Origin: Acidimicrobiia bacterium
Lineage (GTDB): Bacteria; Actinomycetota; Acidimicrobiia; Acidimicrobiales; Bin134
DNA length: 64,000 nt
Assembly: GCA_009843865.1 (NCBI GenBank)
Contig: VYCQ01000023.1
Span: forward strand, 157,660-221,659
Reading direction: 5' to 3'
Below, one piece after another: positions 1-64,000 of the stretch. Each line of letters opens with the position of its first letter. The stretch's first letter is position 1. The position numbers were made by a program, and so were the translations under genes. The notes below the pieces were generated by a model. That model saw only the letters and a list, made by a program, of their open reading frames with translations. It ran no database searches and was not told the DNA's origin.

Positions 1-1005
1 GCCCAAAGTGACGGCATTGAATAAACCATTACGAAGGCTGGTCACAAAATTAGAGATGTCGTTTAACCAGTTCAGGCTGGCCGCAACTAATGCTGTCAGT
101 AAGATCGCCAACAAATAAAAACGAAACTCAGATGATTCACCATAGGCACGAGGGCTACCGGTGATAGCTCGCCAATGCAAGGTGAAGCTGATCCCGCATG
201 CCAGCATCCCTACAATGATGATCACTTCTACAGCCAGGTTATTGAAGTGGCCAATTGAGGCATTGTAGGGAGAGAATCCTCCAGTGCTTGCGGTGGTGAA
301 GGCATGGGCAGTGGCATCGTACAAACTGAGACCTGCCAGCTTTAACGCCACTGCCACTGCAATTGTAAACCCGCCGTATAGCGCCCACAGACGACGAGCT
401 GTAGAACTCACCTGTGGTGCTAAACGGCTGGACATAGGTCCTGGAGTTTCTGCTGAGATCAGGCTTAACCCGCCCACACCTAAAAACGGCAAGATGGTTA
501 CCGCCAAAACCACCATGCCCATACCCCCATACCATTGGATGATTTGTCTCCACATCAGCACCCCGCGCCCTACACCTTCAATTTGGCTAAGAATTGTCGA
601 GCCGGTTGCCGTGTAACCCGAAACTGATTCAAACAAGGCGTTGTCGAAGCTGCCGAATTCCCCCGAGAACCAAAACGGCAGGGCACCAAACAAAGACGAG
701 CCCACCCAAGTCCAAGCCACGGTCGCAAAAACTGTGGCTGGCGACATGTCTGGTTCTAGTCGGGTGAAGACAACCAATCCAGCGCCTGCCAACAAGGTTG
801 CCGCAGCGCCCATTCCTAAAGCTGTTTCATTGTGGGACGTAGACGATCCCCATTCCACAAGCGTGGCTACGATCATCCCAGGTGCTAAAAACAACAACCC
901 TAGGCCCACTACAAAGCTCACGCTGCTAGTGACCAGCCAAGGTCGTTCAGCAAGCAGACCTCGCAAAGCCAGTGCCGGAGCCTGCAAAGCTCGTCTTTTT
1001 ATCAC
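1..1005 (-). CDS. trkH: TrkH-family potassium transporter subunit, C-terminus cut by the window edge
   Basis: The reading frame is open from a GTG at 1005 down to base 1, giving 335 codons; the C-terminal part lies outside the window. The translation is a multi-pass membrane protein with TrkH/KtrB pore-loop signatures: SVSGYTATGSTIL (first P-loop) and TTASTGGFSPYN (second P-loop). The GTG overlaps the TGA of the upstream gene in a GTGA, so translation is probably coupled. It is the last visible gene of the run 5-FCL, trkA, trkH, trkH. The family forms the K+-conducting membrane subunit of Trk systems and works with the cytoplasmic regulator TrkA. What is unusual is that it follows a second, different TrkH-like subunit. 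No stop codon is visible because the gene continues past the edge. Confidence 0.9.
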   Translation of the reverse strand, partial: MIKRRALQAPALALRGLLAERPWLVTSSVSFVVGLGLLFLAPGMIVATLVEWGSSTSHNETALGMGAAATLLAGAGLVVFTRLEPDMSPATVFATVAWTWVGSSLFGALPFWFSGEFGSFDNALFESVSGYTATGSTILSQIEGVGRGVLMWRQIIQWYGGMGMVVLAVTILPFLGVGGLSLISAETPGPMSSRLAPQVSSTARRLWALYGGFTIAVAVALKLAGLSLYDATAHAFTTASTGGFSPYNASIGHFNNLAVEVIIIVGMLACGISFTLHWRAITGSPRAYGESSEFRFYLLAILLTALVAASLNWLNDISNFVTSLRNGLFNAVTLG

Positions 1006-2303
1006 CGAAGCCTCAGCCGTTGTAGTTCGCCAATACCCCAGCCCAACACCACCACAACAGGATATATTGCTAACCACCCTAGAAACATCAGCACCATCAA
1101 CACGGCTCTAGCAGGTGCAGCCAGCACGGTAGCATCTGCAAATCCTGCTAGCTCTCCTAATCCTGGTCCCGCTGTAGCCAATGCTGAGAGGGCTCCCGAA
1201 ACTGCGGTGAGAAGGTCTTCGCCAAAAGCAGTTACACCGAACACCCCTACTGCTGCGGCCAAGACCCAAAGGATTTGGAAGTTCTGCACACGCGTAAGCG
1301 AATCCTCTGCAACTGATGCACCCGATACCTTCACCGGCACCACAGCTTGAGGATGAAGTTGCACCACCAGCTCGCGCCGCACGATTCCTAAGATCTCAAT
1401 CACTCGCACAACCTTGAAGCCACCACCAGCTGATCCAGCCATTGCGCCTACTCCGATTAGCATCAGCAGCAGAACTTGAGGAGCGAAATCCCAGCCGCTC
1501 CAGTCGGCTACTCGAAATCCAGTGGTGCTCAAAGAAGATGTAGCAATAAAAAAGGCTCTGCGCAACGTTTGCAGACCACCACCGGTATCTTGCCATGTCC
1601 ATATCGTGAGCAGCATCGTGGATACCAAAACCAACAAGCCGTATAGCTTGATCTCGCTCGAGCGCCAAAGTATCTGCACTTGTCCTCGTATTAGCCACAT
1701 CAAAGTGGCTAGGGATGTGCCCGCCAAACACATTGCTGATGCTGCTATCCATTCGATGGTTGCCGAGTCAAAGTGGGTAAAGGAATCTTGATAGTTAGCA
1801 AAACCACCGGTGGATGAAGTTGTTAATCCAAAGGTAACAGCATCGGTGATACCCATACCTGCCAATCCGTAGGCCATCATCACTGCACCGGTGAATCCTG
1901 TATATATCAAGATCACGCGTGTAGCCATACGTGATTGTTGTCCAAATAACATTGCTCGTTGCCCACGACCCTTAGCAGTCTGGCTTAAGCGACGGTGACC
2001 CCCAAAGGTGGGCACAACCAACAGAGCAAACAGCAACGTACCCGCACCACCTATCCATTGAGTTGTAGCCCGCCAGATTAACAACCAACTAGAAAGCTCT
2101 TCTGGGTTTAGCACTCCTAAAGAGGTGGTGGTTAGCCCAGCGGTGGCCTCAAACAATGCGTCGTCCACCCTATGCACTTCTCCAGAAAGCAAATAAACAA
2201 CAGCGCAAAGCAATATGGCTGAGGTTGCTGTGATTACCATGGTGGTCAACGCCCTGACTGAAGAGCGGTGCCACCGTAAGCGAACCCTAGAAGGGTCGCT
2301 CAT
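1002..2303 (-). CDS. trkH: TrkH-family potassium uptake membrane subunit
   Basis: A 433-residue polytopic membrane protein with the four half-pore segments typical of the TrkH/TrkG/KtrB superfamily: a degenerate first loop (TAGLTTTSLGVL), TTSSTGGFANYQ, TSSLSTTGFRV and SALATAGPGLGEL. It is expected to conduct K+ across the inner membrane, gated by TrkA. Its start overlaps the trkA stop by 4 bases (ATGA type) and its own stop overlaps the GTG of the next trkH, so the three genes form a tight operon. The first filter has TTTSLG rather than the more usual TTSGxT-type loop, whereas the neighbouring copy has SGYTATGST. The two copies differ clearly, so this is not a recent duplication. Confidence 0.9.
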   Translation of the reverse strand: MSDPSRVRLRWHRSSVRALTTMVITATSAILLCAVVYLLSGEVHRVDDALFEATAGLTTTSLGVLNPEELSSWLLIWRATTQWIGGAGTLLFALLVVPTFGGHRRLSQTAKGRGQRAMLFGQQSRMATRVILIYTGFTGAVMMAYGLAGMGITDAVTFGLTTSSTGGFANYQDSFTHFDSATIEWIAASAMCLAGTSLATLMWLIRGQVQILWRSSEIKLYGLLVLVSTMLLTIWTWQDTGGGLQTLRRAFFIATSSLSTTGFRVADWSGWDFAPQVLLLMLIGVGAMAGSAGGGFKVVRVIEILGIVRRELVVQLHPQAVVPVKVSGASVAEDSLTRVQNFQILWVLAAAVGVFGVTAFGEDLLTAVSGALSALATAGPGLGELAGFADATVLAAPARAVLMVLMFLGWLAIYPVVVVLGWGIGELQRLRLR

Positions 2304-3643
2304 CCGAAAAAGCGCATCATTTCGTCTATGGTGTCAGGTCGCGCAAAGACAATGATGTGATCGCGGCCGCGAAGCTGACTACGACCTCGCCCAATTTGAG
2401 CTTTACCGTCGCGCACGTAGGCACCTATAAGCACGTCCTTAGGTAAACCCAGCTTGCTGATGGTGGCACCATCAGCTGACGAACCAGTTTTCACCTCAGC
2501 TTCGATGATCTCAAACTCGCCTGACAAATTCGTGGCTACCTGCGTCACCCCGCCCCGCACATAACGAAGCACACCGTTGGCACTAACTGTGCGGGGTGAT
2601 AGGGCTACGTCAATGCCCACATCTTGTAGCAAGGTTCGCAATGCCAAGTTGTGTAAAACAGCGATGGTTTCGCTTGCCCCAAGCGACTTGGCATACAAGC
2701 AAGCCAAGATGTTGGCATCGTCTTTACCGGTAAGGGCGATGACAGCGTCAAATTTGCCTACCTCTTCAGACTCCAAGAGCTCGGCATCGGTAATATCGCC
2801 TTGTAGTACTAGCACAGCATCTAGTTCTTCGCTGAGAGCTTGAGCTCGCTCTAAGCTGTTTTCGATCAACACCACCTCGGCGTGCTGCTCGCTGAGGCAT
2901 CGTGCCAATATTTCCGCAGTACGACCTCCTCCCAACAGCATGACCCTTCGGTGGGTGCCAGCAGCTAATCCCAATAGCGGCAGCAACGTACTGCGTGCTC
3001 GTCGTTTGCAAACCACCCGCAGCACATCTTCTGGTTCTAATGTTGTATCTGCACGGGGAATTTGCGTTTCACCATTACGGGTTAGCACGGCTACTAAAAA
3101 ATCCCAATCCGGCTCTGATTCTGCCGCGATCTCGGCTAAGCGACGGTTGACCCAAGGAGCATCCGGCGCTAGCTGAACACCTACTACGATCACTTCTCCG
3201 TTGGCCATCACGGTTACATCGATGGCCCCAGGATTAGACAACAGGTCAATGATCTCACGGGCTGTTTCTTCATCAGGATCAATGATGGTGTCCACCTGCA
3301 TGGCTTCTCGCAGTTCACGGGCATTCTTTTCACGCAAAGAATGAGCTTGAATACGAGCGATGGTGCGCTCCACTCCGTGCTGACGAGCTAACAAGCATGC
3401 CAGCAGGTTCACCTCGTCACTGGCCGTCACAGCTACCAGCAGATCGGCTTTGCTTATGCCAGCTTCCCGCAAAATATGAGGATGGGAACCACTGCCCTGC
3501 ACCACCAGCACATCAAGTTCTTCAGAAATGTGGTGAAGCTTTTTTTCGTCCACCTCCACCATCGATACAGTGTTACCTTCTTCACTTAAAATCTGAGCAA
3601 CATAGGTGCCCACCTCTCCTGCACCCACTACTACAATCCGCAC
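2300..3643 (-). CDS. trkA: TrkA, NAD-binding regulator of potassium uptake
   Basis: A 447-residue soluble protein made of two tandem RCK modules, as in E. coli TrkA. The first Rossmann fold begins at residue 3 with a GxGxxG signature (VVVGAGEVG). The second begins near residue 232 with VMLLGGGRTAEIL. Each is followed by an RCK_C domain. RCK rings bind NAD(H) or ATP/ADP and gate the TrkH pore. The start is a GTG three bases after the stop of the 5-FCL gene, and the end overlaps trkH by 4 bases. Length and domain order match the family. Confidence 0.94.
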   Translation of the reverse strand: MRIVVVGAGEVGTYVAQILSEEGNTVSMVEVDEKKLHHISEELDVLVVQGSGSHPHILREAGISKADLLVAVTASDEVNLLACLLARQHGVERTIARIQAHSLREKNARELREAMQVDTIIDPDEETAREIIDLLSNPGAIDVTVMANGEVIVVGVQLAPDAPWVNRRLAEIAAESEPDWDFLVAVLTRNGETQIPRADTTLEPEDVLRVVCKRRARSTLLPLLGLAAGTHRRVMLLGGGRTAEILARCLSEQHAEVVLIENSLERAQALSEELDAVLVLQGDITDAELLESEEVGKFDAVIALTGKDDANILACLYAKSLGASETIAVLHNLALRTLLQDVGIDVALSPRTVSANGVLRYVRGGVTQVATNLSGEFEIIEAEVKTGSSADGATISKLGLPKDVLIGAYVRDGKAQIGRGRSQLRGRDHIIVFARPDTIDEMMRFFG

Positions 3644-3646
3644 TAG

Positions 3647-4282
3647 CTACGTCCTTGCTGATGGCTCGTTAGGCCGCAAGCTGGTTTTGAGCGATAACGA
3701 CTTATTAAAAATACGCACTTTTACTTCGGTCACCAGCGCGTCCATAATTATATCTTTTGAATGAGAAGCAACCTTCTCTACAAGCTGACACTCATAGGCT
3801 AAACCGATCACTAATGGCTTGGTTGGCCTCGGGTCGTCTAGCAAGAAAGACAGTGCTCGGTCATAGTAGCCCATACCTCGCCCAGCACGATATCCAGCTT
3901 CATCAAACAGCACCACTGGAGCAAAGATCATATCTAACTCCTTAGCTGCTATGTACATTGTTGAATCCACATTTGGCTCATCAATACCATAACGATTGGG
4001 CACCAACGGAGTGTGGTTGTCGCTGTAAGCAAACTGCATGGGTGCAGGATCGCACAGAACTGGCATACACACGGTTATGCCCCGCAGCCAGCAGGCACTT
4101 ACCAGCGGAGCGGGATCCAGTTCACCGTCATGCACCATTGTGGCAGCCACTTTTCCAACACCGTCTAACCACTCTAGCGCAATAATTGCCTGCGCCACCG
4201 CTTCAGCAGCGCTAGTAGGGTCGGGGTGAGATTTGCGGGCCTCCCTAGCTTGTGCCCGCATCTTGCTCAGGCTGACCACCAA
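3647..4282 (-). CDS. 5-formyltetrahydrofolate cyclo-ligase family protein
   Basis: A 211-residue protein carrying the family signature GRGMGYYDR at residues 134-142 and the upstream substrate-loop pattern YGIDEPN near 98-104. The family (MTHFS/YgfA) converts 5-formyl-THF and ATP to 5,10-methenyl-THF, recovering an otherwise dead-end folate. This fits the other folate one-carbon genes in the window (fhs, folD, gcvP, gcvT, gcvH). The N-terminus is shorter in conserved motifs than in E. coli YgfA, but the catalytic C-terminal half is intact. It sits three bases upstream of trkA on the same strand and is probably the first gene of that operon. The functional link to K+ uptake is unclear and may only be co-transcription. 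Confidence 0.85.
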   Translation of the reverse strand: MVVSLSKMRAQAREARKSHPDPTSAAEAVAQAIIALEWLDGVGKVAATMVHDGELDPAPLVSACWLRGITVCMPVLCDPAPMQFAYSDNHTPLVPNRYGIDEPNVDSTMYIAAKELDMIFAPVVLFDEAGYRAGRGMGYYDRALSFLLDDPRPTKPLVIGLAYECQLVEKVASHSKDIIMDALVTEVKVRIFNKSLSLKTSLRPNEPSART

Positions 4283-4377
4283 CTCAGATTATCGCAATTG
4301 CCACAGTCTCAGACATCTTATGTGGCAGCCTTAGAAAGGCAAGTCTTGCCCCAATATTCTTGCTTCGTCAACAGATC

Positions 4378-4383
4378 AGGGAG
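4378..4383 (+). promoter_or_regulatory. Ribosome binding site that decides the pyrophosphatase start
   Basis: AGGGAG lies 6 bases before the GTG at 4390. The alternative ATG at 4360 has no Shine-Dalgarno-like sequence and would add ten charged residues before the first membrane helix. The GTG start gives VDVVPYLAG, which matches how membrane pyrophosphatases usually begin. Confidence 0.7.
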
Positions 4384-4389
4384 TCAAAA

Positions 4390-6531
4390 GTGGACGTGGT
4401 ACCGTATCTAGCTGGAATTAGTGCAATTTTGGCGCTAACGCTCGCCTTTTTCTTTTATAGATTGGTTAAGTCAGCACCACCGGGCAACGACCGCATGGTG
4501 TACTTGATGAAGGAAATCCAATCTGGAGCGCGAGCTTTCCTTAAACAAGAATACACCTGGGTGGGTGGGTTCTTGATCATCATGGCCATCTTGATCCCGC
4601 TGCTTACCGGGGTAGCACTTACTTTTGTTAGCTATATCTTGGGCGCAGTGCTCTCTGCTGGTGCTGGTTATGTTGGCATGACCGTAGCCACCATGGCCAA
4701 TGCCCGTACCACGCAGGCCGCTACCCAAGGCCCAGCTAAAGCTCTGCCATTGGCTTTTAGAGGAGGAGCGGTCATGGGCTTTTCCGTAGCTGGACTGAGT
4801 CTTTTAGGTTTGGCGTGTACCTATCTGATCTTTGTGGAGTGGTTCAGCGTGGATGATCCGTTCGAAATCTTCACAGCTTTTGGTTTGGGGGCTAGCTCAA
4901 TTGCTTTATTTTCCCGTGTGGGTGGCGGTATCTATACCAAGGCCGCTGATGTGGGGGCCGATTTAGTCGGCAAAGTAGAAGCTGGTATACCCGAGGACGA
5001 TCCCCGCAATCCCGCCACCATTGCTGACAACGTGGGCGACAACGTGGGCGATGTGGCTGGCATGGGTGCTGACTTGTTTGAGAGCTACAGCGGATCGATC
5101 ATTGCTCCAGTAGCTCTTGCTGCGTTTTCATTCTCAGTGGCTGCTAACGAGGCCAGCGAAACCTCGATGTTCTCGTCAATTGCTTCTGGGACTGATGTGA
5201 CTGATCATGCAATTGGTTCAGCAGCACTCTTGTTTCCGCTAGCAGTGGCATTTGTAGGAATGGTGGCTGCCATGATCGGCTCTTTTGCCGTGCGGGGTAG
5301 CACACAAGGCGATGTCAAGAGCTTGTCGCGGCAGCTTCATATGGGCACCAACGTGGCTATGGGTTTAACCGTGATAGGAACGATCCTGGTAGGTCTGTGG
5401 TTTTTCAACGGTGATGAGTTCGACAATCCAATGGGGCTTCCCCTCTCTGTGATTAGCGGTTTGTTGGTAGGTTGGGCCATTGGCAAAGTGGCCGAAATCT
5501 GGACTAGCGATCATTATGCTCCGGTTAAAAAGATTGCCAAGCAGTCCGAAACTGGTCCAGCTACCACCGTGCTCTCGGGTATCAGCGCTGGCATGGTCTC
5601 GGTGGCTGCTTCGGTGATTTTGATCGGTGCTGGTGTGTTGCTGGCTTATTGGGGTGGACAATTGACGCTAGGTGATACTGGCGGTGCTGGCATTTATGGC
5701 ATAGCGGTGGCTGCTATCGGCATGCTGGCCACCACCGGCGTGGTGGTATCTGTGGATGCTTATGGTCCTATTGCTGATAATGCTGGAGGCATCGCCGAGA
5801 TGTCCGAACTTGACCCTAAGGTGCGAGAAGTAACCGATGCCCTCGACTCACTAGGCAACACAACCGCAGCTATTGCGAAGGGTTTCGCAGTAGGCTCAGC
5901 AGCGCTTACAGCTTTGGCATTGTTTAAGACCTTTGAAGTAGCGCTAAAGCTTGAAGATCCTAACTTCGCTCTGTCGTTAAACGTAGGCGAGGTGGACGTA
6001 TTTATTGGCCTGTTCTTAGGAGCAATGCTGCCATTTTTGTTTGCTGCGTTGACGATTGACGCGGTAGGTCGGGCAGCCAACAAGATGATCGAAGAAGTAC
6101 GACGGCAGTTCCGCGAGATACCAGGTTTGCGTGAAGGCTCAAGTGGAGCTACCCCCGATTCTGCCCGTTGTGTCGCTATCTCTACACGAGCTTCCTTGCG
6201 GGAGATGCTCCTTCCAGGTGCGTTGGCTGTAGCCGTACCCCTGATTATCGGATTCATTGATGTGGATACCTTAGGCGGCTTTTTAGCTGGAGCTTTAGTA
6301 AGCGGTTTCGCGTTGGCCATTTTTATGGCTAATGCTGGTGGAGCTTGGGATAACGCCAAAAAGTACATTGAAGCTGGTAATCATGGCGGCAAGGGCTCAG
6401 AACCTCACAAGGCCGCAGTGGTTGGCGATACCGTAGGAGACCCATTTAAAGACACCTCAGGGCCGTCTATGAACATCCTCATCAAAGTGATGACGATCGT
6501 ATCCTTAGTATTTGCCTCAGCATTCGTTTAA
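4390..6531 (+). CDS. hppA: Membrane-bound ion-pumping pyrophosphatase, predicted K+-dependent
   Basis: About 713 residues with the many transmembrane segments of the V-type pyrophosphatase family. The PPi-binding acidic motif lies near residues 190-230 ([20 protein letters not shown] followed by [20 protein letters not shown]), and a second acidic cluster at the C-terminus contains [15 protein letters not shown]. The protein couples PPi hydrolysis to H+ or Na+ export. In the segment [10 protein letters not shown] the fifth position is Ala; K+-independent enzymes have Lys there (GNTTKAxTKG), so K+ dependence is predicted from established family rules. The pumped ion cannot be decided by eye. 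The GTG start at 4390 is chosen for its AGGGAG site. The gene is divergent from the K+ uptake operon. Confidence 0.94.
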
Positions 6532-6588
6532 ACCTAATGCTACTTGTGGTGTTAGCTATCGCTGTCGCTTAGACTAACTACTCACCTC

Positions 6589-8178
6589 ATGAAATATCTG
6601 GCAGCCAAATATCCTCGACGACAAATGCTGATCGGATTACTACTCGCATTGGTCATGAGTGCTGTGGTGCCTGTTCATGCTTTTGCGCAACAAACTCAGC
6701 AGGATGTTCAAATTCTGCACCTCCAAATCTTGTACAGCGATGGGTTGATTTATCAGCAAGAAAAATTGCTCAACGCCTATCGTTGCAGGTTTAATATCGA
6801 CACCATCGTGGTACCGGGAGGATGTCAAGACGGTGTGTCAGCAGTCCCGCTACCGGTACCACTGCCCTTTACAGGCATCCCTACGACAGAAGAAAAGATC
6901 TTGCGAGACAGCACCGTGTTGTCGCAGGAAACCTTATTAAATGTCTACCGGTGCATGTTCAGCATTGATACTCAGATAGTGCCTCAAGGTTGTCCTGAGC
7001 GCAATCAAACAGCTGCAACGCCAATAACAAGTGGTGGCTCTTCTTCTAGCAGCGCTGGTAAGGTCGTTACGCCTTTGACCGACACCTCAAAGTGCAGCTT
7101 TGCCGACTATGCCACCAATGCGATAGATGCGGTTTGGCAAGTTCGTGCAGGTCAGAATCTAGGCACAGCTTTTCATCTGGGTCAATACGCTGAGCATTCT
7201 TGGTGGCTAACAGCTGAGCATGTGATACGTGATGCCGGTTCAATACGACTTACTCACGGAGGACAAAGTCTTATAGCCCGCATCGTGCTAGCCGACCGAG
7301 GCGAGGACATTGCGGTGCTGTCCACATCTCCATCAACGGCGGCTGAGCTTCAGCTAGGCGGGCTGAGCACTACAAGACCAGGTAGCGACATCTTCGCAGT
7401 CGGCTTCCCACTTTATGTGGCATCCACGCCATCAATTACACGCGGTATCGTCTCAAGGGTACTTGAAGACCCAATTCTCGGCAGAGTTTTGCAAACAGAC
7501 ACCGCAGTGAACCCGGGAAATAGCGGTGGTCCCATGCTGAACTCATGTGGATATGTGTTAGGCATGGTGGTAAGCAAGGCAGCGGCAGTCGGCAGTGAGG
7601 GTATCAACTACTCGGTTATTGAGCCAAAGTTGTTAGATGCTCTCACATTTGCTCAAGCCGACCCCAATCAGTCGCCTGCTCCACCTTCTCCCCCTAAACC
7701 TGCGATAGGCGTAGATGCCCCTGGCCCGGGAGAATGGCAGCAAAGTAGCTATAGCAACGGTGATGACTACCTATGGCATGTGTACTACTTGGACGAAAAT
7801 GGCAACGGGGCTGTCGTCTATGAGTTTCCTTGCGGTAAGGACTACTACAACCTGGCAATTTGGACCACACGCTGGGATGCCTTAGCACTTGACAATCTTG
7901 GATATATCCGTTTTTGGGAAGAATCAAGCCAGTCTACTGTCAGCTTTCTGCGAGCCAATGTGTCGCAACACACTAGCAATGGCGCAACCCGTTTTGCTCT
8001 ACGCCGTGAGTTCAATACAGGGGCAGTTCAAGATTCAGATCGCTCTTACCGCTTCTACTTCGAACTGTTGGACAGCTTCCAAAATCGTGGGGTGCTGTTG
8101 AGCTTTATTTCCTCACCAGCTCACACACAAATGGTTGAGGAAGCCCTAACCGTTACACGTAGGGAAGTGGCCTGCTAA
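6589..8178 (+). CDS. Secreted trypsin-fold serine protease with two C-x12-C motif repeats
   Basis: 529 residues with a signal peptide at about 1-33 (basic RR, hydrophobic core, VHAFA cleavage region). Next come two copies of an unnamed motif, LLNxYRCxF(N/S)ID...VPxGC, at about residues 50-79 and 106-135, each with two cysteines separated by 12 residues. A Ser-rich linker leads to a chymotrypsin-fold domain at about 178-350 with the triad His211 (LTAEHV), Asp240 (GEDIAVL) and Ser312 (NPGNSGGP), arranged as in HtrA-type enzymes. There is no PDZ domain; a Pro-rich linker at 357-370 leads to a C-terminal beta-rich region of unknown type. It probably acts outside the membrane. The same C-x12-C motif reappears in the secreted protein at 49347-50048. 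Confidence 0.85.
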   Translation: MKYLAAKYPRRQMLIGLLLALVMSAVVPVHAFAQQTQQDVQILHLQILYSDGLIYQQEKLLNAYRCRFNIDTIVVPGGCQDGVSAVPLPVPLPFTGIPTTEEKILRDSTVLSQETLLNVYRCMFSIDTQIVPQGCPERNQTAATPITSGGSSSSSAGKVVTPLTDTSKCSFADYATNAIDAVWQVRAGQNLGTAFHLGQYAEHSWWLTAEHVIRDAGSIRLTHGGQSLIARIVLADRGEDIAVLSTSPSTAAELQLGGLSTTRPGSDIFAVGFPLYVASTPSITRGIVSRVLEDPILGRVLQTDTAVNPGNSGGPMLNSCGYVLGMVVSKAAAVGSEGINYSVIEPKLLDALTFAQADPNQSPAPPSPPKPAIGVDAPGPGEWQQSSYSNGDDYLWHVYYLDENGNGAVVYEFPCGKDYYNLAIWTTRWDALALDNLGYIRFWEESSQSTVSFLRANVSQHTSNGATRFALRREFNTGAVQDSDRSYRFYFELLDSFQNRGVLLSFISSPAHTQMVEEALTVTRREVAC

Positions 8179-8189
8179 CAAGTCGAACC

Positions 8190-8615
8190 TCAACTAGCGT
8201 GAGTTATAATCGTTCCTGCTATCACACCTGAGTTGGGGTTAATGTTGGTCAGCTTGAGAGCAATGAGCATGTGGAACTCTCCTTTGTGCGCATCGCTATC
8301 GCCTTGCACTGAGTGATCAATGCTCATGATCTTGCTGGCAATTGGCTTGTCGCCCACTTGCACTAGCACCTTGTCGCCCACTTGCACGCGCCCACAAATT
8401 GCCCGCCCTATTACGAAGAAGTCCTCTTGTGACATAGCCTCGGTACGTATCACTTCAAATCGCAGCTTCTCCTTGCTACGTTGCCACCGCTTGAAGAAGG
8501 TCTTCCAATTATGGGGCTGATCTTCCCACTCCCCTTCCACAATTCCCAAATAATTTCCCATTATGGAAAAACTAGCGAAATGGGAGACAGACTTCGTAAT
8601 TACCGACATACTCAC
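8190..8615 (-). CDS. Hypothetical protein with a translation-factor domain-2-like segment
   Basis: 141 residues, no signal peptide and no membrane segment. Residues about 68-130 read as a small beta-barrel with VIGRAICGRVQVGDKVLVQVGD, resembling the second domain of EF-Tu/IF2-type GTPases (G-x-xxxGxVxxGD), but there is no GTPase domain. This is an inference from pattern only. The GTG at 8615 or the ATG six bases further in (8609) could be the start; neither has well-spaced ribosome binding sequence. It is convergent with the protease gene, 11 bases away, and divergent from fhs. Function unknown. Confidence 0.6.
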   Translation of the reverse strand: MSMSVITKSVSHFASFSIMGNYLGIVEGEWEDQPHNWKTFFKRWQRSKEKLRFEVIRTEAMSQEDFFVIGRAICGRVQVGDKVLVQVGDKPIASKIMSIDHSVQGDSDAHKGEFHMLIALKLTNINPNSGVIAGTIITHAS

Positions 8616-8716
8616 CTATGCTGATTCGCTACAAACTAGTGGCAGTACACCTGTAAACTTTTCCCGTTGGTTCCTCGCCACTCTCTTCTGATACCACCCA
8701 ATCAGAAAGCGTACAC

Positions 8717-10414
8717 ATGTCTTTTCCTTCTGATCTGGAAATCGCCCGCAACGCCCACTTGCGCCCCCTGTCTGAGGTAGCTGCTCAAGCTGCTATCCCC
8801 ATCGACTTGTTAGAGCTTTACGGGTCGGGAGTAGCCAAAATTGGCCTGGATGCTATAGAGGCACTTGTTAACCGCCCTCGTGCTCGTTATGTGGTGGTAA
8901 CGGCTATTACTCCTACCACGTTGGGCGAAGGAAAAACCACCACTACCGTGGGTTTAGGACAAGGATTTGCTCATATCAACAAGCGTGCCACTATAGTCAT
9001 TCGCCAACCCTCTCTAGGGCCTACCTTCGGCATTAAGGGGGGTGCCGCAGGAGGCGGTTATAGCCAGGTGGTGCCTATGGAGTTGTTCAACTTGCATCTC
9101 ACGGGCGACACGCATGCGGTAACCGCAGCTCACAACATGTGCTCAGCTATGTTGGATGCTCATATTTTTCATGGCAACGAGCTGGGCTTAGATCTGCACA
9201 ACATCACTTGGCGACGAGCATTAGACATTAATGACCGTGCATTGCGGAACATGGTTGTGGGTCTTGGCGGTCGCCTAGATGGTGTGCCTCGTGAAAGTGG
9301 CTTTGATATCACCGCAGCTTCTGAGGTAATGGCAACCCTGGCCTTGGCTACTTCGCTTCAAGATTTGCGAGTTCGATTAGGTCGTATTGTGGTGGGCTAC
9401 ACAAAACAGAACACTCCAGTAACTGCCGAGGATTTACAAGTAGCAGGAGCCATGGCAGTGCTATTAAAAGATGCTCTCAAGCCCAACCTGATGCAAACTC
9501 TCGAAGGTAGCCCCGCATTAGTACACTGCGGACCTTTTGGCAACATTGCAACCGGCCACTCATCTATTGTGGCCGACAAGATTGCTATAAGTACCGGCGA
9601 CTATCTGATAACCGAAGCTGGCTTTGGAGCCGACATGGGAGCCGAACGCTTTTTCAACATCAAGTGCCGCTACTCGGGCCTAGTTCCTGATGCCGCAGTG
9701 ATGGTGGCCACCGTGCGAGGGCTCAAAGCTCATTCTGGCAATCATCACATCGTGGCAGGCCACCCTCTGCCCGAAGCTCTGCTAGCCGAAAACCCTGATG
9801 AAGTACATGCTGGTGGTGATAATCTTCGCAAGCAACTCGCCAACATACAGGTCCACGGGGTCACGCCGGTGGTCGCCATCAACGCGTTTCCCGAAGATCA
9901 TGATGCCGATCTAGCCGCCATCGCAGAGATTGCAGATGAATACGGTGTGCGCTGCGTGAGAACAACTCATTTTACCGATGGTGGATCTGGGGCGGTTCAG
10001 TTAGCTGAGGCTGTGGCCGAAGCTTGTGAGGAACCGAGCACGTTCAAGCTGCTCTATAGAGATGACTTGTCGCTTAAAGACAAGATTGCGGCAGTGGCCG
10101 ACACCATCTATGGAGCTGAAAAAGTGGAGTACTCCACAAAGGCTAACCGTCAGCTAAACATCTATGAGGCTGCTGGTTTCGGGCATTTACCGGTCTGCAT
10201 TGCTAAAACCCATCTGTCTATTTCTTCCGACCCATCTCTTAAGGGTGCTCCCACGGGTTGGACGCTGTCAGTACGCGAGGTCAGAGCATCGGCGGGTGCC
10301 GGGTTCGTGTATCCCATTTGTGGAGATATGCGTACTATGCCGGGGTTAGGCCGCCAACCTGCCGCGATGAACATAGACTTGGATGAAGACGGCCAAATTG
10401 TGGGTCTCAGCTAG
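8717..10414 (+). CDS. fhs: Formate--tetrahydrofolate ligase
   Basis: 565 residues, the usual family length. The nucleotide-binding signature TPTTLGEGKTTTTVGLGQG starts near residue 65, and the FTHFS signature IRQPSLGPTFGIKGGAAGGG follows. The enzyme joins formate, ATP and THF to make 10-formyl-THF in the cytoplasm. It is followed after four bases by folD, which interconverts the product with 5,10-methenyl- and 5,10-methylene-THF. The two genes are almost certainly one transcription unit. The gene is divergent from the hypothetical gene at 8615 across a 101-base promoter region in which I could not assign confident promoter boxes. Confidence 0.96.
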   Translation: MSFPSDLEIARNAHLRPLSEVAAQAAIPIDLLELYGSGVAKIGLDAIEALVNRPRARYVVVTAITPTTLGEGKTTTTVGLGQGFAHINKRATIVIRQPSLGPTFGIKGGAAGGGYSQVVPMELFNLHLTGDTHAVTAAHNMCSAMLDAHIFHGNELGLDLHNITWRRALDINDRALRNMVVGLGGRLDGVPRESGFDITAASEVMATLALATSLQDLRVRLGRIVVGYTKQNTPVTAEDLQVAGAMAVLLKDALKPNLMQTLEGSPALVHCGPFGNIATGHSSIVADKIAISTGDYLITEAGFGADMGAERFFNIKCRYSGLVPDAAVMVATVRGLKAHSGNHHIVAGHPLPEALLAENPDEVHAGGDNLRKQLANIQVHGVTPVVAINAFPEDHDADLAAIAEIADEYGVRCVRTTHFTDGGSGAVQLAEAVAEACEEPSTFKLLYRDDLSLKDKIAAVADTIYGAEKVEYSTKANRQLNIYEAAGFGHLPVCIAKTHLSISSDPSLKGAPTGWTLSVREVRASAGAGFVYPICGDMRTMPGLGRQPAAMNIDLDEDGQIVGLS

Positions 10415-10418
10415 GGCC

Positions 10419-11276
10419 ATGTCTGTGATCAAATTAGACGGCGAAATGCTGTCAGCTGAAATAAAACAAGATCTTGTGACTCGAATAGCAGCTTTAACTG
10501 AGCAAAGCATAACGCCTGCTCTGGGTACGCTTTTAGTAGGTGACGATGGTCCTTCGGCCAATTATGTAGCTATGAAGCACCGTGACTGCGTAGAGTTAGG
10601 CATAAGTTCGCGCTTAGTCCACTTGCCATCTACCGCCAGCCAAGCCGATGTCGCCGCGGTGGTTGAGGATTTCAACGCCGATTCTTTTTTGCATGCCTAC
10701 ATCTTGCAGTATCCGTTTCCCGAGCATCTGGACTATGAGGCTGCTCTGATAAGCGTGCTACCTGAAAAAGATGCCGATGGGCTACACCCGATCAACTTGG
10801 GTAAGCTAGTACAAGGCATTGAAGCCCCTCTGGCATGTACTCCAAGAGGCATTCAGCTATTACTCAAGCGCTATGACATTCCCATAGCGGGCCGCCATAT
10901 AGTGATAATCGGTCGAGGACTCACCATCGGTCGTCCCTTAGCCAACCTCTTATCGCTGAAACATCCTGATGCTAATGCCGCTATCACGGTGGTACACACT
11001 GGGGTTAACGACATCGCTCGATTTACAAGAACCGCAGACATCCTTGTGGCAGCCGCTGGAACTCCTCACATAGTGAAACCCCATATGGTTAAACCTGGCG
11101 CAGCAGTGGTGGCCGCAGGAGTGAGTTTTGTGGACGGCAAATTGGTTTCTGATGTGGATGATGAAGTAGCTGATGTGGCAGGCTGGCTATCACCCAGAAT
11201 TGGTGGTGTGGGCCCAATGACACGCGCCATTCTCATGGCAAACACCGTTGCTGCCGCAGAGCGAGCCACCAGCTAG
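10419..11276 (+). CDS. folD: Bifunctional methylene-THF dehydrogenase / methenyl-THF cyclohydrolase
   Basis: 285 residues from the ATG at 10419, which lies 4 bases after the fhs stop; an upstream in-frame start at 10383 would overlap fhs and adds no family sequence. The catalytic pair Tyr49-x3-Lys53 (YVAMK), the NADP-binding region (IVIIGRGLTIGRPLANLL) and the C-terminal signature GGVGPMTRAILMANT are present. The enzyme interconverts 5,10-methylene-, methenyl- and 10-formyl-THF. With fhs it links formate to the methylene-THF pool that the glycine cleavage proteins also feed. Confidence 0.96.
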   Translation: MSVIKLDGEMLSAEIKQDLVTRIAALTEQSITPALGTLLVGDDGPSANYVAMKHRDCVELGISSRLVHLPSTASQADVAAVVEDFNADSFLHAYILQYPFPEHLDYEAALISVLPEKDADGLHPINLGKLVQGIEAPLACTPRGIQLLLKRYDIPIAGRHIVIIGRGLTIGRPLANLLSLKHPDANAAITVVHTGVNDIARFTRTADILVAAAGTPHIVKPHMVKPGAAVVAAGVSFVDGKLVSDVDDEVADVAGWLSPRIGGVGPMTRAILMANTVAAAERATS

Positions 11277-11300
11277 GAGTGGCTCACCACTGAGCTTATA

Positions 11301-11332
11301 TTGCTGTTCATGCCAATGTGCATGAACAGCAA
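11301..11332. terminator. Perfect 13-bp inverted repeat between convergent genes, bidirectional terminator candidate
   Basis: TTGCTGTTCATGC at 11301-11313 and its exact reverse complement at 11320-11332 flank a 6-base loop. The repeat sits between the folD stop and the stop of the M16 peptidase gene on the other strand. No T-run follows on either strand, so intrinsic termination is likely from position but not certain. Confidence 0.65.
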
Positions 11333-11334
11333 GG

Positions 11335-14300
11335 TCATTGGGGCAAAACCCTGACAATCTGGATTTGCCTGTTTGGATCAAGCAATAACGCAGCAGCCTC
11401 TTTCACATCTTGCAGGGTTATCTCCTTCAAACCGTCAATCAGATCTTGATGCGTGATGGCATCATCGCCTCCTGAAACGACCCACGCACTTAAGGATTCG
11501 ATGATGTCGCTGTTCGTCAATAATTCAAGATCATCGCTCAGCACAGAGTGACCCTGAACAAACTCTTCGGAGGATATCTCACCAGCATGAAATTCCTTGA
11601 GGATGCGAGCCATCTTTGCTTCTATGTTGCTCATCTGCGTGGGGGCTCCGGTTGCTAGAGCTGAAATGGTGATATTAGGTGTTGGGGTGAGCCCTATGCG
11701 CACTGACGCTTCCGCACCATAAGACTCGCCCAATTCTTCGCGCACTTCGTTGAGAAGCTTGGTGCTCAAGATGACTTGAAGCACACGACTAGCCAGGAAC
11801 AAGTTACGGTTGAGTTCTACTTCTGTTTCAAAAATATACGTGGCTCTTGTGGATTGATTCTCAGGACTCAGAACCACCTCTTGGCGCACAACTTCATCAG
11901 GTAAGGAGCCTCTACGATCCATGTAGGTGTCGGATTCTTTAGCTGGCAGGGTGCCAACATAGGTGCGGGCCAGCTCAGCGACCACATCACGCTCCACATC
12001 GCCGACCACGATCACTGTTAAGTCGTCAATCCCGCCTAAGCGCTTTTGATAGATATCAAGCATGTCTTCAGCAGTTAGATCTGTTAGCTGTTCTTGCGAA
12101 GGTATTGGGTTGTACCAAGAGTAAGCATCACCGTGACGAGCTTGAAGTAGTGCTATAATCTCGCGTACATCTGGATCAGATTGGGCTAGGGAGATGTAGA
12201 TGCCGCCAACATTAATGGCCTCTGCAAATGCTTGTTCGTCCACTCTCGGTGCTGTTACATACAGGTACATGAGCTGAAACATTGCTTCTGTTCCGACAGT
12301 GGTTGAAGAGCCAACAACACCTTCAGAAAACTCACCGATATAAGAGCGAACATTTATATTGTTTTCTGAGGAATAAGCAGTTAACTGATTTCTGCTGTAG
12401 CTCCCAAGCCCACTGGCATTCACAGCACGCGGTACCAAAGTTTGAGCGATCGGTCGCTCACCTTCGGAAAACAGCGACCAGCCACCCCAAGAAAAAGCGT
12501 TCAAGACTACTGCGTTTTCTGATATGCCAGAGTAGGCATACAGCACTTGAGCGCCATTATCAAAGACCCATCGATATGGGTCGTTCAGCTCGTCTGTAAG
12601 CGTCTCAATTGGGCCTTCGCTACTTGGTTCAACGCTTGCTGGCGGCTCTATTAGCTGTGTGATGATTTCCAATTCGGCAGGTAGCTGTCCTGGTGCAGCA
12701 GCTTCTAATGCAGCCTTTAATTCTGAAGCTGTCGGTAAATCAGAATCTTGGGGTGCCACCCCAATGATAATGGGCTCACTTAAAGCTAAAATTGCTCGGT
12801 ATCGCTCGGTTAGCTCCCCTATTTGCAAGTCATCTAAAAGGGTGTTTACCCGTGCTGCGCGGCTTTCTGGAGTAGAAATATCAGAACTAGCTAAGAAGTG
12901 TGCCGTATATGCTTCAGCCAATTCAGTATCTCGTCTTGTGGCCGCAGCATCCACCGATGCTTGCAATTCGGCTCGCATTTCTCTAGATGCCCGATCAAAA
13001 TCAGCTTGGCTAAATCCTAGTTCGGCCAAGCTCAACAATAAAGACCAGTAGTCTGTTAACGCCGTAGCAAAGTTGTCTGCACGCAAGTTGGTGCCGTAGT
13101 AACGCAACCCACGAGTATGAGAAAAACTTGACCAGAATGCTGGGTCAATCTGAGATAAAAAACCTTGTTCATAGGCATCTTGCAAACGATTGTTCACCAT
13201 GCTGGCGATGATTCGCTCAATCCAAAGCTGCCGGTTACCTGCGATGGTACCGGGATCCCAAGACGGTAGGCGTATGTCCAAAGATAAATAAGGATAAGCC
13301 TGCTCAGAGGAAGTGGCATTAGTAATGATTAAGTCATGGTCAATAGCCGACCGATGTTCAACCTCAAGGGGTACCTCCCCTGCACCGATGTCATCGAAAT
13401 ACTCCTCTACCAGAGATTGCAGCGTGTCTACCGGTAAGTCGCCTACCGCAATAACTGCCATGTTGGAGGGCACGTACCAGGATTCATAGAACGTCCTCAG
13501 ATCTTGAGCAGTAGTAGCTGTAATGCTCTCTATAGTGCCAATTGGACTGCGGCCCTCATAAGGAGTGCCCTCGGTATAAACATTATCGAAAACGCGGAAT
13601 ATTTTACCGTCTCCGGATTCAACTCGTAACCGGTACTCATCGCGGATTATCCCCTGTTCTTCCTCCACATCCTCAGCACTAATGGTTGCGGCATGCGCCC
13701 ACTCAGAAAGAACCCCAAAAGCTGTAGCAACTGAGTCCTCTTTTTCGTCAATAATAAGATCTAGCTTGTACACCGTCTCGTCGTAAGACGTGTAAGCGTT
13801 GATATCAGGGCCAAACTCAATACCGATGCTCTGAAGGGCATCGGTAATTTCGTTACCAGGATATTTCTTTGTGCCGTTGAACAACATGTGTTCTAGATAG
13901 TGGGCATAGCCAGCTCCGATAAAAGGCTCGTTCAAGGAACCAGCATTGACGGCAAGCCGCAAAGACAAAGACCCGCCCGGTGATTCGTTGGAACGCAGAT
14001 AGTAGGTGAGGCCGTTGGCCAAGGTGCCGATACGTACTGCGGGGTCTACAGGTAACGAAATCGCAGCAGTATCTGTGCTCTCAGCATCAGGGGTCACAGC
14101 ACCGTCGCTGCTACTTGATGTAGATGAGCCTGCCAGCTCACCCTCATCGTTTGCAGCCTCACCCTCATCTTGCGGCCCTTCGTCGCTGGTAGCACCATCA
14201 GCATCACCACCAGCATCACTATCAGTACCAGTATCACTATCAGCGCTATCAGCTGACTCTGTTTCACTAGCAGATTCTTCTTCACTGATGGAATCGCCTT

Positions 14301-14457
14301 CATCAGCGGGACTGTCTTCATCAGTGGATGTCGCTTCACCGATAGATGTTGTTGCTTGCGGGGTTGCAGTGTTTGGTACCGCATTCTCCACAGCACTATC
14401 GCTACAGCTAGACACAAACAGGACTGCACAAAGCAAAAGGGCGAAAGTTTTTCTCAT
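11335..14457 (-). CDS. M16-family zinc metallopeptidase lipoprotein with long acidic linker
   Basis: 1040 residues. The N-terminus is a lipoprotein signal with lipobox VSSC (Cys18), so the protein should be anchored on the outer face of the membrane. Residues about 19-132 are a low-complexity Ser/Asp/Glu/Thr linker. The inverted zinc motif HxxEH is at residues 186-190 (HYLEH), followed by LFNGTKKYPGNE and the distal Glu region (EEEQGIIRDEY). The remaining sequence fits the usual active-half plus inactive-half architecture of two-domain M16 enzymes (pitrilysin/PqqL type). The substrate is unknown. The gene is divergent from gcvP across 251 bases. Confidence 0.9.
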   Translation of the reverse strand: MRKTFALLLCAVLFVSSCSDSAVENAVPNTATPQATTSIGEATSTDEDSPADEGDSISEEESASETESADSADSDTGTDSDAGGDADGATSDEGPQDEGEAANDEGELAGSSTSSSSDGAVTPDAESTDTAAISLPVDPAVRIGTLANGLTYYLRSNESPGGSLSLRLAVNAGSLNEPFIGAGYAHYLEHMLFNGTKKYPGNEITDALQSIGIEFGPDINAYTSYDETVYKLDLIIDEKEDSVATAFGVLSEWAHAATISAEDVEEEQGIIRDEYRLRVESGDGKIFRVFDNVYTEGTPYEGRSPIGTIESITATTAQDLRTFYESWYVPSNMAVIAVGDLPVDTLQSLVEEYFDDIGAGEVPLEVEHRSAIDHDLIITNATSSEQAYPYLSLDIRLPSWDPGTIAGNRQLWIERIIASMVNNRLQDAYEQGFLSQIDPAFWSSFSHTRGLRYYGTNLRADNFATALTDYWSLLLSLAELGFSQADFDRASREMRAELQASVDAAATRRDTELAEAYTAHFLASSDISTPESRAARVNTLLDDLQIGELTERYRAILALSEPIIIGVAPQDSDLPTASELKAALEAAAPGQLPAELEIITQLIEPPASVEPSSEGPIETLTDELNDPYRWVFDNGAQVLYAYSGISENAVVLNAFSWGGWSLFSEGERPIAQTLVPRAVNASGLGSYSRNQLTAYSSENNINVRSYIGEFSEGVVGSSTTVGTEAMFQLMYLYVTAPRVDEQAFAEAINVGGIYISLAQSDPDVREIIALLQARHGDAYSWYNPIPSQEQLTDLTAEDMLDIYQKRLGGIDDLTVIVVGDVERDVVAELARTYVGTLPAKESDTYMDRRGSLPDEVVRQEVVLSPENQSTRATYIFETEVELNRNLFLASRVLQVILSTKLLNEVREELGESYGAEASVRIGLTPTPNITISALATGAPTQMSNIEAKMARILKEFHAGEISSEEFVQGHSVLSDDLELLTNSDIIESLSAWVVSGGDDAITHQDLIDGLKEITLQDVKEAAALLLDPNRQIQIVRVLPQ

Positions 14458-14708
14458 GGTTGTTCAGCTCTCCTCAGCATTTAGGGATCTTCAGCCAGTT
14501 TTTTTTTAAGGACTAAACCCTGTGATGATTTCAGAATTGTGAAGATTTCAATCGTTTAGACTACTTATAAAGTGTAAGCCTTTGGTGGTTTAGATTCTGA
14601 ATTATCTGAATGTGTTGGGTCTCTTAGTTTGTCCGGTAAGTTAGAAACCGGTGTCTGTCCCACAATCCGAATAAGGGACGTTCATACACATAATAAATCA
14701 AGGTTGAC

Positions 14709-17627
14709 ATGATCTGCCCCCCCACCCCTTCTATCGCCGAGTTAGATAACCCTCAAGAGTTTCTAGCTCGACACATCGGCCCCACCACCCAAGAACAAGC
14801 GCTTATGTTAAGCGAACTGGGCTTCGACAGCATTGATGCGCTTCTAGACGCTGTTGTGCCCTCCAACATCCGTTCAAAAAGCCCACTAGACCTTCCTCCG
14901 CCAATGACCGAAGCCGTCACCACTGAGGCTTTGCGAAAAATAGCTGGCCGCAACATCATAGCCACCTCGCTGATAGGCATGGGCTATTACAACACTATTA
15001 CTCCAGCGGTAATCCGCCGCAATGTGCTAGAAAACCCAACCTGGTATACGGCCTATACCCCATATCAGCCCGAAATCTCTCAGGGGCGGCTTGAGGCTCT
15101 AATTAACTTCCAAACAATGGTCACTGATTTAACCGGCATGGGCATGGCTAATGCTTCATTGCTTGATGAGGGAACTGCGGCTGCTGAAGCAATGACGCTG
15201 TTGCGGCGTTTGAATCGTAAAACCGCCAAGGATCGCTTCGTGGTGGATGCAGACACCCATCCCCAAACTATGGATGTCATTCATACTCGTGCCGCTCCAC
15301 TAGGTATCGAAGTAGAGATAGCTGATTTAAACGCTGCCAACATCGCCCGCCTAGCCGAAAGAGCGTTTGCAGTGCTTGTGTCATACCCTGCAAGCTCTGG
15401 TCGCATCAACGACATAGGTAGCATTATTTCTGAAGCACACAACGCAAATGCCCTAGTGTCGGTGGCCAGTGATTTGTTGGCATTGTGCCTGTTGACACCC
15501 CCCGGTGAGTTAGGTGCCGATGTGGTGGTGGGATCATCGCAACGCTTTGGAGTGCCGTTGGGGTTCGGTGGACCTCATGCTGGCTTTATTGCAGTACGCG
15601 AAGCAGCCATGCGTTCTCTGCCAGGGCGACTAGTAGGAGTATCGGTAGACGATACCGGAGCCGTGGCTTACCGTCTCGCCCTTCAAACTCGCGAGCAACA
15701 CATCCGCCGCGAGAAGGCCACCAGCAACATCTGCACAGCTCAAGTGCTGTTAGCCGTCATGGCTGCCATGTATGCCATCTATCATGGTCCTGAAGGACTT
15801 ACCCGGATCGCTACACGCACTCATCGCCTCACCGCCATTGCCGCTGCTGGCCTCCGTGAAGCTGGCTATGAACTTGCCGCAAATTACTTTTTTGACACAG
15901 TTACCGTAAGCACCCCCAACCAAGCCTCCCAAGTTACAGCAGCAGCCCTTAGAGAGGGTCTCAACCTTCGTCGCGTAGACAACAAAACGGTGGCTTTTTC
16001 ATTGGATGAGACCAGCACTGCTACCACGCTAGATGTCCTATGGCGGGCATTTAATATTCAGCGAAGCCCGGATAGCCATAATGAAGCTATCCAAAGCCTT
16101 GATAGCAGCACTCCTGATGCGTTGCCAACCAACCTACGCCGAAGCAGCAGCTTTCTAACCCATCCCGTTTTCAACAGCTATCACAGTGAAACTGAGATGT
16201 TGCGTTATCTTCAGCATTTGGCTTCCAAAGATTTAGCTCTAGATCGCAGCATGATCCCACTGGGGTCATGCACTATGAAACTCAATGCCGCTGTCCAAAT
16301 GGAACCGATAAGTTGGCCAGAGTTTGCTCAAATCCACCCGTTTGCTCCCTCTGATCAAACCCAAGGCTATCGAGCATTAATTGCTGATCTAGAGCAAGCG
16401 TTGCTAAAGATTACCGGCTATGCAGCCATCTCATTGCAACCAAATGCTGGTGCACAAGGAGAATTGGCTGGCCTGCTAGCTATCCGCGCTTATCATGCTG
16501 CTCAGGGACAAAACCAACGAAACATTTGCTTGATTCCCGCTTCGGCGCATGGCACCAACGCAGCTAGCGCAATCATGGCCGGGATGCAGGTGGTAGTGGT
16601 TGCCTGCGATGCCGATGGGAACGTGGACATAGCCGATCTGAAATCCAAAGCGGTGCAACACGCAGAGCAACTCAGCACTTTGATGGTCACATATCCTTCC
16701 ACTCATGGCGTGTTTGAAACACACATAGTTGAGGTATGTGACCTAATCCATCTTCACGGCGGGCAGGTTTACCTAGACGGTGCCAACCTGAACGCCCTAG
16801 TGGGTATAGCTCAGCCGGGCCAATTTGGTGCCGATGTGTCTCACTTAAATTTGCACAAAACCTTTTGTATTCCACACGGCGGCGGCGGCCCCGGAGTTGG
16901 TCCCATAGCGGTGGGCGCTCACTTAGCGCCTTACTTGCCTAAGCATGCGTTAGTTCCCGAAGCGGGCCCATCAAGCGGAGTAGGAGCCGTGTCTTCAGCC
17001 CCTTGGGGCTCTGCGGGTATATTGCCGATTTCTTGGGCCTACATCACTGCTATGGGAGCAAATGGGCTTACTCAAGCCACTCGAGTTGCTTTGCTCAATG
17101 CCAACTACCTAGCAGCACGATTAAAGAACCTGTTTCCCCTGCTCTACACCGGCAGCAATGGTCTAGTTGCCCACGAATGCATCATTGACTTACGTCCTTT
17201 GCACGACCGCACAGGTGTCACTGTGGACGATGTGGCCAAACGCCTCATCGATTTCGGGTTTCATGCCCCTACCGTTTCTTTTCCGGTCGCGGGCACGCTG
17301 ATGGTGGAACCCACCGAATCGGAATCCAAAGCAGAACTGGATCGCTTCGTGGCTGCTATGAGCGCCATCCGCGCTGAAATCCAGCAAGTGGCTGACGGCA
17401 TCATCACTATAGAAAAAAGCCCACTGCGCAGAGCTCCTCACACTGCGACAGCAATAGCCGACCATGATTGGGATCGCCCCTACTCGCGCAAACAAGCTGT
17501 GTTTGGTTTACAGGGAATCGCCGATCACAAATATTGGCCTCCTGTAGGGCGTATTGACGGTGCCTACGGTGACAAGAACGTTTTCTGTACCTGCCCACCC
17601 CTAGAAGACTTAACTGATAGTCAATAA
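14709..17627 (+). CDS. gcvP: Glycine dehydrogenase (decarboxylating), P-protein of the glycine cleavage system
   Basis: 972 residues, a full-length single-chain P-protein. The N-terminal half starts with the family pattern FLARHIGPT. The C-terminal half has the pyridoxal-phosphate lysine at residue 717 in [18 protein letters not shown]. It decarboxylates glycine and passes the aminomethyl group to the lipoylated H-protein (gcvH, 31181-31576); the T-protein is at 26678-27724. All three are in the window but not in one operon. I looked for a glycine riboswitch in the 251-base leader and saw no recognisable one. Start chosen at the ATG that gives the usual N-terminus. Confidence 0.96.
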
Positions 17628-17653
17628 ACAAGTTCCCGCAAAAGGCATGGGGC

Positions 17654-18283
17654 TTATTGGATGCTAATGGCATGATTGCTAATGAGCTTGTCCCACACCT
17701 TGTCTACCGCGTCTGCCAAATCATCCAAACTACCATTGTTGTGGATCACATAATTAGCTAGCGCGCGACGTTGCCTGTCGCTGGCTTGGCTATCCATGCG
17801 AGCCTTAGCTTGTTGTTTGTTGAGCCCTCGCCGAATCAGCCGTCGCATGCGCACTTCTTCGGGGGCCTCAACTACCACCACCCTGCTGTAGCCCTTGCCG
17901 GAGGGCAATTGTCCCAAACAGCTTTCGATCAGCACTGCCATATCTAACACCACAACATCCACATCTACACGTTCGGCGAATGCCGCTAGGCGCTGTTCTA
18001 ACACTGCATTGATGGCCGGGTGGCTGATGATCTCAAGGGCCTTTAACCGTTCGGGCTGCGCAAACACCTCAGCAGCTAATTTGGCCCGATCTATGTTGCC
18101 GTTTTTATCTATAATTTTTTGTCCGAAAACCTCAATCACTGCTTGGGCGGCAGGGTTTTGTGGTTCTAAGACTTCCCGTCCTATGGCATCCACATCAATC
18201 ACCACCGCACCTAGCTCACCAAAGCGGTGTGCCACAGATGTCTTGCCAGCACCGATGCCTCCAGTAAGGCCCACGACCAACAC
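17654..18283 (-). CDS. coaE: Dephospho-CoA kinase
   Basis: 209 residues with the N-terminal P-loop GLTGGIGAGKTS (residues 5-16) and the downstream pattern DVDAIGREVLEP that belongs to CoaE. It performs the last step of coenzyme A synthesis, phosphorylating the 3'-hydroxyl of dephospho-CoA. The start is a GTG (18283). It ends 26 bases from gcvP on the opposite strand and is divergent from mtr with only 40 bases between start codons. In mycobacteria the CoaE protein carries a C-terminal extension (UPF0157); it is absent here. Confidence 0.93.
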   Translation of the reverse strand: MLVVGLTGGIGAGKTSVAHRFGELGAVVIDVDAIGREVLEPQNPAAQAVIEVFGQKIIDKNGNIDRAKLAAEVFAQPERLKALEIISHPAINAVLEQRLAAFAERVDVDVVVLDMAVLIESCLGQLPSGKGYSRVVVVEAPEEVRMRRLIRRGLNKQQAKARMDSQASDRQRRALANYVIHNNGSLDDLADAVDKVWDKLISNHAISIQ

Positions 18284-18323
18284 ACTATGAGGCTAGTCAA
18301 TCTAAGCAGTAGCGTCTTGCAGT

Positions 18324-19697
18324 ATGACTAAATCTGCTGAACATTTCGATCTTATAGTGGTTGGTGCCGGGTCGGGCAACAGCGTGCTCGCTGCCGATTT
18401 TGACCACTGGCGAGTTGCCATTGTGGAACGGAACACTTTTGGGGGTACCTGTTTGAATAGGGGTTGTATACCATCCAAGATGTTTGTCTACGCCGCCGAT
18501 GTTGCCCACCAAGCTGGCAACACCGCCAATTTGGGAGTAGACAGCTCTTTAAACGGAGTACGGTGGGGGGACATTGTAAACCGTGTCTTTGGCCGGATAG
18601 ACCCCATCGCTCAAAGCGGAGAGGAGTACCGTCAAAGCCAGCCTAACGTCACTGTTTTCAAAGGCCAGGCACGCTTTATAGGCCACAAGACATTAGATGT
18701 AAACGGGCAGCAAATTAGCGGCGAGCAAATCATCTTGGCAGCCGGTGCCCGACCCTTCGTACCACCAATTCCAGGGTTAACAAGTGCATCTGAGGCTCAA
18801 GTTGAGTATCACACCTCAGATTCGATCATGCGTTTAACGAAGCTGCCTGAGCACTTGATAATTTTGGGTGGAGGCTACATTGCTTCAGAACTAGCCCATG
18901 TTTTTAACGCGTTGGGTAGCGCTGTAACCATCGTGAATCGCTCTGAAAGGCTGTTGGCGGTTGTCGATGAAGATATCTCGGCTGCTTTTACCAAACACAT
19001 GGTTGAACGGATGAATTGCATTTTGAATTCACCGGTCATCAACGTGAAGCAAGTGGGTTCGGAGATTACGGTTACCACCAAGGCTCGCGCGATCAGCGGC
19101 GACGTTTTGCTGGTGGCTGCTGGTAGGGTGCCCAACGCCGATCAACTAGAAGTGACCTGTACCGGTGTGAATGTAGGGCCTCAAGGCCATGTGATAACTG
19201 ATGAGTTCTTACGCACCAACGTGGAGGGGATCTGGGCACTAGGTGACATCTGCCACTCTATTCAGCTTAAGCACACCGCTAATGAAGATACCCGGGTGGT
19301 AGCCCACAACATCGCCCACCCCGAAGATCTACGCCGCCCTAACTACTCGGGTATTCCCTATGCGGTGTTTTCGCATCCCCAAATTGCCTCAGTCGGTGCC
19401 ACCGAACAACAGCTACGAACAGAAAAGCGCGTCTACAAGCGGGTTGTACGCTACTACTCTGATACCGCCTACGCCTGGGCTATGGAAGACACCAGCAGCT
19501 TCGTCAAACTACTAGCCGACCCGAAAACGAACCTATTGTTGGGTGCTCACATTATCGGCCCACAAGCCCCTATCCTTATACAGCAGCTCATACAAGGCAT
19601 GCAGTTCCAACTAACCGTTCAACAGATGGCACGAGGACAGCTTTATATACACCCTGCCCTCACCGAGGTAGTAGAACAAGCTCTTTTAGAATTCTAG
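18324..19697 (+). CDS. mtr: Mycothione reductase
   Basis: 457 residues of the pyridine nucleotide-disulfide oxidoreductase family. The FAD-binding GAGSGNS motif opens the protein, and the redox cysteines are Cys43 and Cys48 in FGGTCLNRGCIPSK. The segments VNRVFGRIDPIAQSGEEYR, AYAWAMEDTSSFVKL and MARGQLYIHPALTEVVE match M. tuberculosis Mtr closely from memory, and the C-terminal His-Pro supplies the catalytic base. The enzyme reduces mycothiol disulfide with NADPH. This gene is strong evidence for an actinobacterial host using mycothiol. No in-frame TGA is present here, unlike the two candidate selenoproteins elsewhere in the window. Confidence 0.94.
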   Translation: MTKSAEHFDLIVVGAGSGNSVLAADFDHWRVAIVERNTFGGTCLNRGCIPSKMFVYAADVAHQAGNTANLGVDSSLNGVRWGDIVNRVFGRIDPIAQSGEEYRQSQPNVTVFKGQARFIGHKTLDVNGQQISGEQIILAAGARPFVPPIPGLTSASEAQVEYHTSDSIMRLTKLPEHLIILGGGYIASELAHVFNALGSAVTIVNRSERLLAVVDEDISAAFTKHMVERMNCILNSPVINVKQVGSEITVTTKARAISGDVLLVAAGRVPNADQLEVTCTGVNVGPQGHVITDEFLRTNVEGIWALGDICHSIQLKHTANEDTRVVAHNIAHPEDLRRPNYSGIPYAVFSHPQIASVGATEQQLRTEKRVYKRVVRYYSDTAYAWAMEDTSSFVKLLADPKTNLLLGAHIIGPQAPILIQQLIQGMQFQLTVQQMARGQLYIHPALTEVVEQALLEF

Positions 19698-19743
19698 AGA
19701 GCGCGGCTCTTTAAGGCCCCTGCGAAAAAGTTTTTACACTCCT

Positions 19744-19775
19744 TATATGTGTCTATGTCTATATGTGTCTATGTG
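19744..19775. repeat. Two tandem 16-base repeats upstream of the Mre11-like gene
   Basis: TATATGTGTCTATGTC (19744-19759) is followed directly by TATATGTGTCTATGTG (19760-19775), differing only in the last base. It lies in the 105-base gap between mtr and the Mre11-like start at 19803. It could be a regulator site or a simple slippage product. Confidence 0.7.
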
Positions 19776-19802
19776 TCACACGTCCTATATATATTGCTCC
19801 CC

Positions 19803-20942
19803 ATGGTGAGGTTTGTTCACACAGCCGATTGGCAGCTTGGCCAATGTCGCGACTACCTAGACGAAGATGCCCAGACGAGGCTTAATGAATCAAGAATTGA
19901 GGCCATATCGGCTATAGGGTCGTTGGCTGTTGAGGAGAGCTGCTCGTTCGTGGTGGTATGCGGTGATGTTTTCGAGCACAACCAAGTGAACCGGCGCGTG
20001 TTGAGTAGAGCACTGAGTGCCATGAAGGAGGCGCGAGATGTTGTGTTCTACCTGCTCCCCGGCAACCACGACCCGCTTAATGCGTCATCTATCTACTACT
20101 CACCAGATTTCCAAAGTCGACCTGACAACGTGTACTTGCTAGACAGCGCAGACCCTGTTGAGATTGAGCCAGGGGTTGAATTAATCGGAGCCCCATGGCC
20201 AAACAAAGAGCCGACTTCGGATCTAGTGACCGATGCCTGTTCCTACCTGTCCGATGACGCGCTAGACAATGGGCGTGTGCGAATCGTTGTTGGCCACGGT
20301 GGGACGGATACCCTCGCTATGGGAAGAGTCGGATCAAAAACGATCTCTACTACTTCGTTAGAGTCACTGATCGGACAAGGCCGTATCCATTATGTCGCTT
20401 TGGGGGATCGGCATTCCACAACTTCGGTAGGTAACACGGGCCGAATCTGGTATTCGGGGTCACCCGAGCCGACGGATTTTAGAGAGACAGACCCCGGCAA
20501 TGTCCTTATTGTAGATGTTGATGAACAGATAGTGGAGGTAACACCTAAGCCAGTGGGGAGGTGGAGTTTTGTCGAAGAGGCGAGAGTTTTGACCTCAGGC
20601 GAGGATGTGGATTTACTCGGCGAGTGGCTAACAGCGATTAGCGACAAAAAACGAGCCATCGTCCAACTTGATCTGAGCGGGCAGGTATCGGTGAAACAGA
20701 AAGCACGACTTGACGAAATCCTAGCTAGCTACTGCGATGAGTTCGCTCACTTAACAGAGAAGTCTGACTGGACCAGCCTAGTGTTAATCCCAGACAACAT
20801 GGACGAACAAGAGGTCGGCTTGTCTGGTTATGCCCTAGCCACATGGAATGAATTAAAAGCCGAAGCATTGTCATCTAACCCCGAAAAGGCGCGAATCGCC
20901 AAAGAGTCGTTAGCCATCATGTACCGAATAGCAAAACACTAG
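19803..20942 (+). CDS. Mre11/SbcD-like metallophosphoesterase (DNA repair nuclease family)
   Basis: About 379 residues from the ATG at 19803 (MVRFVHTADWQLG). An upstream start at 19749 would translate the 16-base tandem repeat and is rejected. Calcineurin-type metal motifs are in order: HTADWQLG, VVCGDVFE, LLPGNHDP, VVGHGG and ALGDRHS. The first motif has D-x-Q rather than the D-x-H of classical SbcD, a variant I associate with a subgroup of actinobacterial nucleases. It is followed after two bases by a Rad50-like ATPase, so the pair should form an SbcCD/Mre11-Rad50-type complex acting on DNA ends. Whether the role is housekeeping repair or defence cannot be told. Confidence 0.85.
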   Translation: MVRFVHTADWQLGQCRDYLDEDAQTRLNESRIEAISAIGSLAVEESCSFVVVCGDVFEHNQVNRRVLSRALSAMKEARDVVFYLLPGNHDPLNASSIYYSPDFQSRPDNVYLLDSADPVEIEPGVELIGAPWPNKEPTSDLVTDACSYLSDDALDNGRVRIVVGHGGTDTLAMGRVGSKTISTTSLESLIGQGRIHYVALGDRHSTTSVGNTGRIWYSGSPEPTDFRETDPGNVLIVDVDEQIVEVTPKPVGRWSFVEEARVLTSGEDVDLLGEWLTAISDKKRAIVQLDLSGQVSVKQKARLDEILASYCDEFAHLTEKSDWTSLVLIPDNMDEQEVGLSGYALATWNELKAEALSSNPEKARIAKESLAIMYRIAKH

Positions 20943-20944
20943 GC

Positions 20945-23572
20945 ATGAGACTCCACCGAATACATTTGACCAATTTTCGCGGAGTTCAAAACCGCTCCAT
21001 TGAGTTCAACACCAACGGCATCACGATTGTCGAAGGCAACAACGAAGCAGGCAAATCCAGTATCTTCGACGCACTCCATATGGTTCTCTACGAGCGCGAT
21101 TCGGCGAGGTCGCACAGGGTGAAAGATGCCCAACCTGTCAACAGAGATGTTGGGCCTGAGGTCGCAGTCCACCTTTCTGTAGGCGAATATCAATTTGAGT
21201 ACTGGAAGCGGTGGCTGAAGAACATTGGGACTACACTGGAAATTTCGGCACCCGTTCCTGAGAACCATACTGGCAGAGCTGCTCACGAGCGGGTTGAGCA
21301 AATCCTTGCCGAGACCCTAGATGCGGACTTATGGGACGCGTTGAGAATGCTTCAATCGGGCGATTTAAAGATGCCAGCGTTCACAGCAGAGTCATTCGGC
21401 AAAGCACTAGACATATCTACAGACAAGGTTGCGTTAGATGATTCGCTGAGCAGCTTGCGTGACAGGGTGGAAAAACATTACTTAGCCTTTTGGACCAAAA
21501 CGGGCAGAGTGCCCAAGGAACGCGCCAGCAAGAAAACCGAGGCCAAAAGAGCAAGAGAGGCAAGAGATGACCTGCAATATCGAATGAACAGTGTGGATGC
21601 CGACCAAGCCAAGTTGGTGAAGCTGACAGACACGCTCGGCCACTTGAATGATCAGGAGCGAGAACAGGCAGTCAAGCTAGAACACCTTACTGAGCAGTGG
21701 GACTCCACAGAGTCGCTTCGCCGCGATGTGGACAGGTTTGCACTAGAGACCGGAAAAGCCAAAGCAGAATTGGAACATGCTAGAGCAGAGCAGCAAGACA
21801 GAAAACGTCTCATTGAAGAAGTTAAAACAGCCGAGAGCAGGGCCAAGAAAAGCCAAACAGATTTGTCCACAGCTAAAGAAAATCTCAAGGTGGCTGTTGA
21901 ACAGGTGACAAAAGCAGAAGAAGCATTGACTTGCGCCATTAGTGTCCTTGAACACTTAACACAACACCTACAGACAGCAGAGCAAGACCGCGAGCACTAT
22001 GCCCAACTCAAGCGATTAGGCGAACTGAGAGGCAACCATAACAGGGTCAAAGAGGCACAGCAGCAACAGGTTGAAGCCAAGAAAACGATTGATGTTTGCT
22101 TGAGCAGGAATGATGCTGACCGGATAGCGGATGCCGAAGGTGCGAAGAACGCTGCCGAGGCAAGTTTCACTCAGTCTACAGCAAAGGTTATGGCCACGGC
22201 TCTGTGTACTATCGCCGTAGAGATCAATGGGGAAATGGTGTCCCTCGAACAGGGCGACATCAAAGAAAGACACGTCGTCGATGTCTGGGAACTCGTCCTC
22301 CCCGAGCAGCTGCGGGTCACCGTTCAGATAGGCGACGATTCCAAACACTTCGCCGACAAGTTTCAAGCAGCTCAAAAGCAGTACGAGACTCTCTGTTTAG
22401 AGGCTAGCGTAGCCGACACCATCGAAGCCCGTCAGCAGGCCACTGCCCGCGAAGAGGCAGAAAAATTATATCAGGAAGCAGAAAATGTCATCACAGCATG
22501 TCTTGACGGCACGATCATTGATGCGCTGGTCGCTGAGATCATCAAACAATCTGAAGTGACCGACTCTTATAAGAGCGCCAGGACCACAGACTGTCCCTTT
22601 CCTGCTGACGCTGAAGAAGCGGAAAGAGCTTTTGATGAAACAGTGCAACAACACGAAACTCAAAAAGCAGATATGGATGATTTGAAACAAGCGCTCAACG
22701 ATGCCCAACGCGACTTCGCAACCGCCGAAACGAAGGTAGAACAAGCCAACAAGAGCCAAGTGGAAACCGAGAAAGGGTTGGTGATAGCCGAAACTGCTTT
22801 AGCCGACGCCCGTAAGGTCACAGATGACGATGCCGTCAAAAATAACCTAGATACCAAGTCTCAGCAGTTAAACGATTTGAGAGCATCAGAAGACAATGTC
22901 CGGTCACAATTAGAAAGCAAAAATGTCGAAGCCCTCAAGCAGTCGTTAGAAAACGCTCAAGACGATCACGAGCGAACTAAAGAAAATATCCAGGCCAATG
23001 AGCAGGAGCAGCGGAGACTAGAAGGGGCGCTTCAGCAAGCAGGCGCAGATGGAATCAGCACTTTATTGGATCAAGCCGAGAGCAAGCTGCAAGCCATTGA
23101 GCGGACGGTCCGAAGCGAAGACTTAAAAGCAGATGCGGCAAAACTGCTCTATAAGACGTTTGAAAAGCACAGGCAGTCAGCCCACGAACGGTGCGTCGAG
23201 CCGTTTAAACAAGAGGTTGAGAAGCTCGGCCACCTCGTATTCGGAAACGATTTCATGGTGACCTTGGACGAGAATATGAGAGTCGTGAGCCGTACCCTGA
23301 ATCAAGAAACGTTGAGCTTAGATCAGCTCAGCACAGGCACCCGCGAGCAGATCGGGGTATTGTGTCGACTGGCTTGCGCGTCTATCACAAGCATCGACGG
23401 TAAAGGTGCTCCCGTTGTCATCGACGATGCTCTCGGTTGGAGCGACTCGGATCGCTTGCAAACGATGGGCCAAGCCATCACTCAAGCAGGTAAAAGGTGT
23501 CAGGTCGTCATCCTCACTTGCATGGCTAGCAGGTACGGGAATGTAGGCGAGGCTAGAACAGTTCGACTCTGA
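20945..23572 (+). CDS. Rad50/SbcC-like coiled-coil ATPase without a zinc hook
   Basis: 875 residues. The N-terminal Walker A is GNNEAGKSS near residue 32, after FRGVQNRSIEF. Two long heptad-rich, Glu/Lys/Ala-rich coiled coils flank a middle segment. The C-terminal half-domain has the ABC signature LSTGTREQIG and Walker B APVVIDDALGWSD. The tip of SbcC/Rad50 coiled coils normally has a CxxC zinc hook; no CxxC occurs anywhere here. Instead residues about 415-480 look globular and beta-rich. This fits YhaN-like or related actinobacterial ATPases rather than canonical SbcC. The ATG follows the nuclease stop by two bases, so the two genes are one operon. Confidence 0.85.
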   Translation: MRLHRIHLTNFRGVQNRSIEFNTNGITIVEGNNEAGKSSIFDALHMVLYERDSARSHRVKDAQPVNRDVGPEVAVHLSVGEYQFEYWKRWLKNIGTTLEISAPVPENHTGRAAHERVEQILAETLDADLWDALRMLQSGDLKMPAFTAESFGKALDISTDKVALDDSLSSLRDRVEKHYLAFWTKTGRVPKERASKKTEAKRAREARDDLQYRMNSVDADQAKLVKLTDTLGHLNDQEREQAVKLEHLTEQWDSTESLRRDVDRFALETGKAKAELEHARAEQQDRKRLIEEVKTAESRAKKSQTDLSTAKENLKVAVEQVTKAEEALTCAISVLEHLTQHLQTAEQDREHYAQLKRLGELRGNHNRVKEAQQQQVEAKKTIDVCLSRNDADRIADAEGAKNAAEASFTQSTAKVMATALCTIAVEINGEMVSLEQGDIKERHVVDVWELVLPEQLRVTVQIGDDSKHFADKFQAAQKQYETLCLEASVADTIEARQQATAREEAEKLYQEAENVITACLDGTIIDALVAEIIKQSEVTDSYKSARTTDCPFPADAEEAERAFDETVQQHETQKADMDDLKQALNDAQRDFATAETKVEQANKSQVETEKGLVIAETALADARKVTDDDAVKNNLDTKSQQLNDLRASEDNVRSQLESKNVEALKQSLENAQDDHERTKENIQANEQEQRRLEGALQQAGADGISTLLDQAESKLQAIERTVRSEDLKADAAKLLYKTFEKHRQSAHERCVEPFKQEVEKLGHLVFGNDFMVTLDENMRVVSRTLNQETLSLDQLSTGTREQIGVLCRLACASITSIDGKGAPVVIDDALGWSDSDRLQTMGQAITQAGKRCQVVILTCMASRYGNVGEARTVRL

Positions 23573-23712
23573 TCGGACATTTCAGCTTGACGAAACAGAC
23601 AATAGCATGTAATTGAACCGCGCCATGAATAATTTGTAAGGAAATCATTACATAGAAGTCCATCACATAGAAGGATTGTGAGGCAACCATGCCACTGCTA
23701 TAAGGCTTGCTA

Positions 23713-23756
23713 AAGGCTACAGTTCTGTCAACAGCAACCACAGTGCCGATAGCCTT
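23713..23756 (+). promoter_or_regulatory. Inverted repeat in the aroC leader
   Basis: AAGGCTA at 23713-23719 and TAGCCTT at 23750-23756 could close a stem ending 8 bases before the aroC GTG. The 192-base gap before aroC otherwise holds no gene. The stem could hide the ribosome binding region, but this is inference. Confidence 0.35.
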
Positions 23757-23764
23757 AACTTACA

Positions 23765-24862
23765 GTGAGTAGTTCAACGGGGAGGTTATTTCGGGTCACC
23801 ACTTTTGGTGAATCCCATGGCGGAGGTATCGGCGCGGTGGTGGACGGTTGTCCGCCACGCCTGCCGCTCACTACCGAACTAATCCAGCGCGACTTAGATC
23901 GTCGTCGCCCGGGACAAAGCAAGCTCACAACACAGCGTAATGAAGCTGATCGTGTAGAAATCCTTTCTGGCGTGTTTGAGGGTCAAACCCTGGGGTCGAC
24001 AATTACTCTTTTGGTACGCAATGCTGATGCCAGCCCTAATGCCTACGAACATCTCAAAGACGTATACCGACCTTCTCATGCCGACTTCACTACATATGCC
24101 AAATTCGGTATTCGTAACTGGCAAGGCGGCGGACGTGCGAGCGCCCGCGAGACGGTTGGCCGAGTTGGTGCTGGTGCCATTGCACGTTTGCTGCTGTGTT
24201 CAGCAGCAAACGTGCAGGTCTTGGCTTGGGTGAGACAAATCGCTGACATCGCTGCTGATGTTGACCCAGAGGCAATCACCCTGGATCAAGTGGAAGCTCA
24301 TCCCACTCGATGTCCCGCCAGCGATGTGGCAGAAGCCATGGCGAAGGCCATTGAAGCAGCACGTCGTGATGGCAATTCTCTAGGTGGGATCGTGGAATGC
24401 GTGGCCAAAGGTGTGCCCGCTGGCTTAGGCGAACCGGTGTTTGACAAACTTGAGGCCGACTTAGCTAAAGCTGTTTTGTCTATTCCTGCAACCAAGGGTT
24501 TTGAGATCGGCTCAGGCTTTGGTGCTACTACCATGACCGGTAGAGATCACAACGATCCGTTTGTGCCGGGCACTATGGGACAACCTCGTACTTCTTCTAA
24601 TCGCTCCGGTGGCGTACAAGGGGGAATTAGCAACGGTGAGGACATCGTGATTCGAGTGGCGTTTAAACCAACAGCCACAATCGCCTCAACCCAAGACACT
24701 GTAGATAACCAGAATAACCCCGTAGCTTTAGAAGCAAAAGGCCGTCACGATCCTTGCGTTTTACCTCGTGCAGTGCCCATCGTTGAAGCACAAGTGCTTT
24801 TGGTATTAGCAGATCACTGGCTACGCCAACAAGCAACAGATGTGCTGCCCCGCAATGGCTAA
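23765..24862 (+). CDS. aroC: Chorismate synthase
   Basis: 365 residues starting at a GTG (23765). The family opening [19 protein letters not shown], the FMN-site region [14 protein letters not shown], the Arg-rich [18 protein letters not shown] and the late [13 protein letters not shown] are all present. It makes chorismate from EPSP using reduced FMN, the last common step to aromatic amino acids and folate. trpC follows 46 bases downstream on the same strand, so aromatic synthesis genes are partly clustered. A GTG start and a structured leader suggest modest expression, but no attenuator peptide rich in Trp codons was found. Confidence 0.95.
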
Positions 24863-24908
24863 ACCAACATTGATTTAGCTAACGGTACATTAGACAGAAC
24901 TCAAGCAG

Positions 24909-25670
24909 ATGCCAGTAAAACAGTTCCAACATGAACCAGAAGAGCAAACAAAAAGCTTCAAGCAGGCTCTGCTCAATAACCTAAATAATAACAACAGCTC
25001 AAGTATCGCGATCATTGCTGAGATCAAAAGACGTTCTCCTTCACGAGGTGACCTTAATGCCGAGCTGAATCCGGCTCACATAGCAGTTGCTTATCGCGAT
25101 GGCGGTGCTAGCTGTTTGTCGGTGCTTACCAACCAGACCATGTTTAGCGGTAGTATCGACGACCTCAAACAAGCAGCTCAAGCATCAGGACTACCTGTTT
25201 TGCGTAAGGACTTCATCACCACCACTCAAGATGTCTATGACTCTCAGCAAATGGGTGCGGCTGCTGTTTTGCTGATAGTGGCTGATCTTTTGCTGCCTAC
25301 ACATAAGGGACCGGATCTCGCTGAATTGCACCACCTCGCATTGACTCTAGGAATGGATGCGCTCGTTGAGGTGAAGTCTTCTCGTGAGCTTGAAGTTGCT
25401 CTAGCAGCAGGTGCTCAGATTATCGGTGTCAATCAGAGGGCCAAGCCCAAGAGCCAGACCTACACGATGGACTTTCAACGTGCCGAGCGGATGGCATCGC
25501 TGCTGCCAGACCATGTTGTGAAAGTAGCCGAATCTGGTATCGCAGTTACAGGAGGAACGAGCATTGCCACGATACGTCAAGCTGGTTATCACGCTGCGCT
25601 CATCGGTGAGGCTTTGGTGACCGCCGAAGACCCTGCAATGCGTCTTCGGGAACTGCTGGCGCAAGATTAA
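24909..25670 (+). CDS. trpC: Indole-3-glycerol phosphate synthase
   Basis: 253 residues of TIM-barrel type. Catalytic landmarks are Lys in AEIKRRSPSRG, Lys in VLRKDF, Glu in LVEVKS, and the phosphate-site pattern AESGI...GEALV. It converts CdRP to indole-3-glycerol phosphate in tryptophan synthesis. Two oddities: the N-terminal alpha-0 helix region before the first barrel strand is short and Gln/Asn-rich (NNLNNNNSSS), and the usual GVNNRDL loop reads GVNQRAKP. An in-frame TAG at 24891 excludes a longer upstream start. No other trp genes are in the window. Confidence 0.9.
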   Translation: MPVKQFQHEPEEQTKSFKQALLNNLNNNNSSSIAIIAEIKRRSPSRGDLNAELNPAHIAVAYRDGGASCLSVLTNQTMFSGSIDDLKQAAQASGLPVLRKDFITTTQDVYDSQQMGAAAVLLIVADLLLPTHKGPDLAELHHLALTLGMDALVEVKSSRELEVALAAGAQIIGVNQRAKPKSQTYTMDFQRAERMASLLPDHVVKVAESGIAVTGGTSIATIRQAGYHAALIGEALVTAEDPAMRLRELLAQD

Positions 25671-25683
25671 ACGGAAAGCTCTG

Positions 25684-25736
25684 AGCTGCTGGTCGCGTTA
25701 AGATACAGTGCATTAAGACGCAACCGACCCTCAGCT
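25684..25736 (+). other. Long imperfect hairpin between trpC and the TGA-containing thioredoxin-like gene
   Basis: AGCTG (25684-25688) pairs with CAGCT (25732-25736), then after a 2x2 internal loop GGTCG (25691-25695) pairs with CGACC (25725-25729), and CGT/ACG continue inside. There is no T-run after it, so it may be a terminator for trpC or a leader element of the next gene. Confidence 0.4.
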
Positions 25737-25781
25737 GAGCTGGAACGGATCCCTAAAGACACCACACATGAGCAACCACAC

Positions 25782-26666
25782 ATGAAGTTAACCAACAGCG
25801 TCGTTATCAGGTCTTTGGCACTGCTATTTGCCGTAGCTTTAGTTTGTATGGCTTGCAGCTCAGATAGCTCAACCGCGTCTCACACAGGGACACCTGTAAC
25901 TAGCACGCCCAATCAAGCTCCAAGCGATATTAGCAGCGATCCAGCAACAACTTCACCCACCTCTGAAACCATGCAAGCTCAGACCCCTGTTCCTACTACT
26001 AGGGTTGAGCAGCCAGTACCTTTCGATCAGAGTCAAACCCCAGAGCCAGTTTCTGATTCTGCTGAAACACCAACACCGCAATCCGGGCAAAACTCTGCGC
26101 AGAACCCCTCAGCAACTCAAGCCCCAGAACCGCAAACAGAACCCCAGACCACCCCACCAACCGAGCAACAAGCTACGCCTCAACCCACCCCTACCAGGCC
26201 ATTAGCTACACCATCGTCAAGCGCAACTCCCACATCAAAACCAACACCAATCCCCGAATCGGATCTGCCATCCATCAACGTTATCAACGTTACCAGCGGC
26301 GCAACTGTAAACCTCGCAAGCTTTGCGCCAGGCCAAAAGCCCATTGTGTTGTGGTTTTGGGCACCCCATTGATCTACTTGCCGCCGGGAAGCATCCGGCC
26401 TCGAGCAGTTGGCTCGACAGAACAGCGACAAGTTCACCCTCATCGGCTTGGGGGCACAAGACAGCCTCTCGCACGCTGAGAGTTTCGTAAGCTCCACTGG
26501 TACTACCTTTACCATGCTTTGGGACTCATCAGGAGCCTCCTGGCGAGAGCTAAGTGTTTTTGGTCAACCCAGTTTGATCGTCATGGATCGCTATGGTCGC
26601 GAAACCGACCGCCGTGGTGGTGTTTCACCAAGTTGGATTCTGCACGCGATTGAAAACATTAATTAA
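25782..26666 (+). CDS. TlpA/MPT53-like thioredoxin-fold lipoprotein, candidate selenoprotein (UxxC)
   Basis: One reading frame of 294 codons with a single internal TGA at 26370-26372 (residue 197). Residues 1-24 form a signal peptide with a possible lipobox before Cys25 (CMAC, an atypical match). Residues about 26-165 are a Thr/Pro/Gln/Ser-rich linker. Then comes a thioredoxin fold: PIVLWFWAPH-[TGA]-STC, REASGLEQLA, and the cis-Pro loop FGQPSLIVMD. The family motif is W-x-P-W-C-x-x-C, so the TGA sits exactly at the nucleophilic cysteine and the resolving Cys200 is kept. Downstream sequence stays in frame and fully family-like to the TAA. A SECIS-like stem-loop follows the TGA. Selenocysteine is the best reading; a nonsense mutation is the alternative. 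It would act as an extracytoplasmic thiol/selenol oxidoreductase. Confidence 0.8.
26377..26405 (+). promoter_or_regulatory. Candidate bacterial SECIS element
   Basis: Directly after the TGA at 26370 a stem forms: CTTG (26377-26380) with CGAG (26402-26405, one G-U), a 2x2 internal loop, then GCCGG (26383-26387) with CCGGC (26395-26399) closing a 7-base loop that starts with G at 26388. The spacing from TGA to loop (15 bases) and a G at the first loop position are close to the published bacterial SECIS consensus. Folding was done by eye. Confidence 0.6.
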
Positions 26667-26677
26667 ATAATCTCAGA

Positions 26678-27724
26678 TCAGACAAACGGCAACTTCGCCA
26701 CCTGAGCAGGCACCTCGGTGCCTCGCATGTTTAATGCCACAGCATCACCAACTTGTACATTGGGAGACATAAAAGCCAAAGCGATACCGGTTTCCAAAGT
26801 GGGTGAAAAATTGCCTGAGGTGACCTCGCCAATAACCTGCTTGTGGCGCATCACCTGTTGACCTTGTCTAGGTGGACGACGCCCTTCAACGATCAAACCC
26901 CTTAAGCGACGAGCAACACCACGGTCCTTCTCAGCGAAAAGTGCCTCACGTCCCTTAAACGTTGGTTTATTCCAACTCACCACCCAACCCAGCCCGGCCT
27001 GCAATGGGGTGATGGCTGGGCCTAACTCGTGTCCGTGTAAGGGAAACCCTGCCTCTAAACGTAAGGTGTCACGCGCTCCCAACCCCGCCGGAACAATGCC
27101 CGATGCAAGCAACGCATCCCAAAGCCGCGAAGCCGCCTCTTGCGGTACTGCAATCTCTACACCGTCTTCACCGGTGTAACCAGTACCTGCCACCATGAGT
27201 TCCACCTCCTCCCACCGAACAGTTGTCACGCAATTACGTTTAACCGCAGCAGCGCCGGGGCAAACCGAAGCCAACTGTTGCCTAGCTTGTGGTCCTTGCA
27301 CTGCAAGCAGGGCTCTAGTAGCAGTAACATCTATACCACCCACCACAGCACTCACCCGCTTGGTGTTAGATGCGTTAGGTATCACCTCAAAACTCTGTTC
27401 AGCCACCCACCAAACAATGATGTCATCCATCACAGAGCCATCGTCTTCTAGCAGATGTGTGTACTGGGTTTGACCGGGGCCAATCTTGCTCAGATCGTTC
27501 GTCAAGGTCTTTTGCAAACGAATAAATGCATCAGCGCCAACTACCTGAAGTGTCCCCAGATGACTTACGTCAAACACCACCGCAGTGGTGCGACAGGCCC
27601 TGTGTTCTGCCAAGGTTCCCGAAGGGTAGGACAAAGGCATCTCCCATCCCCCAAATGGCACCATCTTGGCGTAGAGCTTGCGATGGTCGCTGTCTAACAC
27701 AGACAAGCGCACCTCGGCCCCCAC
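26678..27724 (-). CDS. gcvT: Aminomethyltransferase, T-protein of the glycine cleavage system
   Basis: 348 residues. Typical opening KMVPFGGWEMPLSYPSGTLAEH, folate-site Asp/Glu region (FDVSHLGTLQVVG), and C-terminal half GLGARDTLRLEAGFPLHGHEL followed by GEVTSGNFSPTL. The protein takes the aminomethyl group from lipoylated GcvH, releases ammonia and gives 5,10-methylene-THF. Its first base coincides with the last base of the stop codon of the small upstream gene (27724..28077), indicating coupled translation. gcvP and gcvH are elsewhere in the window. Confidence 0.95.
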   Translation of the reverse strand: MGAEVRLSVLDSDHRKLYAKMVPFGGWEMPLSYPSGTLAEHRACRTTAVVFDVSHLGTLQVVGADAFIRLQKTLTNDLSKIGPGQTQYTHLLEDDGSVMDDIIVWWVAEQSFEVIPNASNTKRVSAVVGGIDVTATRALLAVQGPQARQQLASVCPGAAAVKRNCVTTVRWEEVELMVAGTGYTGEDGVEIAVPQEAASRLWDALLASGIVPAGLGARDTLRLEAGFPLHGHELGPAITPLQAGLGWVVSWNKPTFKGREALFAEKDRGVARRLRGLIVEGRRPPRQGQQVMRHKQVIGEVTSGNFSPTLETGIALAFMSPNVQVGDAVALNMRGTEVPAQVAKLPFV

Positions 27725-28077
27725 TAGCTTCTACCGGCGCAAGTTAGGTTGCCTTGGGTGCCCGAGGTGTCTTCAAACCCATATTTGGTTAACAAATTCT
27801 GATAGTCCCGCTGACACAACACCATCAAATCCACCTCGGGATAAGCTTCGCGAAGTCGACGTACCTTAGCATTCTTGCGTGTGATGTATTTTTGGCGGGT
27901 GGTGGTGATTTCCACATAGCGGTCAAATCTCGGAAGGTAGAAGTCTGGAGTGAAAGCCTCTGTTACCTCACCCAATTCATTGCGAGCGAGCACAAAGGTT
28001 GTGGGTTCATAGCTCCACTCAATGCCATAAAAGTCCAGCAACTCTGCGAACTGCCGTTCAGAGTTGTGGGCGAACAC
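27724..28077 (-). CDS. Small uncharacterised protein with PD-(D/E)xK-like features
   Basis: 117 residues, soluble. The pattern FAELLDFYGIEWSYEPTTF, then AFTPDFYLPRFDRYVEITT, then KNAKVRRLREAYPEVD resembles the core of PD-(D/E)xK nuclease folds (D at TPDF, E at VEIT), but the expected Lys after the Glu is Thr, so catalytic activity is doubtful. I recall similar proteins near hpt genes in actinobacteria, and here hpt is about 1.2 kb upstream. It overlaps gcvT by one base. Function not known. Confidence 0.65.
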   Translation of the reverse strand: MFAHNSERQFAELLDFYGIEWSYEPTTFVLARNELGEVTEAFTPDFYLPRFDRYVEITTTRQKYITRKNAKVRRLREAYPEVDLMVLCQRDYQNLLTKYGFEDTSGTQGNLTCAGRS

Positions 28078-28108
28078 GCTAGCTGCTCTCTGCTAGCCCA
28101 AGATTGGT

Positions 28109-28630
28109 CTAGCTGCCAGTTTGACTAGCCGGTTGCTGGTTTATCCGAAACGAGTCATTAGAAGCGACACCTTTGATGTTACTCCGATCGCCAGCAGCTT
28201 CAACAGGCAACTTCTGAACCGCAGCATCTACCTGCTGCACCAGATCATCCATGGGTAAGTACAGAGCTCCTTGACCTTGGCGCAACGCGTCTAAGAGCTG
28301 CTCATCAGTGCGTACTAGCAACGACTTCTTGCCTTTGATCACCAAATCGGCACTGACCAAATCCTCGCCTAGTTCATGGCGCACATAGTCAAACACCTCA
28401 CGCACTCGCTGCAACCCAATGCCTTCATCCATCAATCTTTTAATAAGCTTCAACTCCAGCAAATCCCGGTAAGAGTAGCGGCGCCGACTACCACTACCGA
28501 TTGCTTTTTGGGCAGTAGAGGTGACCAAACCCGTGCGGGTCCAATAGTCCAACTGCCGGTAAGTAATACCCACAATTGCAATGGTCTGAACCGAGCTGAA
28601 GTCACTGGCTACCTGTTTGTAGACGGTCAT
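28109..28630 (-). CDS. MerR-family regulator (position of mycobacterial Rv1830)
   Basis: 173 residues with an N-terminal winged helix-turn-helix of MerR type: GITYRQLDYWTRTGLV followed by SGSRRRYSYRDLLELKLIKRL, then a helical dimer region GIGLQRVREVFDYVRHELG. The C-terminus lacks metal-binding cysteines, so it is not a metal sensor. The order gcvH, FHA, MerR, DUF151, MerR matches mycobacterial Rv1826-Rv1830, which makes this the Rv1830 equivalent; that protein has been linked to control of cell division in mycobacteria (established knowledge, transfer is inference). It is separated from the DUF151 gene by 148 bases. Confidence 0.88.
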   Translation of the reverse strand: MTVYKQVASDFSSVQTIAIVGITYRQLDYWTRTGLVTSTAQKAIGSGSRRRYSYRDLLELKLIKRLMDEGIGLQRVREVFDYVRHELGEDLVSADLVIKGKKSLLVRTDEQLLDALRQGQGALYLPMDDLVQQVDAAVQKLPVEAAGDRSNIKGVASNDSFRINQQPASQTGS

Positions 28631-28778
28631 TTGATCCTCCCAGGTATAGATGAGAACAGGTATCAGCGAAGAACGAACGAGCCCTTCGCATTTTGATTAC
28701 ATCAAAGAAACTACGCCCTTGATGTTCTTCAGGCTAGAACTCTGCCTGTGAATTGTCAAGGGTTGTGAACTGGCTGAT

Positions 28779-29276
28779 TCAGCCGTTGAAATCCTCAGGG
28801 TTAACTTGATCTAGGAACTCTCTAAACTGATCTAGCACCTCTTCGGGAGGTTCATCTTCAGAATCTAATGGCATATCCGCCACATGACCTGCTGCCGCTA
28901 GAACCTCTTCAGAGGCAAAAATTGGTGCCCCAGATCGCACCGCTAAAGCAAATGCATCAGAAGGACGACTCGAGATGCGCCGCTGTCCATTAGCATCTGC
29001 GAATTCCAGCTCGGCAAAAAAAGTACGTTCCCGCAACTCGGTCACGATAATGCGTTCCAAACGCACACCTAGGTCATCCAACACGTTCTTAAACAAGTCG
29101 TGGGTCATTGGGCGTGGTGTTTCTACCTCTTCTAATGCCAGAGCAATTGCCTGAGCTTCGGTACCACCAATGAAAATGGGTAACAGGCGGGCTCCCCCGT
29201 TAACTTCGCGGAGCAAAACAATGGGCGCGTTGGTTGGTAACTCAACACGCACTCCGATGAGTTCCATCTCAATCAT
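28779..29276 (-). CDS. DUF151 bifunctional nuclease family protein
   Basis: 165 residues from the ATG at 29276 (MIEMELIGVRVELP). Signature stretches are PIVLLREVNGGARLLPIFIG, EAQAIALALE, RPMTHDLF and SSRPSDAFALAVRSGAPIF, and the acidic C-terminus ends FREFLDQVNPEDF, closely like mycobacterial Rv1829. A longer start at 29423 would overlap hpt and is rejected. The family is described as having DNase/RNase activity in plants; the bacterial role is unclear. The start is 10 bases after the hpt stop. Confidence 0.9.
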   Translation of the reverse strand: MIEMELIGVRVELPTNAPIVLLREVNGGARLLPIFIGGTEAQAIALALEEVETPRPMTHDLFKNVLDDLGVRLERIIVTELRERTFFAELEFADANGQRRISSRPSDAFALAVRSGAPIFASEEVLAAAGHVADMPLDSEDEPPEEVLDQFREFLDQVNPEDFNG

Positions 29277-29286
29277 CGTTGCCAGG

Positions 29287-29844
29287 CTAGTAGAGGACAG
29301 ACACAAAGGCATCCGGGTCAGCAGCCAAGCTTGCCGGATGGCAGATGAACAGATCTTGAAGATTGCGGTAGCGGCCCAACCAGTCCAATCCATAGCCCAA
29401 GAAAAACTCGTCTGGCACCTCAAAGGCTACGTAGTCAGGCACCAAGGGCAATATCCGGCGAGCCTTGCGATCTAACAAGGTGGCTACCGACACCGAAGCT
29501 GCCGAACGACGTTGCAACTCCTCCACCAGGTAGTTGAGGCTTAAGCCGGTGTCAACGATGCCCTCGACCAGCACAATCTCGCGACCGGTCACGTCCTGAT
29601 TCAAATCTTTCAAAAGCCGCACGCGCCCCGAGTCTGGTGCAAATCGGTTCAGAGCTAAAAAATCAATCTCTACTTCAATATCGAGTGCTTTTGCTAGATC
29701 AGCCAAAAACAATAGGCTGCCCTTGAGCACCGAAACCAGCACTGTGCCGTTTGAGCGCTCCGCTGAAATTTGCTGCGCTACTCGTACAACGGCAGCGGCG
29801 ATTTCGTTCTTGCTGGCAAACAGCTTCAATGGTGCGACCTGCAC
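29287..29844 (-). CDS. hpt: Hypoxanthine phosphoribosyltransferase
   Basis: 185 residues with type I phosphoribosyltransferase features: the PPi loop VSVLKGSLLFLADL, the PRPP motif VLVEGIVDTGLSL, LDRKARR and the C-terminal VPDEFFLGYGLDWLGRYRNL typical of HPRT. It salvages hypoxanthine and guanine with PRPP. The PRPP motif normally reads ED at its acidic pair; here the Asp is Gly (EG), a variant I have seen in some actinobacterial HPRTs. The gene is inserted between the MerR (Rv1828-like) and DUF151 (Rv1829-like) genes, which are adjacent in mycobacteria. Confidence 0.9.
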   Translation of the reverse strand: MQVAPLKLFASKNEIAAAVVRVAQQISAERSNGTVLVSVLKGSLLFLADLAKALDIEVEIDFLALNRFAPDSGRVRLLKDLNQDVTGREIVLVEGIVDTGLSLNYLVEELQRRSAASVSVATLLDRKARRILPLVPDYVAFEVPDEFFLGYGLDWLGRYRNLQDLFICHPASLAADPDAFVSVLY

Positions 29845-29850
29845 GAGAAA

Positions 29851-30684
29851 TTAAGGATTTTGAGTATGGTTGGCTAAAGCCATCCGCAAAAGTGATAAGC
29901 GCAACTCCGAGCCAAGGTCAATCAACTCCTCTAACATGTCCTGACACTTATGTCGGGCCGACTGAGTGTGCAGCATGGCTAGCGGCCTGATTCGCCGCTC
30001 TAACAAATCAGCCTCATGTTCTACTGCGGTCTTGTAAATACGCAGATGACGAGGTTCTACTCCATGCTGATTCAAAAAGGCCGCTACGGTCTTAGCCACG
30101 ATCACCGCCTCGGGGCTGTAATGCAAGTTGTGCCCATTGTCGATCTTCTCAATAAGGCCGAACTGCTCAAGCTCAGAAATCCGACCCACCAGCAACCCGC
30201 TAGCCGCAACCAACTCATCGACAGTTAGCGGCCCTATAGTTCCCCCTATAGCTCCTTTTGCAGTCCTTTTTGAAGTCTCTTGTGGACTTAGGTTTCTAGC
30301 ATTACTTGAGGGTTTAGAGCGAGATGCACGCTCAGAAGTCTTCAAGGTATTGCGTGTCGGCTTGCGTCGAGTGCTCGCTTTTGGCACATCGCGGCTGAGC
30401 TGTGGTTCAGCAAACTGTTCCTCAGCCAAGCTTGCACCAAAATCTTTGGTGTCGATTAACTCTTTGATTACCTTGAGGGGCAGGAAATGGTCACGCTGTT
30501 GCTCCAAAATCCAACGTAAGCGATTCACATCTGCTTCTGTGAATTTGCGATAGCCAGATTTGGTGCGGTCTGGGTCTATCAAACCTTGGCTCTCCAAAAA
30601 CCGGATTTTGGAGATGCTGATGTCTTTGAACTCATCCTTCAACAAATCCAAAACCTGCCCAATGGAACGATGTGGGCTGCTCAC
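29851..30684 (-). CDS. MerR-family regulator (position of mycobacterial Rv1828)
   Basis: 277 residues. The N-terminal winged helix reads ISKIRFLESQGLIDPDRTKSGYRKFTEADVNRLRWILEQQRD. A basic, Ser/Thr-rich linker (about 100-140) leads to a C-terminal effector region with a second helical signature (LTVDELVAASGLLVGRISELEQFGLI). This two-part build matches Rv1828, an unusual MerR protein next to garA in mycobacteria. The start overlaps the stop of the FHA gene by 4 bases (ATGA), so expression is coupled. The ligand is unknown. Confidence 0.88.
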   Translation of the reverse strand: MSSPHRSIGQVLDLLKDEFKDISISKIRFLESQGLIDPDRTKSGYRKFTEADVNRLRWILEQQRDHFLPLKVIKELIDTKDFGASLAEEQFAEPQLSRDVPKASTRRKPTRNTLKTSERASRSKPSSNARNLSPQETSKRTAKGAIGGTIGPLTVDELVAASGLLVGRISELEQFGLIEKIDNGHNLHYSPEAVIVAKTVAAFLNQHGVEPRHLRIYKTAVEHEADLLERRIRPLAMLHTQSARHKCQDMLEELIDLGSELRLSLLRMALANHTQNP

Positions 30685-31184
30685 TGGCCCGTTCCATCTT
30701 GGTAGAACAACTTAAAACGACCCACCTGCAACTCATCACCGTTTTTAAGGCCAACATCTTCCACCCGACGACTGTTGAGGTAAGTACCGTTTAGCGAACC
30801 CATATCTTTCACTCTGCGTACCAACCCATCTCTATAAATCTCTGCATGGCGGCGTGAAACGGTGATGTCATCCAAGAAAATTCGGGAGTCGCCATGTCGT
30901 CCAATGGTCACCAAATCTTCCGATAGTTCAAAGCGGCTCCCCGCAGCTAGTCCTTCAGTAATCACCAACACCGCAGGGTGGCGAAATAACTCAGCGTCAA
31001 GCTTAAGCTCAGTAGTGGGTTCACCCGCTGACGTGCCTGCTTGTAAGTCACAGTTGGTCTTCACTAAACGGACACCACAGGCGGCGCAGAAGTTGGCACC
31101 ATGCTCGTTAATGTGGCCGCGCAACTTGCAAGGCACCTGCTCATCATCTGCTGGTGTTGCATCTGGACGGGGGTCGGAGATCAC
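30681..31184 (-). CDS. garA: FHA-domain protein, GarA-like
   Basis: 167 residues. A C-terminal FHA domain has the phosphothreonine-binding core IGRHGDSRIFLDDITVSRRH and SLNGTYLN. In mycobacteria GarA binds and inhibits 2-oxoglutarate-using enzymes and is controlled by PknB/PknG phosphorylation of an N-terminal ETTS motif; here the nearest candidate is PTTE at residues 57-60, which is not the same. The N-terminus resembles a zinc ribbon but is degenerate: Cys19, Cys33 and Cys36 are present while the partner of Cys19 is Arg22. It overlaps gcvH and the MerR gene by 4 bases on each side. Symbol given from synteny and fold. Confidence 0.82.
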   Translation of the reverse strand: MISDPRPDATPADDEQVPCKLRGHINEHGANFCAACGVRLVKTNCDLQAGTSAGEPTTELKLDAELFRHPAVLVITEGLAAGSRFELSEDLVTIGRHGDSRIFLDDITVSRRHAEIYRDGLVRRVKDMGSLNGTYLNSRRVEDVGLKNGDELQVGRFKLFYQDGTGQ

Positions 31185-31576
31185 TCCACGCTCTCCGTAA
31201 GTTGAGAATAAGCAGCGCCGTCCATGAGTTGATCCACCTCAGATAAATCAGTGGTCTCAATCACGCAGATCCATCCCTCGCCATAGGGGTCTTCGTTAAG
31301 GCGCTCCGGGTGATCTACAAGATCAGAGTTAATTTGCGCTATCACCCCTGACACTGGGGCGTAGATTTCGGAAACTGATTTTGTTGATTCCACCTCACTA
31401 AAAGCTTCACCTTTGTGTACCGCAGTGCCCACTTCCGGCAAATCAATGTAAACCACATCGCCAAGGGCATCTTGCGCGTAGTCAGTGATGCCCAAATAAA
31501 CACGATTACCTTCAATTTTAGTCCATTCGTGGTCTTCGGAGTAGCGAAGTTGGCTTGGAACATTGAAGGTCTGCAT
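31181..31576 (-). CDS. gcvH: Glycine cleavage system H-protein
   Basis: 131 residues, the normal length. The lipoylated residue is Lys66 in SEVESTKSVSEIYAP, and the opening RYSEDHEWTKIEG is typical. It carries the aminomethyl intermediate from GcvP to GcvT and is reoxidised by a lipoamide dehydrogenase not found in this window. It overlaps the FHA gene by 4 bases. This coupling of gcvH and garA is conserved with mycobacteria. Confidence 0.96.
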   Translation of the reverse strand: MQTFNVPSQLRYSEDHEWTKIEGNRVYLGITDYAQDALGDVVYIDLPEVGTAVHKGEAFSEVESTKSVSEIYAPVSGVIAQINSDLVDHPERLNEDPYGEGWICVIETTDLSEVDQLMDGAAYSQLTESVE

Positions 31577-31614
31577 CTGCTATAAAGTACCCGCTCGCAG
31601 TCAAAGTCTCAACC

Positions 31615-32235
31615 TCAACTTGAGCTTGTTTGACTAGATGCCTGATTAGCACGCCCTTCGGTGAGGGCTTGACGTGCCTGAGGAATGTACTGAATAGCAG
31701 CGTAATAGCTGAGCGCTAACGACAATATAGCGATGCCCCATCCCACACTACGCAAGGCCACTCCTCCACCTACATTAGAATTTCCCAACAACAAAAGCGG
31801 CAAGGCAAACATGAGACCGAAAGTGGCTGTTTTGCCTGTCCATGTGACATCCATGCGCCTTGCTCCCAGTGCTGCCAGAATCAGCACTACCAACGACACC
31901 GCGGCCTCTCGCATCAGCATCAGCACCCCAAAGACTAAGTGCAATGAACCATCTATGAGCATTGCTGTAACAGCGGCTAAGAACATGAGCCGATCGGCAG
32001 TGGGATCTAAAATCTTACCCATTTCGGATTCTTGTTTGAAGCGTCTAGCGATGAACCCATCCACCCAATCGGTAGCGCCTAATACACCAAGCAAAATAGC
32101 TGCTCCTACCCGATTGCCCATAGCCAGCAACAAAACACAAAAAAACGGCACGCACCCCAAACGTAAGCCTGAAATAAGGTTGGGAATTGTGGCTAGGTTA
32201 GACGTAATTTCAACCCGCCATTGGTTGCTGCTCAT
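31615..32235 (-). CDS. pgsA: CDP-diacylglycerol--glycerol-3-phosphate phosphatidyltransferase-type enzyme
   Basis: 206 residues with several membrane helices and the complete CDP-alcohol phosphotransferase signature D56-x2-D59-G60-x2-A63-R64-x8-G73-x3-D77-x3-D81. The family transfers a phosphatidyl group from CDP-diacylglycerol to an alcohol; the sequence style fits PgsA (phosphatidylglycerophosphate synthase), the first step to phosphatidylglycerol and cardiolipin. Actinobacteria also have close relatives for phosphatidylinositol, so the acceptor is not certain. A pgsA gene also lies near gcvH-garA in mycobacteria. Confidence 0.85.
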   Translation of the reverse strand: MSSNQWRVEITSNLATIPNLISGLRLGCVPFFCVLLLAMGNRVGAAILLGVLGATDWVDGFIARRFKQESEMGKILDPTADRLMFLAAVTAMLIDGSLHLVFGVLMLMREAAVSLVVLILAALGARRMDVTWTGKTATFGLMFALPLLLLGNSNVGGGVALRSVGWGIAILSLALSYYAAIQYIPQARQALTEGRANQASSQTSSS

Positions 32236-32306
32236 GGGTTACAGACTAGACAGGTCGACGCTAAGTGAGTCATCGCAACCACCGCTTACAAAGGTAACCT
32301 TACCGA

Positions 32307-32711
32307 ATGCCCAGCGTGTTTACGAAGATCATGAACAAAGAGTTGCCAGGTCATTTTGTCTGGGAAGACAAAGATTGCATTGCCATCTTGAGCATCAATC
32401 CTATTCAAACAGGCCATGCGTTGGTGATCCCTCGTGTTGAGGTTGATCACTGGCTAGACGTTCCACCACAACTAGCAGCGCATCTGTTCTTAGTGGCCCA
32501 AAAGATTGGACATGCGCAAAAAGCAGCCTTTCGGTCCCCCAGGGTAGGGCTCATCATTGCCGGAGAAGAGGTGCCTCACACTCACCTTCATGTGATCCCT
32601 ATGTTTAACATCGCCGACCTCAATTTCGCTCACGCTAAAACCTCAATCCCCCCTACAGACCTAGCCGCCACTGCCCAACTCCTACAATCTCACTTATCCT
32701 CGACCTCCTAA
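32307..32711 (+). CDS. HIT-family nucleotide-binding protein
   Basis: 134 residues with the histidine triad H91-T-H93-L-H95-V-I-P and the upstream GHALVIPRVEVDHW. HIT proteins hydrolyse or transfer nucleoside monophosphates from amino- or phosphate-linked substrates. Where Hint proteins usually have N-G and Q before the triad, this one has IIAGEEVPHTHLH, typical of actinobacterial HIT proteins. It is divergent from pgsA. Confidence 0.92.
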   Translation: MPSVFTKIMNKELPGHFVWEDKDCIAILSINPIQTGHALVIPRVEVDHWLDVPPQLAAHLFLVAQKIGHAQKAAFRSPRVGLIIAGEEVPHTHLHVIPMFNIADLNFAHAKTSIPPTDLAATAQLLQSHLSSTS

Positions 32712-32736
32712 CACCAAGCACTTATTTTTCAAGCAC

Positions 32737-33222
32737 TTATTTTCTTTGTGTAAAAGAAATAGCCAGCCAGCGTCCATTAAGAGGAAAAACCACTAGCTGA
32801 GACATGGCATCCACCAAAAACATCAGCACGTTTTTTGGGTCTTGACCTTCGGGTAGCTCATAAACCAAACCCCGTTTGATGTGGTCTTGCCGACGATGCC
32901 AACCGTCTGGTTCAATCACACCCCGCTCTTCTAGCAATTTGGTGGCTCCGCCCCCTCCCCCATGCTGCAAACCCACACACGCCGGTTGCCACTTATTTCG
33001 TTTATGGTGGCCAGGCACCCAGGTGCCCAGCGGGACAGCAGGGCCTCTAGCTGTAAACCACTTGAATAAAGGCGGCTCAGCAGGACGATCTTCCTCAGCT
33101 ACTAAGGGCTGCACATTCAACCAGCCAGAACCATCACCCCGAACAGCTAGAGCTAACATTTCATGGACCACTTCGTCTAGCTCTGTAAGGTCAAAGCGAA
33201 TGTGATGCAGATCAAGTGCCAT
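32737..33222 (-). CDS. Conserved hypothetical actinobacterial protein
   Basis: About 161 residues from the ATG at 33222 (MALDLHHIRFDL); an upstream GTG/ATG-type start at 33288 would leave only 20 bases to the divergent ETF gene. Conserved-looking stretches are GSGWLNVQPLV, TARGPAVPLGTWVPG and CVGLQHGGGGGATKLLEERG. No signal peptide or membrane helix is visible and I recognise no catalytic motif. The ending GRWLAISFTQRK is consistent with a complete C-terminus. I have a general memory of similar proteins in other actinobacteria but cannot assign a function. Confidence 0.65.
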   Translation of the reverse strand: MALDLHHIRFDLTELDEVVHEMLALAVRGDGSGWLNVQPLVAEEDRPAEPPLFKWFTARGPAVPLGTWVPGHHKRNKWQPACVGLQHGGGGGATKLLEERGVIEPDGWHRRQDHIKRGLVYELPEGQDPKNVLMFLVDAMSQLVVFPLNGRWLAISFTQRK

Positions 33223-33308
33223 AACTACAAAAGCCAACCCTAATTCATTTTGACCTTGCCAGTAACCTCCACGCGTATGGCCATGCACACCTCACAAACA
33301 ACCTTGCT

Positions 33309-35297
33309 GTGACAACACCTTTTAGTCAACCTGCTCAGGTAATTGCCCCTGATCGTGTTTTGCGTGTGGCGGTATTGGCCAAGCAAATTCCGGCGTTTGA
33401 AAACATGATGCTAAACCCCGACGGTCGTCTACTGCGAGACGGGGTGGGCATGCATATAAACGACTACTGCCGACGAGCAATCGCCAAGGGCACCGAGGTG
33501 GCCAGAGTCAGCGGTGGTACCGTCACAGTGTTTACCTTGGGACCTCCTGTAGCTGAAAACGTGTGCCGAGAAGCCATCTTGTTTGGTGTGGATCAGACAA
33601 TTCATATCTGCGATCCAGCCTTTGCTGGCTCTGATACCCTGGCTACAGCTAAAGCTCTCGCAAGAGCACTAGAGCATTTTGGGCCATTTGATTTGGTGTT
33701 CATGGGCCGGAACTCGGTGGATGCCGACACCGGACAAGTGCCGCCGCAGCTTGCAGAGATGCTGAAATTACCTTTTGCCGCAGGCGTGCGCTGTTTCTCA
33801 CTTCATGGAGAACAAACTGAACTTCGTCTAGAACACGACGACCGATGGGTGGATGTAACCGTACAGCTACCCGTTGTGCTGTCGTGTGCGGAACGGCTCT
33901 GCGAGCCTTGCAAGATCAAAGACCCAAGGGCTTGGGCTACAGTGGATGCTTCGCTTATTCAAACCTGCAAAGCTGCTGAATTGGGCACGGGGCCATGGGG
34001 TCAAGCAGCTAGCCCCACTTCGGTAGGCGCAGTTCATAGCCTAAAAGTGCAACGTAAACGCCGCATGCTAAGCGGCACCATTGAACAGCAGGTAGCCGAG
34101 GCAGCCGCGATTTTCGCCGACCTAGGAGTGTTGGATTCTAGCAACGCTCCTAATCCAGGTACCGTGGTTCATACAACAACACTGATTCATGCAACAAGCA
34201 ACACTGCTACAGACACAATCACTACTACAGATACAAATAGCGCAACCGACAACGCTGGGGTTGTCGTGCTCGCAGAACCAGGCAAAGATCGTATCAACAA
34301 AGAGTTGCTAGCTACAGCAGCCGAATTGTCCTGTGAGGTTGGTGGCAGGGTTACCGCCATTGGTCCGGGCCTAGATAATCCTGATCTGGAACTTGGCCCG
34401 TGGGGAGCCGATCAGCAGATTGCAATCACCGCCAGCAACGGCTCCATGAAGATAATGTCAGAAAAAATAATGTCAGAAGAGATTACGTTTGAGAAGATTG
34501 CGGCAGAAGATGTGGCTATAGCCATCACCAAGTGGATCAGCAACACGCTACCTTGGGCAGTGCTAGCACCAGGCACTATATGGGGTCGTGAAGTAGCTTC
34601 ACGCATAGCAGCTACCCTCAACGCAGGACTGACTGGCGATGCTGTAGAACTGCGTATAAACGACCAAGGCAGGCTAATCGCCATGAAGCCAGCTTTCGGG
34701 GGTTCGATGCTGGCAGAAGTTCTTTGCTCCTCACCCATACAAATGGTTACGGTACGTCCCGGGGTGCTGCCCTATCGTCATCCAAATCTCAAACGACCTG
34801 AAGCCAAACGAAGCGTGTTACCATCACCAGCACACAGCCGCATGAAGATCGTGGCTACTCATACCACAGATGACAGCACCGAGCTAGCGAATGCATCTGT
34901 GGTAATCGGCGTAGGCCAAGGGGTAGATCCAAAAGACTATCCAAAGCTGGAACAGCACCGACGCGCTATTGGCGCTACTCTGTGCGCCACCCGCAAAGTG
35001 ACCGATAACGGCTGGATGCCCCGAGCCCGCCAAGTAGGTATCACCGGCCATAGCATCAGCCCACAGCTTTATCTGGCCATCGGTACCAGCGGCAAGTTCA
35101 ACCATACCGTGGGAGTGCGCAACGCTGGCATTGTGGTGGGTATCAATTCCGATCCCACCGCACCTTTGTGGGATGTGGTGGACATCGGCATCGTGGGAGA
35201 TTGGGCCGAGGTGTTAGATGCTCTGATTCCGCGTCTACTATCAAATAGAACAACAGACAATGGCACTAGTGCGATCATCAGCTCACCTATTAATTAA
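33309..35297 (+). CDS. Electron transfer flavoprotein, beta and alpha subunits fused in one chain
   Basis: 662 residues. Residues 1 to about 280 are ETF-beta-like (RVAVLAKQIPAFENMMLNPDG, VFMGRNSVDADTGQVPPQLAEML). Residues about 318-655 are ETF-alpha-like, ending with the FAD-binding pattern RQVGITGHSISPQLYLAIG, then NAGIVVGINSDPTAPLWDVVDIGIVGDW. The order beta-alpha matches normal etfBA operons, so this looks like a gene fusion. The junction (about 283-316) is Thr-rich with repeats of T-T/T-D. A second low-complexity insert near residue 380 repeats KIMSE. ETF carries electrons from acyl-CoA and other dehydrogenases to ETF-quinone oxidoreductase. Start is a GTG without a clear ribosome binding site. 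Confidence 0.88.
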   Translation: MTTPFSQPAQVIAPDRVLRVAVLAKQIPAFENMMLNPDGRLLRDGVGMHINDYCRRAIAKGTEVARVSGGTVTVFTLGPPVAENVCREAILFGVDQTIHICDPAFAGSDTLATAKALARALEHFGPFDLVFMGRNSVDADTGQVPPQLAEMLKLPFAAGVRCFSLHGEQTELRLEHDDRWVDVTVQLPVVLSCAERLCEPCKIKDPRAWATVDASLIQTCKAAELGTGPWGQAASPTSVGAVHSLKVQRKRRMLSGTIEQQVAEAAAIFADLGVLDSSNAPNPGTVVHTTTLIHATSNTATDTITTTDTNSATDNAGVVVLAEPGKDRINKELLATAAELSCEVGGRVTAIGPGLDNPDLELGPWGADQQIAITASNGSMKIMSEKIMSEEITFEKIAAEDVAIAITKWISNTLPWAVLAPGTIWGREVASRIAATLNAGLTGDAVELRINDQGRLIAMKPAFGGSMLAEVLCSSPIQMVTVRPGVLPYRHPNLKRPEAKRSVLPSPAHSRMKIVATHTTDDSTELANASVVIGVGQGVDPKDYPKLEQHRRAIGATLCATRKVTDNGWMPRARQVGITGHSISPQLYLAIGTSGKFNHTVGVRNAGIVVGINSDPTAPLWDVVDIGIVGDWAEVLDALIPRLLSNRTTDNGTSAIISSPIN

Positions 35298-36639
35298 AAC
35301 AGCGGCTTGGTTAACCATAGCTGGAATCATCACCGCTAGTGCCTGCGGGTCGGAATCCAGCAGCAATCTTGTCCCGTCCATCCCTATCACTACCACCAAC
35401 GGCTCTGCTCCCACGCCTGTAACTGAAATGCATGACCCATCATCTGCTCCCAATAAAACCTTTCTAAGCCCCGTATTTCAACCTAACGGCAACCGCTTAG
35501 CCCAAGGATCAGGTTTAGCCACGGGTTTTATTCAAGAAGTCACCACCAAAGACATTGAATTGAACGGCATCCCCACCTGGATTACCGGTGCAAGCACCCC
35601 AACGGGTGACCTATGGGTCATAGCCCTCAACGATGGGTCACTTCTTAGCTATCAAGTGCCCATTGGCGAACAACCACTTACTGCAACAGTTCCAGTTGAT
35701 CGCCTCAAGGCACATCAACCCCCTGTCCTCCAAGTAGCAGACAATTTGGTACGTTTAGTAACTACACCCGTCAACGCCTCGGCCAACAGCATCGCTGTAC
35801 ATCTAGCTGGAGAACGAACGGCCTACATAGACAACCTACATCGGCTCACCGTCCTAGAACCTGACGGCAACTTGTGGCGACCTGACATTGAGGTATTACC
35901 CGATAGCAGGCTAGTACAGCTCAATAAAGAGCAGATATTGGTGCTAGCCAACCCCACTAATCGTCACCCTTATTCAGCACTAGGCGACGACCTTGAAGCC
36001 ACGACGGTTGTAAAGGTAACCGTTGGCAGCAATGAGGTGACCACCATCTATAACTCAGGAGAGACTGTTATTGAATCCATTGCGCCATTACTAGCTGATA
36101 TGGATGGCGATGGAACTGCTGAAGTAGCACTTACCTTGAGCGACGCAACTCATATATGGTCGGTGTTAGTTTCTACCACTGGCTCAGGAGAAATTGCCCG
36201 AAGCGAGCCCGTTGACCGGCTTTTGGGCTGGCGTCATATCTTGGCATTAGGACCTTTGGGTCCTAATGGGCAGATCCAACTTGCAGAGGTGCTGTATCCC
36301 GACGGACAAGGCAACTTGGTTTTTTTGCAAAAACAGGGCAACTCCCTAGAGGTGGCAGCTTCCCTAAAGGGTTATCGTTCCCACGAGTTTGGCTCTCGCA
36401 ATTTAGAGCAGGCTCTAGCCGCAGACCTAGACCGCGACGGCCATATAGAAGTAATCGTACCCACATTAGATCGCCAAAACATTGCCGCTGTTCGTAACAC
36501 CCCTGAGGGTGCAACAGAGCTGTGGCGACGATCAATAGGGGGCGCTTTAGCCACCAACATTGCTGTTATTGAGCGACCTGACGGCACCTTGTCGCTAGCA
36601 GTAGCGACAAACCAAGGCACTCTACGCATCTGGCAATAA
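35260..36639 (+). CDS. Lipoprotein with FG-GAP/calcium-type repeats
   Basis: 459 residues. The signal peptide ends with lipobox TASAC near residue 29, followed by a Ser/Thr/Pro linker. The rest is a beta-rich domain with two acidic Asp-box-like motifs of the FG-GAP integrin type, LADMDGDGTAEVALTL and AADLDRDGHIEVIVP, that usually bind Ca2+ in a beta-propeller. It probably sits on the outer membrane face. It overlaps the end of the ETF gene by 38 bases, so the real start could be slightly further in, but the signal peptide needs most of the overlap. Function unknown. Confidence 0.75.
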   Translation: MALVRSSAHLLIKTAAWLTIAGIITASACGSESSSNLVPSIPITTTNGSAPTPVTEMHDPSSAPNKTFLSPVFQPNGNRLAQGSGLATGFIQEVTTKDIELNGIPTWITGASTPTGDLWVIALNDGSLLSYQVPIGEQPLTATVPVDRLKAHQPPVLQVADNLVRLVTTPVNASANSIAVHLAGERTAYIDNLHRLTVLEPDGNLWRPDIEVLPDSRLVQLNKEQILVLANPTNRHPYSALGDDLEATTVVKVTVGSNEVTTIYNSGETVIESIAPLLADMDGDGTAEVALTLSDATHIWSVLVSTTGSGEIARSEPVDRLLGWRHILALGPLGPNGQIQLAEVLYPDGQGNLVFLQKQGNSLEVAASLKGYRSHEFGSRNLEQALAADLDRDGHIEVIVPTLDRQNIAAVRNTPEGATELWRRSIGGALATNIAVIERPDGTLSLAVATNQGTLRIWQ

Positions 36640-36708
36640 ACAGCACCTAAAAGTACACAGTAGTGAGGCGATCTTGTATCTTCAAAGCGTGCCCATTGTC
36701 TTCGCAAT

Positions 36709-39093
36709 ATGCCTGAATCTAGCGTGAGCAGCCCTAGCTATAGTGCTCAGGCTACCGGCGATCCTGCACGCGGACTTACCCAACAACAGGTGGCTGAACG
36801 GATAGCCAGCGGTCAAACCAATCAGGTGCCCGACGCGCCGGTACGGACGCTATCGCAGATCTTGCGAGCTAACTTGTTTTCTCCAGTCAACGGAATCATG
36901 TTGGCCTTGTTCTGCGTCATTTTGATTGCCGGTTACCCACGAGACAGCCTGTTCGTTGGAGTGGTGGTATCCAACGCTGTGATTGGGGTCGTCCAAGAAA
37001 TCAGAGCTAAACGCGAACTAGACCATCTGACGGTGCTAAGCGCCCCTAAAGCCAAAGTAGTGCGCGACGGCGAAGTGCTAGAAGTTGAAGTGAGTGAGGT
37101 TGTAGCTGACGAAGTTTTAGAAGTTACCTCAGGCGATCAGATTGTGGTGGATGGCAAGGTTCTAACAACCTCAGGCTTAGAAGCTGATGAATCGCTGCTC
37201 ACAGGTGAAGCTGATCCCATTGAAAAACAGGTAGAAGATAAGCTGCTCTCAGGCAGCTTCGTAGCCGCGGGTAACGGGCGCTATCAGGCAACTCATATCG
37301 GGGCAGATTCATACGCTAGCTCACTATCAGAAGAAGCCCGTCGCTTCACCCTGATTAACAGCGAGTTGCGACGGGGCATCAACACCGTGCTGCGCTGGCT
37401 TATCGTAATCATTCCACCTGCTTCTGCTCTTTTAATCTTGGTCTTGATCGACACCGAGGAGCGTTGGCAAGAAGCTTTACAGGGTACCGTAGCTGCTGCT
37501 GTTGCTATGGTTCCCGATGGCTTGGTGCTGCTCACAAGCCTGTCTTTTGTGGCTGGTGTAATAGCATTAGCTCGTCGCCATGCTCTAGCCAAAGAACTCG
37601 CCACAGTGGAACTGCTCGCTCGAACCGATGTGCTCTGTTTAGATAAGACAGGAACCATCACCACCGGTCAGATCAGCTTTGGGGATGTAGAAGTTCTTTC
37701 TGACAATGACTTAATCGAGGCGACAACAGCGCTAGCTGCCATGGCCAATGCCGACGAAGCACCTAACGCCACTATGTTGGCTGTGCGCGACGCTTACACG
37801 ATGCCAAGCAATTCCAGCGAGTCTTGGCAACCATTGAGCACCATGGCGTTTTCCAGTGCCCGCAAATGGTCGGCAATGGAATTTGTAGGACGTGGCACCT
37901 ACTACTTCGGCGCTCCAGACGTGATGGCTAGCGAAAGACATGATGTGATGCAAAGCGTGATCACACATGCCAACGCTGGCAAACGAACCTTGTTGCTGGC
38001 TCACAGCTCTGAACCCTTAGTTAGCGACGAGTTACCAACAGCTCTGAACCCTTTGGCTCTAGTGCTTCTTGAAGACACAATTCGCCATGATGCCCCCGAA
38101 ATCTTGGCATTCTTTGAGCGACAAGGCGTACACCTCAAGGTAATTTCGGGCGACCACACCGCTACCGTTGCCTCAGTGGCGCAGCGCGCTGGCATTCCTA
38201 ACGCTACAGCCAGCATAGATGCTCGTGAGTTACCGGAAAATCCCAAACAAATGGCTGATTGTTTAACATCCAACACAGTATTTGGCCGCGTCACCCCGCA
38301 CCAAAAACGTTCTATGGTGAACGCATTGCAGGCCAAAGGACACACGGTTGCTATGACCGGTGACGGTGTTAACGATGTGCTAGCACTAAAAACCGCAGAC
38401 ATGGGAATCGCTATGGGCAGCGGTTCAGCTTCCACTCGAGCAGTAGCTCAGCTAGTGCTGCTAGACAACTCTTTCGCCAACTTACCAGAGGTGCTAGCGC
38501 AAGGGCGTAAGGTGATCAACAACGTGGAACGGGTGGCTAATCTATTTGTCACCAAAGCTTCCTACGCAGTGCTGCTAACCATTCTCGTAGGCATCTTCAC
38601 CGTAGAATATCCGTTCTTGCCTCGACATCTCACCTTAGTGGGAACGTTCTCTATCGGCGTACCTGGCTTATTTTTGGCATTAGCACCGAGCACGGAACTC
38701 ATCAAATCAGGCTTCTTGCGGCGAGTACTTCAATTCTCAATTCCTGCTGGGTTTTTAGCAGGAACCGCATCTTTTTTCGCCTATGAAATAGCTCGTCGCC
38801 ACGAAGAGGTCACTTTGGCAGAAGCTCGCACCGTCGCTACCTTGACCCTGCTAGGTGTAGGGCTGGTGATATTGGTGGTGATTAGTCGTCCCCTGCGTCC
38901 ATGGAAAATTGGCTTAGCTGCGGCCATGGCTGGCTCCTACTTGTTGGTGATGGTGTGGCCCTTTGCACGTAACTTTTTTGAGCTAGATGCTCCTCCAATG
39001 TGGATGTGGGGCCCAACTATCGTCGCAATAGCCGTCGCCGGTACAGGGGTAATCATGATCCCCCGCGCGCTACGAAGATACAACAATCACTAG
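36709..39093 (+). CDS. ctpE: CtpE-like P-type cation ATPase
   Basis: 794 residues. P-type features in order: actuator TGEA (SLLTGEADP, near 165), M4 motif with PDGL (MVPDGLVLLTS), phosphorylation site DKTGTITTG near Asp311, and the hinge MTGDGVNDVLALKTADMGIAMGSG. The overall pattern (RANLFSPVNGIM, NAVIGVVQEIRAKRELD, INSELRRGIN) resembles mycobacterial CtpE, reported as a calcium uptake pump. The M4 Pro-Glu-Gly of CtpE is Pro-Asp-Gly here, so ion choice may differ. It has no N-terminal heavy-metal domain or CPC motif, which argues against a copper/zinc pump. Confidence 0.88.
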   Translation: MPESSVSSPSYSAQATGDPARGLTQQQVAERIASGQTNQVPDAPVRTLSQILRANLFSPVNGIMLALFCVILIAGYPRDSLFVGVVVSNAVIGVVQEIRAKRELDHLTVLSAPKAKVVRDGEVLEVEVSEVVADEVLEVTSGDQIVVDGKVLTTSGLEADESLLTGEADPIEKQVEDKLLSGSFVAAGNGRYQATHIGADSYASSLSEEARRFTLINSELRRGINTVLRWLIVIIPPASALLILVLIDTEERWQEALQGTVAAAVAMVPDGLVLLTSLSFVAGVIALARRHALAKELATVELLARTDVLCLDKTGTITTGQISFGDVEVLSDNDLIEATTALAAMANADEAPNATMLAVRDAYTMPSNSSESWQPLSTMAFSSARKWSAMEFVGRGTYYFGAPDVMASERHDVMQSVITHANAGKRTLLLAHSSEPLVSDELPTALNPLALVLLEDTIRHDAPEILAFFERQGVHLKVISGDHTATVASVAQRAGIPNATASIDARELPENPKQMADCLTSNTVFGRVTPHQKRSMVNALQAKGHTVAMTGDGVNDVLALKTADMGIAMGSGSASTRAVAQLVLLDNSFANLPEVLAQGRKVINNVERVANLFVTKASYAVLLTILVGIFTVEYPFLPRHLTLVGTFSIGVPGLFLALAPSTELIKSGFLRRVLQFSIPAGFLAGTASFFAYEIARRHEEVTLAEARTVATLTLLGVGLVILVVISRPLRPWKIGLAAAMAGSYLLVMVWPFARNFFELDAPPMWMWGPTIVAIAVAGTGVIMIPRALRRYNNH

Positions 39094-39126
39094 CCCTGAT
39101 TACCCACTAATAAATATTGACCCGTA

Positions 39127-39148
39127 CCCCACAAGCAACGCTGCGGGG
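39127..39148. terminator. GC-rich hairpin between the convergent ctpE-like and SelW-like genes
   Basis: CCCC (39127-39130) pairs with GGGG (39145-39148), with inner pairs around an A-C mismatch on the plus strand (G-U on the minus strand). It lies between two convergent stops. No T-run, so only a weak candidate. Confidence 0.35.
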
Positions 39149-39166
39149 ATAGCTGCTTAGGGGGGG

Positions 39167-39439
39167 TTAAGACCCGTAAACAGGAACCCCTTGGGCATAT
39201 TTGACAGCGAACAAATCAACAACCTCACCCGGATGAGCATGACGATTAGTAGCATCTTTGGAATAGAGCATCTCGCCGTTTACCTCCACATCGAAAATAC
39301 CTGAGGTGCCGGTTATCAAGTACACTTTTTCAATGATGTGCTGGTACTTCTTTAGTAAATCGTTAGCAGCGCTCACGGCGTGCTCGGAATAGTCTCAAGG
39401 GACACAGTAAATGATGGAAATGCTGTGTTTATTTGTCAT
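39167..39439 (-). CDS. SelW/Rdx-family protein, candidate selenoprotein (CxxU)
   Basis: Read from the ATG at 39439, the frame gives 90 residues with one internal TGA at 39395-39397 (residue 15): MTNKHSISIIYCVP-[TGA]-DYSEHAV and onward. This is the SelW/SelT/Rdx opening YC-x-x-U, followed by the family's GTSGIFDVEVNGEMLYSK. Calling a gene only from the GTG at 39376 loses the entire redox motif. The total length is typical of SelW-like proteins (about 85-95). Sec at this position is well established in the family. A SECIS-like hairpin follows the TGA. It is probably a cytoplasmic thiol/selenol redox protein. It is alone between the ctpE-like gene and a binding-protein gene. Confidence 0.85.
39365..39384 (-). 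promoter_or_regulatory. Candidate bacterial SECIS element in the SelW-like gene
   Basis: On the minus strand, after the TGA, AGCA (39384-39381) pairs with TGCT (39368-39365) and CGC (39380-39378) with GCG (39372-39370), with one bulged C at 39369. The 5-base loop CGTGA has G at its second position and starts 17 bases after the TGA. These values are inside the published bacterial SECIS consensus. Folded by eye. Confidence 0.6.
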
Positions 39440-39484
39440 GGGGGATTCCGGACTCATGTGGCAATACTAACGCCTAGCTACCGT

Positions 39485-41017
39485 CTATTGATACGTCACA
39501 GCAGTACCTGCGACAGTTGCTCTAGGGTTCACAGATGCTCCAACGTCTCTGGTTTCTAAAATGTCCGCGATCTCGGTGCCTAACCCTGCCGACTCCACGA
39601 GTTCCACCAAGTTATCTGGATCACAGTCCATAGTTCCGGGAGCAGCAGGGTGACGACGAATCCAACCGCTGGTGGTGGGGGTTACCAACATGAAACAGCT
39701 TGAAGGGTGACCCTCGGCCGGGTTGGTATACCCATGCAACCCGCGCCCGTTCCACTCGGTGATGGTACTAGCAGCTTCAATCACCAGCTCTCGTGTCAAC
39801 CCTCCACCGCTTAAGAACCTGGCCTTGTTCACGGCCTCCTCAAACAGCAAAGCCGAGGCCCAACTAGACAACCCGATCAAGTCCAACTCGGCCTCTTCAT
39901 CCACTTGCTCTCGCAATGAAAGCACGTACCTAACCAACTCTACATTGTCGCCTGGTTCCTCAAAAGGCAACATGTTGATGCTGACCCACACATTTTGGTT
40001 TAACTCGCCAGCCCGCTCAGGCCAAGTTTGCGAGTAGCAGTCGGCCCCACAGTAAAAGAAAAACTGCCCCGACGACAGCTCATTATTCACTCTGCGAATT
40101 GCTGCTAAGTCCGCAGCGTTCAGTTGGTTGTTGGTTGCGCTTGCATCAACCAAACGTGTCCAAGCTTGCAACAACTCCAACATCCGCTCACTATCTGCTG
40201 TCCATGTCACAGAGCGCGCCCCGCTTCGCAGCAGTTCTAATGCCAAAGCATCGTAATCCTGCCCAACCACATCGGCAGTGGCCTGATGGACATACCTAAA
40301 GCCAGCCCCAGTGGCTGCCTCAATCTCTCTCTGTGCCTGATAAAACGCCACCGGCATGTCCAACACCACCGTTGCCACTGCATCAGTCAGCTCACTAAAC
40401 CGTTCGCTTAAATACTGGGCAGGCCCGGCCTGCCACACTGTGTTGGAAACCGGATTGGACACGAAGGTCACCGGAGATTCCCTTCGCTTTGGGCTAAGAG
40501 CTGCCGCCGGAAAATCGGGTAGCTGACAAGACTCCTCATTCAAATAATCCACGCCTTCACCGTCTTGCAGAGCATAAGACCCAACTAAGGCAAAAATGTC
40601 GCTCTCACATGCCTCTCGCATGACCTCCGCGTGGCGAAATACGTTGGCATCAAACAGCACAACCTCTACATCCCGCCCGCCTAGACCGCCTCTGTCGTTA
40701 ATCGACCGGGCCCAAGCTCTCATGGCTAACCAGGCAGCCTCACTCCCCTTGGTGACAGCTTTGCTGTTGGTTATGTCGGCGATCACACCCAATCGCATCA
40801 CCTCGTCGCTGAGGCCCGGAGAACGAGGCTTAGAGGGGTCGATCGCCGAGGCAGTGGGCTCTTCAAACACCGCAGGTGTGGCTGTGTTCAGATCTGATGC
40901 ACCCAACACCGGGCCCTGCAAATCAGGCTTTTGGCAAGCTACAACCCCAGCTGAGAGGCCAACCGCAAGCATCAACCCAACTAGCCGCCACTTCCTCCTA
41001 GACATGTGTCGAAACAT
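39485..41017 (-). CDS. ABC-type (branched-chain amino acid family) substrate-binding lipoprotein
   Basis: 510 residues. The signal peptide ends with lipobox GVVAC near residue 28, then a Thr/Pro/Ala linker. The domain from about 70 has the periplasmic binding protein type I pattern VMRLGVIADITNSKAVTKGSEAAWLAMRAWARSINDRGGLGGRDVEVVLFDA and EACESDIFALVGSYAL, as in LivJ-like receptors. The ligand is unknown, and no permease or ATPase genes of an ABC system are next to it, so it may work with a distant transporter or as a sensor. It is upstream of the SelW-like gene on the same strand, 45 bases away. Confidence 0.82.
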   Translation of the reverse strand: MFRHMSRRKWRLVGLMLAVGLSAGVVACQKPDLQGPVLGASDLNTATPAVFEEPTASAIDPSKPRSPGLSDEVMRLGVIADITNSKAVTKGSEAAWLAMRAWARSINDRGGLGGRDVEVVLFDANVFRHAEVMREACESDIFALVGSYALQDGEGVDYLNEESCQLPDFPAAALSPKRRESPVTFVSNPVSNTVWQAGPAQYLSERFSELTDAVATVVLDMPVAFYQAQREIEAATGAGFRYVHQATADVVGQDYDALALELLRSGARSVTWTADSERMLELLQAWTRLVDASATNNQLNAADLAAIRRVNNELSSGQFFFYCGADCYSQTWPERAGELNQNVWVSINMLPFEEPGDNVELVRYVLSLREQVDEEAELDLIGLSSWASALLFEEAVNKARFLSGGGLTRELVIEAASTITEWNGRGLHGYTNPAEGHPSSCFMLVTPTTSGWIRRHPAAPGTMDCDPDNLVELVESAGLGTEIADILETRDVGASVNPRATVAGTAVTYQ

Positions 41018-41041
41018 GTATCAAGAAGGATAGGCGGCGCG

Positions 41042-42355
41042 CTAAGCCTTAGCCGCTGCGAAACCCTGTTCTAGGTCTGCAATGATGTCTTGAAGGGTTT
41101 CTAGCCCCACCGAAAGACGCACCAAACCAGGGTAAACCCCTGTGCTGATTTGTTCATCTTCGCTGAGTTGTGAGTGGGTAGTGGAAGCCGGATGAATAAC
41201 CAAACTACGCACATCACCAATGTTGGCTACATGGCTATGCAAGCTCAGAGCATTCACAAACTTTTCACCAGCTTCGCGACCACCCTTTATGTGAAAAGCT
41301 GGTACCGAGCCGTAACCCTTACCACCGGTGTAATAGGTCATGCGCTCATGCCACGGGCTAGAAGCCAGCCCACCAAATTGCACCGACTCAACCTGATCGT
41401 GTCCCTCCAAGTACTCAGCTACAGCTTGGGCATTAGCCAAGTGACGTTCCATGCGCACGCTAAGGGTCTCTAACCCTTGTAAAAAGTAGAAGGCATTCTG
41501 CGGTGAAATGGCAGCACCGATATCACGCAAGAGCTGCACACGAGCCTTGATGATAAACGAACCGTGCCCCAGCGCTGGCCAATAAGCCAAACCATGATAA
41601 CTCGGATCAGGCTCAGTGAAATTGGGAAAACGCCCGCTAGATCCAAAATCAAAGCTGCCACCATCCACGATTACCCCCCCTATAGAGTTACCGTGACCAC
41701 CAATAAACTTGGTCATTGAATGCACTACGATATCGGCACCATGAGCTAGCGGTTGGATCAAATACGGTGACGGTACTGTGTTGTCCACAATCAACGGAAT
41801 ACCCTCAGCATGACCCACCGCAGCCACGCTCTCAATGTCTAGGCAGTCATTTTTGGGATTGCCAATGGTCTCAGCATAGAGCGCTTTGGTGTTATCCCTG
41901 ATGGCATTCTTCCAAGCCCCTAGATTATCTGGGTCTTCAATGAACGACACCTCTATGCCCATCTTAGGCAAGGTGTAATGAAGCAAGTTATAGGTGCCTC
42001 CATAGAGCGAGGCCGATGACACGACGTGATCGCCCGACTCAGCCAAGTTCAAGATGGCCGTCATCTCTGCTGCCTGACCAGACGACAGGGCAAGCGCCCC
42101 CGGAATACCTATTGCAGTGGCTGTGCCCCCTTCTAAAGCTGCAATACGTGCCTCTAACACCATCTGAGTGGGGTTCATAATACGGGTATAGATGTTGCCC
42201 ACCTCGGTTAGCCCAAACAGCGCCGCAGCATGCTCTGTGTCACGAAACACATAAGAAGTGGTCTGATGGATCGGCACCGCGCAAGACCCAGTTGTCGGAT
42301 CGGGTGCTTGACCTGCGTGGATTTGCTTGGTTTCAAAACCCCATTCTTCGCTCAC
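41042..42355 (-). CDS. metY: O-acetylhomoserine sulfhydrylase family (Cys/Met metabolism PLP enzyme)
   Basis: 437 residues from the GTG at 42355 (VSEEWGFETKQIHAGQ); a longer frame to 42517 would overlap ilvC and adds only low-complexity residues. An AGG-type ribosome binding site precedes the GTG. The PLP lysine is in VVHSMTKFIGGHGNSIGG, and the long form GIPGALALSSGQAAEMTAIL and SYHGLAYWPALG matches MetY rather than MetB. It makes homocysteine from O-acetylhomoserine and sulfide. Some family members also use selenide or methylselenol in vitro, which may be relevant here. It lies 112 bases after ilvC. Confidence 0.9.
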   Translation of the reverse strand: MSEEWGFETKQIHAGQAPDPTTGSCAVPIHQTTSYVFRDTEHAAALFGLTEVGNIYTRIMNPTQMVLEARIAALEGGTATAIGIPGALALSSGQAAEMTAILNLAESGDHVVSSASLYGGTYNLLHYTLPKMGIEVSFIEDPDNLGAWKNAIRDNTKALYAETIGNPKNDCLDIESVAAVGHAEGIPLIVDNTVPSPYLIQPLAHGADIVVHSMTKFIGGHGNSIGGVIVDGGSFDFGSSGRFPNFTEPDPSYHGLAYWPALGHGSFIIKARVQLLRDIGAAISPQNAFYFLQGLETLSVRMERHLANAQAVAEYLEGHDQVESVQFGGLASSPWHERMTYYTGGKGYGSVPAFHIKGGREAGEKFVNALSLHSHVANIGDVRSLVIHPASTTHSQLSEDEQISTGVYPGLVRLSVGLETLQDIIADLEQGFAAAKA

Positions 42356-42467
42356 TGCTTTACCTGCTTTCTGTTTTTCTATCTCTCTGTTTTTTAAGTT
42401 TTCTAAGTTTTCTGAGTTGGATTGACTGACAATGTTTGAGTTGAAGCGATGTTTTATTTCAGGCAAT

Positions 42468-43499
42468 CTAGCTCTGGCCACCAGAAACTGCTTGTACACT
42501 CTGGCGACCCTCAGCAATCCAAGGCATCATCGAACGTAGCTTGGCTCCCACCTGTTCGATCAGATGAGTTTGCCCATCAGCTTCCATGGCCAAAAAGTTG
42601 GCACGCCCACCACGGCTTTCGTTCATCCACTCGGTTGCAAAAGCACCACTTTGAATTTCAGCAAGAATCTTCTTCATCTCTGCACGAGTATCTGCATTGA
42701 TAATTCGATCTCCGCGACTTAAATCCCCGTATTCGGCAGTGTCAGAAATGGAATAGCGCATTCCGCCAATGCCCTCTTCATACATAAGATCAACGATCAA
42801 CTTCAGTTCGTGCAAGCACTCAAAGTAAGCCACCTCAGGTTGATAACCAGCCTCACACAGGGTCTCAAAAGCAGCGGTGACCAAAGAAGTAAGCCCTCCG
42901 CAAAGCACCACTTGTTCACCAAACAAGTCGGTCTCGCACTCTTCAGCAAAGGTGGTTTCAATCACCCCAGCTCTAGTACCACCTATGGCATCGGCATAAG
43001 CCAACGCTAAATCCCGTGCATTGCCGCTAGCATCTTGGTTCACGGCTATCAGGCATGGTACTCCTCCACCTTCTAGATAAGTGCGGCGGACGAGATGACC
43101 TGGACCTTTGGGTGCCACCATTGCTACGTCCACTTGTGCGGGAGCAGTAATCAGATCAAAACGCACGTTAAAGCCATGCGCAAACAGCAAGGCATCACCT
43201 GAGTTTAGGTAAGGTGCTACATGGGCATCATAGATGTCAGCCTGTTCGGTATCAGGCAACAGCATCACAATCACGTCAGCTTCTGCTGCGGCTTTAGCTA
43301 TAGACATCACAGACAAACCTGCTTCAGCGGCTTTAGCAACTGAAGCAGAGCCATCTCGAAGCCCTACCCGCACATCAACACCGGATTCTTTGAGGTTCAA
43401 GGCATGAGCATGGCCCTGCGAGCCATAACCTAAGATCGCTACTTTCCGATCAGCAATCTTAGAATTATCTGCATCTTTTTCATATAACACGGTTACCAT
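42468..43499 (-). CDS. ilvC: Ketol-acid reductoisomerase
   Basis: 343 residues, the class I short form. The NADPH site [17 protein letters not shown] is near residue 20, then [30 protein letters not shown] and the Mg2+-binding region [19 protein letters not shown] and [19 protein letters not shown]. It isomerises and reduces acetolactate or acetohydroxybutyrate in Val/Leu/Ile synthesis. Third enzyme gene in the ilvD-B-N-C run. It starts 58 bases after ilvN. Confidence 0.96.
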
Positions 43500-43557
43500 C
43501 TTTGTCCTTTATTTCTGTGTCTCTAAGTTGTGATCGTTCTGTTAGATACTTAGGTGC

Positions 43558-44091
43558 TTAAGCGAGCTGCTCTGAGACATTTTTAGTCAGCTTAGGTAAG
43601 GCCACTTTGCCGGTTCGCTGCACATCCACAATCCCGTAAGGTCGCAACAGGTCTTCAAAATCATCTATCCGACTGAGCGACCCGGTAAGCGACACCATGA
43701 TCTCATCGTGGCCCACATTAAGCACCGTGGCTTGGAAAATCCTCACCAAATCTAGGATTTGACCCCTAATCTCAGGCTCTGCGCGCACGGTGGCCATCAT
43801 CAGCTCTCGCTCAATGCTTGCTATCGGATTCAATTCCTGGATTTCCACCACGTTTACAAGCTTGTCTAGCTGTTTTACCACCTGTTCCATGGGCGCAGAA
43901 CTAACCCCCACCACGATGGTCAAACGGCTAAAGCGTTCGTCATCAGTAGGTGCCACAGTCAACGACTCAATGTTGAACCCCCTCCTAGCAAACAATCCAG
44001 CCACACGAGCTAACACACCAGCCTTGTTTTCCACATGCACCACCAAGGTGGTGGTTTCAGCTCCTCTGTATCTACTTGACTGGCTGTTCAT
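43558..44091 (-). CDS. ilvN: Acetolactate synthase small (regulatory) subunit
   Basis: 177 residues: an N-terminal ACT domain (VVHVENKAGVLARVAGLFARRGFNIESLTV) and the C-terminal ALS_ss_C region with LVRIFQATVLNVGHDEIMVSLTG. It confers valine feedback inhibition and stability on IlvB. Its start overlaps the ilvB stop by 4 bases (ATGA), so the subunits are made together. Length is typical of actinobacterial IlvN. Confidence 0.95.
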   Translation of the reverse strand: MNSQSSRYRGAETTTLVVHVENKAGVLARVAGLFARRGFNIESLTVAPTDDERFSRLTIVVGVSSAPMEQVVKQLDKLVNVVEIQELNPIASIERELMMATVRAEPEIRGQILDLVRIFQATVLNVGHDEIMVSLTGSLSRIDDFEDLLRPYGIVDVQRTGKVALPKLTKNVSEQLA

Positions 44092-45827
44092 CGGGGCAAA
44101 TCTTGCTGAGAGGGATCTACGACAACCTCACTGTTGGTCTTGCCCGCAGGCACCATGGGCAACACGTTTTCTTCGGCCTCGCAACGGAACTCCACCACCA
44201 CGGGACGGTCATCAACCTCGTTGGCTTTGACTATCGCAGGTTCCACCTCTTCAGGAGAATCCACCCGAATTCCCACACAACCCAAAGCCTCAGCCCACTT
44301 CTTATAGTCAGGCACATCACGATCTAGATAAACCTCAGAGTAGCGCTCTTCGTAGAACATTTCCTGCCATTGGCGGACCATGCCCAGATAAGAGTTATTG
44401 ATCAACGCCACCTTGATGGGAAAACCCTCGGTGGTGGCCGTCACCAATTCTTGAGCAGTCATCTGAAAGCAACCATCACCGTCCACCGCCCAAATCATAC
44501 GATCAGGCTTGCCAGCTTTAGCACCTATAGCAGCAGGAATAGCAAAGCCCATGGTACCCAAACCGCCAGAGTTCACCCAGGTGTAGGGATGGTTGAACTT
44601 CCAATACTGGCTTGTCCACATTTGATGCTGGCCCACCCCCGAAGCCACGATTGTGTCATCTGGGGTTGAGTCACGCAGCTTTTCTAGCACATACTGCGGC
44701 TTCAACAACTCACCTGGCTGCGACTGCTCGTAGGTAAGCGGAAAACGTTCTTGCCATCCGCTAATGCGAGAACGCCACTGGCTGCGATCTGGCTGGCTCT
44801 CAACTCCTCCCTCAGCTTTAAGCACCTCCACAAGCTCTTCGATTACAACACGGCAATCACCTTGGATAGCTATATCAGGACGACGTACCTTTCCTAGTTC
44901 CGCGCTGTCAATATCAACATGGATCACCTTAGCCAGCGGGGCGAAGCCATCTACCTTGCCTGTTACACGGTCATCAAAACGAGCACCTAGTGCGATAAGC
45001 AGGTCAGCTTCTTGCATGGCAGTAACAGCGGTGTAGTTGCCGTGCATGCCAGGCATGCCCAAACCCAACGGGTGCTCATCGGGAAAGCCCCCTCGGTTCA
45101 TCAATGTGGTAACCACATGAATGCTAGTTAGTTCGGCCAACTCCAAAAGTGCCTCTGCCGCACGCGCTTTCAAAATACCGCCGCCCGTGTAAAGCACCGG
45201 ACGCTCAGCCGCACAAATCAACTTAGCGGCATGGCGGATTTGCTCAGGGTCACCGTGTAAGTTGGGAGAGTAACCTGGCAAGTCATGATCTTTAGGCGTG
45301 CGCCACTCCATAGCTGAACGGGGATTATTAGGGTCAACGATGTCCTTGGGGATATCCACTAGTACGGGGCCCGGTCGACCCGTGGTGGCGATGTGAAAAG
45401 CATCATGGATCACCTGAGGAATATCAGCAGCCTCGGTAACCAAGTAATTGTGTTTGGTAACCGCCATGGTGATGCCGGTGGTATCACACTCTTGAAAAGC
45501 GTCGGTCCCGATGGCGGCATAAGGTACCTGACCGGTCACCACAACCATTGGGATGGAGTCCATGTAGGCATCGCAAAGCGGGGTAACAATGTTGGTGGCC
45601 GCAGGGCCGGAAGTGACCATGGCGACCCCGGGTTGTCCGGTAGCGTGAGCATATCCCTCGGCCATGTGTCCCGCGCCTTGTTCGTGGCGGACCAGCACAT
45701 GGCGAATGGAGGAGTCTAAAAGCGGATCGTACACCGGCAAGATTGCACCGCCGGGCAGCCCAAACAAAATGCTTACCCCCTCATTTTCGAGGGCTTTCAT
45801 TAGGGCTTGTCCGCCGTTCATCTTCAT
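44088..45827 (-). CDS. ilvB: Acetolactate synthase large (catalytic) subunit
   Basis: 579 residues of the thiamine diphosphate enzyme family. The catalytic Glu region is LVRHEQGAGHMAEGYA, the ThDP/Mg2+ site is GDGCFQMTAQELVTATTEGFP followed by NNSYLGMVRQWQE, and FAD-binding and central domains have normal length. It condenses two pyruvates, or pyruvate and 2-oxobutyrate. It follows ilvD after 16 bases and overlaps ilvN by 4. Confidence 0.96.
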   Translation of the reverse strand: MKMNGGQALMKALENEGVSILFGLPGGAILPVYDPLLDSSIRHVLVRHEQGAGHMAEGYAHATGQPGVAMVTSGPAATNIVTPLCDAYMDSIPMVVVTGQVPYAAIGTDAFQECDTTGITMAVTKHNYLVTEAADIPQVIHDAFHIATTGRPGPVLVDIPKDIVDPNNPRSAMEWRTPKDHDLPGYSPNLHGDPEQIRHAAKLICAAERPVLYTGGGILKARAAEALLELAELTSIHVVTTLMNRGGFPDEHPLGLGMPGMHGNYTAVTAMQEADLLIALGARFDDRVTGKVDGFAPLAKVIHVDIDSAELGKVRRPDIAIQGDCRVVIEELVEVLKAEGGVESQPDRSQWRSRISGWQERFPLTYEQSQPGELLKPQYVLEKLRDSTPDDTIVASGVGQHQMWTSQYWKFNHPYTWVNSGGLGTMGFAIPAAIGAKAGKPDRMIWAVDGDGCFQMTAQELVTATTEGFPIKVALINNSYLGMVRQWQEMFYEERYSEVYLDRDVPDYKKWAEALGCVGIRVDSPEEVEPAIVKANEVDDRPVVVEFRCEAEENVLPMVPAGKTNSEVVVDPSQQDLPR

Positions 45828-45843
45828 GTGAGCACAACCATCA

Positions 45844-47520
45844 TCAAGCTTCGGTCACAGCACCCTTTTCGGCACCTTGAGCTAAACGAGCATACTTGGC
45901 TAATACGCCTTTGGTATAACGGGGCGTAGGCGGCTTCCAATCGGCGCGCCGTTCAGCCAAGATGGAATCATCCACCAGCAGGTCAATGGAATGGTCTCGC
46001 ACGTTTATTCTAATCCGATCACCCTCGGCCACTAATGCTATCGGCCCACCCTCGGTGGCCTCAGGAGCCACATGGCCCACACAAAATCCGTGAGTACCTC
46101 CTGAGAAACGACCGTCGGTAATCAGGGCAGCGTCTCCGCCGCGACCAGCGCCCTTCATCGCGCCGGTAATGGCCAGCATCTCTCTCATTCCGGGACCACC
46201 CTTGGGCCCCTCATAGCGGATTACCACGATGTCGCCAGCTTCGATATGCCCATTCAGCACCGCGTCCATAGCCGTATCTTCGCCGTCGAACACCCGAGCC
46301 CGGCCTTCAAAATGGTCGAAGTCAATGCCAGCTACCTTCAACACTGCCCCGTTGGGAGCTAGCGACCCCGTGAGCACGGCTATGCCACCAATATCATGTA
46401 GCGGATTATCAAAACCATGAATCACATCTCCGTCAGGGCCGGGCGGGTCCAGCAGAACAAGGTTCTCGGCCATGGTCTTTCCCGTAACGGTGATCTCATC
46501 GCCATGCAACAGGCCATCCTCCAGCAACATCTGCATCACAACAGGGATACCACCGATACGATCAATGTCGGCCATGTGGTACTGCCCGTGGGGCTTGGTA
46601 TCAGCCAGATGAGGCACCCGAGCTGCCACCTTATTGAAATCGTCTAGCTTTAGCTCTACACCGGCCTCCCAGGCGATGGCCAGCAAGTGCAGCACTGCGT
46701 TTGTGGAACCGCCCAAGGCCATGGTCACAGCAATGGCGTTTTCAAATGCTCCCTTCGACATGATGGTGCGAGGACGGATGTTATCTTGCAGCAACCCGAT
46801 AATCGCCGTACCGCTGGCATAGCTGTAGTCATCGCGACGGCGGTCCACTGCTGCCGCCGAGGCACTTCCCGGCAAAGACATGCCCAGCGCTTCACCAATT
46901 GAAGCCATGGTGTTGGCGGTAAACATCCCCGCGCAAGAACCCTCAGTGGGACATGCATTGCGCTCAATAGCATCAAGCTCTTTGTCATCAATGTCACCCA
47001 CAGCGTGTGCGCCCACCGCTTCAAACACGCTCACGATGTCCAGCACCTTACCGTTGTGCTGTCCAGGCAATATAGATCCACCATAAACAAACACCGAAGG
47101 TAGATTGAGCCGCGCAGCAGCCATCAGCATGCCAGGCAATGACTTGTCACAGCCTGCAAAGCTCACAAAAGCATCCAGCCGCTCAGCATGCATAACCGCT
47201 TCTACCGAGTCAGCGATAATCTCTCGGCTTACCAACGAGGCTCGCATCCCTTCATGGCCCATGGAGATACCATCAGAAACTGCGATGGTGTTGAACTCAA
47301 TGGGAAAACCGCCAGCATCCCTCACGCCTTGTTTGGCTCGCTTAGCCAAACGGTCTAACGGTAAGTTACAAGGGGTCACCTCATTCCACGACGATGCCAC
47401 CCCCACCTGGGGCTTGTCCCAATCGTCATCTGTCATGCCCACTGCGCGCAGCATGGCCCTAGCTGGGGCACGCCCAACCCCAGATGTAACCTCATGCGAA
47501 CGTGGCTTCATGTCGCTCAT
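45844..47520 (-). CDS. ilvD: Dihydroxy-acid dehydratase
   Basis: 558 residues. Iron-sulfur cysteines lie in [15 protein letters not shown] and [16 protein letters not shown], and the C-terminal [19 protein letters not shown] is typical. It dehydrates dihydroxyacids to 2-oxo acids, late in Val/Ile synthesis, yet is first in this operon. The ATG at 47520 overlaps the stop (TGA) of a 42-codon Ile/Val-rich ORF in ATGA form, so ilvD translation could be coupled to that leader. A hairpin with a T-rich tail lies 30-50 bases upstream. Confidence 0.95.
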
Positions 47521-47645
47521 AGCGACAGGCTACTGAATGGCAAGACAAAATCAGGCATGAGAACACCTGATACGACAACTGACATAACAACTGAAATGAA
47601 AACTGACACAATAACAATCCCACAACGACAATCCAAAGTGTGCAT
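47517..47645 (-). CDS. Ile/Val-rich 42-residue leader ORF upstream of ilvD
   Basis: From the ATG at 47645 the frame encodes 42 residues and stops in the TGA that overlaps the ilvD start. Residues 10-29 are almost all Ile, Val, Leu, Ser and Phe ([17 protein letters not shown] and SGVL). Residues 14-29 are four imperfect 12-base repeats of Ser-Val-hydrophobic-hydrophobic, beginning TCAGTT or TCAGGT. Regulatory codons for the operon's own end products are the hallmark of an attenuation leader peptide. A hairpin with T-rich tail follows the repeats (47550-47571). The weak point is the start: a TTGACC box at 47665-47670 would put transcription close to this ATG, so translation may begin further in. 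A small membrane peptide is the alternative. Confidence 0.5.
47550..47571 (-). terminator. Candidate attenuator terminator in the ilvD leader
   Basis: Reading the minus strand, ATCAGG (47571-47566) pairs with CCTGAT (47555-47550) across a 10-base loop and is followed by TTTTGTCTT. It sits inside the leader ORF, just after its Val codon run and 30 bases before ilvD, the position expected for an attenuator. Confidence 0.5.
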
Positions 47646-47661
47646 ACACGGGAACCCTATG

Positions 47662-48933
47662 TCAGGTCAATAGCAACTGCTTAGAACTTTCGGGCTGCCG
47701 GTTGACAATCTCTGTTTTTTGTAATGAGTCTGGCTCCTTGCAAAACATTCGGGGCTTGGGTTGCCAAGGTTGAAGGTCGGCGTAGGGTTTGGGTGGTGGT
47801 CTGAGTTCATATGTGCCGTCTTTTCGCCGATGCACAACCCAGCCGTCATCATGGATGTTGTGGTGGCAACTCGGGCACACTAACACGAGGTTGTCAATAT
47901 CAGTGCTTCCGCCTTTGTGCCATTCGATAATGTGGTGAGATTCGCACCATACTGCTGATCGCTCGCAACCAATGCAGTGTTGATCACGAGCGATGAGCAC
48001 GGCTCGTTGCGCCTCGGTTGCTGATCGGTGTTTACGCCCCACCCGAAGCTCTTGGTTTTTAGTGTCAAATACACAAGGCAAGATGTCAGCATCGCAAGCC
48101 AACCGCACCGCTTCGCCCATCGGCAGCAGATCACCATCAGACAAGCGCACATTAGCAAGCTTGCTGCTAGCTGCATCCCACTCGGCGGTCAACACTAGCG
48201 TGACACCCTGAGATCTGCGGTTGCTGGTATTGGTGCAGACCAGGCTTTCCAAAGCATCAGCAAGCCGCTGATCGAAAGTTGTTTGCTCACCTGTCTTGTC
48301 ATCGTTGCGTAGTCGGCGTTCCTCAGCAGCCAGTGCTGCCTCAATCTTGTTTCCAGCTTCTGGATCAAACCGCCCATTCAAGACATACATGCCATCATCT
48401 GAAGCCTTAAAGAAGCTCAGCGAGCGACGCTCGCGCTTTTTAGCAAAAAGAGATTTGCCAGCATCACCAGACTGTTCGTATTGATGATCGCGCAATGTCC
48501 GAGAAAAGGTGCCGAAGTCCTGGCATCGGGCCGCTTCTACTAGCAGCGTCTCATCAACCGACCCTTGAGAAGCGGCCTTGGCGATTTGAGTGGCATGAGC
48601 TGTAGGAATCTCACCGGCACCCAATGCATCGAGTGTCTCAGGAACCTGAGAGAATTGAGCAGCGGTCTCCACCTCACGGCGAGCTTGCTGTTTAGAGGTT
48701 TGAAGCTCATCTAAAACCACCCGACGAGCCATACCTTCGCCGCTCCGATTAGCGTATTCAGCCAACGCGGCTGTCTTCATTGCTGCTAGTCGTGCCTCAG
48801 CCCGCTTAATCAACCCTAACCGCCCTCGCAGTTCAGACAGTGACAGAGATGCAACATTCGCTACCTCCGGCCATATTGGCCCAGATGGCTGTCTATCAGC
48901 CTGTTTATCCTGCTCACATAACCTAAACTCCAT
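47662..48933 (-). CDS. DUF222 / HNH endonuclease-type protein
   Basis: 423 residues. The N-terminal two thirds is a DUF222-like helical region (ELRGRLGLIKRAEARLAAMK, LDALGAGEIPTAHATQIAKA). The C-terminus has an HNH motif: HCIGCERSAVWCESHHIIEW, then GGSTDIDNLVLVCPSCHHNIHDDGW, with two Cys pairs for a structural zinc. These '13E12-type' proteins are abundant, often multicopy, in actinobacteria; their role is unclear and a link to mobile elements is suspected. A TATACT box 13 bases before the start suggests transcription beginning at or near the start codon. The gene opens an AT-richer accessory islet. Confidence 0.85.
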   Translation of the reverse strand: MEFRLCEQDKQADRQPSGPIWPEVANVASLSLSELRGRLGLIKRAEARLAAMKTAALAEYANRSGEGMARRVVLDELQTSKQQARREVETAAQFSQVPETLDALGAGEIPTAHATQIAKAASQGSVDETLLVEAARCQDFGTFSRTLRDHQYEQSGDAGKSLFAKKRERRSLSFFKASDDGMYVLNGRFDPEAGNKIEAALAAEERRLRNDDKTGEQTTFDQRLADALESLVCTNTSNRRSQGVTLVLTAEWDAASSKLANVRLSDGDLLPMGEAVRLACDADILPCVFDTKNQELRVGRKHRSATEAQRAVLIARDQHCIGCERSAVWCESHHIIEWHKGGSTDIDNLVLVCPSCHHNIHDDGWVVHRRKDGTYELRPPPKPYADLQPWQPKPRMFCKEPDSLQKTEIVNRQPESSKQLLLT

Positions 48934-49346
48934 GTATGCAAGTATACTGGCCTTAGTAGCAATAACAACTTAAATAATCAATAATTAGTCAATTTATATG
49001 ATTATTTACCAGACTTTCTAGAAAATAAGCAACATAGCCTATATTCTCAGCAAGCCACGCGTTTGATAAACTCGTCAAACAGCGGCACGGTGAAGGCGGT
49101 TTCGCCATGGGCAGGGTTGTAGATCATGCCTTTGCTAATGAGCGCAGACCGACGGGATGCCACCGAACTAACCTGCATACTCAGATGGTCGGCAATATCC
49201 CCCGAGCGGTAGGGGCCATAACTTTAATAATCAAGTAGTATTGTTATCATTAATTAGGCAAGCCTTCTAGTTTGCTGTTATATCGGCTTCTATGTTGACA
49301 ATACGGCCTAAACAGTAAGTACTGTCAGCTGGTTGCATTCGCTAAG
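48934..49346. other. AT-rich intergenic gap with a gene remnant
   Basis: No complete gene is visible in these 413 bases. The left part (48934-49046) is strongly AT-rich and holds the likely promoter of the HNH gene. The middle carries a protein-coding remnant (see the pseudogene at 49047-49223). The right part (49224-49346) is AT-rich and I see nothing definite in it. Confidence 0.6.
49047..49223 (-). pseudogene. C-terminal remnant of an AAA/Orc1-like ATPase
   Basis: The minus-strand frame reads SYGPYRSGDIADHL, SSVASRRSALISKGMIYNPAH and GETAFTVPLFDEFIKR before a TGA. This is the winged-helix tail that I associate with a family of bacterial AAA ATPases (archaeal Orc1/Cdc6-like architecture, with SLIxKGxIYxPxHGxxAFTVPxF). 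A TAA at 49224-49226 stops the frame immediately upstream, and no Walker motifs occur nearby, so only about 58 codons survive. Identified from memory of the family pattern. Confidence 0.6.
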
Positions 49347-50048
49347 CTATCCTTCCCAACTTTGTAACCAGCCAAGCACTGATCTGAGTTGACCGCCTAA
49401 ATCAAAAATGGCTTCAATCTGGATGCAGTCGTTATCACTATCAGTTTTGATATGCAACTGTTTGGCATCAAGGTAAGCCCCTAGGAACTTGTCCGCAGGT
49501 GGTAATGGAAATAGGGTTTGGATATTGGATTGATTCCAAATAGGGATCTGCTTATCTTTTTGATACCAAAAAGATTCTGAATTTTGATTATCGAATTGGT
49601 AGGAAATAGGAAATGACTCGCTGCAAGACAAAGGCGCAGATCTCAAATCGATAAAGACTTCTGTCGTTCCGGGGCTAGTAGTATGAGCATGAGCAGCAGT
49701 TAGAGCTTTTTGAATAGTAAACGTTATGAGATTATACCAACTAAATTGTGGTGTGGCCTGCCAACGGCAAACAGCATACGCACCACTATTCGGGCGGTTT
49801 ATTGTACAGTTTGCAGGCTTAGCAGCTGTTGACGTAAGTGATGCAGGGTCTGAGTTCACGCAGCCTCCGGGTACAAGCTGAATATCAATATTAAACATGC
49901 AGCGATACACATTTAATAGTTTCTCTTGTTCAACAATTAATCGATCGCGAGCTGCTATGTCTGCTGCTGGGTCGTGCGCAACAACAGGCATCGCAAGCAG
50001 CAGCACCAAAACTATTGCCACAGTTAAAAAAGTTGTTAGGCGGTTCAT
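49347..50048 (-). CDS. Secreted protein of unknown function with one C-x12-C motif
   Basis: 233 residues with a signal peptide (about 1-24, ending PVVAHD). Residues 34-63 carry the motif QEKLLNVYRCMFNIDIQLVP plus GGC, with Cys50 and Cys63 separated by 12 residues, the same motif found twice in the protease at 6589-8178. The rest (66-233) is Ser/Thr/Asn/Gln-rich with a likely beta-sandwich and four more cysteines, and has no family I recognise. It lies in the AT-richer islet between the HNH gene and gatB. Confidence 0.75.
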   Translation of the reverse strand: MNRLTTFLTVAIVLVLLLAMPVVAHDPAADIAARDRLIVEQEKLLNVYRCMFNIDIQLVPGGCVNSDPASLTSTAAKPANCTINRPNSGAYAVCRWQATPQFSWYNLITFTIQKALTAAHAHTTSPGTTEVFIDLRSAPLSCSESFPISYQFDNQNSESFWYQKDKQIPIWNQSNIQTLFPLPPADKFLGAYLDAKQLHIKTDSDNDCIQIEAIFDLGGQLRSVLGWLQSWEG

Positions 50049-50082
50049 AGTCTTGTTTCTTTCTGGTTCGTGGTCAGACTGC

Positions 50083-50763
50083 TTACAACTTCAGCAGTCC
50101 TAATTTAAAAAAGAAAGCCGTATCAGACTCTAAACATTTATCCCGTATATCGAACACCCAAGAAGGATGCATAGGTCGAGCATTGGGGCCTGACTCACCT
50201 CCAGCTATAACCCAATCTATAGCATGAAGATCAAGAGAAGGTAAACCTCCTAATAAAGGCTCAGCAGATACAAAGCGAACGGCTGCTGGCACCTCTCTCA
50301 AATGATCAATACGAAAACAATAGCGATCTGTTTCCACACTCACGCCTATCCAAATGTTGTCAGGCCAAGAAAGTCGTGATGCAAGTTTAGTAAGTCGCTG
50401 TGAACGCTTGGTAAGAACTTGATATGTATGACGAGGAGTGTCAGCCATAACCTGAAAAACATCTTCTATGAATTGATCGGATACGTCCGAATGAAATAGA
50501 TCGCTCATTGAATTCACAAAAGTCACCCGTGGAGATTTCCAACGATGTGGAAGAGCTAGCTCTTCTGTATGGACTGTGATGCCAAAACCAGGACCGCTGG
50601 ATCGTGAATCGCCATCTCTTTGATATTTTGAATTGCCCATTGCCTTGAGCCGTTTGGCGAGCGTAAGCGCGTAGCAGTTATCGCAGCCTGCTGAGATTTG
50701 ATCGCAGCCCGTTGTAGGGTTCCACGTTGCCTCAGTCCACTCAATCGTTGATTGAGCACTCAC
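50083..50763 (-). CDS. DUF5131 / phage Gp37-Gp68-type protein, C-terminus altered
   Basis: About 226 residues. The opening STIEWTEATWNPTTGCDQIS and GCDNCYALTLAKRL, then VFVNSMSDLFH-like (TFVNSMSDLFHSDV), YQVLTKR, IWIGVSVE and VIAGGESGPNARP are diagnostic of the DUF5131 family, which has radical-SAM-like cysteines (CxxxxxxCxxC region) and is common in phages. The usual end after FFFKQWGG is missing: the frame leaves the family at AFFFK and stops seven residues later, so the C-terminus is truncated or frameshifted. Start: the GTG at 50763 has a GGGAGG site 5 bases upstream that overlaps the alternative GTG at 50769. Confidence 0.75.
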   Translation of the reverse strand: MSAQSTIEWTEATWNPTTGCDQISAGCDNCYALTLAKRLKAMGNSKYQRDGDSRSSGPGFGITVHTEELALPHRWKSPRVTFVNSMSDLFHSDVSDQFIEDVFQVMADTPRHTYQVLTKRSQRLTKLASRLSWPDNIWIGVSVETDRYCFRIDHLREVPAAVRFVSAEPLLGGLPSLDLHAIDWVIAGGESGPNARPMHPSWVFDIRDKCLESDTAFFFKLGLLKL

Positions 50764-50903
50764 AGGCACCTCCCTCGTCCATTGCTGGCTTTACTCGGTG
50801 CAGTTCGAATTACATACAGCATAGAAAACAAGAACGACGGTTTACCGGTCGGCGGTTCGCGACTCTCTGGTGCTCTTTGTCAAGGTACTGTTCCGCGAAC
50901 TGC

Positions 50904-52361
50904 TCAAGGCTCTAAGCGTGAATGTAGAAGCTGGGTCACGACCTTGCCGTCGGCTCGGCCCTGGGTGGCTTTCATAACTTGGCCGACAAAAAAGCCAGTA
51001 AGTTTAGTTTCGCCAGCACAATAGCGTGACCACTCATCAGAATATTGGGCGATGAGACCATCAACGATAGATGCAAGCTCGCTAGATTGAATGGCTTCAA
51101 AACCCAACGTCTGAGCAACTTGGCGAGGCGATCCCCCGCCGTCCACCAGCGTACTCAGCACCTTCTTGGCTTGAGTAGCGGTCAGTTCCCCCGCCTCTTC
51201 CATCTGCACCATCTCAGCTAGCGCCCCGGCGGTCAACTCTCCAGATCCCTCAGCCAGATTGTGAACAACATGGGTCATCACCCGCTCTGGTGCCCCGCCT
51301 TCATCGATGGCAACCAGGGTCAAGGTATCCATAGAACGTTCTACCACCAACGCAATATGATCCACGTCCACAGACGGAGCCGCCTTAGCCAGCTCAAGTC
51401 GACGGTCACGAGGAAGCGCAGGCAGCCTTTGGCGGATTTCCTCCACCCATTCGGGATCGGGATCTAAAGGCAGCAGGTCAGGCTCAGGAAAATAACGGTA
51501 GTCATAGTCTTCTTCTTTGGAACGCAGCGCGTGAGTGCACCCGTCATCTTCATTCCAATGACGAGTTTGTTGAGCAACCAACTCGCCGCTCATAAGCAAC
51601 TCAATTTGACGACGGGCTTCATAGTCAATCGCCCGGCCCATGGAACGCAAGGAATTGACGTTCTTAATCTCACAGCGAGTGCCTAGGGCTTCACTCCCCA
51701 TTGGGCGTACCGACACATTGCAATCCACCCGCAAAGAACCCTCTTCCATTTTGCCGTCGGAAGCCCTTACCGCTACCAAGATTGCCCGCAACTCGGCCAC
51801 ATATTGGCGAGCCTCTTGAGCTGACCGTAACTCGGGGCGGCCCACTATCTCAATCAGAGGAACACCAGCCCGGTTGTAATCCACCAGAGAATATCCGGCC
51901 TCATGGATGCGCCCCGAACCGCCGATGTGGGTGGTCTTGCCAGTGTCTTCCTCGAGGTGGGCTCGCTCGATACCAATCCGTTTACCACCCGGCAACTCCA
52001 ACCAGCCGTTTGTATTAATAGGCTGATCGTATTGGCTGATCTGATAGCCCTTAGGCATGTCGGGATAAAAGTAGTTTTTGCGGGCAAACACAGACGGCCC
52101 AACAGTGCAGTTCAGAGCCAATCCCACTCGAATAGCTAGCTCCACGGCTTTTTGGTTCACAACCGGCAATGACCCTGGTAGTCCCAACGACACAGAATCA
52201 ATGTGGGTGTTGGGCTCACCACCAAAACGGTTGGAGCTAGCGCTGAACAGCTTGGTTTGTGTAGCCAGTTCAGCGTGAACCTCCAATCCCACCACAATTT
52301 CCCATTCAGTGTCGGCTGACACCCCTAATCCAGGTACATCCAATCTGTCCGCAGTCATCAC
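50904..52361 (-). CDS. gatB: Aspartyl/glutamyl-tRNA(Asn/Gln) amidotransferase subunit B
   Basis: 485 residues. N-terminal catalytic cradle: EIVVGLEVHAELATQTKLFS, then HIDSVSLGLPGSLPVVN and FYPDMPKGYQISQYDQPI, all typical. The C-terminal helical GatB/Yqey tail ends with GFFVGQVMKATQGRADGKVV. With GatA and GatC it amidates Glu-tRNA(Gln) or Asp-tRNA(Asn). It overlaps gatA by 4 bases (ATGA). Confidence 0.96.
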   Translation of the reverse strand: MMTADRLDVPGLGVSADTEWEIVVGLEVHAELATQTKLFSASSNRFGGEPNTHIDSVSLGLPGSLPVVNQKAVELAIRVGLALNCTVGPSVFARKNYFYPDMPKGYQISQYDQPINTNGWLELPGGKRIGIERAHLEEDTGKTTHIGGSGRIHEAGYSLVDYNRAGVPLIEIVGRPELRSAQEARQYVAELRAILVAVRASDGKMEEGSLRVDCNVSVRPMGSEALGTRCEIKNVNSLRSMGRAIDYEARRQIELLMSGELVAQQTRHWNEDDGCTHALRSKEEDYDYRYFPEPDLLPLDPDPEWVEEIRQRLPALPRDRRLELAKAAPSVDVDHIALVVERSMDTLTLVAIDEGGAPERVMTHVVHNLAEGSGELTAGALAEMVQMEEAGELTATQAKKVLSTLVDGGGSPRQVAQTLGFEAIQSSELASIVDGLIAQYSDEWSRYCAGETKLTGFFVGQVMKATQGRADGKVVTQLLHSRLEP

Positions 52362-53788
52362 AAACTCGCTTCCAGCACCGCAGCCGCCCTGAACATAACC
52401 GGTTCACCAAGAGCAGGAGCCATGATCTGCACGCCAACCGGCAGACCGTCGTCACCGCATCCATAAGGCACCGACATGGCTGTCTGTCCGGTGAGGTTCA
52501 CCGGCACGGTACAGACATCGCTCATGTACATGGCCATAGGATCGGCAGTGCGCTCCCCTAGCAAAAACGCAGTCGTAGGCGAAGTAGGACTCAACAGCAA
52601 ATCAAACTCCTCCCAAGCTTGAGCGAAGTCCTGAATAATCAGGGTGCGCACCTTTTGGGCTTTGCCGTAATAGGCATCGTAATAGCCTGCGGAAAGAGCA
52701 TAAGTACCCAGCATGATGCGCCGCTTCACCTCCTCGCCAAAGCCCGCTGAACGAGTGGCTATGTTCATTGCCGGACTGCTGTTGGCTGCCACCCGTAACC
52801 CGTAGCGAACCCCGTCGTAGCGGGCCAGGTTACTAGAGGCTTCTGCTGGGGCAATAAGGTAGTAGGCCGACAGCCCGTAAATCGCTGCGGGTACACTGGC
52901 TTGGCCAATTTGCGCACCAGCCTCTTCTAAAGCAGCGACTGCCTCTTGCAACCGAGCTGCCACATCAGAGTCAATCCCCTCACCGCAAAGTTCAGCCACC
53001 ACACCAACCCTAAGGCCCGCTACACCTTCATGTAGCACCCGGGCCGTTGACTGGGCAGGTTCGCTTATGGATGTGGAATCGCGACCATCAGGGCGAGCTA
53101 TGACATCTGTAACCAGAGCTGCGTCGGCCACCGTCTTAGTGAAGGGGCCGATTTGATCCAGTGAAGAAGCAAAGGCCACCAAGCCATAGCGCGATACCCG
53201 TCCGTAGGTGGGTTTCACACCGACCACACCACATAAGGCAGCCGGTTGACGAATTGAGCCGCCTGTATCACTGCCCAAAGCGATGGGGGTAAAACCCGCT
53301 GCTACAGCCGCAGCACTACCCCCCGAAGAACCACCCGGCACCCTGCTCAGATTATGAGGATTACGAGTGGGTCGAAAGGCCGAGTTTTCGGTAGAGCTGC
53401 CCATGGCAAACTCATCCATGTTGGTCTTGCCGATAATGACAGCACCAGCCTGATGTAACAGCTCAACCACAGTGGCATCATAAGGCGGCTTCCACCCCTC
53501 CAAAATACGTGAAGAGCAAGTAGTAGGGATGCCTCGAGTACATAGGTTGTCTTTAAGAGCCACAGGCACACCAGCTAGTGGCCCGGGATCTTCGCCAGCG
53601 GCTATCTGAGCGTCTATTTCATTGGCCCGGCTACGGGCCTGTTCTACCGTGACAATGTTGAAAGCACAGATTTCATCTTCAAGTTGAGCTATTTGCCCAA
53701 GGTGCTGATCCACCACAAAACTGGCTGAGATCTGTCCTGATCGCACTGCCGCAGCGATGTCGGTTGCGGTGCCGAAAGGTTGGATCAC
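52358..53788 (-). CDS. gatA: Aspartyl/glutamyl-tRNA(Asn/Gln) amidotransferase subunit A
   Basis: 476 residues of the amidase signature family. The Ser-cisSer-Lys triad is represented by Lys in ALKDNLCTRG, the Gly/Ser-rich PGGSSGGSAAAVAAG and the nucleophile region GSDTGGSIRQPA. It releases ammonia from glutamine for the GatB active site. It is positioned between gatC (36 bases upstream) and gatB (4-base overlap). Confidence 0.96.
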   Translation of the reverse strand: MIQPFGTATDIAAAVRSGQISASFVVDQHLGQIAQLEDEICAFNIVTVEQARSRANEIDAQIAAGEDPGPLAGVPVALKDNLCTRGIPTTCSSRILEGWKPPYDATVVELLHQAGAVIIGKTNMDEFAMGSSTENSAFRPTRNPHNLSRVPGGSSGGSAAAVAAGFTPIALGSDTGGSIRQPAALCGVVGVKPTYGRVSRYGLVAFASSLDQIGPFTKTVADAALVTDVIARPDGRDSTSISEPAQSTARVLHEGVAGLRVGVVAELCGEGIDSDVAARLQEAVAALEEAGAQIGQASVPAAIYGLSAYYLIAPAEASSNLARYDGVRYGLRVAANSSPAMNIATRSAGFGEEVKRRIMLGTYALSAGYYDAYYGKAQKVRTLIIQDFAQAWEEFDLLLSPTSPTTAFLLGERTADPMAMYMSDVCTVPVNLTGQTAMSVPYGCGDDGLPVGVQIMAPALGEPVMFRAAAVLEASL

Positions 53789-53824
53789 GGGAGCTTGACT
53801 CTGTTCACGAAATATCAGCTCAAA

Positions 53825-54130
53825 TCACAAAGCTTCACCGAGCACCGGAGGCACACGAAATTGCCCATTTTCAAAATGCGGTGCCTGAGAGAGCACCTCC
53901 TCGCTATCTAAGACCTCACCAGGCTCATCAAGACGCATTGGGGTAAACAGCTCAAAAGGATGCATGGTGGGAGCCAAGTCTGCAATATCCAATGACTCAA
54001 CCTCGGCCACATGATCTAAAAGCTCCCCAAGCTGAACACTGAAACGTTCGAGCTCTTTATCGGTTAGTTGCAAGCGAGCTAGCGCTGCCACATGAGCACA
54101 ATCGTGTTTGGTTATACGTTTTTGGCCCAT
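53825..54130 (-). CDS. gatC: Aspartyl/glutamyl-tRNA(Asn/Gln) amidotransferase subunit C
   Basis: 101 residues from the ATG at 54130 (MGQKRITKHDCAHVAALARLQL). An alternative start 24 bases upstream adds non-conserved residues. The family pattern HVAALARLxLTDKELERF and the C-terminal MRLDEPG region are present. GatC is a small stabilising strap around GatA. First gene of gatCAB. It begins 49 bases after the kinase gene. Confidence 0.93.
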   Translation of the reverse strand: MGQKRITKHDCAHVAALARLQLTDKELERFSVQLGELLDHVAEVESLDIADLAPTMHPFELFTPMRLDEPGEVLDSEEVLSQAPHFENGQFRVPPVLGEAL

Positions 54131-54178
54131 AGCAACTAGCCATCGTACCGCCAAAAATATCCTTCAACTCTTGTACGG

Positions 54179-56065
54179 CTAAGGCCGTGTTATAACAGTC
54201 ACACAAGTGCCGCTTGGGATGGTTACCCCCGCAGGCGGAGTGGAGGCCACTATTTCAGTGTCTGTTGGACCATCGATTTCACTAAGACACAGCATGGCCT
54301 CGTTCAACAAAACATCGGCTTCCCTTGTTGTCAATGTAATCAGATCGGGAACCACCACCTCTACAGGACCAAGAGACACTTCAATAATAACCATGTAATC
54401 AGCTGGCAGCTGAGTGCCTGCGGGCGGTTCGGTGCGAATAACACGGTTAACCGGTATCTCGTTGCTATTAGCTTGCAACTCCAAAATACCGAAACGAGCT
54501 TTCTCTAGCATCTCTCTGGCAAGCGGCAACGATGTGCCCGCTGGTATATCTGGCACCGTCCGAAGTGCTGGGCCTAGCGAAACAAGTAAGTCCACACTGC
54601 TAGCTGCTTCGACCTCAACGAACATCTCTGCTACTTTGATGATGATGCCATCAGGCACCACCTCATCATGCTGAAATTGGGTTTGTCCCACCACGAGACC
54701 CACGTTGGCTAGAGCTAACCTTGCTTCCGAAATAGCCATACCAACCAAGTTTTGAGGGATCAACACCAGCTCAGGCCCAAGGGAAATAAACACAATGAGG
54801 GTGTCACCTTTTGCCAGATGAGCCCCGGGTGCAGGAGCCTGCCGAACTACTTCACCCGGAACGGTTCCATCTAAGCGCACCTCACGACGCTCTAATACCC
54901 AATCAAAGTTACTAACAATTGCACTGAGTTCGGTTTCGGTCACCCCAACTAAGTTGGGAACTGTTGGGTGATCTGTGCCAAAAAGACTATTCCACAACCA
55001 ATAAGCTCCGGCACCAATCCCCCCAAGCAACACAATCGCCAACAGCACCAAAACTGACTTGCGAACCGTTGCAACTTGTTTCGCTAGCGGTGCAGCAGAA
55101 ACTAGCTTTGCATCAGCAACATCAGCAGCATCAGAATCCAGCGGGAGAACAACCTCAGGAGTGTCAACACCTTCGCTTGGCAAGGGCAAGGGCTCAGGTC
55201 GGGGTAACCTCTCAGCAGCCGAAAGCAACGACCTAACTAAACCTTGTGCATCCGGGCGCGTGTCACGTTCTGGAATGGCAGACGACTCCAGCACCTGCCC
55301 CAAAGCGCCAAACTGTCCAGCCAAGTCTAGTTGGCGGCTCATCTTGAATATGTGAGAAACCTCAGGGTCGTCAGAGTCGAACGGTACCCTGCCTACTAAC
55401 GACTCGGTAACCACCAGTATTAAAGCGTACACATCGCTTTTATGGTCGGGTGCCAACCCTTGGGCTTGTTCTGGGGACGCGTAGCGCAAAGCTTGTAAAG
55501 GTTGCGGCTGCAACCTCCGCAGCAAGGTACCCGAGGCTTCTGCGGTGGCTAACACCTCGCTGATACCAAGATCAACAAGCAGGGTGCTACCTCGTCTATC
55601 AAACATTAAGTTGGAAGGACGAATGTCGCCGTGAACGTGGCCTTGGCGATGTATTAACTCAAGACCACGGGCAGCCTCTAGCCCCACCACAAGCGCCTGA
55701 GATGGGGACAATAAGTAGCCTGTGGCGAGCATTTGACGAAGGCTGCCACCAGCAAGAAAGTCACTTACGATGTAAGGGCCAAAATCAGAATTGCCCCAAC
55801 CCCACACTGTCACCAGATGAGGATGCTTTAAGCGCATAGCCGTCTCAGCAGCCTGAAAATACTGGCTGACGAGAACCTCATTATGTGCCTTAGCATCACC
55901 GGGTACGCAGTCGCTAGAGAGCAGCTTGATAGCCACCCTACGAGATCGAGCTAGGTCATAGCCCAGATAAGTGTCGGTGAAGCAACCCTTGCCGATCTGA
56001 TGTGCAACCCTGTAGCGACCACCCAGAACTTGACCAATTACCTTGGCGAAGTCGTCTTGGGGCAC
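54179..56065 (-). CDS. Serine/threonine protein kinase with four PASTA domains (PknB-type)
   Basis: 628 residues. Kinase domain about 14-275: glycine loop IGKGCFTDTYLG, Lys in VAIKLL, catalytic loop HVHGDIRPSNLMFD, and DLG in place of DFG. A single membrane helix lies near 337-358, followed by four extracellular PASTA repeats, each ending in a pattern like SLGP. The HRD-K signature is changed to HGD-R: Asp is kept, but the catalytic-loop Lys is Arg. Activity may therefore be reduced or differently tuned. PASTA kinases sense peptidoglycan fragments and control cell wall growth; PknB phosphorylates GarA in mycobacteria, and a GarA-like protein is at 30681-31184. It is not in a division cluster here but next to gatCAB. 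Confidence 0.9.
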   Translation of the reverse strand: MPQDDFAKVIGQVLGGRYRVAHQIGKGCFTDTYLGYDLARSRRVAIKLLSSDCVPGDAKAHNEVLVSQYFQAAETAMRLKHPHLVTVWGWGNSDFGPYIVSDFLAGGSLRQMLATGYLLSPSQALVVGLEAARGLELIHRQGHVHGDIRPSNLMFDRRGSTLLVDLGISEVLATAEASGTLLRRLQPQPLQALRYASPEQAQGLAPDHKSDVYALILVVTESLVGRVPFDSDDPEVSHIFKMSRQLDLAGQFGALGQVLESSAIPERDTRPDAQGLVRSLLSAAERLPRPEPLPLPSEGVDTPEVVLPLDSDAADVADAKLVSAAPLAKQVATVRKSVLVLLAIVLLGGIGAGAYWLWNSLFGTDHPTVPNLVGVTETELSAIVSNFDWVLERREVRLDGTVPGEVVRQAPAPGAHLAKGDTLIVFISLGPELVLIPQNLVGMAISEARLALANVGLVVGQTQFQHDEVVPDGIIIKVAEMFVEVEAASSVDLLVSLGPALRTVPDIPAGTSLPLAREMLEKARFGILELQANSNEIPVNRVIRTEPPAGTQLPADYMVIIEVSLGPVEVVVPDLITLTTREADVLLNEAMLCLSEIDGPTDTEIVASTPPAGVTIPSGTCVTVITRP

Positions 56066-56145
56066 TCAATGAGAGTACTTGCTAAATGTGCAAATTCTGT
56101 GCCTCTTGAGTGCATTCACCAAAGGTAAGCGGGCACACTAACAAG

Positions 56146-56565
56146 ATGTTGGAGTCTGTGGCGCTACGCCGTGCGATTTTGGGATTAGCAGCTCTTGCGG
56201 GGGCTACGGCAGTGATTTTAGCTGTGCTGTTGACTGACACCGATAGCAGCGATATAACCGTTACTGGCAATGCTTCTATTGATGCGCTGATTCCTCCCAG
56301 AAACGCTGAGGTGCTGTCACAAGACAATGTGGGTATCGACTTAGTGCAGGGCTATGAGGTGCGGTTGGTGCTGAATGGAATAGAACTGCCCCGAAATCAA
56401 ATTCGACACTCCCCCGACATCAACCGCTACACCTTCAGGCCCGATCAGGGCAAGGCAGTGGAGAGCTTACGAGCAGAGCAAAACTGTATTCAGGCAACTT
56501 ATTGGCATCAAGCAATGGGACCTTCAGATTCCACCAACATCACCTGGTGCTTTACTGCTTCCTAA
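56146..56565 (+). CDS. Hypothetical single-pass membrane protein
   Basis: About 139 residues from the ATG at 56146; a GTG at 56110 would add 12 residues. One hydrophobic helix near the N-terminus (AILGLAALAGATAVILAVLL) is followed by a small extracellular domain with two cysteines (NCIQATYWHQ and ITWCF), possibly disulfide-bonded. The stretch VDALIPPRNAEVLSQ-like (DALIPPRNAEVLSQDNVGIDL) and GYEVRLVLNGIELP suggest a conserved beta-rich fold. Divergent from the PASTA kinase; convergent with the next gene. Function unknown. Confidence 0.65.
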   Translation: MLESVALRRAILGLAALAGATAVILAVLLTDTDSSDITVTGNASIDALIPPRNAEVLSQDNVGIDLVQGYEVRLVLNGIELPRNQIRHSPDINRYTFRPDQGKAVESLRAEQNCIQATYWHQAMGPSDSTNITWCFTAS

Positions 56566-56605
56566 TCAGCGCAACAGAGTAAACAAGCTTGGAAGTTACA
56601 ATTTA

Positions 56606-57535
56606 CTAATCCAGCAGCCGCTGACGGGCTAGAGCTACTGCCATGCCGGGTCTAGAAGGAGCAACCAGCAACGCTTCTGCTTGAGTATTGCTGATTTGCG
56701 GCTGTTTCTTGGCACCGAATCTGTGCGGACGTTTTGCTGGTGACAAAGCAATCTGCTGCTTAGCGGACACCTGCAAAATCAAGCCTGCGGCCCCTTGAGT
56801 CAAGTCAACGGCATTAGTGCCTTGTTGCGCTGGACAAAAAGAGGCAACGACCTTACGGTGCAACAAAAGCGGATCTTGTATTGCTAGATGATCGTGCAAC
56901 ACCACACCAGCAGACACGAACACCAACCATCTTTGGGTAAGCGCATACAACGAACGAATGCTGATGACAGCTAAGACCAAACCCAACGGCATAGCCACCG
57001 CTCCTAAGGTCCAGTGCTGTGCAGACAACAACAAGGGCCCACCTACGAACCCAGCAACACCTAAAAAGGCTGCGGCTGGAATAGGAGCCAACAGCAGCAC
57101 CACGGGAGGCCGTAGCAACAGGCGCACCTCGCTTCCATAAGAAATGCCGTTAACGTACACATGTCCAACCGGTGCGCTGAGGGCTATAGCAGCAATACCC
57201 GCAGTGATCGCTGCCATCAACCCTGCATCAATCCAAGCCGCATCAGTCATACCAGCCCACAGCAACGCAGCAACCGCTGCGGATAGCGCCATACGGGTCA
57301 ACAGCAACGTTGCGGGATGAACTATCAGTGATCCCATCAACACCAAAGCCCAAATGACCCAAGCCCCCAACGAAGCCGTAGAACGCCAAGCAAAGGCTGT
57401 GTGATGCAACCCGTCAGCCAAAATAGGCCCAGCGCTAAAGGGTAATGCTGCCCACCATACCCGCACTGCCCAAACCCATACTCGATCGCCTCGCCTGATC
57501 CCCAATGCAGCTTGACTTGGCGATTGCTTGGACAT
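56606..57535 (-). CDS. Hypothetical polytopic membrane protein
   Basis: 309 residues with about seven hydrophobic segments between residues 25 and 215, then a soluble C-terminal tail rich in Ala, Gln and Arg. No transporter signature is recognised. A pattern FVSAGVVLHDHLAIQDPLLLHRKVV could be a membrane-proximal beta domain like those in bacterial PH-type proteins, but this is weak. It follows lysA-argS on the same strand, with 31 bases between lysA start side and this gene, so it may be in the same transcription unit. Confidence 0.65.
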   Translation of the reverse strand: MSKQSPSQAALGIRRGDRVWVWAVRVWWAALPFSAGPILADGLHHTAFAWRSTASLGAWVIWALVLMGSLIVHPATLLLTRMALSAAVAALLWAGMTDAAWIDAGLMAAITAGIAAIALSAPVGHVYVNGISYGSEVRLLLRPPVVLLLAPIPAAAFLGVAGFVGGPLLLSAQHWTLGAVAMPLGLVLAVISIRSLYALTQRWLVFVSAGVVLHDHLAIQDPLLLHRKVVASFCPAQQGTNAVDLTQGAAGLILQVSAKQQIALSPAKRPHRFGAKKQPQISNTQAEALLVAPSRPGMAVALARQRLLD

Positions 57536-57566
57536 AAGACGTGAACGAACGAAAACGCTCTACTGA

Positions 57567-58835
57567 CTAAAGGTCATTACGAAGCAGGTCTTGGTAAGAT
57601 TCGCGGCGCACCACGACACGAGCATCGCCTTGGCGAACAAAAACCACCGCTGGCCGAAGCACCTTGTTGTAGTTGGACCCCATGGAATGACCGTAAGCAC
57701 CGGTGACCGGTGTAGCCAAAATGTCACCCACAGCGATATCGCCGGGCACTCGACCCTCTCGTACTAGCAGGTCGCCAGATTCACAGTGCTTGCCCACCAC
57801 CCTCACTTGTTTATTACGTTTGCTGTTAAGTGCCCGAGGTAAGAAGGTCTCATAACCACTGCCATACAACACAGGGCGAGGGTTATCGCTCATTCCCCCA
57901 TCCACAGCCACATACGTGCGTATGCCATCTAGCTCCTTGATCGTCCCCACCTCATACAAGGTGATGGCAGCAGCAGCCACCAAGGCACGACCAGGTTCCA
58001 CGCTCACCGGAGTATTAAAACCCACCTTGGCACACGCTACAGCTATGGCATCAGCCCATTCACCAATCGACGGAGCCGATTCTCCCTCAACGTAAGCGAC
58101 ACCCAAGCCGCCCCCCAGAGACAGTTCAGACAAGCCATAAGGCTCAGCAAACCTAGCTACAACCTCTACTGCGCGCTGAAAAGAGCGCAGTTCAAATACT
58201 TGGCTGCCTATGTGGGCGTGAAGGCCCACCAACTCAACCGCATCTAACTCATTGGTGCGTTGTATGGCTGCATCAGCTAGCCCCGAAGAGACTGTAAACC
58301 CAAACTTGGTGTCATCCACGCCGGTGGTCACATATTCGTGAGTGTGGGCTTCCACGCCCGGGGTGATGCGCAGCAAAACTTTGGGACGATGTTCTGTGGA
58401 GCGACCCAGTGCTTTTAGACGATTAAGCTCGTCAAACGAATCCACCACAATGCGACCCACCCCAGCATTGACGGCTACGGCGAGCTCAGATGTCGATTTG
58501 TTGTTGCCGTGCATCACTATGCGCGCAGCAGGCACTCCAGCAGTTAAAGCCACATGCAATTCGCCGCCTGTAGCCACATCTATATCAAGACCTTCTTCGC
58601 AGATCAGTTTGGCCATGGCTAAACACAAAAATGCTTTGGAAGCATAGGCCACCGACCCCAGAAAAGCCTCCCGCGCTTGACGACAACGTATACGGATATG
58701 ATCTTCGTCATACACAAACAGCGGCGTGCCGAACTCTTGAGCTAACGCAAGCACATTACAACCTGCGATACACAGGCTGCCGTTGGTGTCTACGGTGGCA
58801 TTATCTGGTAGCAATTCGTGAGGTAAAGCCGACAC
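57567..58835 (-). CDS. lysA: Diaminopimelate decarboxylase
   Basis: 422 residues of the alanine-racemase-fold type III PLP decarboxylases. PLP lysine is Lys67 (VAYASKAFLC); HIGSQ (LHAHIGSQVFELRSF), the glycine loop LSLGGGLGVAYV and the C-terminal catalytic region CESGDLL and GAYGHSMGSNYN are all present. It converts meso-diaminopimelate to lysine. It lies 9 bases downstream of argS and they are probably co-transcribed, an arrangement (argS-lysA) seen in many actinobacteria. Confidence 0.95.
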   Translation of the reverse strand: MSALPHELLPDNATVDTNGSLCIAGCNVLALAQEFGTPLFVYDEDHIRIRCRQAREAFLGSVAYASKAFLCLAMAKLICEEGLDIDVATGGELHVALTAGVPAARIVMHGNNKSTSELAVAVNAGVGRIVVDSFDELNRLKALGRSTEHRPKVLLRITPGVEAHTHEYVTTGVDDTKFGFTVSSGLADAAIQRTNELDAVELVGLHAHIGSQVFELRSFQRAVEVVARFAEPYGLSELSLGGGLGVAYVEGESAPSIGEWADAIAVACAKVGFNTPVSVEPGRALVAAAAITLYEVGTIKELDGIRTYVAVDGGMSDNPRPVLYGSGYETFLPRALNSKRNKQVRVVGKHCESGDLLVREGRVPGDIAVGDILATPVTGAYGHSMGSNYNKVLRPAVVFVRQGDARVVVRRESYQDLLRNDL

Positions 58836-58844
58836 AACCCCTCC

Positions 58845-60479
58845 CTACATGGCCTCGGGCGCGCTCACGCCAAGCGTTTCTAAACCCACAGCAAGTCCAA
58901 TGCGTGCAGCATCTACCAAAACTAGACGAGCTTGGGTGAGTTCTGGCGCGATACCAGTGCCCACCACATAACAATCGTGATAAAAACCATGCACTGTGCT
59001 GGCGAACTCGCGTAGCCACACGGTTACCCGATGAGGTGCCCTCTCATTGGCAGCTGCGACGATCACCTCTGCCAACACCGCTATTTGACGCATCATCTCA
59101 AGCTCACGCTCATGAGATAGCAGTGCGAGATCTACGTCTCGCCAATCGGCCCGCACCACGCCCTCGGCCCGGGCTCGAGCAGCAATAGAACACAGCCGAG
59201 CATGAGCCATCTGCACATAGAAAACAGGGTTTTCCATCACCTGAGCAGCCACCTTGTCCAAATCAAAAGTAAATGAGGTATCCATGGATTGCAGCAAATA
59301 GGCAAACCGAGCAGCATCTGCACCCACCTCTTCAACCACCTCTCGCAGCTCAATCAAATCGCCAGTGCGTTTGGATATGCGCACCTCTTCACCGTCGCGC
59401 TCTAAGCGCACTAGTTGGGTGATGACCACCTCTAACCGCTCGGGATCGCAGCCGAGTGCTGTCATTGCGGCTTTCATACGAGCCACATAGCCGTGATGAT
59501 CAGCGCCCCAAACGTTGATTAACAGACCATGAGCTCCAGCCCGTTCTAATTTGTTGCGATGATACGCAATATCTGGCAGCAGATAGGTGTACTCGCCATC
59601 TGTCTTTATGAGCACTCTATCTTTATCATCACCATAGTCGCTTGAGCGCAGCCATAGCGCGCCCTCAGAGCGGTAGGTGGCACCAGCATCGGCCAGCGCT
59701 ACTAAGGTTTGTTGGATGGCCCCCGAATCCAACAACGTTTGTTCGCTAAACCAATTGTCAAACCTCACAGACAAAAGCGCCAACGCTGCTCGTTGATCGG
59801 CCAAAGCTCGCTGTTGACCCCAACTGCGAACATCCACATCTCGGGGCATCTCTGCTGCCCAATCCTCAATGTACTGGCCACTGTAGCCTTCTTCAGGCAC
59901 TGCCTTGCCGTCTCGTCGCGCAGCTAACGAGGCTGCATAAAGGTCCATCTGAGTGCCACGATCATTGATGTAGAACTCGCGATACACCTTGAAGCCGCAG
60001 CGTTCCAACAAGCGGGCCAAAGCATCTCCGTATGCGGCACCCCTACCGTGCCCAGCATGCACAGGGCCAGTGGGATTGGCGCTTACAAACTCTACGATCA
60101 CGGTTTGCCCCGCTCCGAAATTGTGTCGGCCATAGTGATCCACACCCGCCGCCACGGCATCGGTTACTACGCTGTGTAACCAGGTTGGTGCCAATCGAAA
60201 GTTCACGAAACCAGGGCCAGCCACACTCACCTCATCCACATGTTCTGGAAGGTTCGCCCTCAGATACTCTGCTAGCGCATCGGCCAATTCCCTGGGATTA
60301 CATCCGACGCGTTTCGCCAGCGCCAGAGCAGCATTAGACGACCAGTCGCCGTGTGTACGCCGTGCCGGTCGCTCTAAGCCCGGCTGAAAACCTTCTGGCA
60401 AATCAACACCGGTGCTGCTCAGTGCATCATGCAAGGCATTTACTAGAGAAGAACGAATGTCAGCCATGAACTGAGCCAT
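58845..60479 (-). CDS. argS: Arginyl-tRNA synthetase
   Basis: 544 residues, class I. The HIGH-type site is VSANPTGPVHAGHGRGAAYG, the N-terminal Add1 domain is present, and the anticodon-binding C-terminus carries LAPHRV-like (ERAPHRVTVWLREFASTVHGFYHDC) sequence. The KMSKS equivalent reads ISKRTGD, as is normal for ArgS. The start at 60479 or the ATG at 60467 (MADIRSSLVNAL) are both possible. A tRNA-Arg gene lies 48 bases away on the other strand, a fitting neighbour. Confidence 0.95.
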   Translation of the reverse strand: MAQFMADIRSSLVNALHDALSSTGVDLPEGFQPGLERPARRTHGDWSSNAALALAKRVGCNPRELADALAEYLRANLPEHVDEVSVAGPGFVNFRLAPTWLHSVVTDAVAAGVDHYGRHNFGAGQTVIVEFVSANPTGPVHAGHGRGAAYGDALARLLERCGFKVYREFYINDRGTQMDLYAASLAARRDGKAVPEEGYSGQYIEDWAAEMPRDVDVRSWGQQRALADQRAALALLSVRFDNWFSEQTLLDSGAIQQTLVALADAGATYRSEGALWLRSSDYGDDKDRVLIKTDGEYTYLLPDIAYHRNKLERAGAHGLLINVWGADHHGYVARMKAAMTALGCDPERLEVVITQLVRLERDGEEVRISKRTGDLIELREVVEEVGADAARFAYLLQSMDTSFTFDLDKVAAQVMENPVFYVQMAHARLCSIAARARAEGVVRADWRDVDLALLSHERELEMMRQIAVLAEVIVAAANERAPHRVTVWLREFASTVHGFYHDCYVVGTGIAPELTQARLVLVDAARIGLAVGLETLGVSAPEAM

Positions 60480-60527
60480 GCTAGACGCAAACCGCTCGAT
60501 ATACTCGCCATACTCACCAAGTTATAA

Positions 60528-60600
60528 GCCCACGTAGCTCAGGGGAAAGAGCACTTGCCTCCGGAGCAAGGGGTCGCAGGTTCGAATCCTGCCGTGGGCG
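60528..60600 (+). tRNA. tRNA-Arg(CCG)
   Basis: Complete cloverleaf by eye: acceptor GCCCACG/CGTGGGC, D-arm GCTC...GAGC, anticodon stem CTTGC/GCAAG with loop CTCCGGA (anticodon CCG, codon CGG), T-arm GCAGG/CCTGC with TTCGAAT. Discriminator base G at 60600. The CCA end is not encoded. The 3' half is the likely integration site of the element whose integrase remnant follows. Confidence 0.92.
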
Positions 60601-60750
60601 CTGCCCAGAGTTTTCTGTTGTTGCCAGTGGGTCTGTGTTGTTCCACATTTGCCCAGCGTAGCGACCGTTTATGCCAGTAACCGGTGGTAGGCTGTTTCCA
60701 GTATCGTTCGAGATATCCCCGAAAGAGTGGGGGATAAATTGGGGGATAGG

Positions 60751-61525
60751 ATGCCGCATCTGACCGCCGCGAAGGTCAAAAACGCCGGTGTGGGAAAGCA
60801 CCAGGACGGCCAAGGATTATTTCTGCGAGTGTACGAATCCGGGTCGAGATGCTGGGTTCTGCGCCTCACTGTGGACGGGCGCCGCAGCGAGATCGGGTTG
60901 GGAAGCTGGCCCAAGGTGAGCCTGACCGACGCCCGCGCCAAAGCGTTCGAGCACCGCTCCGCAGCACAGCCAGCGGACGTGATCCTTTGGCCGAAAAGCG
61001 CCGGGATGACATGCCGACGTTTAGGGAGGCGGCGAAGAAGGTGTTGGATACGAACCGGGGCAGGTGGCGCAGCGACAGGACCGCGACCCTGTGGTGGGCG
61101 TCGCTGGAGAACCACGCCTTCCCCATCATTGGGGGCATGGCAGTAGACCGCATCTCACAGTCCGACGTGCTTCGATGTGTGGAACCCATGTGGGCCACGC
61201 GTACTGAGACAGCCCGCAAGGTCCGCCAAAGGATCCGCATGGTGCTGCGCTGGTGTCAGGCCCACGGCTACGTCACCTTCAACATGGCCGGAAAGGGCAT
61301 CGACGGGGCCCTGCCGGCGAGGCCCGCAACGCCACATGGGATGAAATCGACTTCGCAGCCCGCGAGTGGAATATCCCTGCTGACAAAACGAAGGCCGCAT
61401 CAGAGCACCGGGTGCCCCTGAGCGACGCCGCTCTCGACATGCTGTACCGAGCTAAGGACTGCCACTACGGCTCTGACTTGGTGTTCCCATCCCCGCTCAA
61501 ACCGGGCAGGCCCCTGTCAAATTGC
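60751..61525 (+). pseudogene. Degraded tyrosine-recombinase (integrase) of DUF4102 type
   Basis: The ATG at 60751 starts MPHLTAAKVKNAG, DGQGLFLRVYESGSRCWVLRL and GSWPKVSLTDARAKA, the arm-DNA-binding domain of tRNA-targeting integrases. Near 60960 the frame shifts by one, continuing DPLAEKRRDDMPTFREAAKKVL and the core-binding domain to GIDGALPA near 61310. There about 130 bases are missing compared with the family, and the sequence resumes as GEARNATWDEIDFAAREWNIPADKTKA in a third frame. It ends near 61525, before the catalytic R-H-R-Y residues. The gene is therefore dead. GC-richer than the flanking argS region. Confidence 0.8.
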
Positions 61526-61537
61526 ATAACTGGTCTG

Positions 61538-61981
61538 CTAGTTACCAGCCTTCTTTGCGGCCTTCTCAATCCAGTTACCTAAGTTCTTGCGCCCGTCATC
61601 GTTGTTCCAAAGATAGAAAGGGTACCCCTTTGGTATCTTGTCGCACCGTTCAGTAGTTTTGCCGTTAAAGTCTTTGATTTTGCTGATGTCTATTCCGAGT
61701 AGCCCATTTTCCTTTTCTATGCTCTGCTCGATCTCATATTTGACATACTTGCTAGAACAAGTATGTAACCCTACGAGCACTACAGTAACCGAAGTGCCTT
61801 TCAATTGATCTCTTATCCACTTCTTTATTGCCGCATCACCACCCTTCTTGACTTTCTCAAAGGCCGCAGCGTCCACGAAACCCGCCGCTTCCTTTCCCTG
61901 TGTCACCCAGCTATTGCGAACGACGTTGGCTCGCGAGACATCGTGCTCGTACTCGAAACTGAAAAAGACTCTACGTGCCAT
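61538..61981 (-). CDS. TIR-like (DUF1863 / MTH538 family) protein
   Basis: 147 residues. Opening RRVFFSFEYEHDVSRANVVRNSW is a TIR-like strand and box-1 equivalent (hFhSF), with later GTSVTVVLVGLHTCSSKYVKYEIEQSI and GLLGIDISKIKD, as in DUF1863 TIR-like proteins such as ThsB of the Thoeris anti-phage system. TIR proteins of this group can cleave NAD+ or make cyclic ADPR signals; which applies here is unknown. Its start overlaps the end of the upstream four-helix membrane protein by 11 bases, so they are a two-gene unit. Confidence 0.78.
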   Translation of the reverse strand: MARRVFFSFEYEHDVSRANVVRNSWVTQGKEAAGFVDAAAFEKVKKGGDAAIKKWIRDQLKGTSVTVVLVGLHTCSSKYVKYEIEQSIEKENGLLGIDISKIKDFNGKTTERCDKIPKGYPFYLWNNDDGRKNLGNWIEKAAKKAGN

Positions 61982-62474
61982 GTTTGGCTACCTCCGAGGT
62001 CTCATTGAGAAGTACGGCAACAACAACAGCAATGGCTACTGCCGTATAGAAGGCAGTCAGTGTGACGGATAGTAGCGCACTGTGCCAAGTCAGTCTCTTG
62101 CCTCGAAATCTACGAGTCTCCATTGAGAAATCGATCTCGCCTGAGTCCAGTCTTCGTACATGGTTGTAGAGGGCAATGTAGAGTCGCTCTTGGCACAGGT
62201 AGTAGGCGTCCAGACCCCAAAATACGACTACGGGAAACAGGCCGATGAAGGCAAGTTCGCTCTTGTCCTCCCGAACGACCAGAACCAGCAGGGCTGACAC
62301 CAGCACGATGGTCCACCCCTTGAGTCGAAAGGAGTTGGAGCCCATACGATTGATCACGCCCTGTATGAACTCGAGGTGCTTGAGTTGGGATTCCACAAAG
62401 TCCACCTTTGGTAGGGCTAGGAATCTATGGTAACCGTCTCCTAGCGCGGCGTCATTCCAAAGCACTGCCCCCAC
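61971..62474 (-). CDS. Membrane protein partner of the TIR-like protein
   Basis: Up to 167 residues with four hydrophobic helices: two near 55-85 (WTIVLVSALLVLVVRE, LAFIGLFPVVVFWGLDAYYL) and two near 130-160. The pattern LEFIQGVINRMGSNSFRLKGW and ERLYIALYNHVR, EIDFSM is one I recall in small proteins found next to DUF1863 TIR-like genes in many bacteria. It has no enzyme motif. The first about 30 residues do not look family-like, so translation may start at a GTG near residue 24 instead. It could be the effector or sensor of a two-gene defence module. Confidence 0.7.
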   Translation of the reverse strand: MGAVLWNDAALGDGYHRFLALPKVDFVESQLKHLEFIQGVINRMGSNSFRLKGWTIVLVSALLVLVVREDKSELAFIGLFPVVVFWGLDAYYLCQERLYIALYNHVRRLDSGEIDFSMETRRFRGKRLTWHSALLSVTLTAFYTAVAIAVVVAVLLNETSEVAKHGT

Positions 62475-62580
62475 AACTGAACCGGCCGAAAGATCGCCTT
62501 GCTTGTCGCTTCACGTAAGCGGCTACCGAATCGCCAGTGAATCGAGGGCTTGAGATTTGGTGGCACCTAGTGGCAGATCC

Positions 62581-62633
62581 CCCCACAGAGGCCGTCCACG
62601 TGAGCGACGGGACCCCCGTCTGTCCCCACAGAG
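62581..62633. repeat. 10-base direct repeat around a perfect short hairpin
   Basis: CCCCACAGAG occurs at 62581-62590 and 62624-62633. Between them GACGGG (62606-62611) and CCCGTC (62615-62620) form a perfect 6-bp stem with a 3-base loop. The region 62475-62695 between the membrane-protein gene and the fic gene has no convincing gene; this may be the boundary of two acquired segments or a terminator of fic. Confidence 0.45.
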
Positions 62634-62695
62634 ACGACGGGCCAGAGGTCGTGGTTCGAGGTGCGGTGTGGCGCTTGTGATTGGCTGCGGTGACG

Positions 62696-63919
62696 TTAGA
62701 GCTCGAGTGAGGGGCCTGGGAGGTGACGGCGCGGGAGGGTGGTGTTGATGGTGTCGATGGCGTCGATGACGTGGTGGGCCACCCACACATGGGACCTGTC
62801 GGCGCGGTGAGAACTAGGTCGGAGGACGTCGGCGTCGGCGAGCTGGTGCAGTATTTGCGATGCCCGGCCGGGGGTTACGCCGTAGGTATCTTGTATGTGG
62901 CGGGCGGTGATGGCCGGTGTGTGGATGAGCGAGTTCAAGATGTGCTCGACAGCGGACCCGGCCCGGGTGGGGACCCGGGCCCGGTGTTGTTGTGCCAGTT
63001 CGTCGATGCGTCCGACGAGGCGGATGGCGGCGGTTGCGCCGTCGGCGACGGCGGCCGCGAAGGTTGCCATCCATGTGTCGATGTCTCCGGCCCGGTAGGC
63101 GGTGAGGCCCTCCACGTAGCCGACCGGGTCGTGCAGCAGGCCGTGGGCGACGGGAACCGGAGCGGGGCCGGCGTCGAGAAGGGGGTGGACCAATAGCCGG
63201 CCGACGCGGCCGTTCCCGTCGACGTAGGGGTGAATCGTCTCGAACTGGGCGTGCGCTATCGCCGCATGCACCACCGGGTGCAGGTACCTTCGGGCGACGA
63301 ATCGGACCAAATCGTCCATTAGCGCCGGCACCTGGTTGTGGGGCGGCCCCTCGAAGTCGGCGGTCTGGCGGTTCTCCCCTATCCACACCGCGCAATCCCT
63401 CCACGCTCCACGGTGGCGCGGCAGGATCTCACGGTCCGCGGCCAGCAGGTTGCGATGCCGGCGATGGAACCACTCGGCGTCGACCGGCTCGTCGGACCGG
63501 AAGGCATGCAGCGCGGTCGCCACGTTTGCCGCCACCAACTCGGTGCCCCGAGGGACAGGATCAGCCTTCTCATCTCCGAATCCGGCCAGAGCGACCGCCA
63601 GCGCCTCGCTGGAGGTGGTGATCTGCTCGATCTGCGACGACGCTACCGCATCGGCGCGGATCAACACCGCGCTCAGATGCCCCAGCGCACCGGTCGCATC
63701 CCCCGAGTGGGCCCGCAACCGGCTGACCTCATCCCGCGCCTCATAAACCGCCTGGGCCGCATGCTGCTCAGGCGGCGGCACCGGCTGATCCGCTATCGCC
63801 GCGGGCACCGTCTGCATGACTGTGATACGCTGCTCGCTGTCGTCGATCCACGGGCGATACAGCTCATTGTCGACTACTACCGCCCGGCGACCTGCGGCCG
63901 GCCACCTCTCAACTGGCAC
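62696..63919 (-). CDS. Fic-family AMP-transferase with C-terminal winged helix
   Basis: 407 residues from a GTG at 63919 with a strong GGGGAGGAG ribosome site. The Fic active loop is H230PYVDGNGRVGR241, matching HxFx(D/E)GNGRxxR with Tyr for Phe. An N-terminal inhibitory-type helix (SSQIEQ, residues 94-99) matches S/T-x-x-x-E with Gln instead of Gly/Asn next to it, suggesting class II self-inhibition. The C-terminus (about 330-395) is a helix-turn-helix (ITARHIQDTYGVTPGRASQILHQL), so the protein may bind its own promoter. GC-richer than the left part of the window. Target unknown; self-regulating Fic proteins can also be toxins. Confidence 0.88.
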   Translation of the reverse strand: MPVERWPAAGRRAVVVDNELYRPWIDDSEQRITVMQTVPAAIADQPVPPPEQHAAQAVYEARDEVSRLRAHSGDATGALGHLSAVLIRADAVASSQIEQITTSSEALAVALAGFGDEKADPVPRGTELVAANVATALHAFRSDEPVDAEWFHRRHRNLLAADREILPRHRGAWRDCAVWIGENRQTADFEGPPHNQVPALMDDLVRFVARRYLHPVVHAAIAHAQFETIHPYVDGNGRVGRLLVHPLLDAGPAPVPVAHGLLHDPVGYVEGLTAYRAGDIDTWMATFAAAVADGATAAIRLVGRIDELAQQHRARVPTRAGSAVEHILNSLIHTPAITARHIQDTYGVTPGRASQILHQLADADVLRPSSHRADRSHVWVAHHVIDAIDTINTTLPRRHLPGPSLEL

Positions 63920-63938
63920 TTCAACTCCTCCCCAAGAT

Positions 63939-63966
63939 GTTTAGGCAATTATAACTTTGCCTAAAC
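63939..63966 (-). promoter_or_regulatory. Fic promoter with palindromic operator over the -10 box
   Basis: GTTTAGGCAA (63939-63948) and its exact reverse complement TTGCCTAAAC (63957-63966) flank an 8-base spacer. On the minus strand a perfect TATAAT (63953-63948) lies at the spacer edge, about 30 bases before the GTG, with a poor -35 match 17 bases further upstream. A third half-site GTTTAGGC is at 63980-63987. A repressor bound here would block transcription; the fic product with its own helix-turn-helix is a candidate. Confidence 0.65.
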
Positions 63967-64000
63967 TTTATGTGCCGGTGTTTAGGCTCAGTCCCAACCC

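Follow-up and report, generated by a model that had tools for sequence, protein, structure and literature searches.

An in-frame UGA predicted to encode selenocysteine at the active site of a TlpA/MPT53-like protein from an Acidimicrobiia bacterium

Predicted selenoproteins with a TlpA-like domain and a UxxC motif have been listed since 2005, when a "thiol-disulfide isomerase-like protein" was described from the Sargasso Sea (PMC1088965); a 2026 review gives this UxxC family as cd02966, and its table also holds a UGC-containing TlpA family (PMC13188914). Among proteins of known structure, the closest described relatives of the protein reported here are MPT53 and DsbF of Mycobacterium tuberculosis, both secreted disulfide oxidoreductases of the TlpA/DsbE type. 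On the RNA side, a question raised in the literature is whether the SECIS elements of bacteria form distinct classes missed by the current model (PMC9312934, PMC12013277), and, regarding the host lineage, SelA and SelB were reported to co-occur in most sponge-symbiont bins and to be missing in most close references (Slaby et al., 2017; PMC5649159). Among the listed titles and abstracts of open-access journal articles, none describing the TlpA UxxC family presented below was found. The gene lies in a window, meaning the whole stretch of 64,000 nucleotides that was analyzed, from a bacterium related to sponge symbionts with a genome of 1.79 Mb (98% complete).

The reading frame at 25782..26666 (+ strand) would encode a TlpA/MPT53-like protein of 294 residues if its UGA is read. 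Translation with TGA as U gave a single U, at residue 197 (26370-26372), and the next stop is the TAA at 26664, which bears out the sequence-only reading that one frame is broken by this TGA alone. As that reading had anticipated, gene calling splits the frame into two ORFs of 196 and 85 amino acids, and the same 85-residue C-terminal piece is present in the protein database (P0044). The hydrophobic N-terminus (25782..25856, +) ends in VCMAC, a lipobox-like motif that was read by eye as a putative lipoprotein signal in which Cys25 would be the acceptor; many relatives carry ..AAC or ..VAC at this place, and the protein is predicted to be an exported lipoprotein. It is followed by a Pro/Thr/Ser/Gln-rich linker of about 135 residues (25857..26261, +), the length of which differs among relatives, and by a TlpA-like thioredoxin-fold domain (26262..26663, +) assigned by Pfam, PDB matches, AlphaFold and Foldseek.

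Three Pfam models scored over their cut-offs on the read-through protein and spanned the TGA, namely AhpC-TSA (PF00578; 44 bits, cut-off 26), Redoxin (PF08534; 43.1 bits, cut-off 26.6) and Thioredoxin_8 (PF13905; 30.8 bits, cut-off 27), in agreement with the claim that the protein is family-like on both sides of the codon. No NCBIfam model reached its cut-off on the read-through protein, and for DsbE (TIGR00385), ResA, StoA and other named subfamilies of this collection the best score was 34.8 bits against a cut-off of 123.15. The AlphaFold model of the domain, with U entered as C, had a mean pLDDT of 96.6 and a pTM of 0.91. The proposed kinship with MPT53 held, as MPT53 (1lu4; E 6e-17) and DsbF (3ios; E 4.7e-20) gave the best sequence matches in the PDB and were also the first two by fold in Foldseek (TM 0.80 and 0.84, respectively). 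The active-site motif across the TGA is WFWAPH-U-STC, in which the TGA (26370..26372, +) occupies the first catalytic position of UxxC and is the predicted Sec codon. The second active-site Cys codon (26379..26381, +) is invariant in two alignments of relatives, and the cis-Pro loop noticed earlier is indeed present as GQPS, with a Pro codon (26568..26570, +) that faces the active site and a proline (P103) nearly invariant in the alignment.

Genomic context analysis placed a putative indole-3-glycerol phosphate synthase gene (trpC; 24909..25670, +) upstream, with a best NCBIfam score of 217.8 bits, below the cut-off of 260, and a convergent gcvT (26678..27724, -), over its cut-off, downstream. 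The trpC-side flank is common to the window and genome G016, and a gcvT-like gene was seen by eye at the same place in loci L021, L049, L051, L059, L061, and L064.

The domain was matched in all 22 genomes of the genus, with an in-frame TGA in 20 of them and two tandem TGA frames in 15; just one copy is present in each of G016, G020 and the window's genome, and G001 and G002 gave only partial, TGA-free matches. Among the listed genus matches with TGA, this codon was the sole stop of the matched stretch in 34 of 35, the exception being the second copy of G018, which carries a TAG besides the TGA; the decay with further stops that had been considered for close relatives was thus not found. The codon is TGA in every one of the 34 distinct frames matching WFWAPHx..C at genus loci L019-L048, within the motif WFWAPHU[PTS][TIV]C, and the motif of G016 is WAWAPHUSTC. 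Many of the named loci belong to the same genomes as the numbered ones and were not counted twice. Because the codon recurs in these 34 frames and in 20 of 22 assemblies, a read error at 26370-26372, another doubt raised by the sequence-only reading, is practically excluded. The named relatives are mostly Acidimicrobiia MAGs, including Sva0996 bin134 of Slaby et al., and the locus from bin134 (MPNQ; L061) carries two of these UGA genes. Downstream of the TGA, third codon positions took up most of the substitutions between the window and 28 genus rows (445, with 293 and 143 at the other two positions), and since the 29 rows had been picked as open frames, the absence of further stops among them is no evidence.

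In more distant relatives the position is occupied by TGA or by a Cys codon (TGC/TGT), with Cys in L067 (twice), L069, L073, L074, L075, L078, and L080. These Sec/Cys pairs lie at exactly the position that had been assigned to the first Cys of CxxC. A tree built from 84 Sec and 13 Cys rows (97 in all), with the variable residue omitted, requires at least five Sec/Cys state changes, two of them forced by starred branches. Ten relatives contribute their first tandem copy to the group that holds the window and G016 (99*). The Cys form L069:6109 (TGT) is nested within Sec forms in this tree and its hairpin is gone, and it is likely that a Sec-to-Cys replacement took place at L069. Regarding the tandem copies, the first copy shows SQH at the cis-Pro loop in L020, L023-L027, L030-L032, L034, L035, and L037, while the window has GQP and second copies have GQP or SQP; with the cis-Pro loop so replaced and Sec retained, the first copy may have an altered function.

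Two hairpins follow the codon. The apical one (26401..26417, +; stem 26401-26406/26412-26417, loop 26407-26411 AGTTG) has a 6-bp stem and an AGTTN loop, spans TGA+31 to +47 and starts 28 nt past the UGA; the other, UGA-proximal (26383..26399, +; stem 26383-26388/26394-26399), has a G-U inner pair, folds in the window and is partly conserved. The sequence-only reading had placed a SECIS-like stem-loop directly after the TGA, and this was right in that hairpins do follow, but the well-supported one starts further on and the nearer one is less conserved. Pairing was counted on DNA after the TGA stacked gap-free for 64 of the 76 distinct TGA rows, 12 near-duplicates of the window's own genus being omitted. 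The apical stem was paired in 96.9% of 384 cells (12 unpaired), and 18 doubly changed cells were observed as compared to a shuffle mean of 3.4, with none of 500 shuffles as high, in a control that leaves relatedness in. Pairing fell to 16-45% when the stem was slid, and in 12 Cys genes it was 34.7% of 72 cells, like shuffles. RNAalifold, unaided, recovered exactly these six pairs and no others. Compensated versions of the stem include TTGAGC/GCTCAA, TTCAGC/GCTGAA, TTGTGC/GCACAA, TTGCGC/GCGCAA, and TTGCAC/GTGCAA. Over all 76 TGA rows the stem was paired in 443 of 456 cells, and four rows missed by the motif filter (L108, L109, L117, and L119) each kept the hairpin, L109 as TTGCAC/GTGCAA.

The proximal hairpin was rejected as the main SECIS because just 63.8% of its cells pair over the 64 TGA genes. 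The apical hairpin is a stem-loop 3' of the UGA with a G in a small apical loop, which corresponds to the bacterial SECIS criterion as worded in PMC1088965; no Rfam family reached its gathering score after the UGA. The stretch of the apical hairpin encodes [VL]EQ[FL]AR in most TGA forms, so the RNA likely constrains the protein, and this motif is absent from the 12 Cys forms. A search for further copies of the TlpA-gene SECIS in the window's genome hit this gene alone (E 8.6e-15, the next match being at E 2.86), and this search is not a full selenoprotein inventory, given that the selD hairpin is absent from its matches.

The selenocysteine machinery whose presence the sequence-only reading had made a point to check was found complete. 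The genome has a tRNA-Sec gene that passes the tRNA-Sec model (68.9 bits) and for which ARAGORN gave the anticodon tca, adjacent selA and selB genes that both score above their cut-offs, a winged-helix domain of the SelB type being present in SelB, and a selD with an in-frame TGA in GAGUAGK. Across the genus, selD was present in all 22 genomes, with one in-frame TGA in each listed copy reaching the codon, and tRNA-Sec was found at E<=1e-10 in 17 of 22, with 120 candidates scored per genome; at this threshold it was not found in G005, G007, G013, G014, and G019, two of which are 95% complete. The UGA TlpA gene would represent a concrete target for the selenocysteine machinery of the lineage. 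Other genes were observed as well. A search of the window's genome for formate dehydrogenase, a common selenoprotein, gave no match over cut-off, and two sub-cut-off, stop-free matches in one 863-residue frame were not accepted as FdhA. Near selA-selB, L017:9869-11422 (-) encodes a 518-residue protein whose residues 1-183 match the start of the selenium-dependent xanthine dehydrogenase model TIGR03311 (144 bits, cut-off 830), the remainder being unnamed by Pfam, and at L165:2815-3630 (-) a formate/nitrite channel gene (PF01226) adjoins the Sec-type selD even though the genome yielded no formate dehydrogenase above cut-off.

Co-occurrence with selB was analyzed across 248 genomes sampled from the order, for which up to 16 candidates were scored per genome and the domain was matched at E<=1e-15 in 100. 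Among the 94 listed of these matching genomes (the other six were left unclassed), 79 had the TGA form and 15 had TGA-free matches alone. While selB was over cut-off in 135 of the 248 genomes, it was so in 75 of 79 TGA-form genomes versus 1 of 15 TGA-free ones (Fisher 2.5e-12, relatedness not removed). In the four TGA-form genomes lacking selB over cut-off, none was listed for G187 and G118, and weaker matches were listed for G194 and G144; the TGA-free genome with selB is G145. The codon was Cys in 11 of the 15 TGA-free genomes and was not read in G023, G026, G064, and G145, and since several of the 15 represent a more distant, WASWC-like TlpA, the contrast is not one of orthologues alone. 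In the same sample selD was found in 150 of 248 genomes, many copies being without TGA, so that SelD switches between Sec and non-Sec forms across the order.

The state of the database reflects the split gene calls. A protein database search returned 152 matches, and of the 120 listed, 33 break off exactly at WFWAPH, just ahead of the UGA, 48 are C-terminal pieces starting past it, 38 carry Cys and are full length (some of which could be U, as U records are shown as C) and one (P0021) has Trp. Pieces of this kind include P0003, a 96-residue C-terminal piece from Candidatus Poriferisocius named "TlpA family protein disulfide reductase", and P0112, a 102-residue N-terminal piece named "hypothetical protein". 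As many relatives are listed as UGA-broken halves, many such genomes are likely misannotated at this locus, and correctly annotated copies may exist because U is indistinguishable from C in the protein search. In P0021 the sequence reads APHWPAC and then GVEQFARQN, with Trp at the Sec/Cys place, perhaps a UGA translated as Trp by the gene caller. The residue before Sec had been described as His where relatives have Trp, which is correct when compared to MPT53/DsbF and a few others, but 28 of the 38 listed full-length Cys relatives have His before Cys (Trp 5, Asn 2, Ser 1, Phe 1, Tyr 1). His is therefore not tied to Sec, and the view of it as a further change at the active site is not supported.

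Taken together, the sequence comparisons indicate that 25782-26666 is one TlpA/MPT53-like gene and that the UGA at 26370 is very likely read as Sec, directed by the predicted hairpin at 26401-26417, because the codon and its matching hairpin recur in relatives and the machinery is encoded. The domain continues past the UGA, other relatives have Cys there, and tRNA-Sec, SelA, SelB, and SelD are all encoded, so the UxxC selenoprotein proposed by the sequence-only reading is supported by the conserved codon, the Sec/Cys pairs, the compensated hairpin and the machinery. SelB with Sec-tRNA would bind the 26401-26417 hairpin and insert Sec at the UGA.

Three other explanations were weighed against this one. 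A decaying or truncated pseudogene, in which the TGA would simply terminate translation, would agree with gene callers stopping there to give two pieces and with the extra TAG in the matched stretch of the second G018 copy, but the stop stands at the identical place in 34 distinct genus frames with a conserved domain downstream, no other stop occurs in 34 of 35 listed genus TGA matches, and the third-position bias of substitutions, the TGA/Cys pairs and the covarying hairpin speak against decay, which makes it very improbable. Still more remote, to the point of being negligible, is a genome-wide reassignment in which UGA is decoded as another amino acid: some bacterial lineages do reassign UGA, but the 31 window ORFs of at least 250 aa end in TGA (10), TAG (12) or TAA (9), so that TGA is still a normal stop here, the tRNA with the tca anticodon passes the tRNA-Sec model alongside a full Sec machinery, and relatives have either TGA or a Cys codon at this site. 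The UGA could also act as a regulated switch, by which scarce selenium or SelB would yield a 196-residue Pro-rich lipoprotein without the redox domain, and Sec insertion the full-length protein. Sec insertion competes with translation termination, and the truncated product would retain both signal and linker; the linker is, however, highly variable in length and sequence, and we regard a switch as improbable, if less so than the pseudogene. Insertion of Sec at the UGA remains the preferred explanation.

The selD genes of the order offered a second view of the hairpin layout. In 38 Sec selD genes from the genus and the order sample, a proximal hairpin at +12 to +28 after the UGA was 90.8% paired and an apical hairpin at +31 to +45 was paired in 190 of 190 cells, with an invariant GU at 37-38, while in five Cys selD genes the apical stem was paired in 13 of 25 cells. 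Thus selD and the TlpA gene have the same layout, a proximal hairpin and then a hairpin with GU in its loop, this GU lying at 39-40 in TlpA genes and at 37-38 in the selD of the order (37-40 nt from the UGA overall). Phylum-wide, 30 selD loci gave 13 readable UGA frames (17 were unread by the motif), of which 10 have the far hairpin and three (L244, L247, and L262) lack it. On this count a spacing confined to the order was rejected, and the far-hairpin spacing is wider than the order and not universal.

Tentatively, and with slightly less than even confidence, we suggest that much of the order and part of the phylum have a SECIS class of their own, with a co-adapted SelB and a hairpin that dictates the TlpA motif [VL]EQ[FL]AR. 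Such a class would consist of one hairpin acting as spacer and, after it, a recognition hairpin with its GU loop 37-40 nt from the UGA, a layout that would be common to two unrelated genes, selD and TlpA, in much of the order and part of the phylum. The [VL]EQ[FL]AR motif would then be the shadow of the hairpin in the protein, drifting with compensatory changes and lost once the codon becomes Cys. That the class is distinct and is read by a co-adapted SelB is what we infer from these patterns, and the pair of selD and TlpA hairpins bears on whether bacterial SECIS elements fall into distinct classes.

Regarding function, kinship with MPT53, DsbF, ResA, and CcmG suggests that the protein may be an extracytoplasmic thiol-disulfide (or peroxide) reductase working through its UxxC pair; both the reductase function and the extracytoplasmic location are proposed from this kinship. 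The protein would be exported and lipid-anchored as a lipoprotein on a long Pro-rich tether, and its UxxC pair could be re-reduced through a CcdA-type membrane conduit. CcdA-type motifs were found near 3 of 11 Cys loci (L067, L073, and L074) and 2 of 65 Sec loci (L097 and L098), with unequal flanks, and a CcdA-type gene is also near the Cys-form locus L080. The window's genome has a CcdA-type gene of its own, with DsbD_TM over cut-off; its neighbor is a Cys-type TlpA elsewhere in the genome, not the UGA gene. The gene neighborhoods suggest that CcdA may be the electron source of the UGA TlpA protein.

In comparison with known systems, the gene is placed with the already known TlpA-like UxxC selenoproteins, the SECIS layout being its newest aspect. 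The Sargasso Sea family is alike in its TlpA-like domain, UxxC motif and predicted selenoprotein status, and, compared by its description alone, may or may not be the same as this TlpA family. The UGC-containing TlpA, or ResA-like WAxxUGC protein (NF041054), shares a TlpA-like domain with Sec and differs in having UGC rather than UxxC; its model was unmatched at E<=10. The Rcas_1661 thioredoxin-like (seleno)lipoprotein (NF041057) is similar by name, and its model scored 6.5 bits on this protein against a cut-off of 190. In MPT53 and DsbF the active-site place and the cis-Pro are as here, whereas they have Cys for the UGA, Trp instead of His before the first Cys, and solved chains without the Pro-rich tether. 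As for the RNA, the SECIS of Escherichia coli fdhF (GCAGGTCTGC) resembles the element found here (GCAGTTGGC) in being a hairpin with a loop GU after GCAG, but its GU lies at nucleotides 23-24 from the U of the UGA as compared to 39-40 here and 37-38 in selD, and in the present gene a second hairpin stands between the UGA and the GU hairpin.
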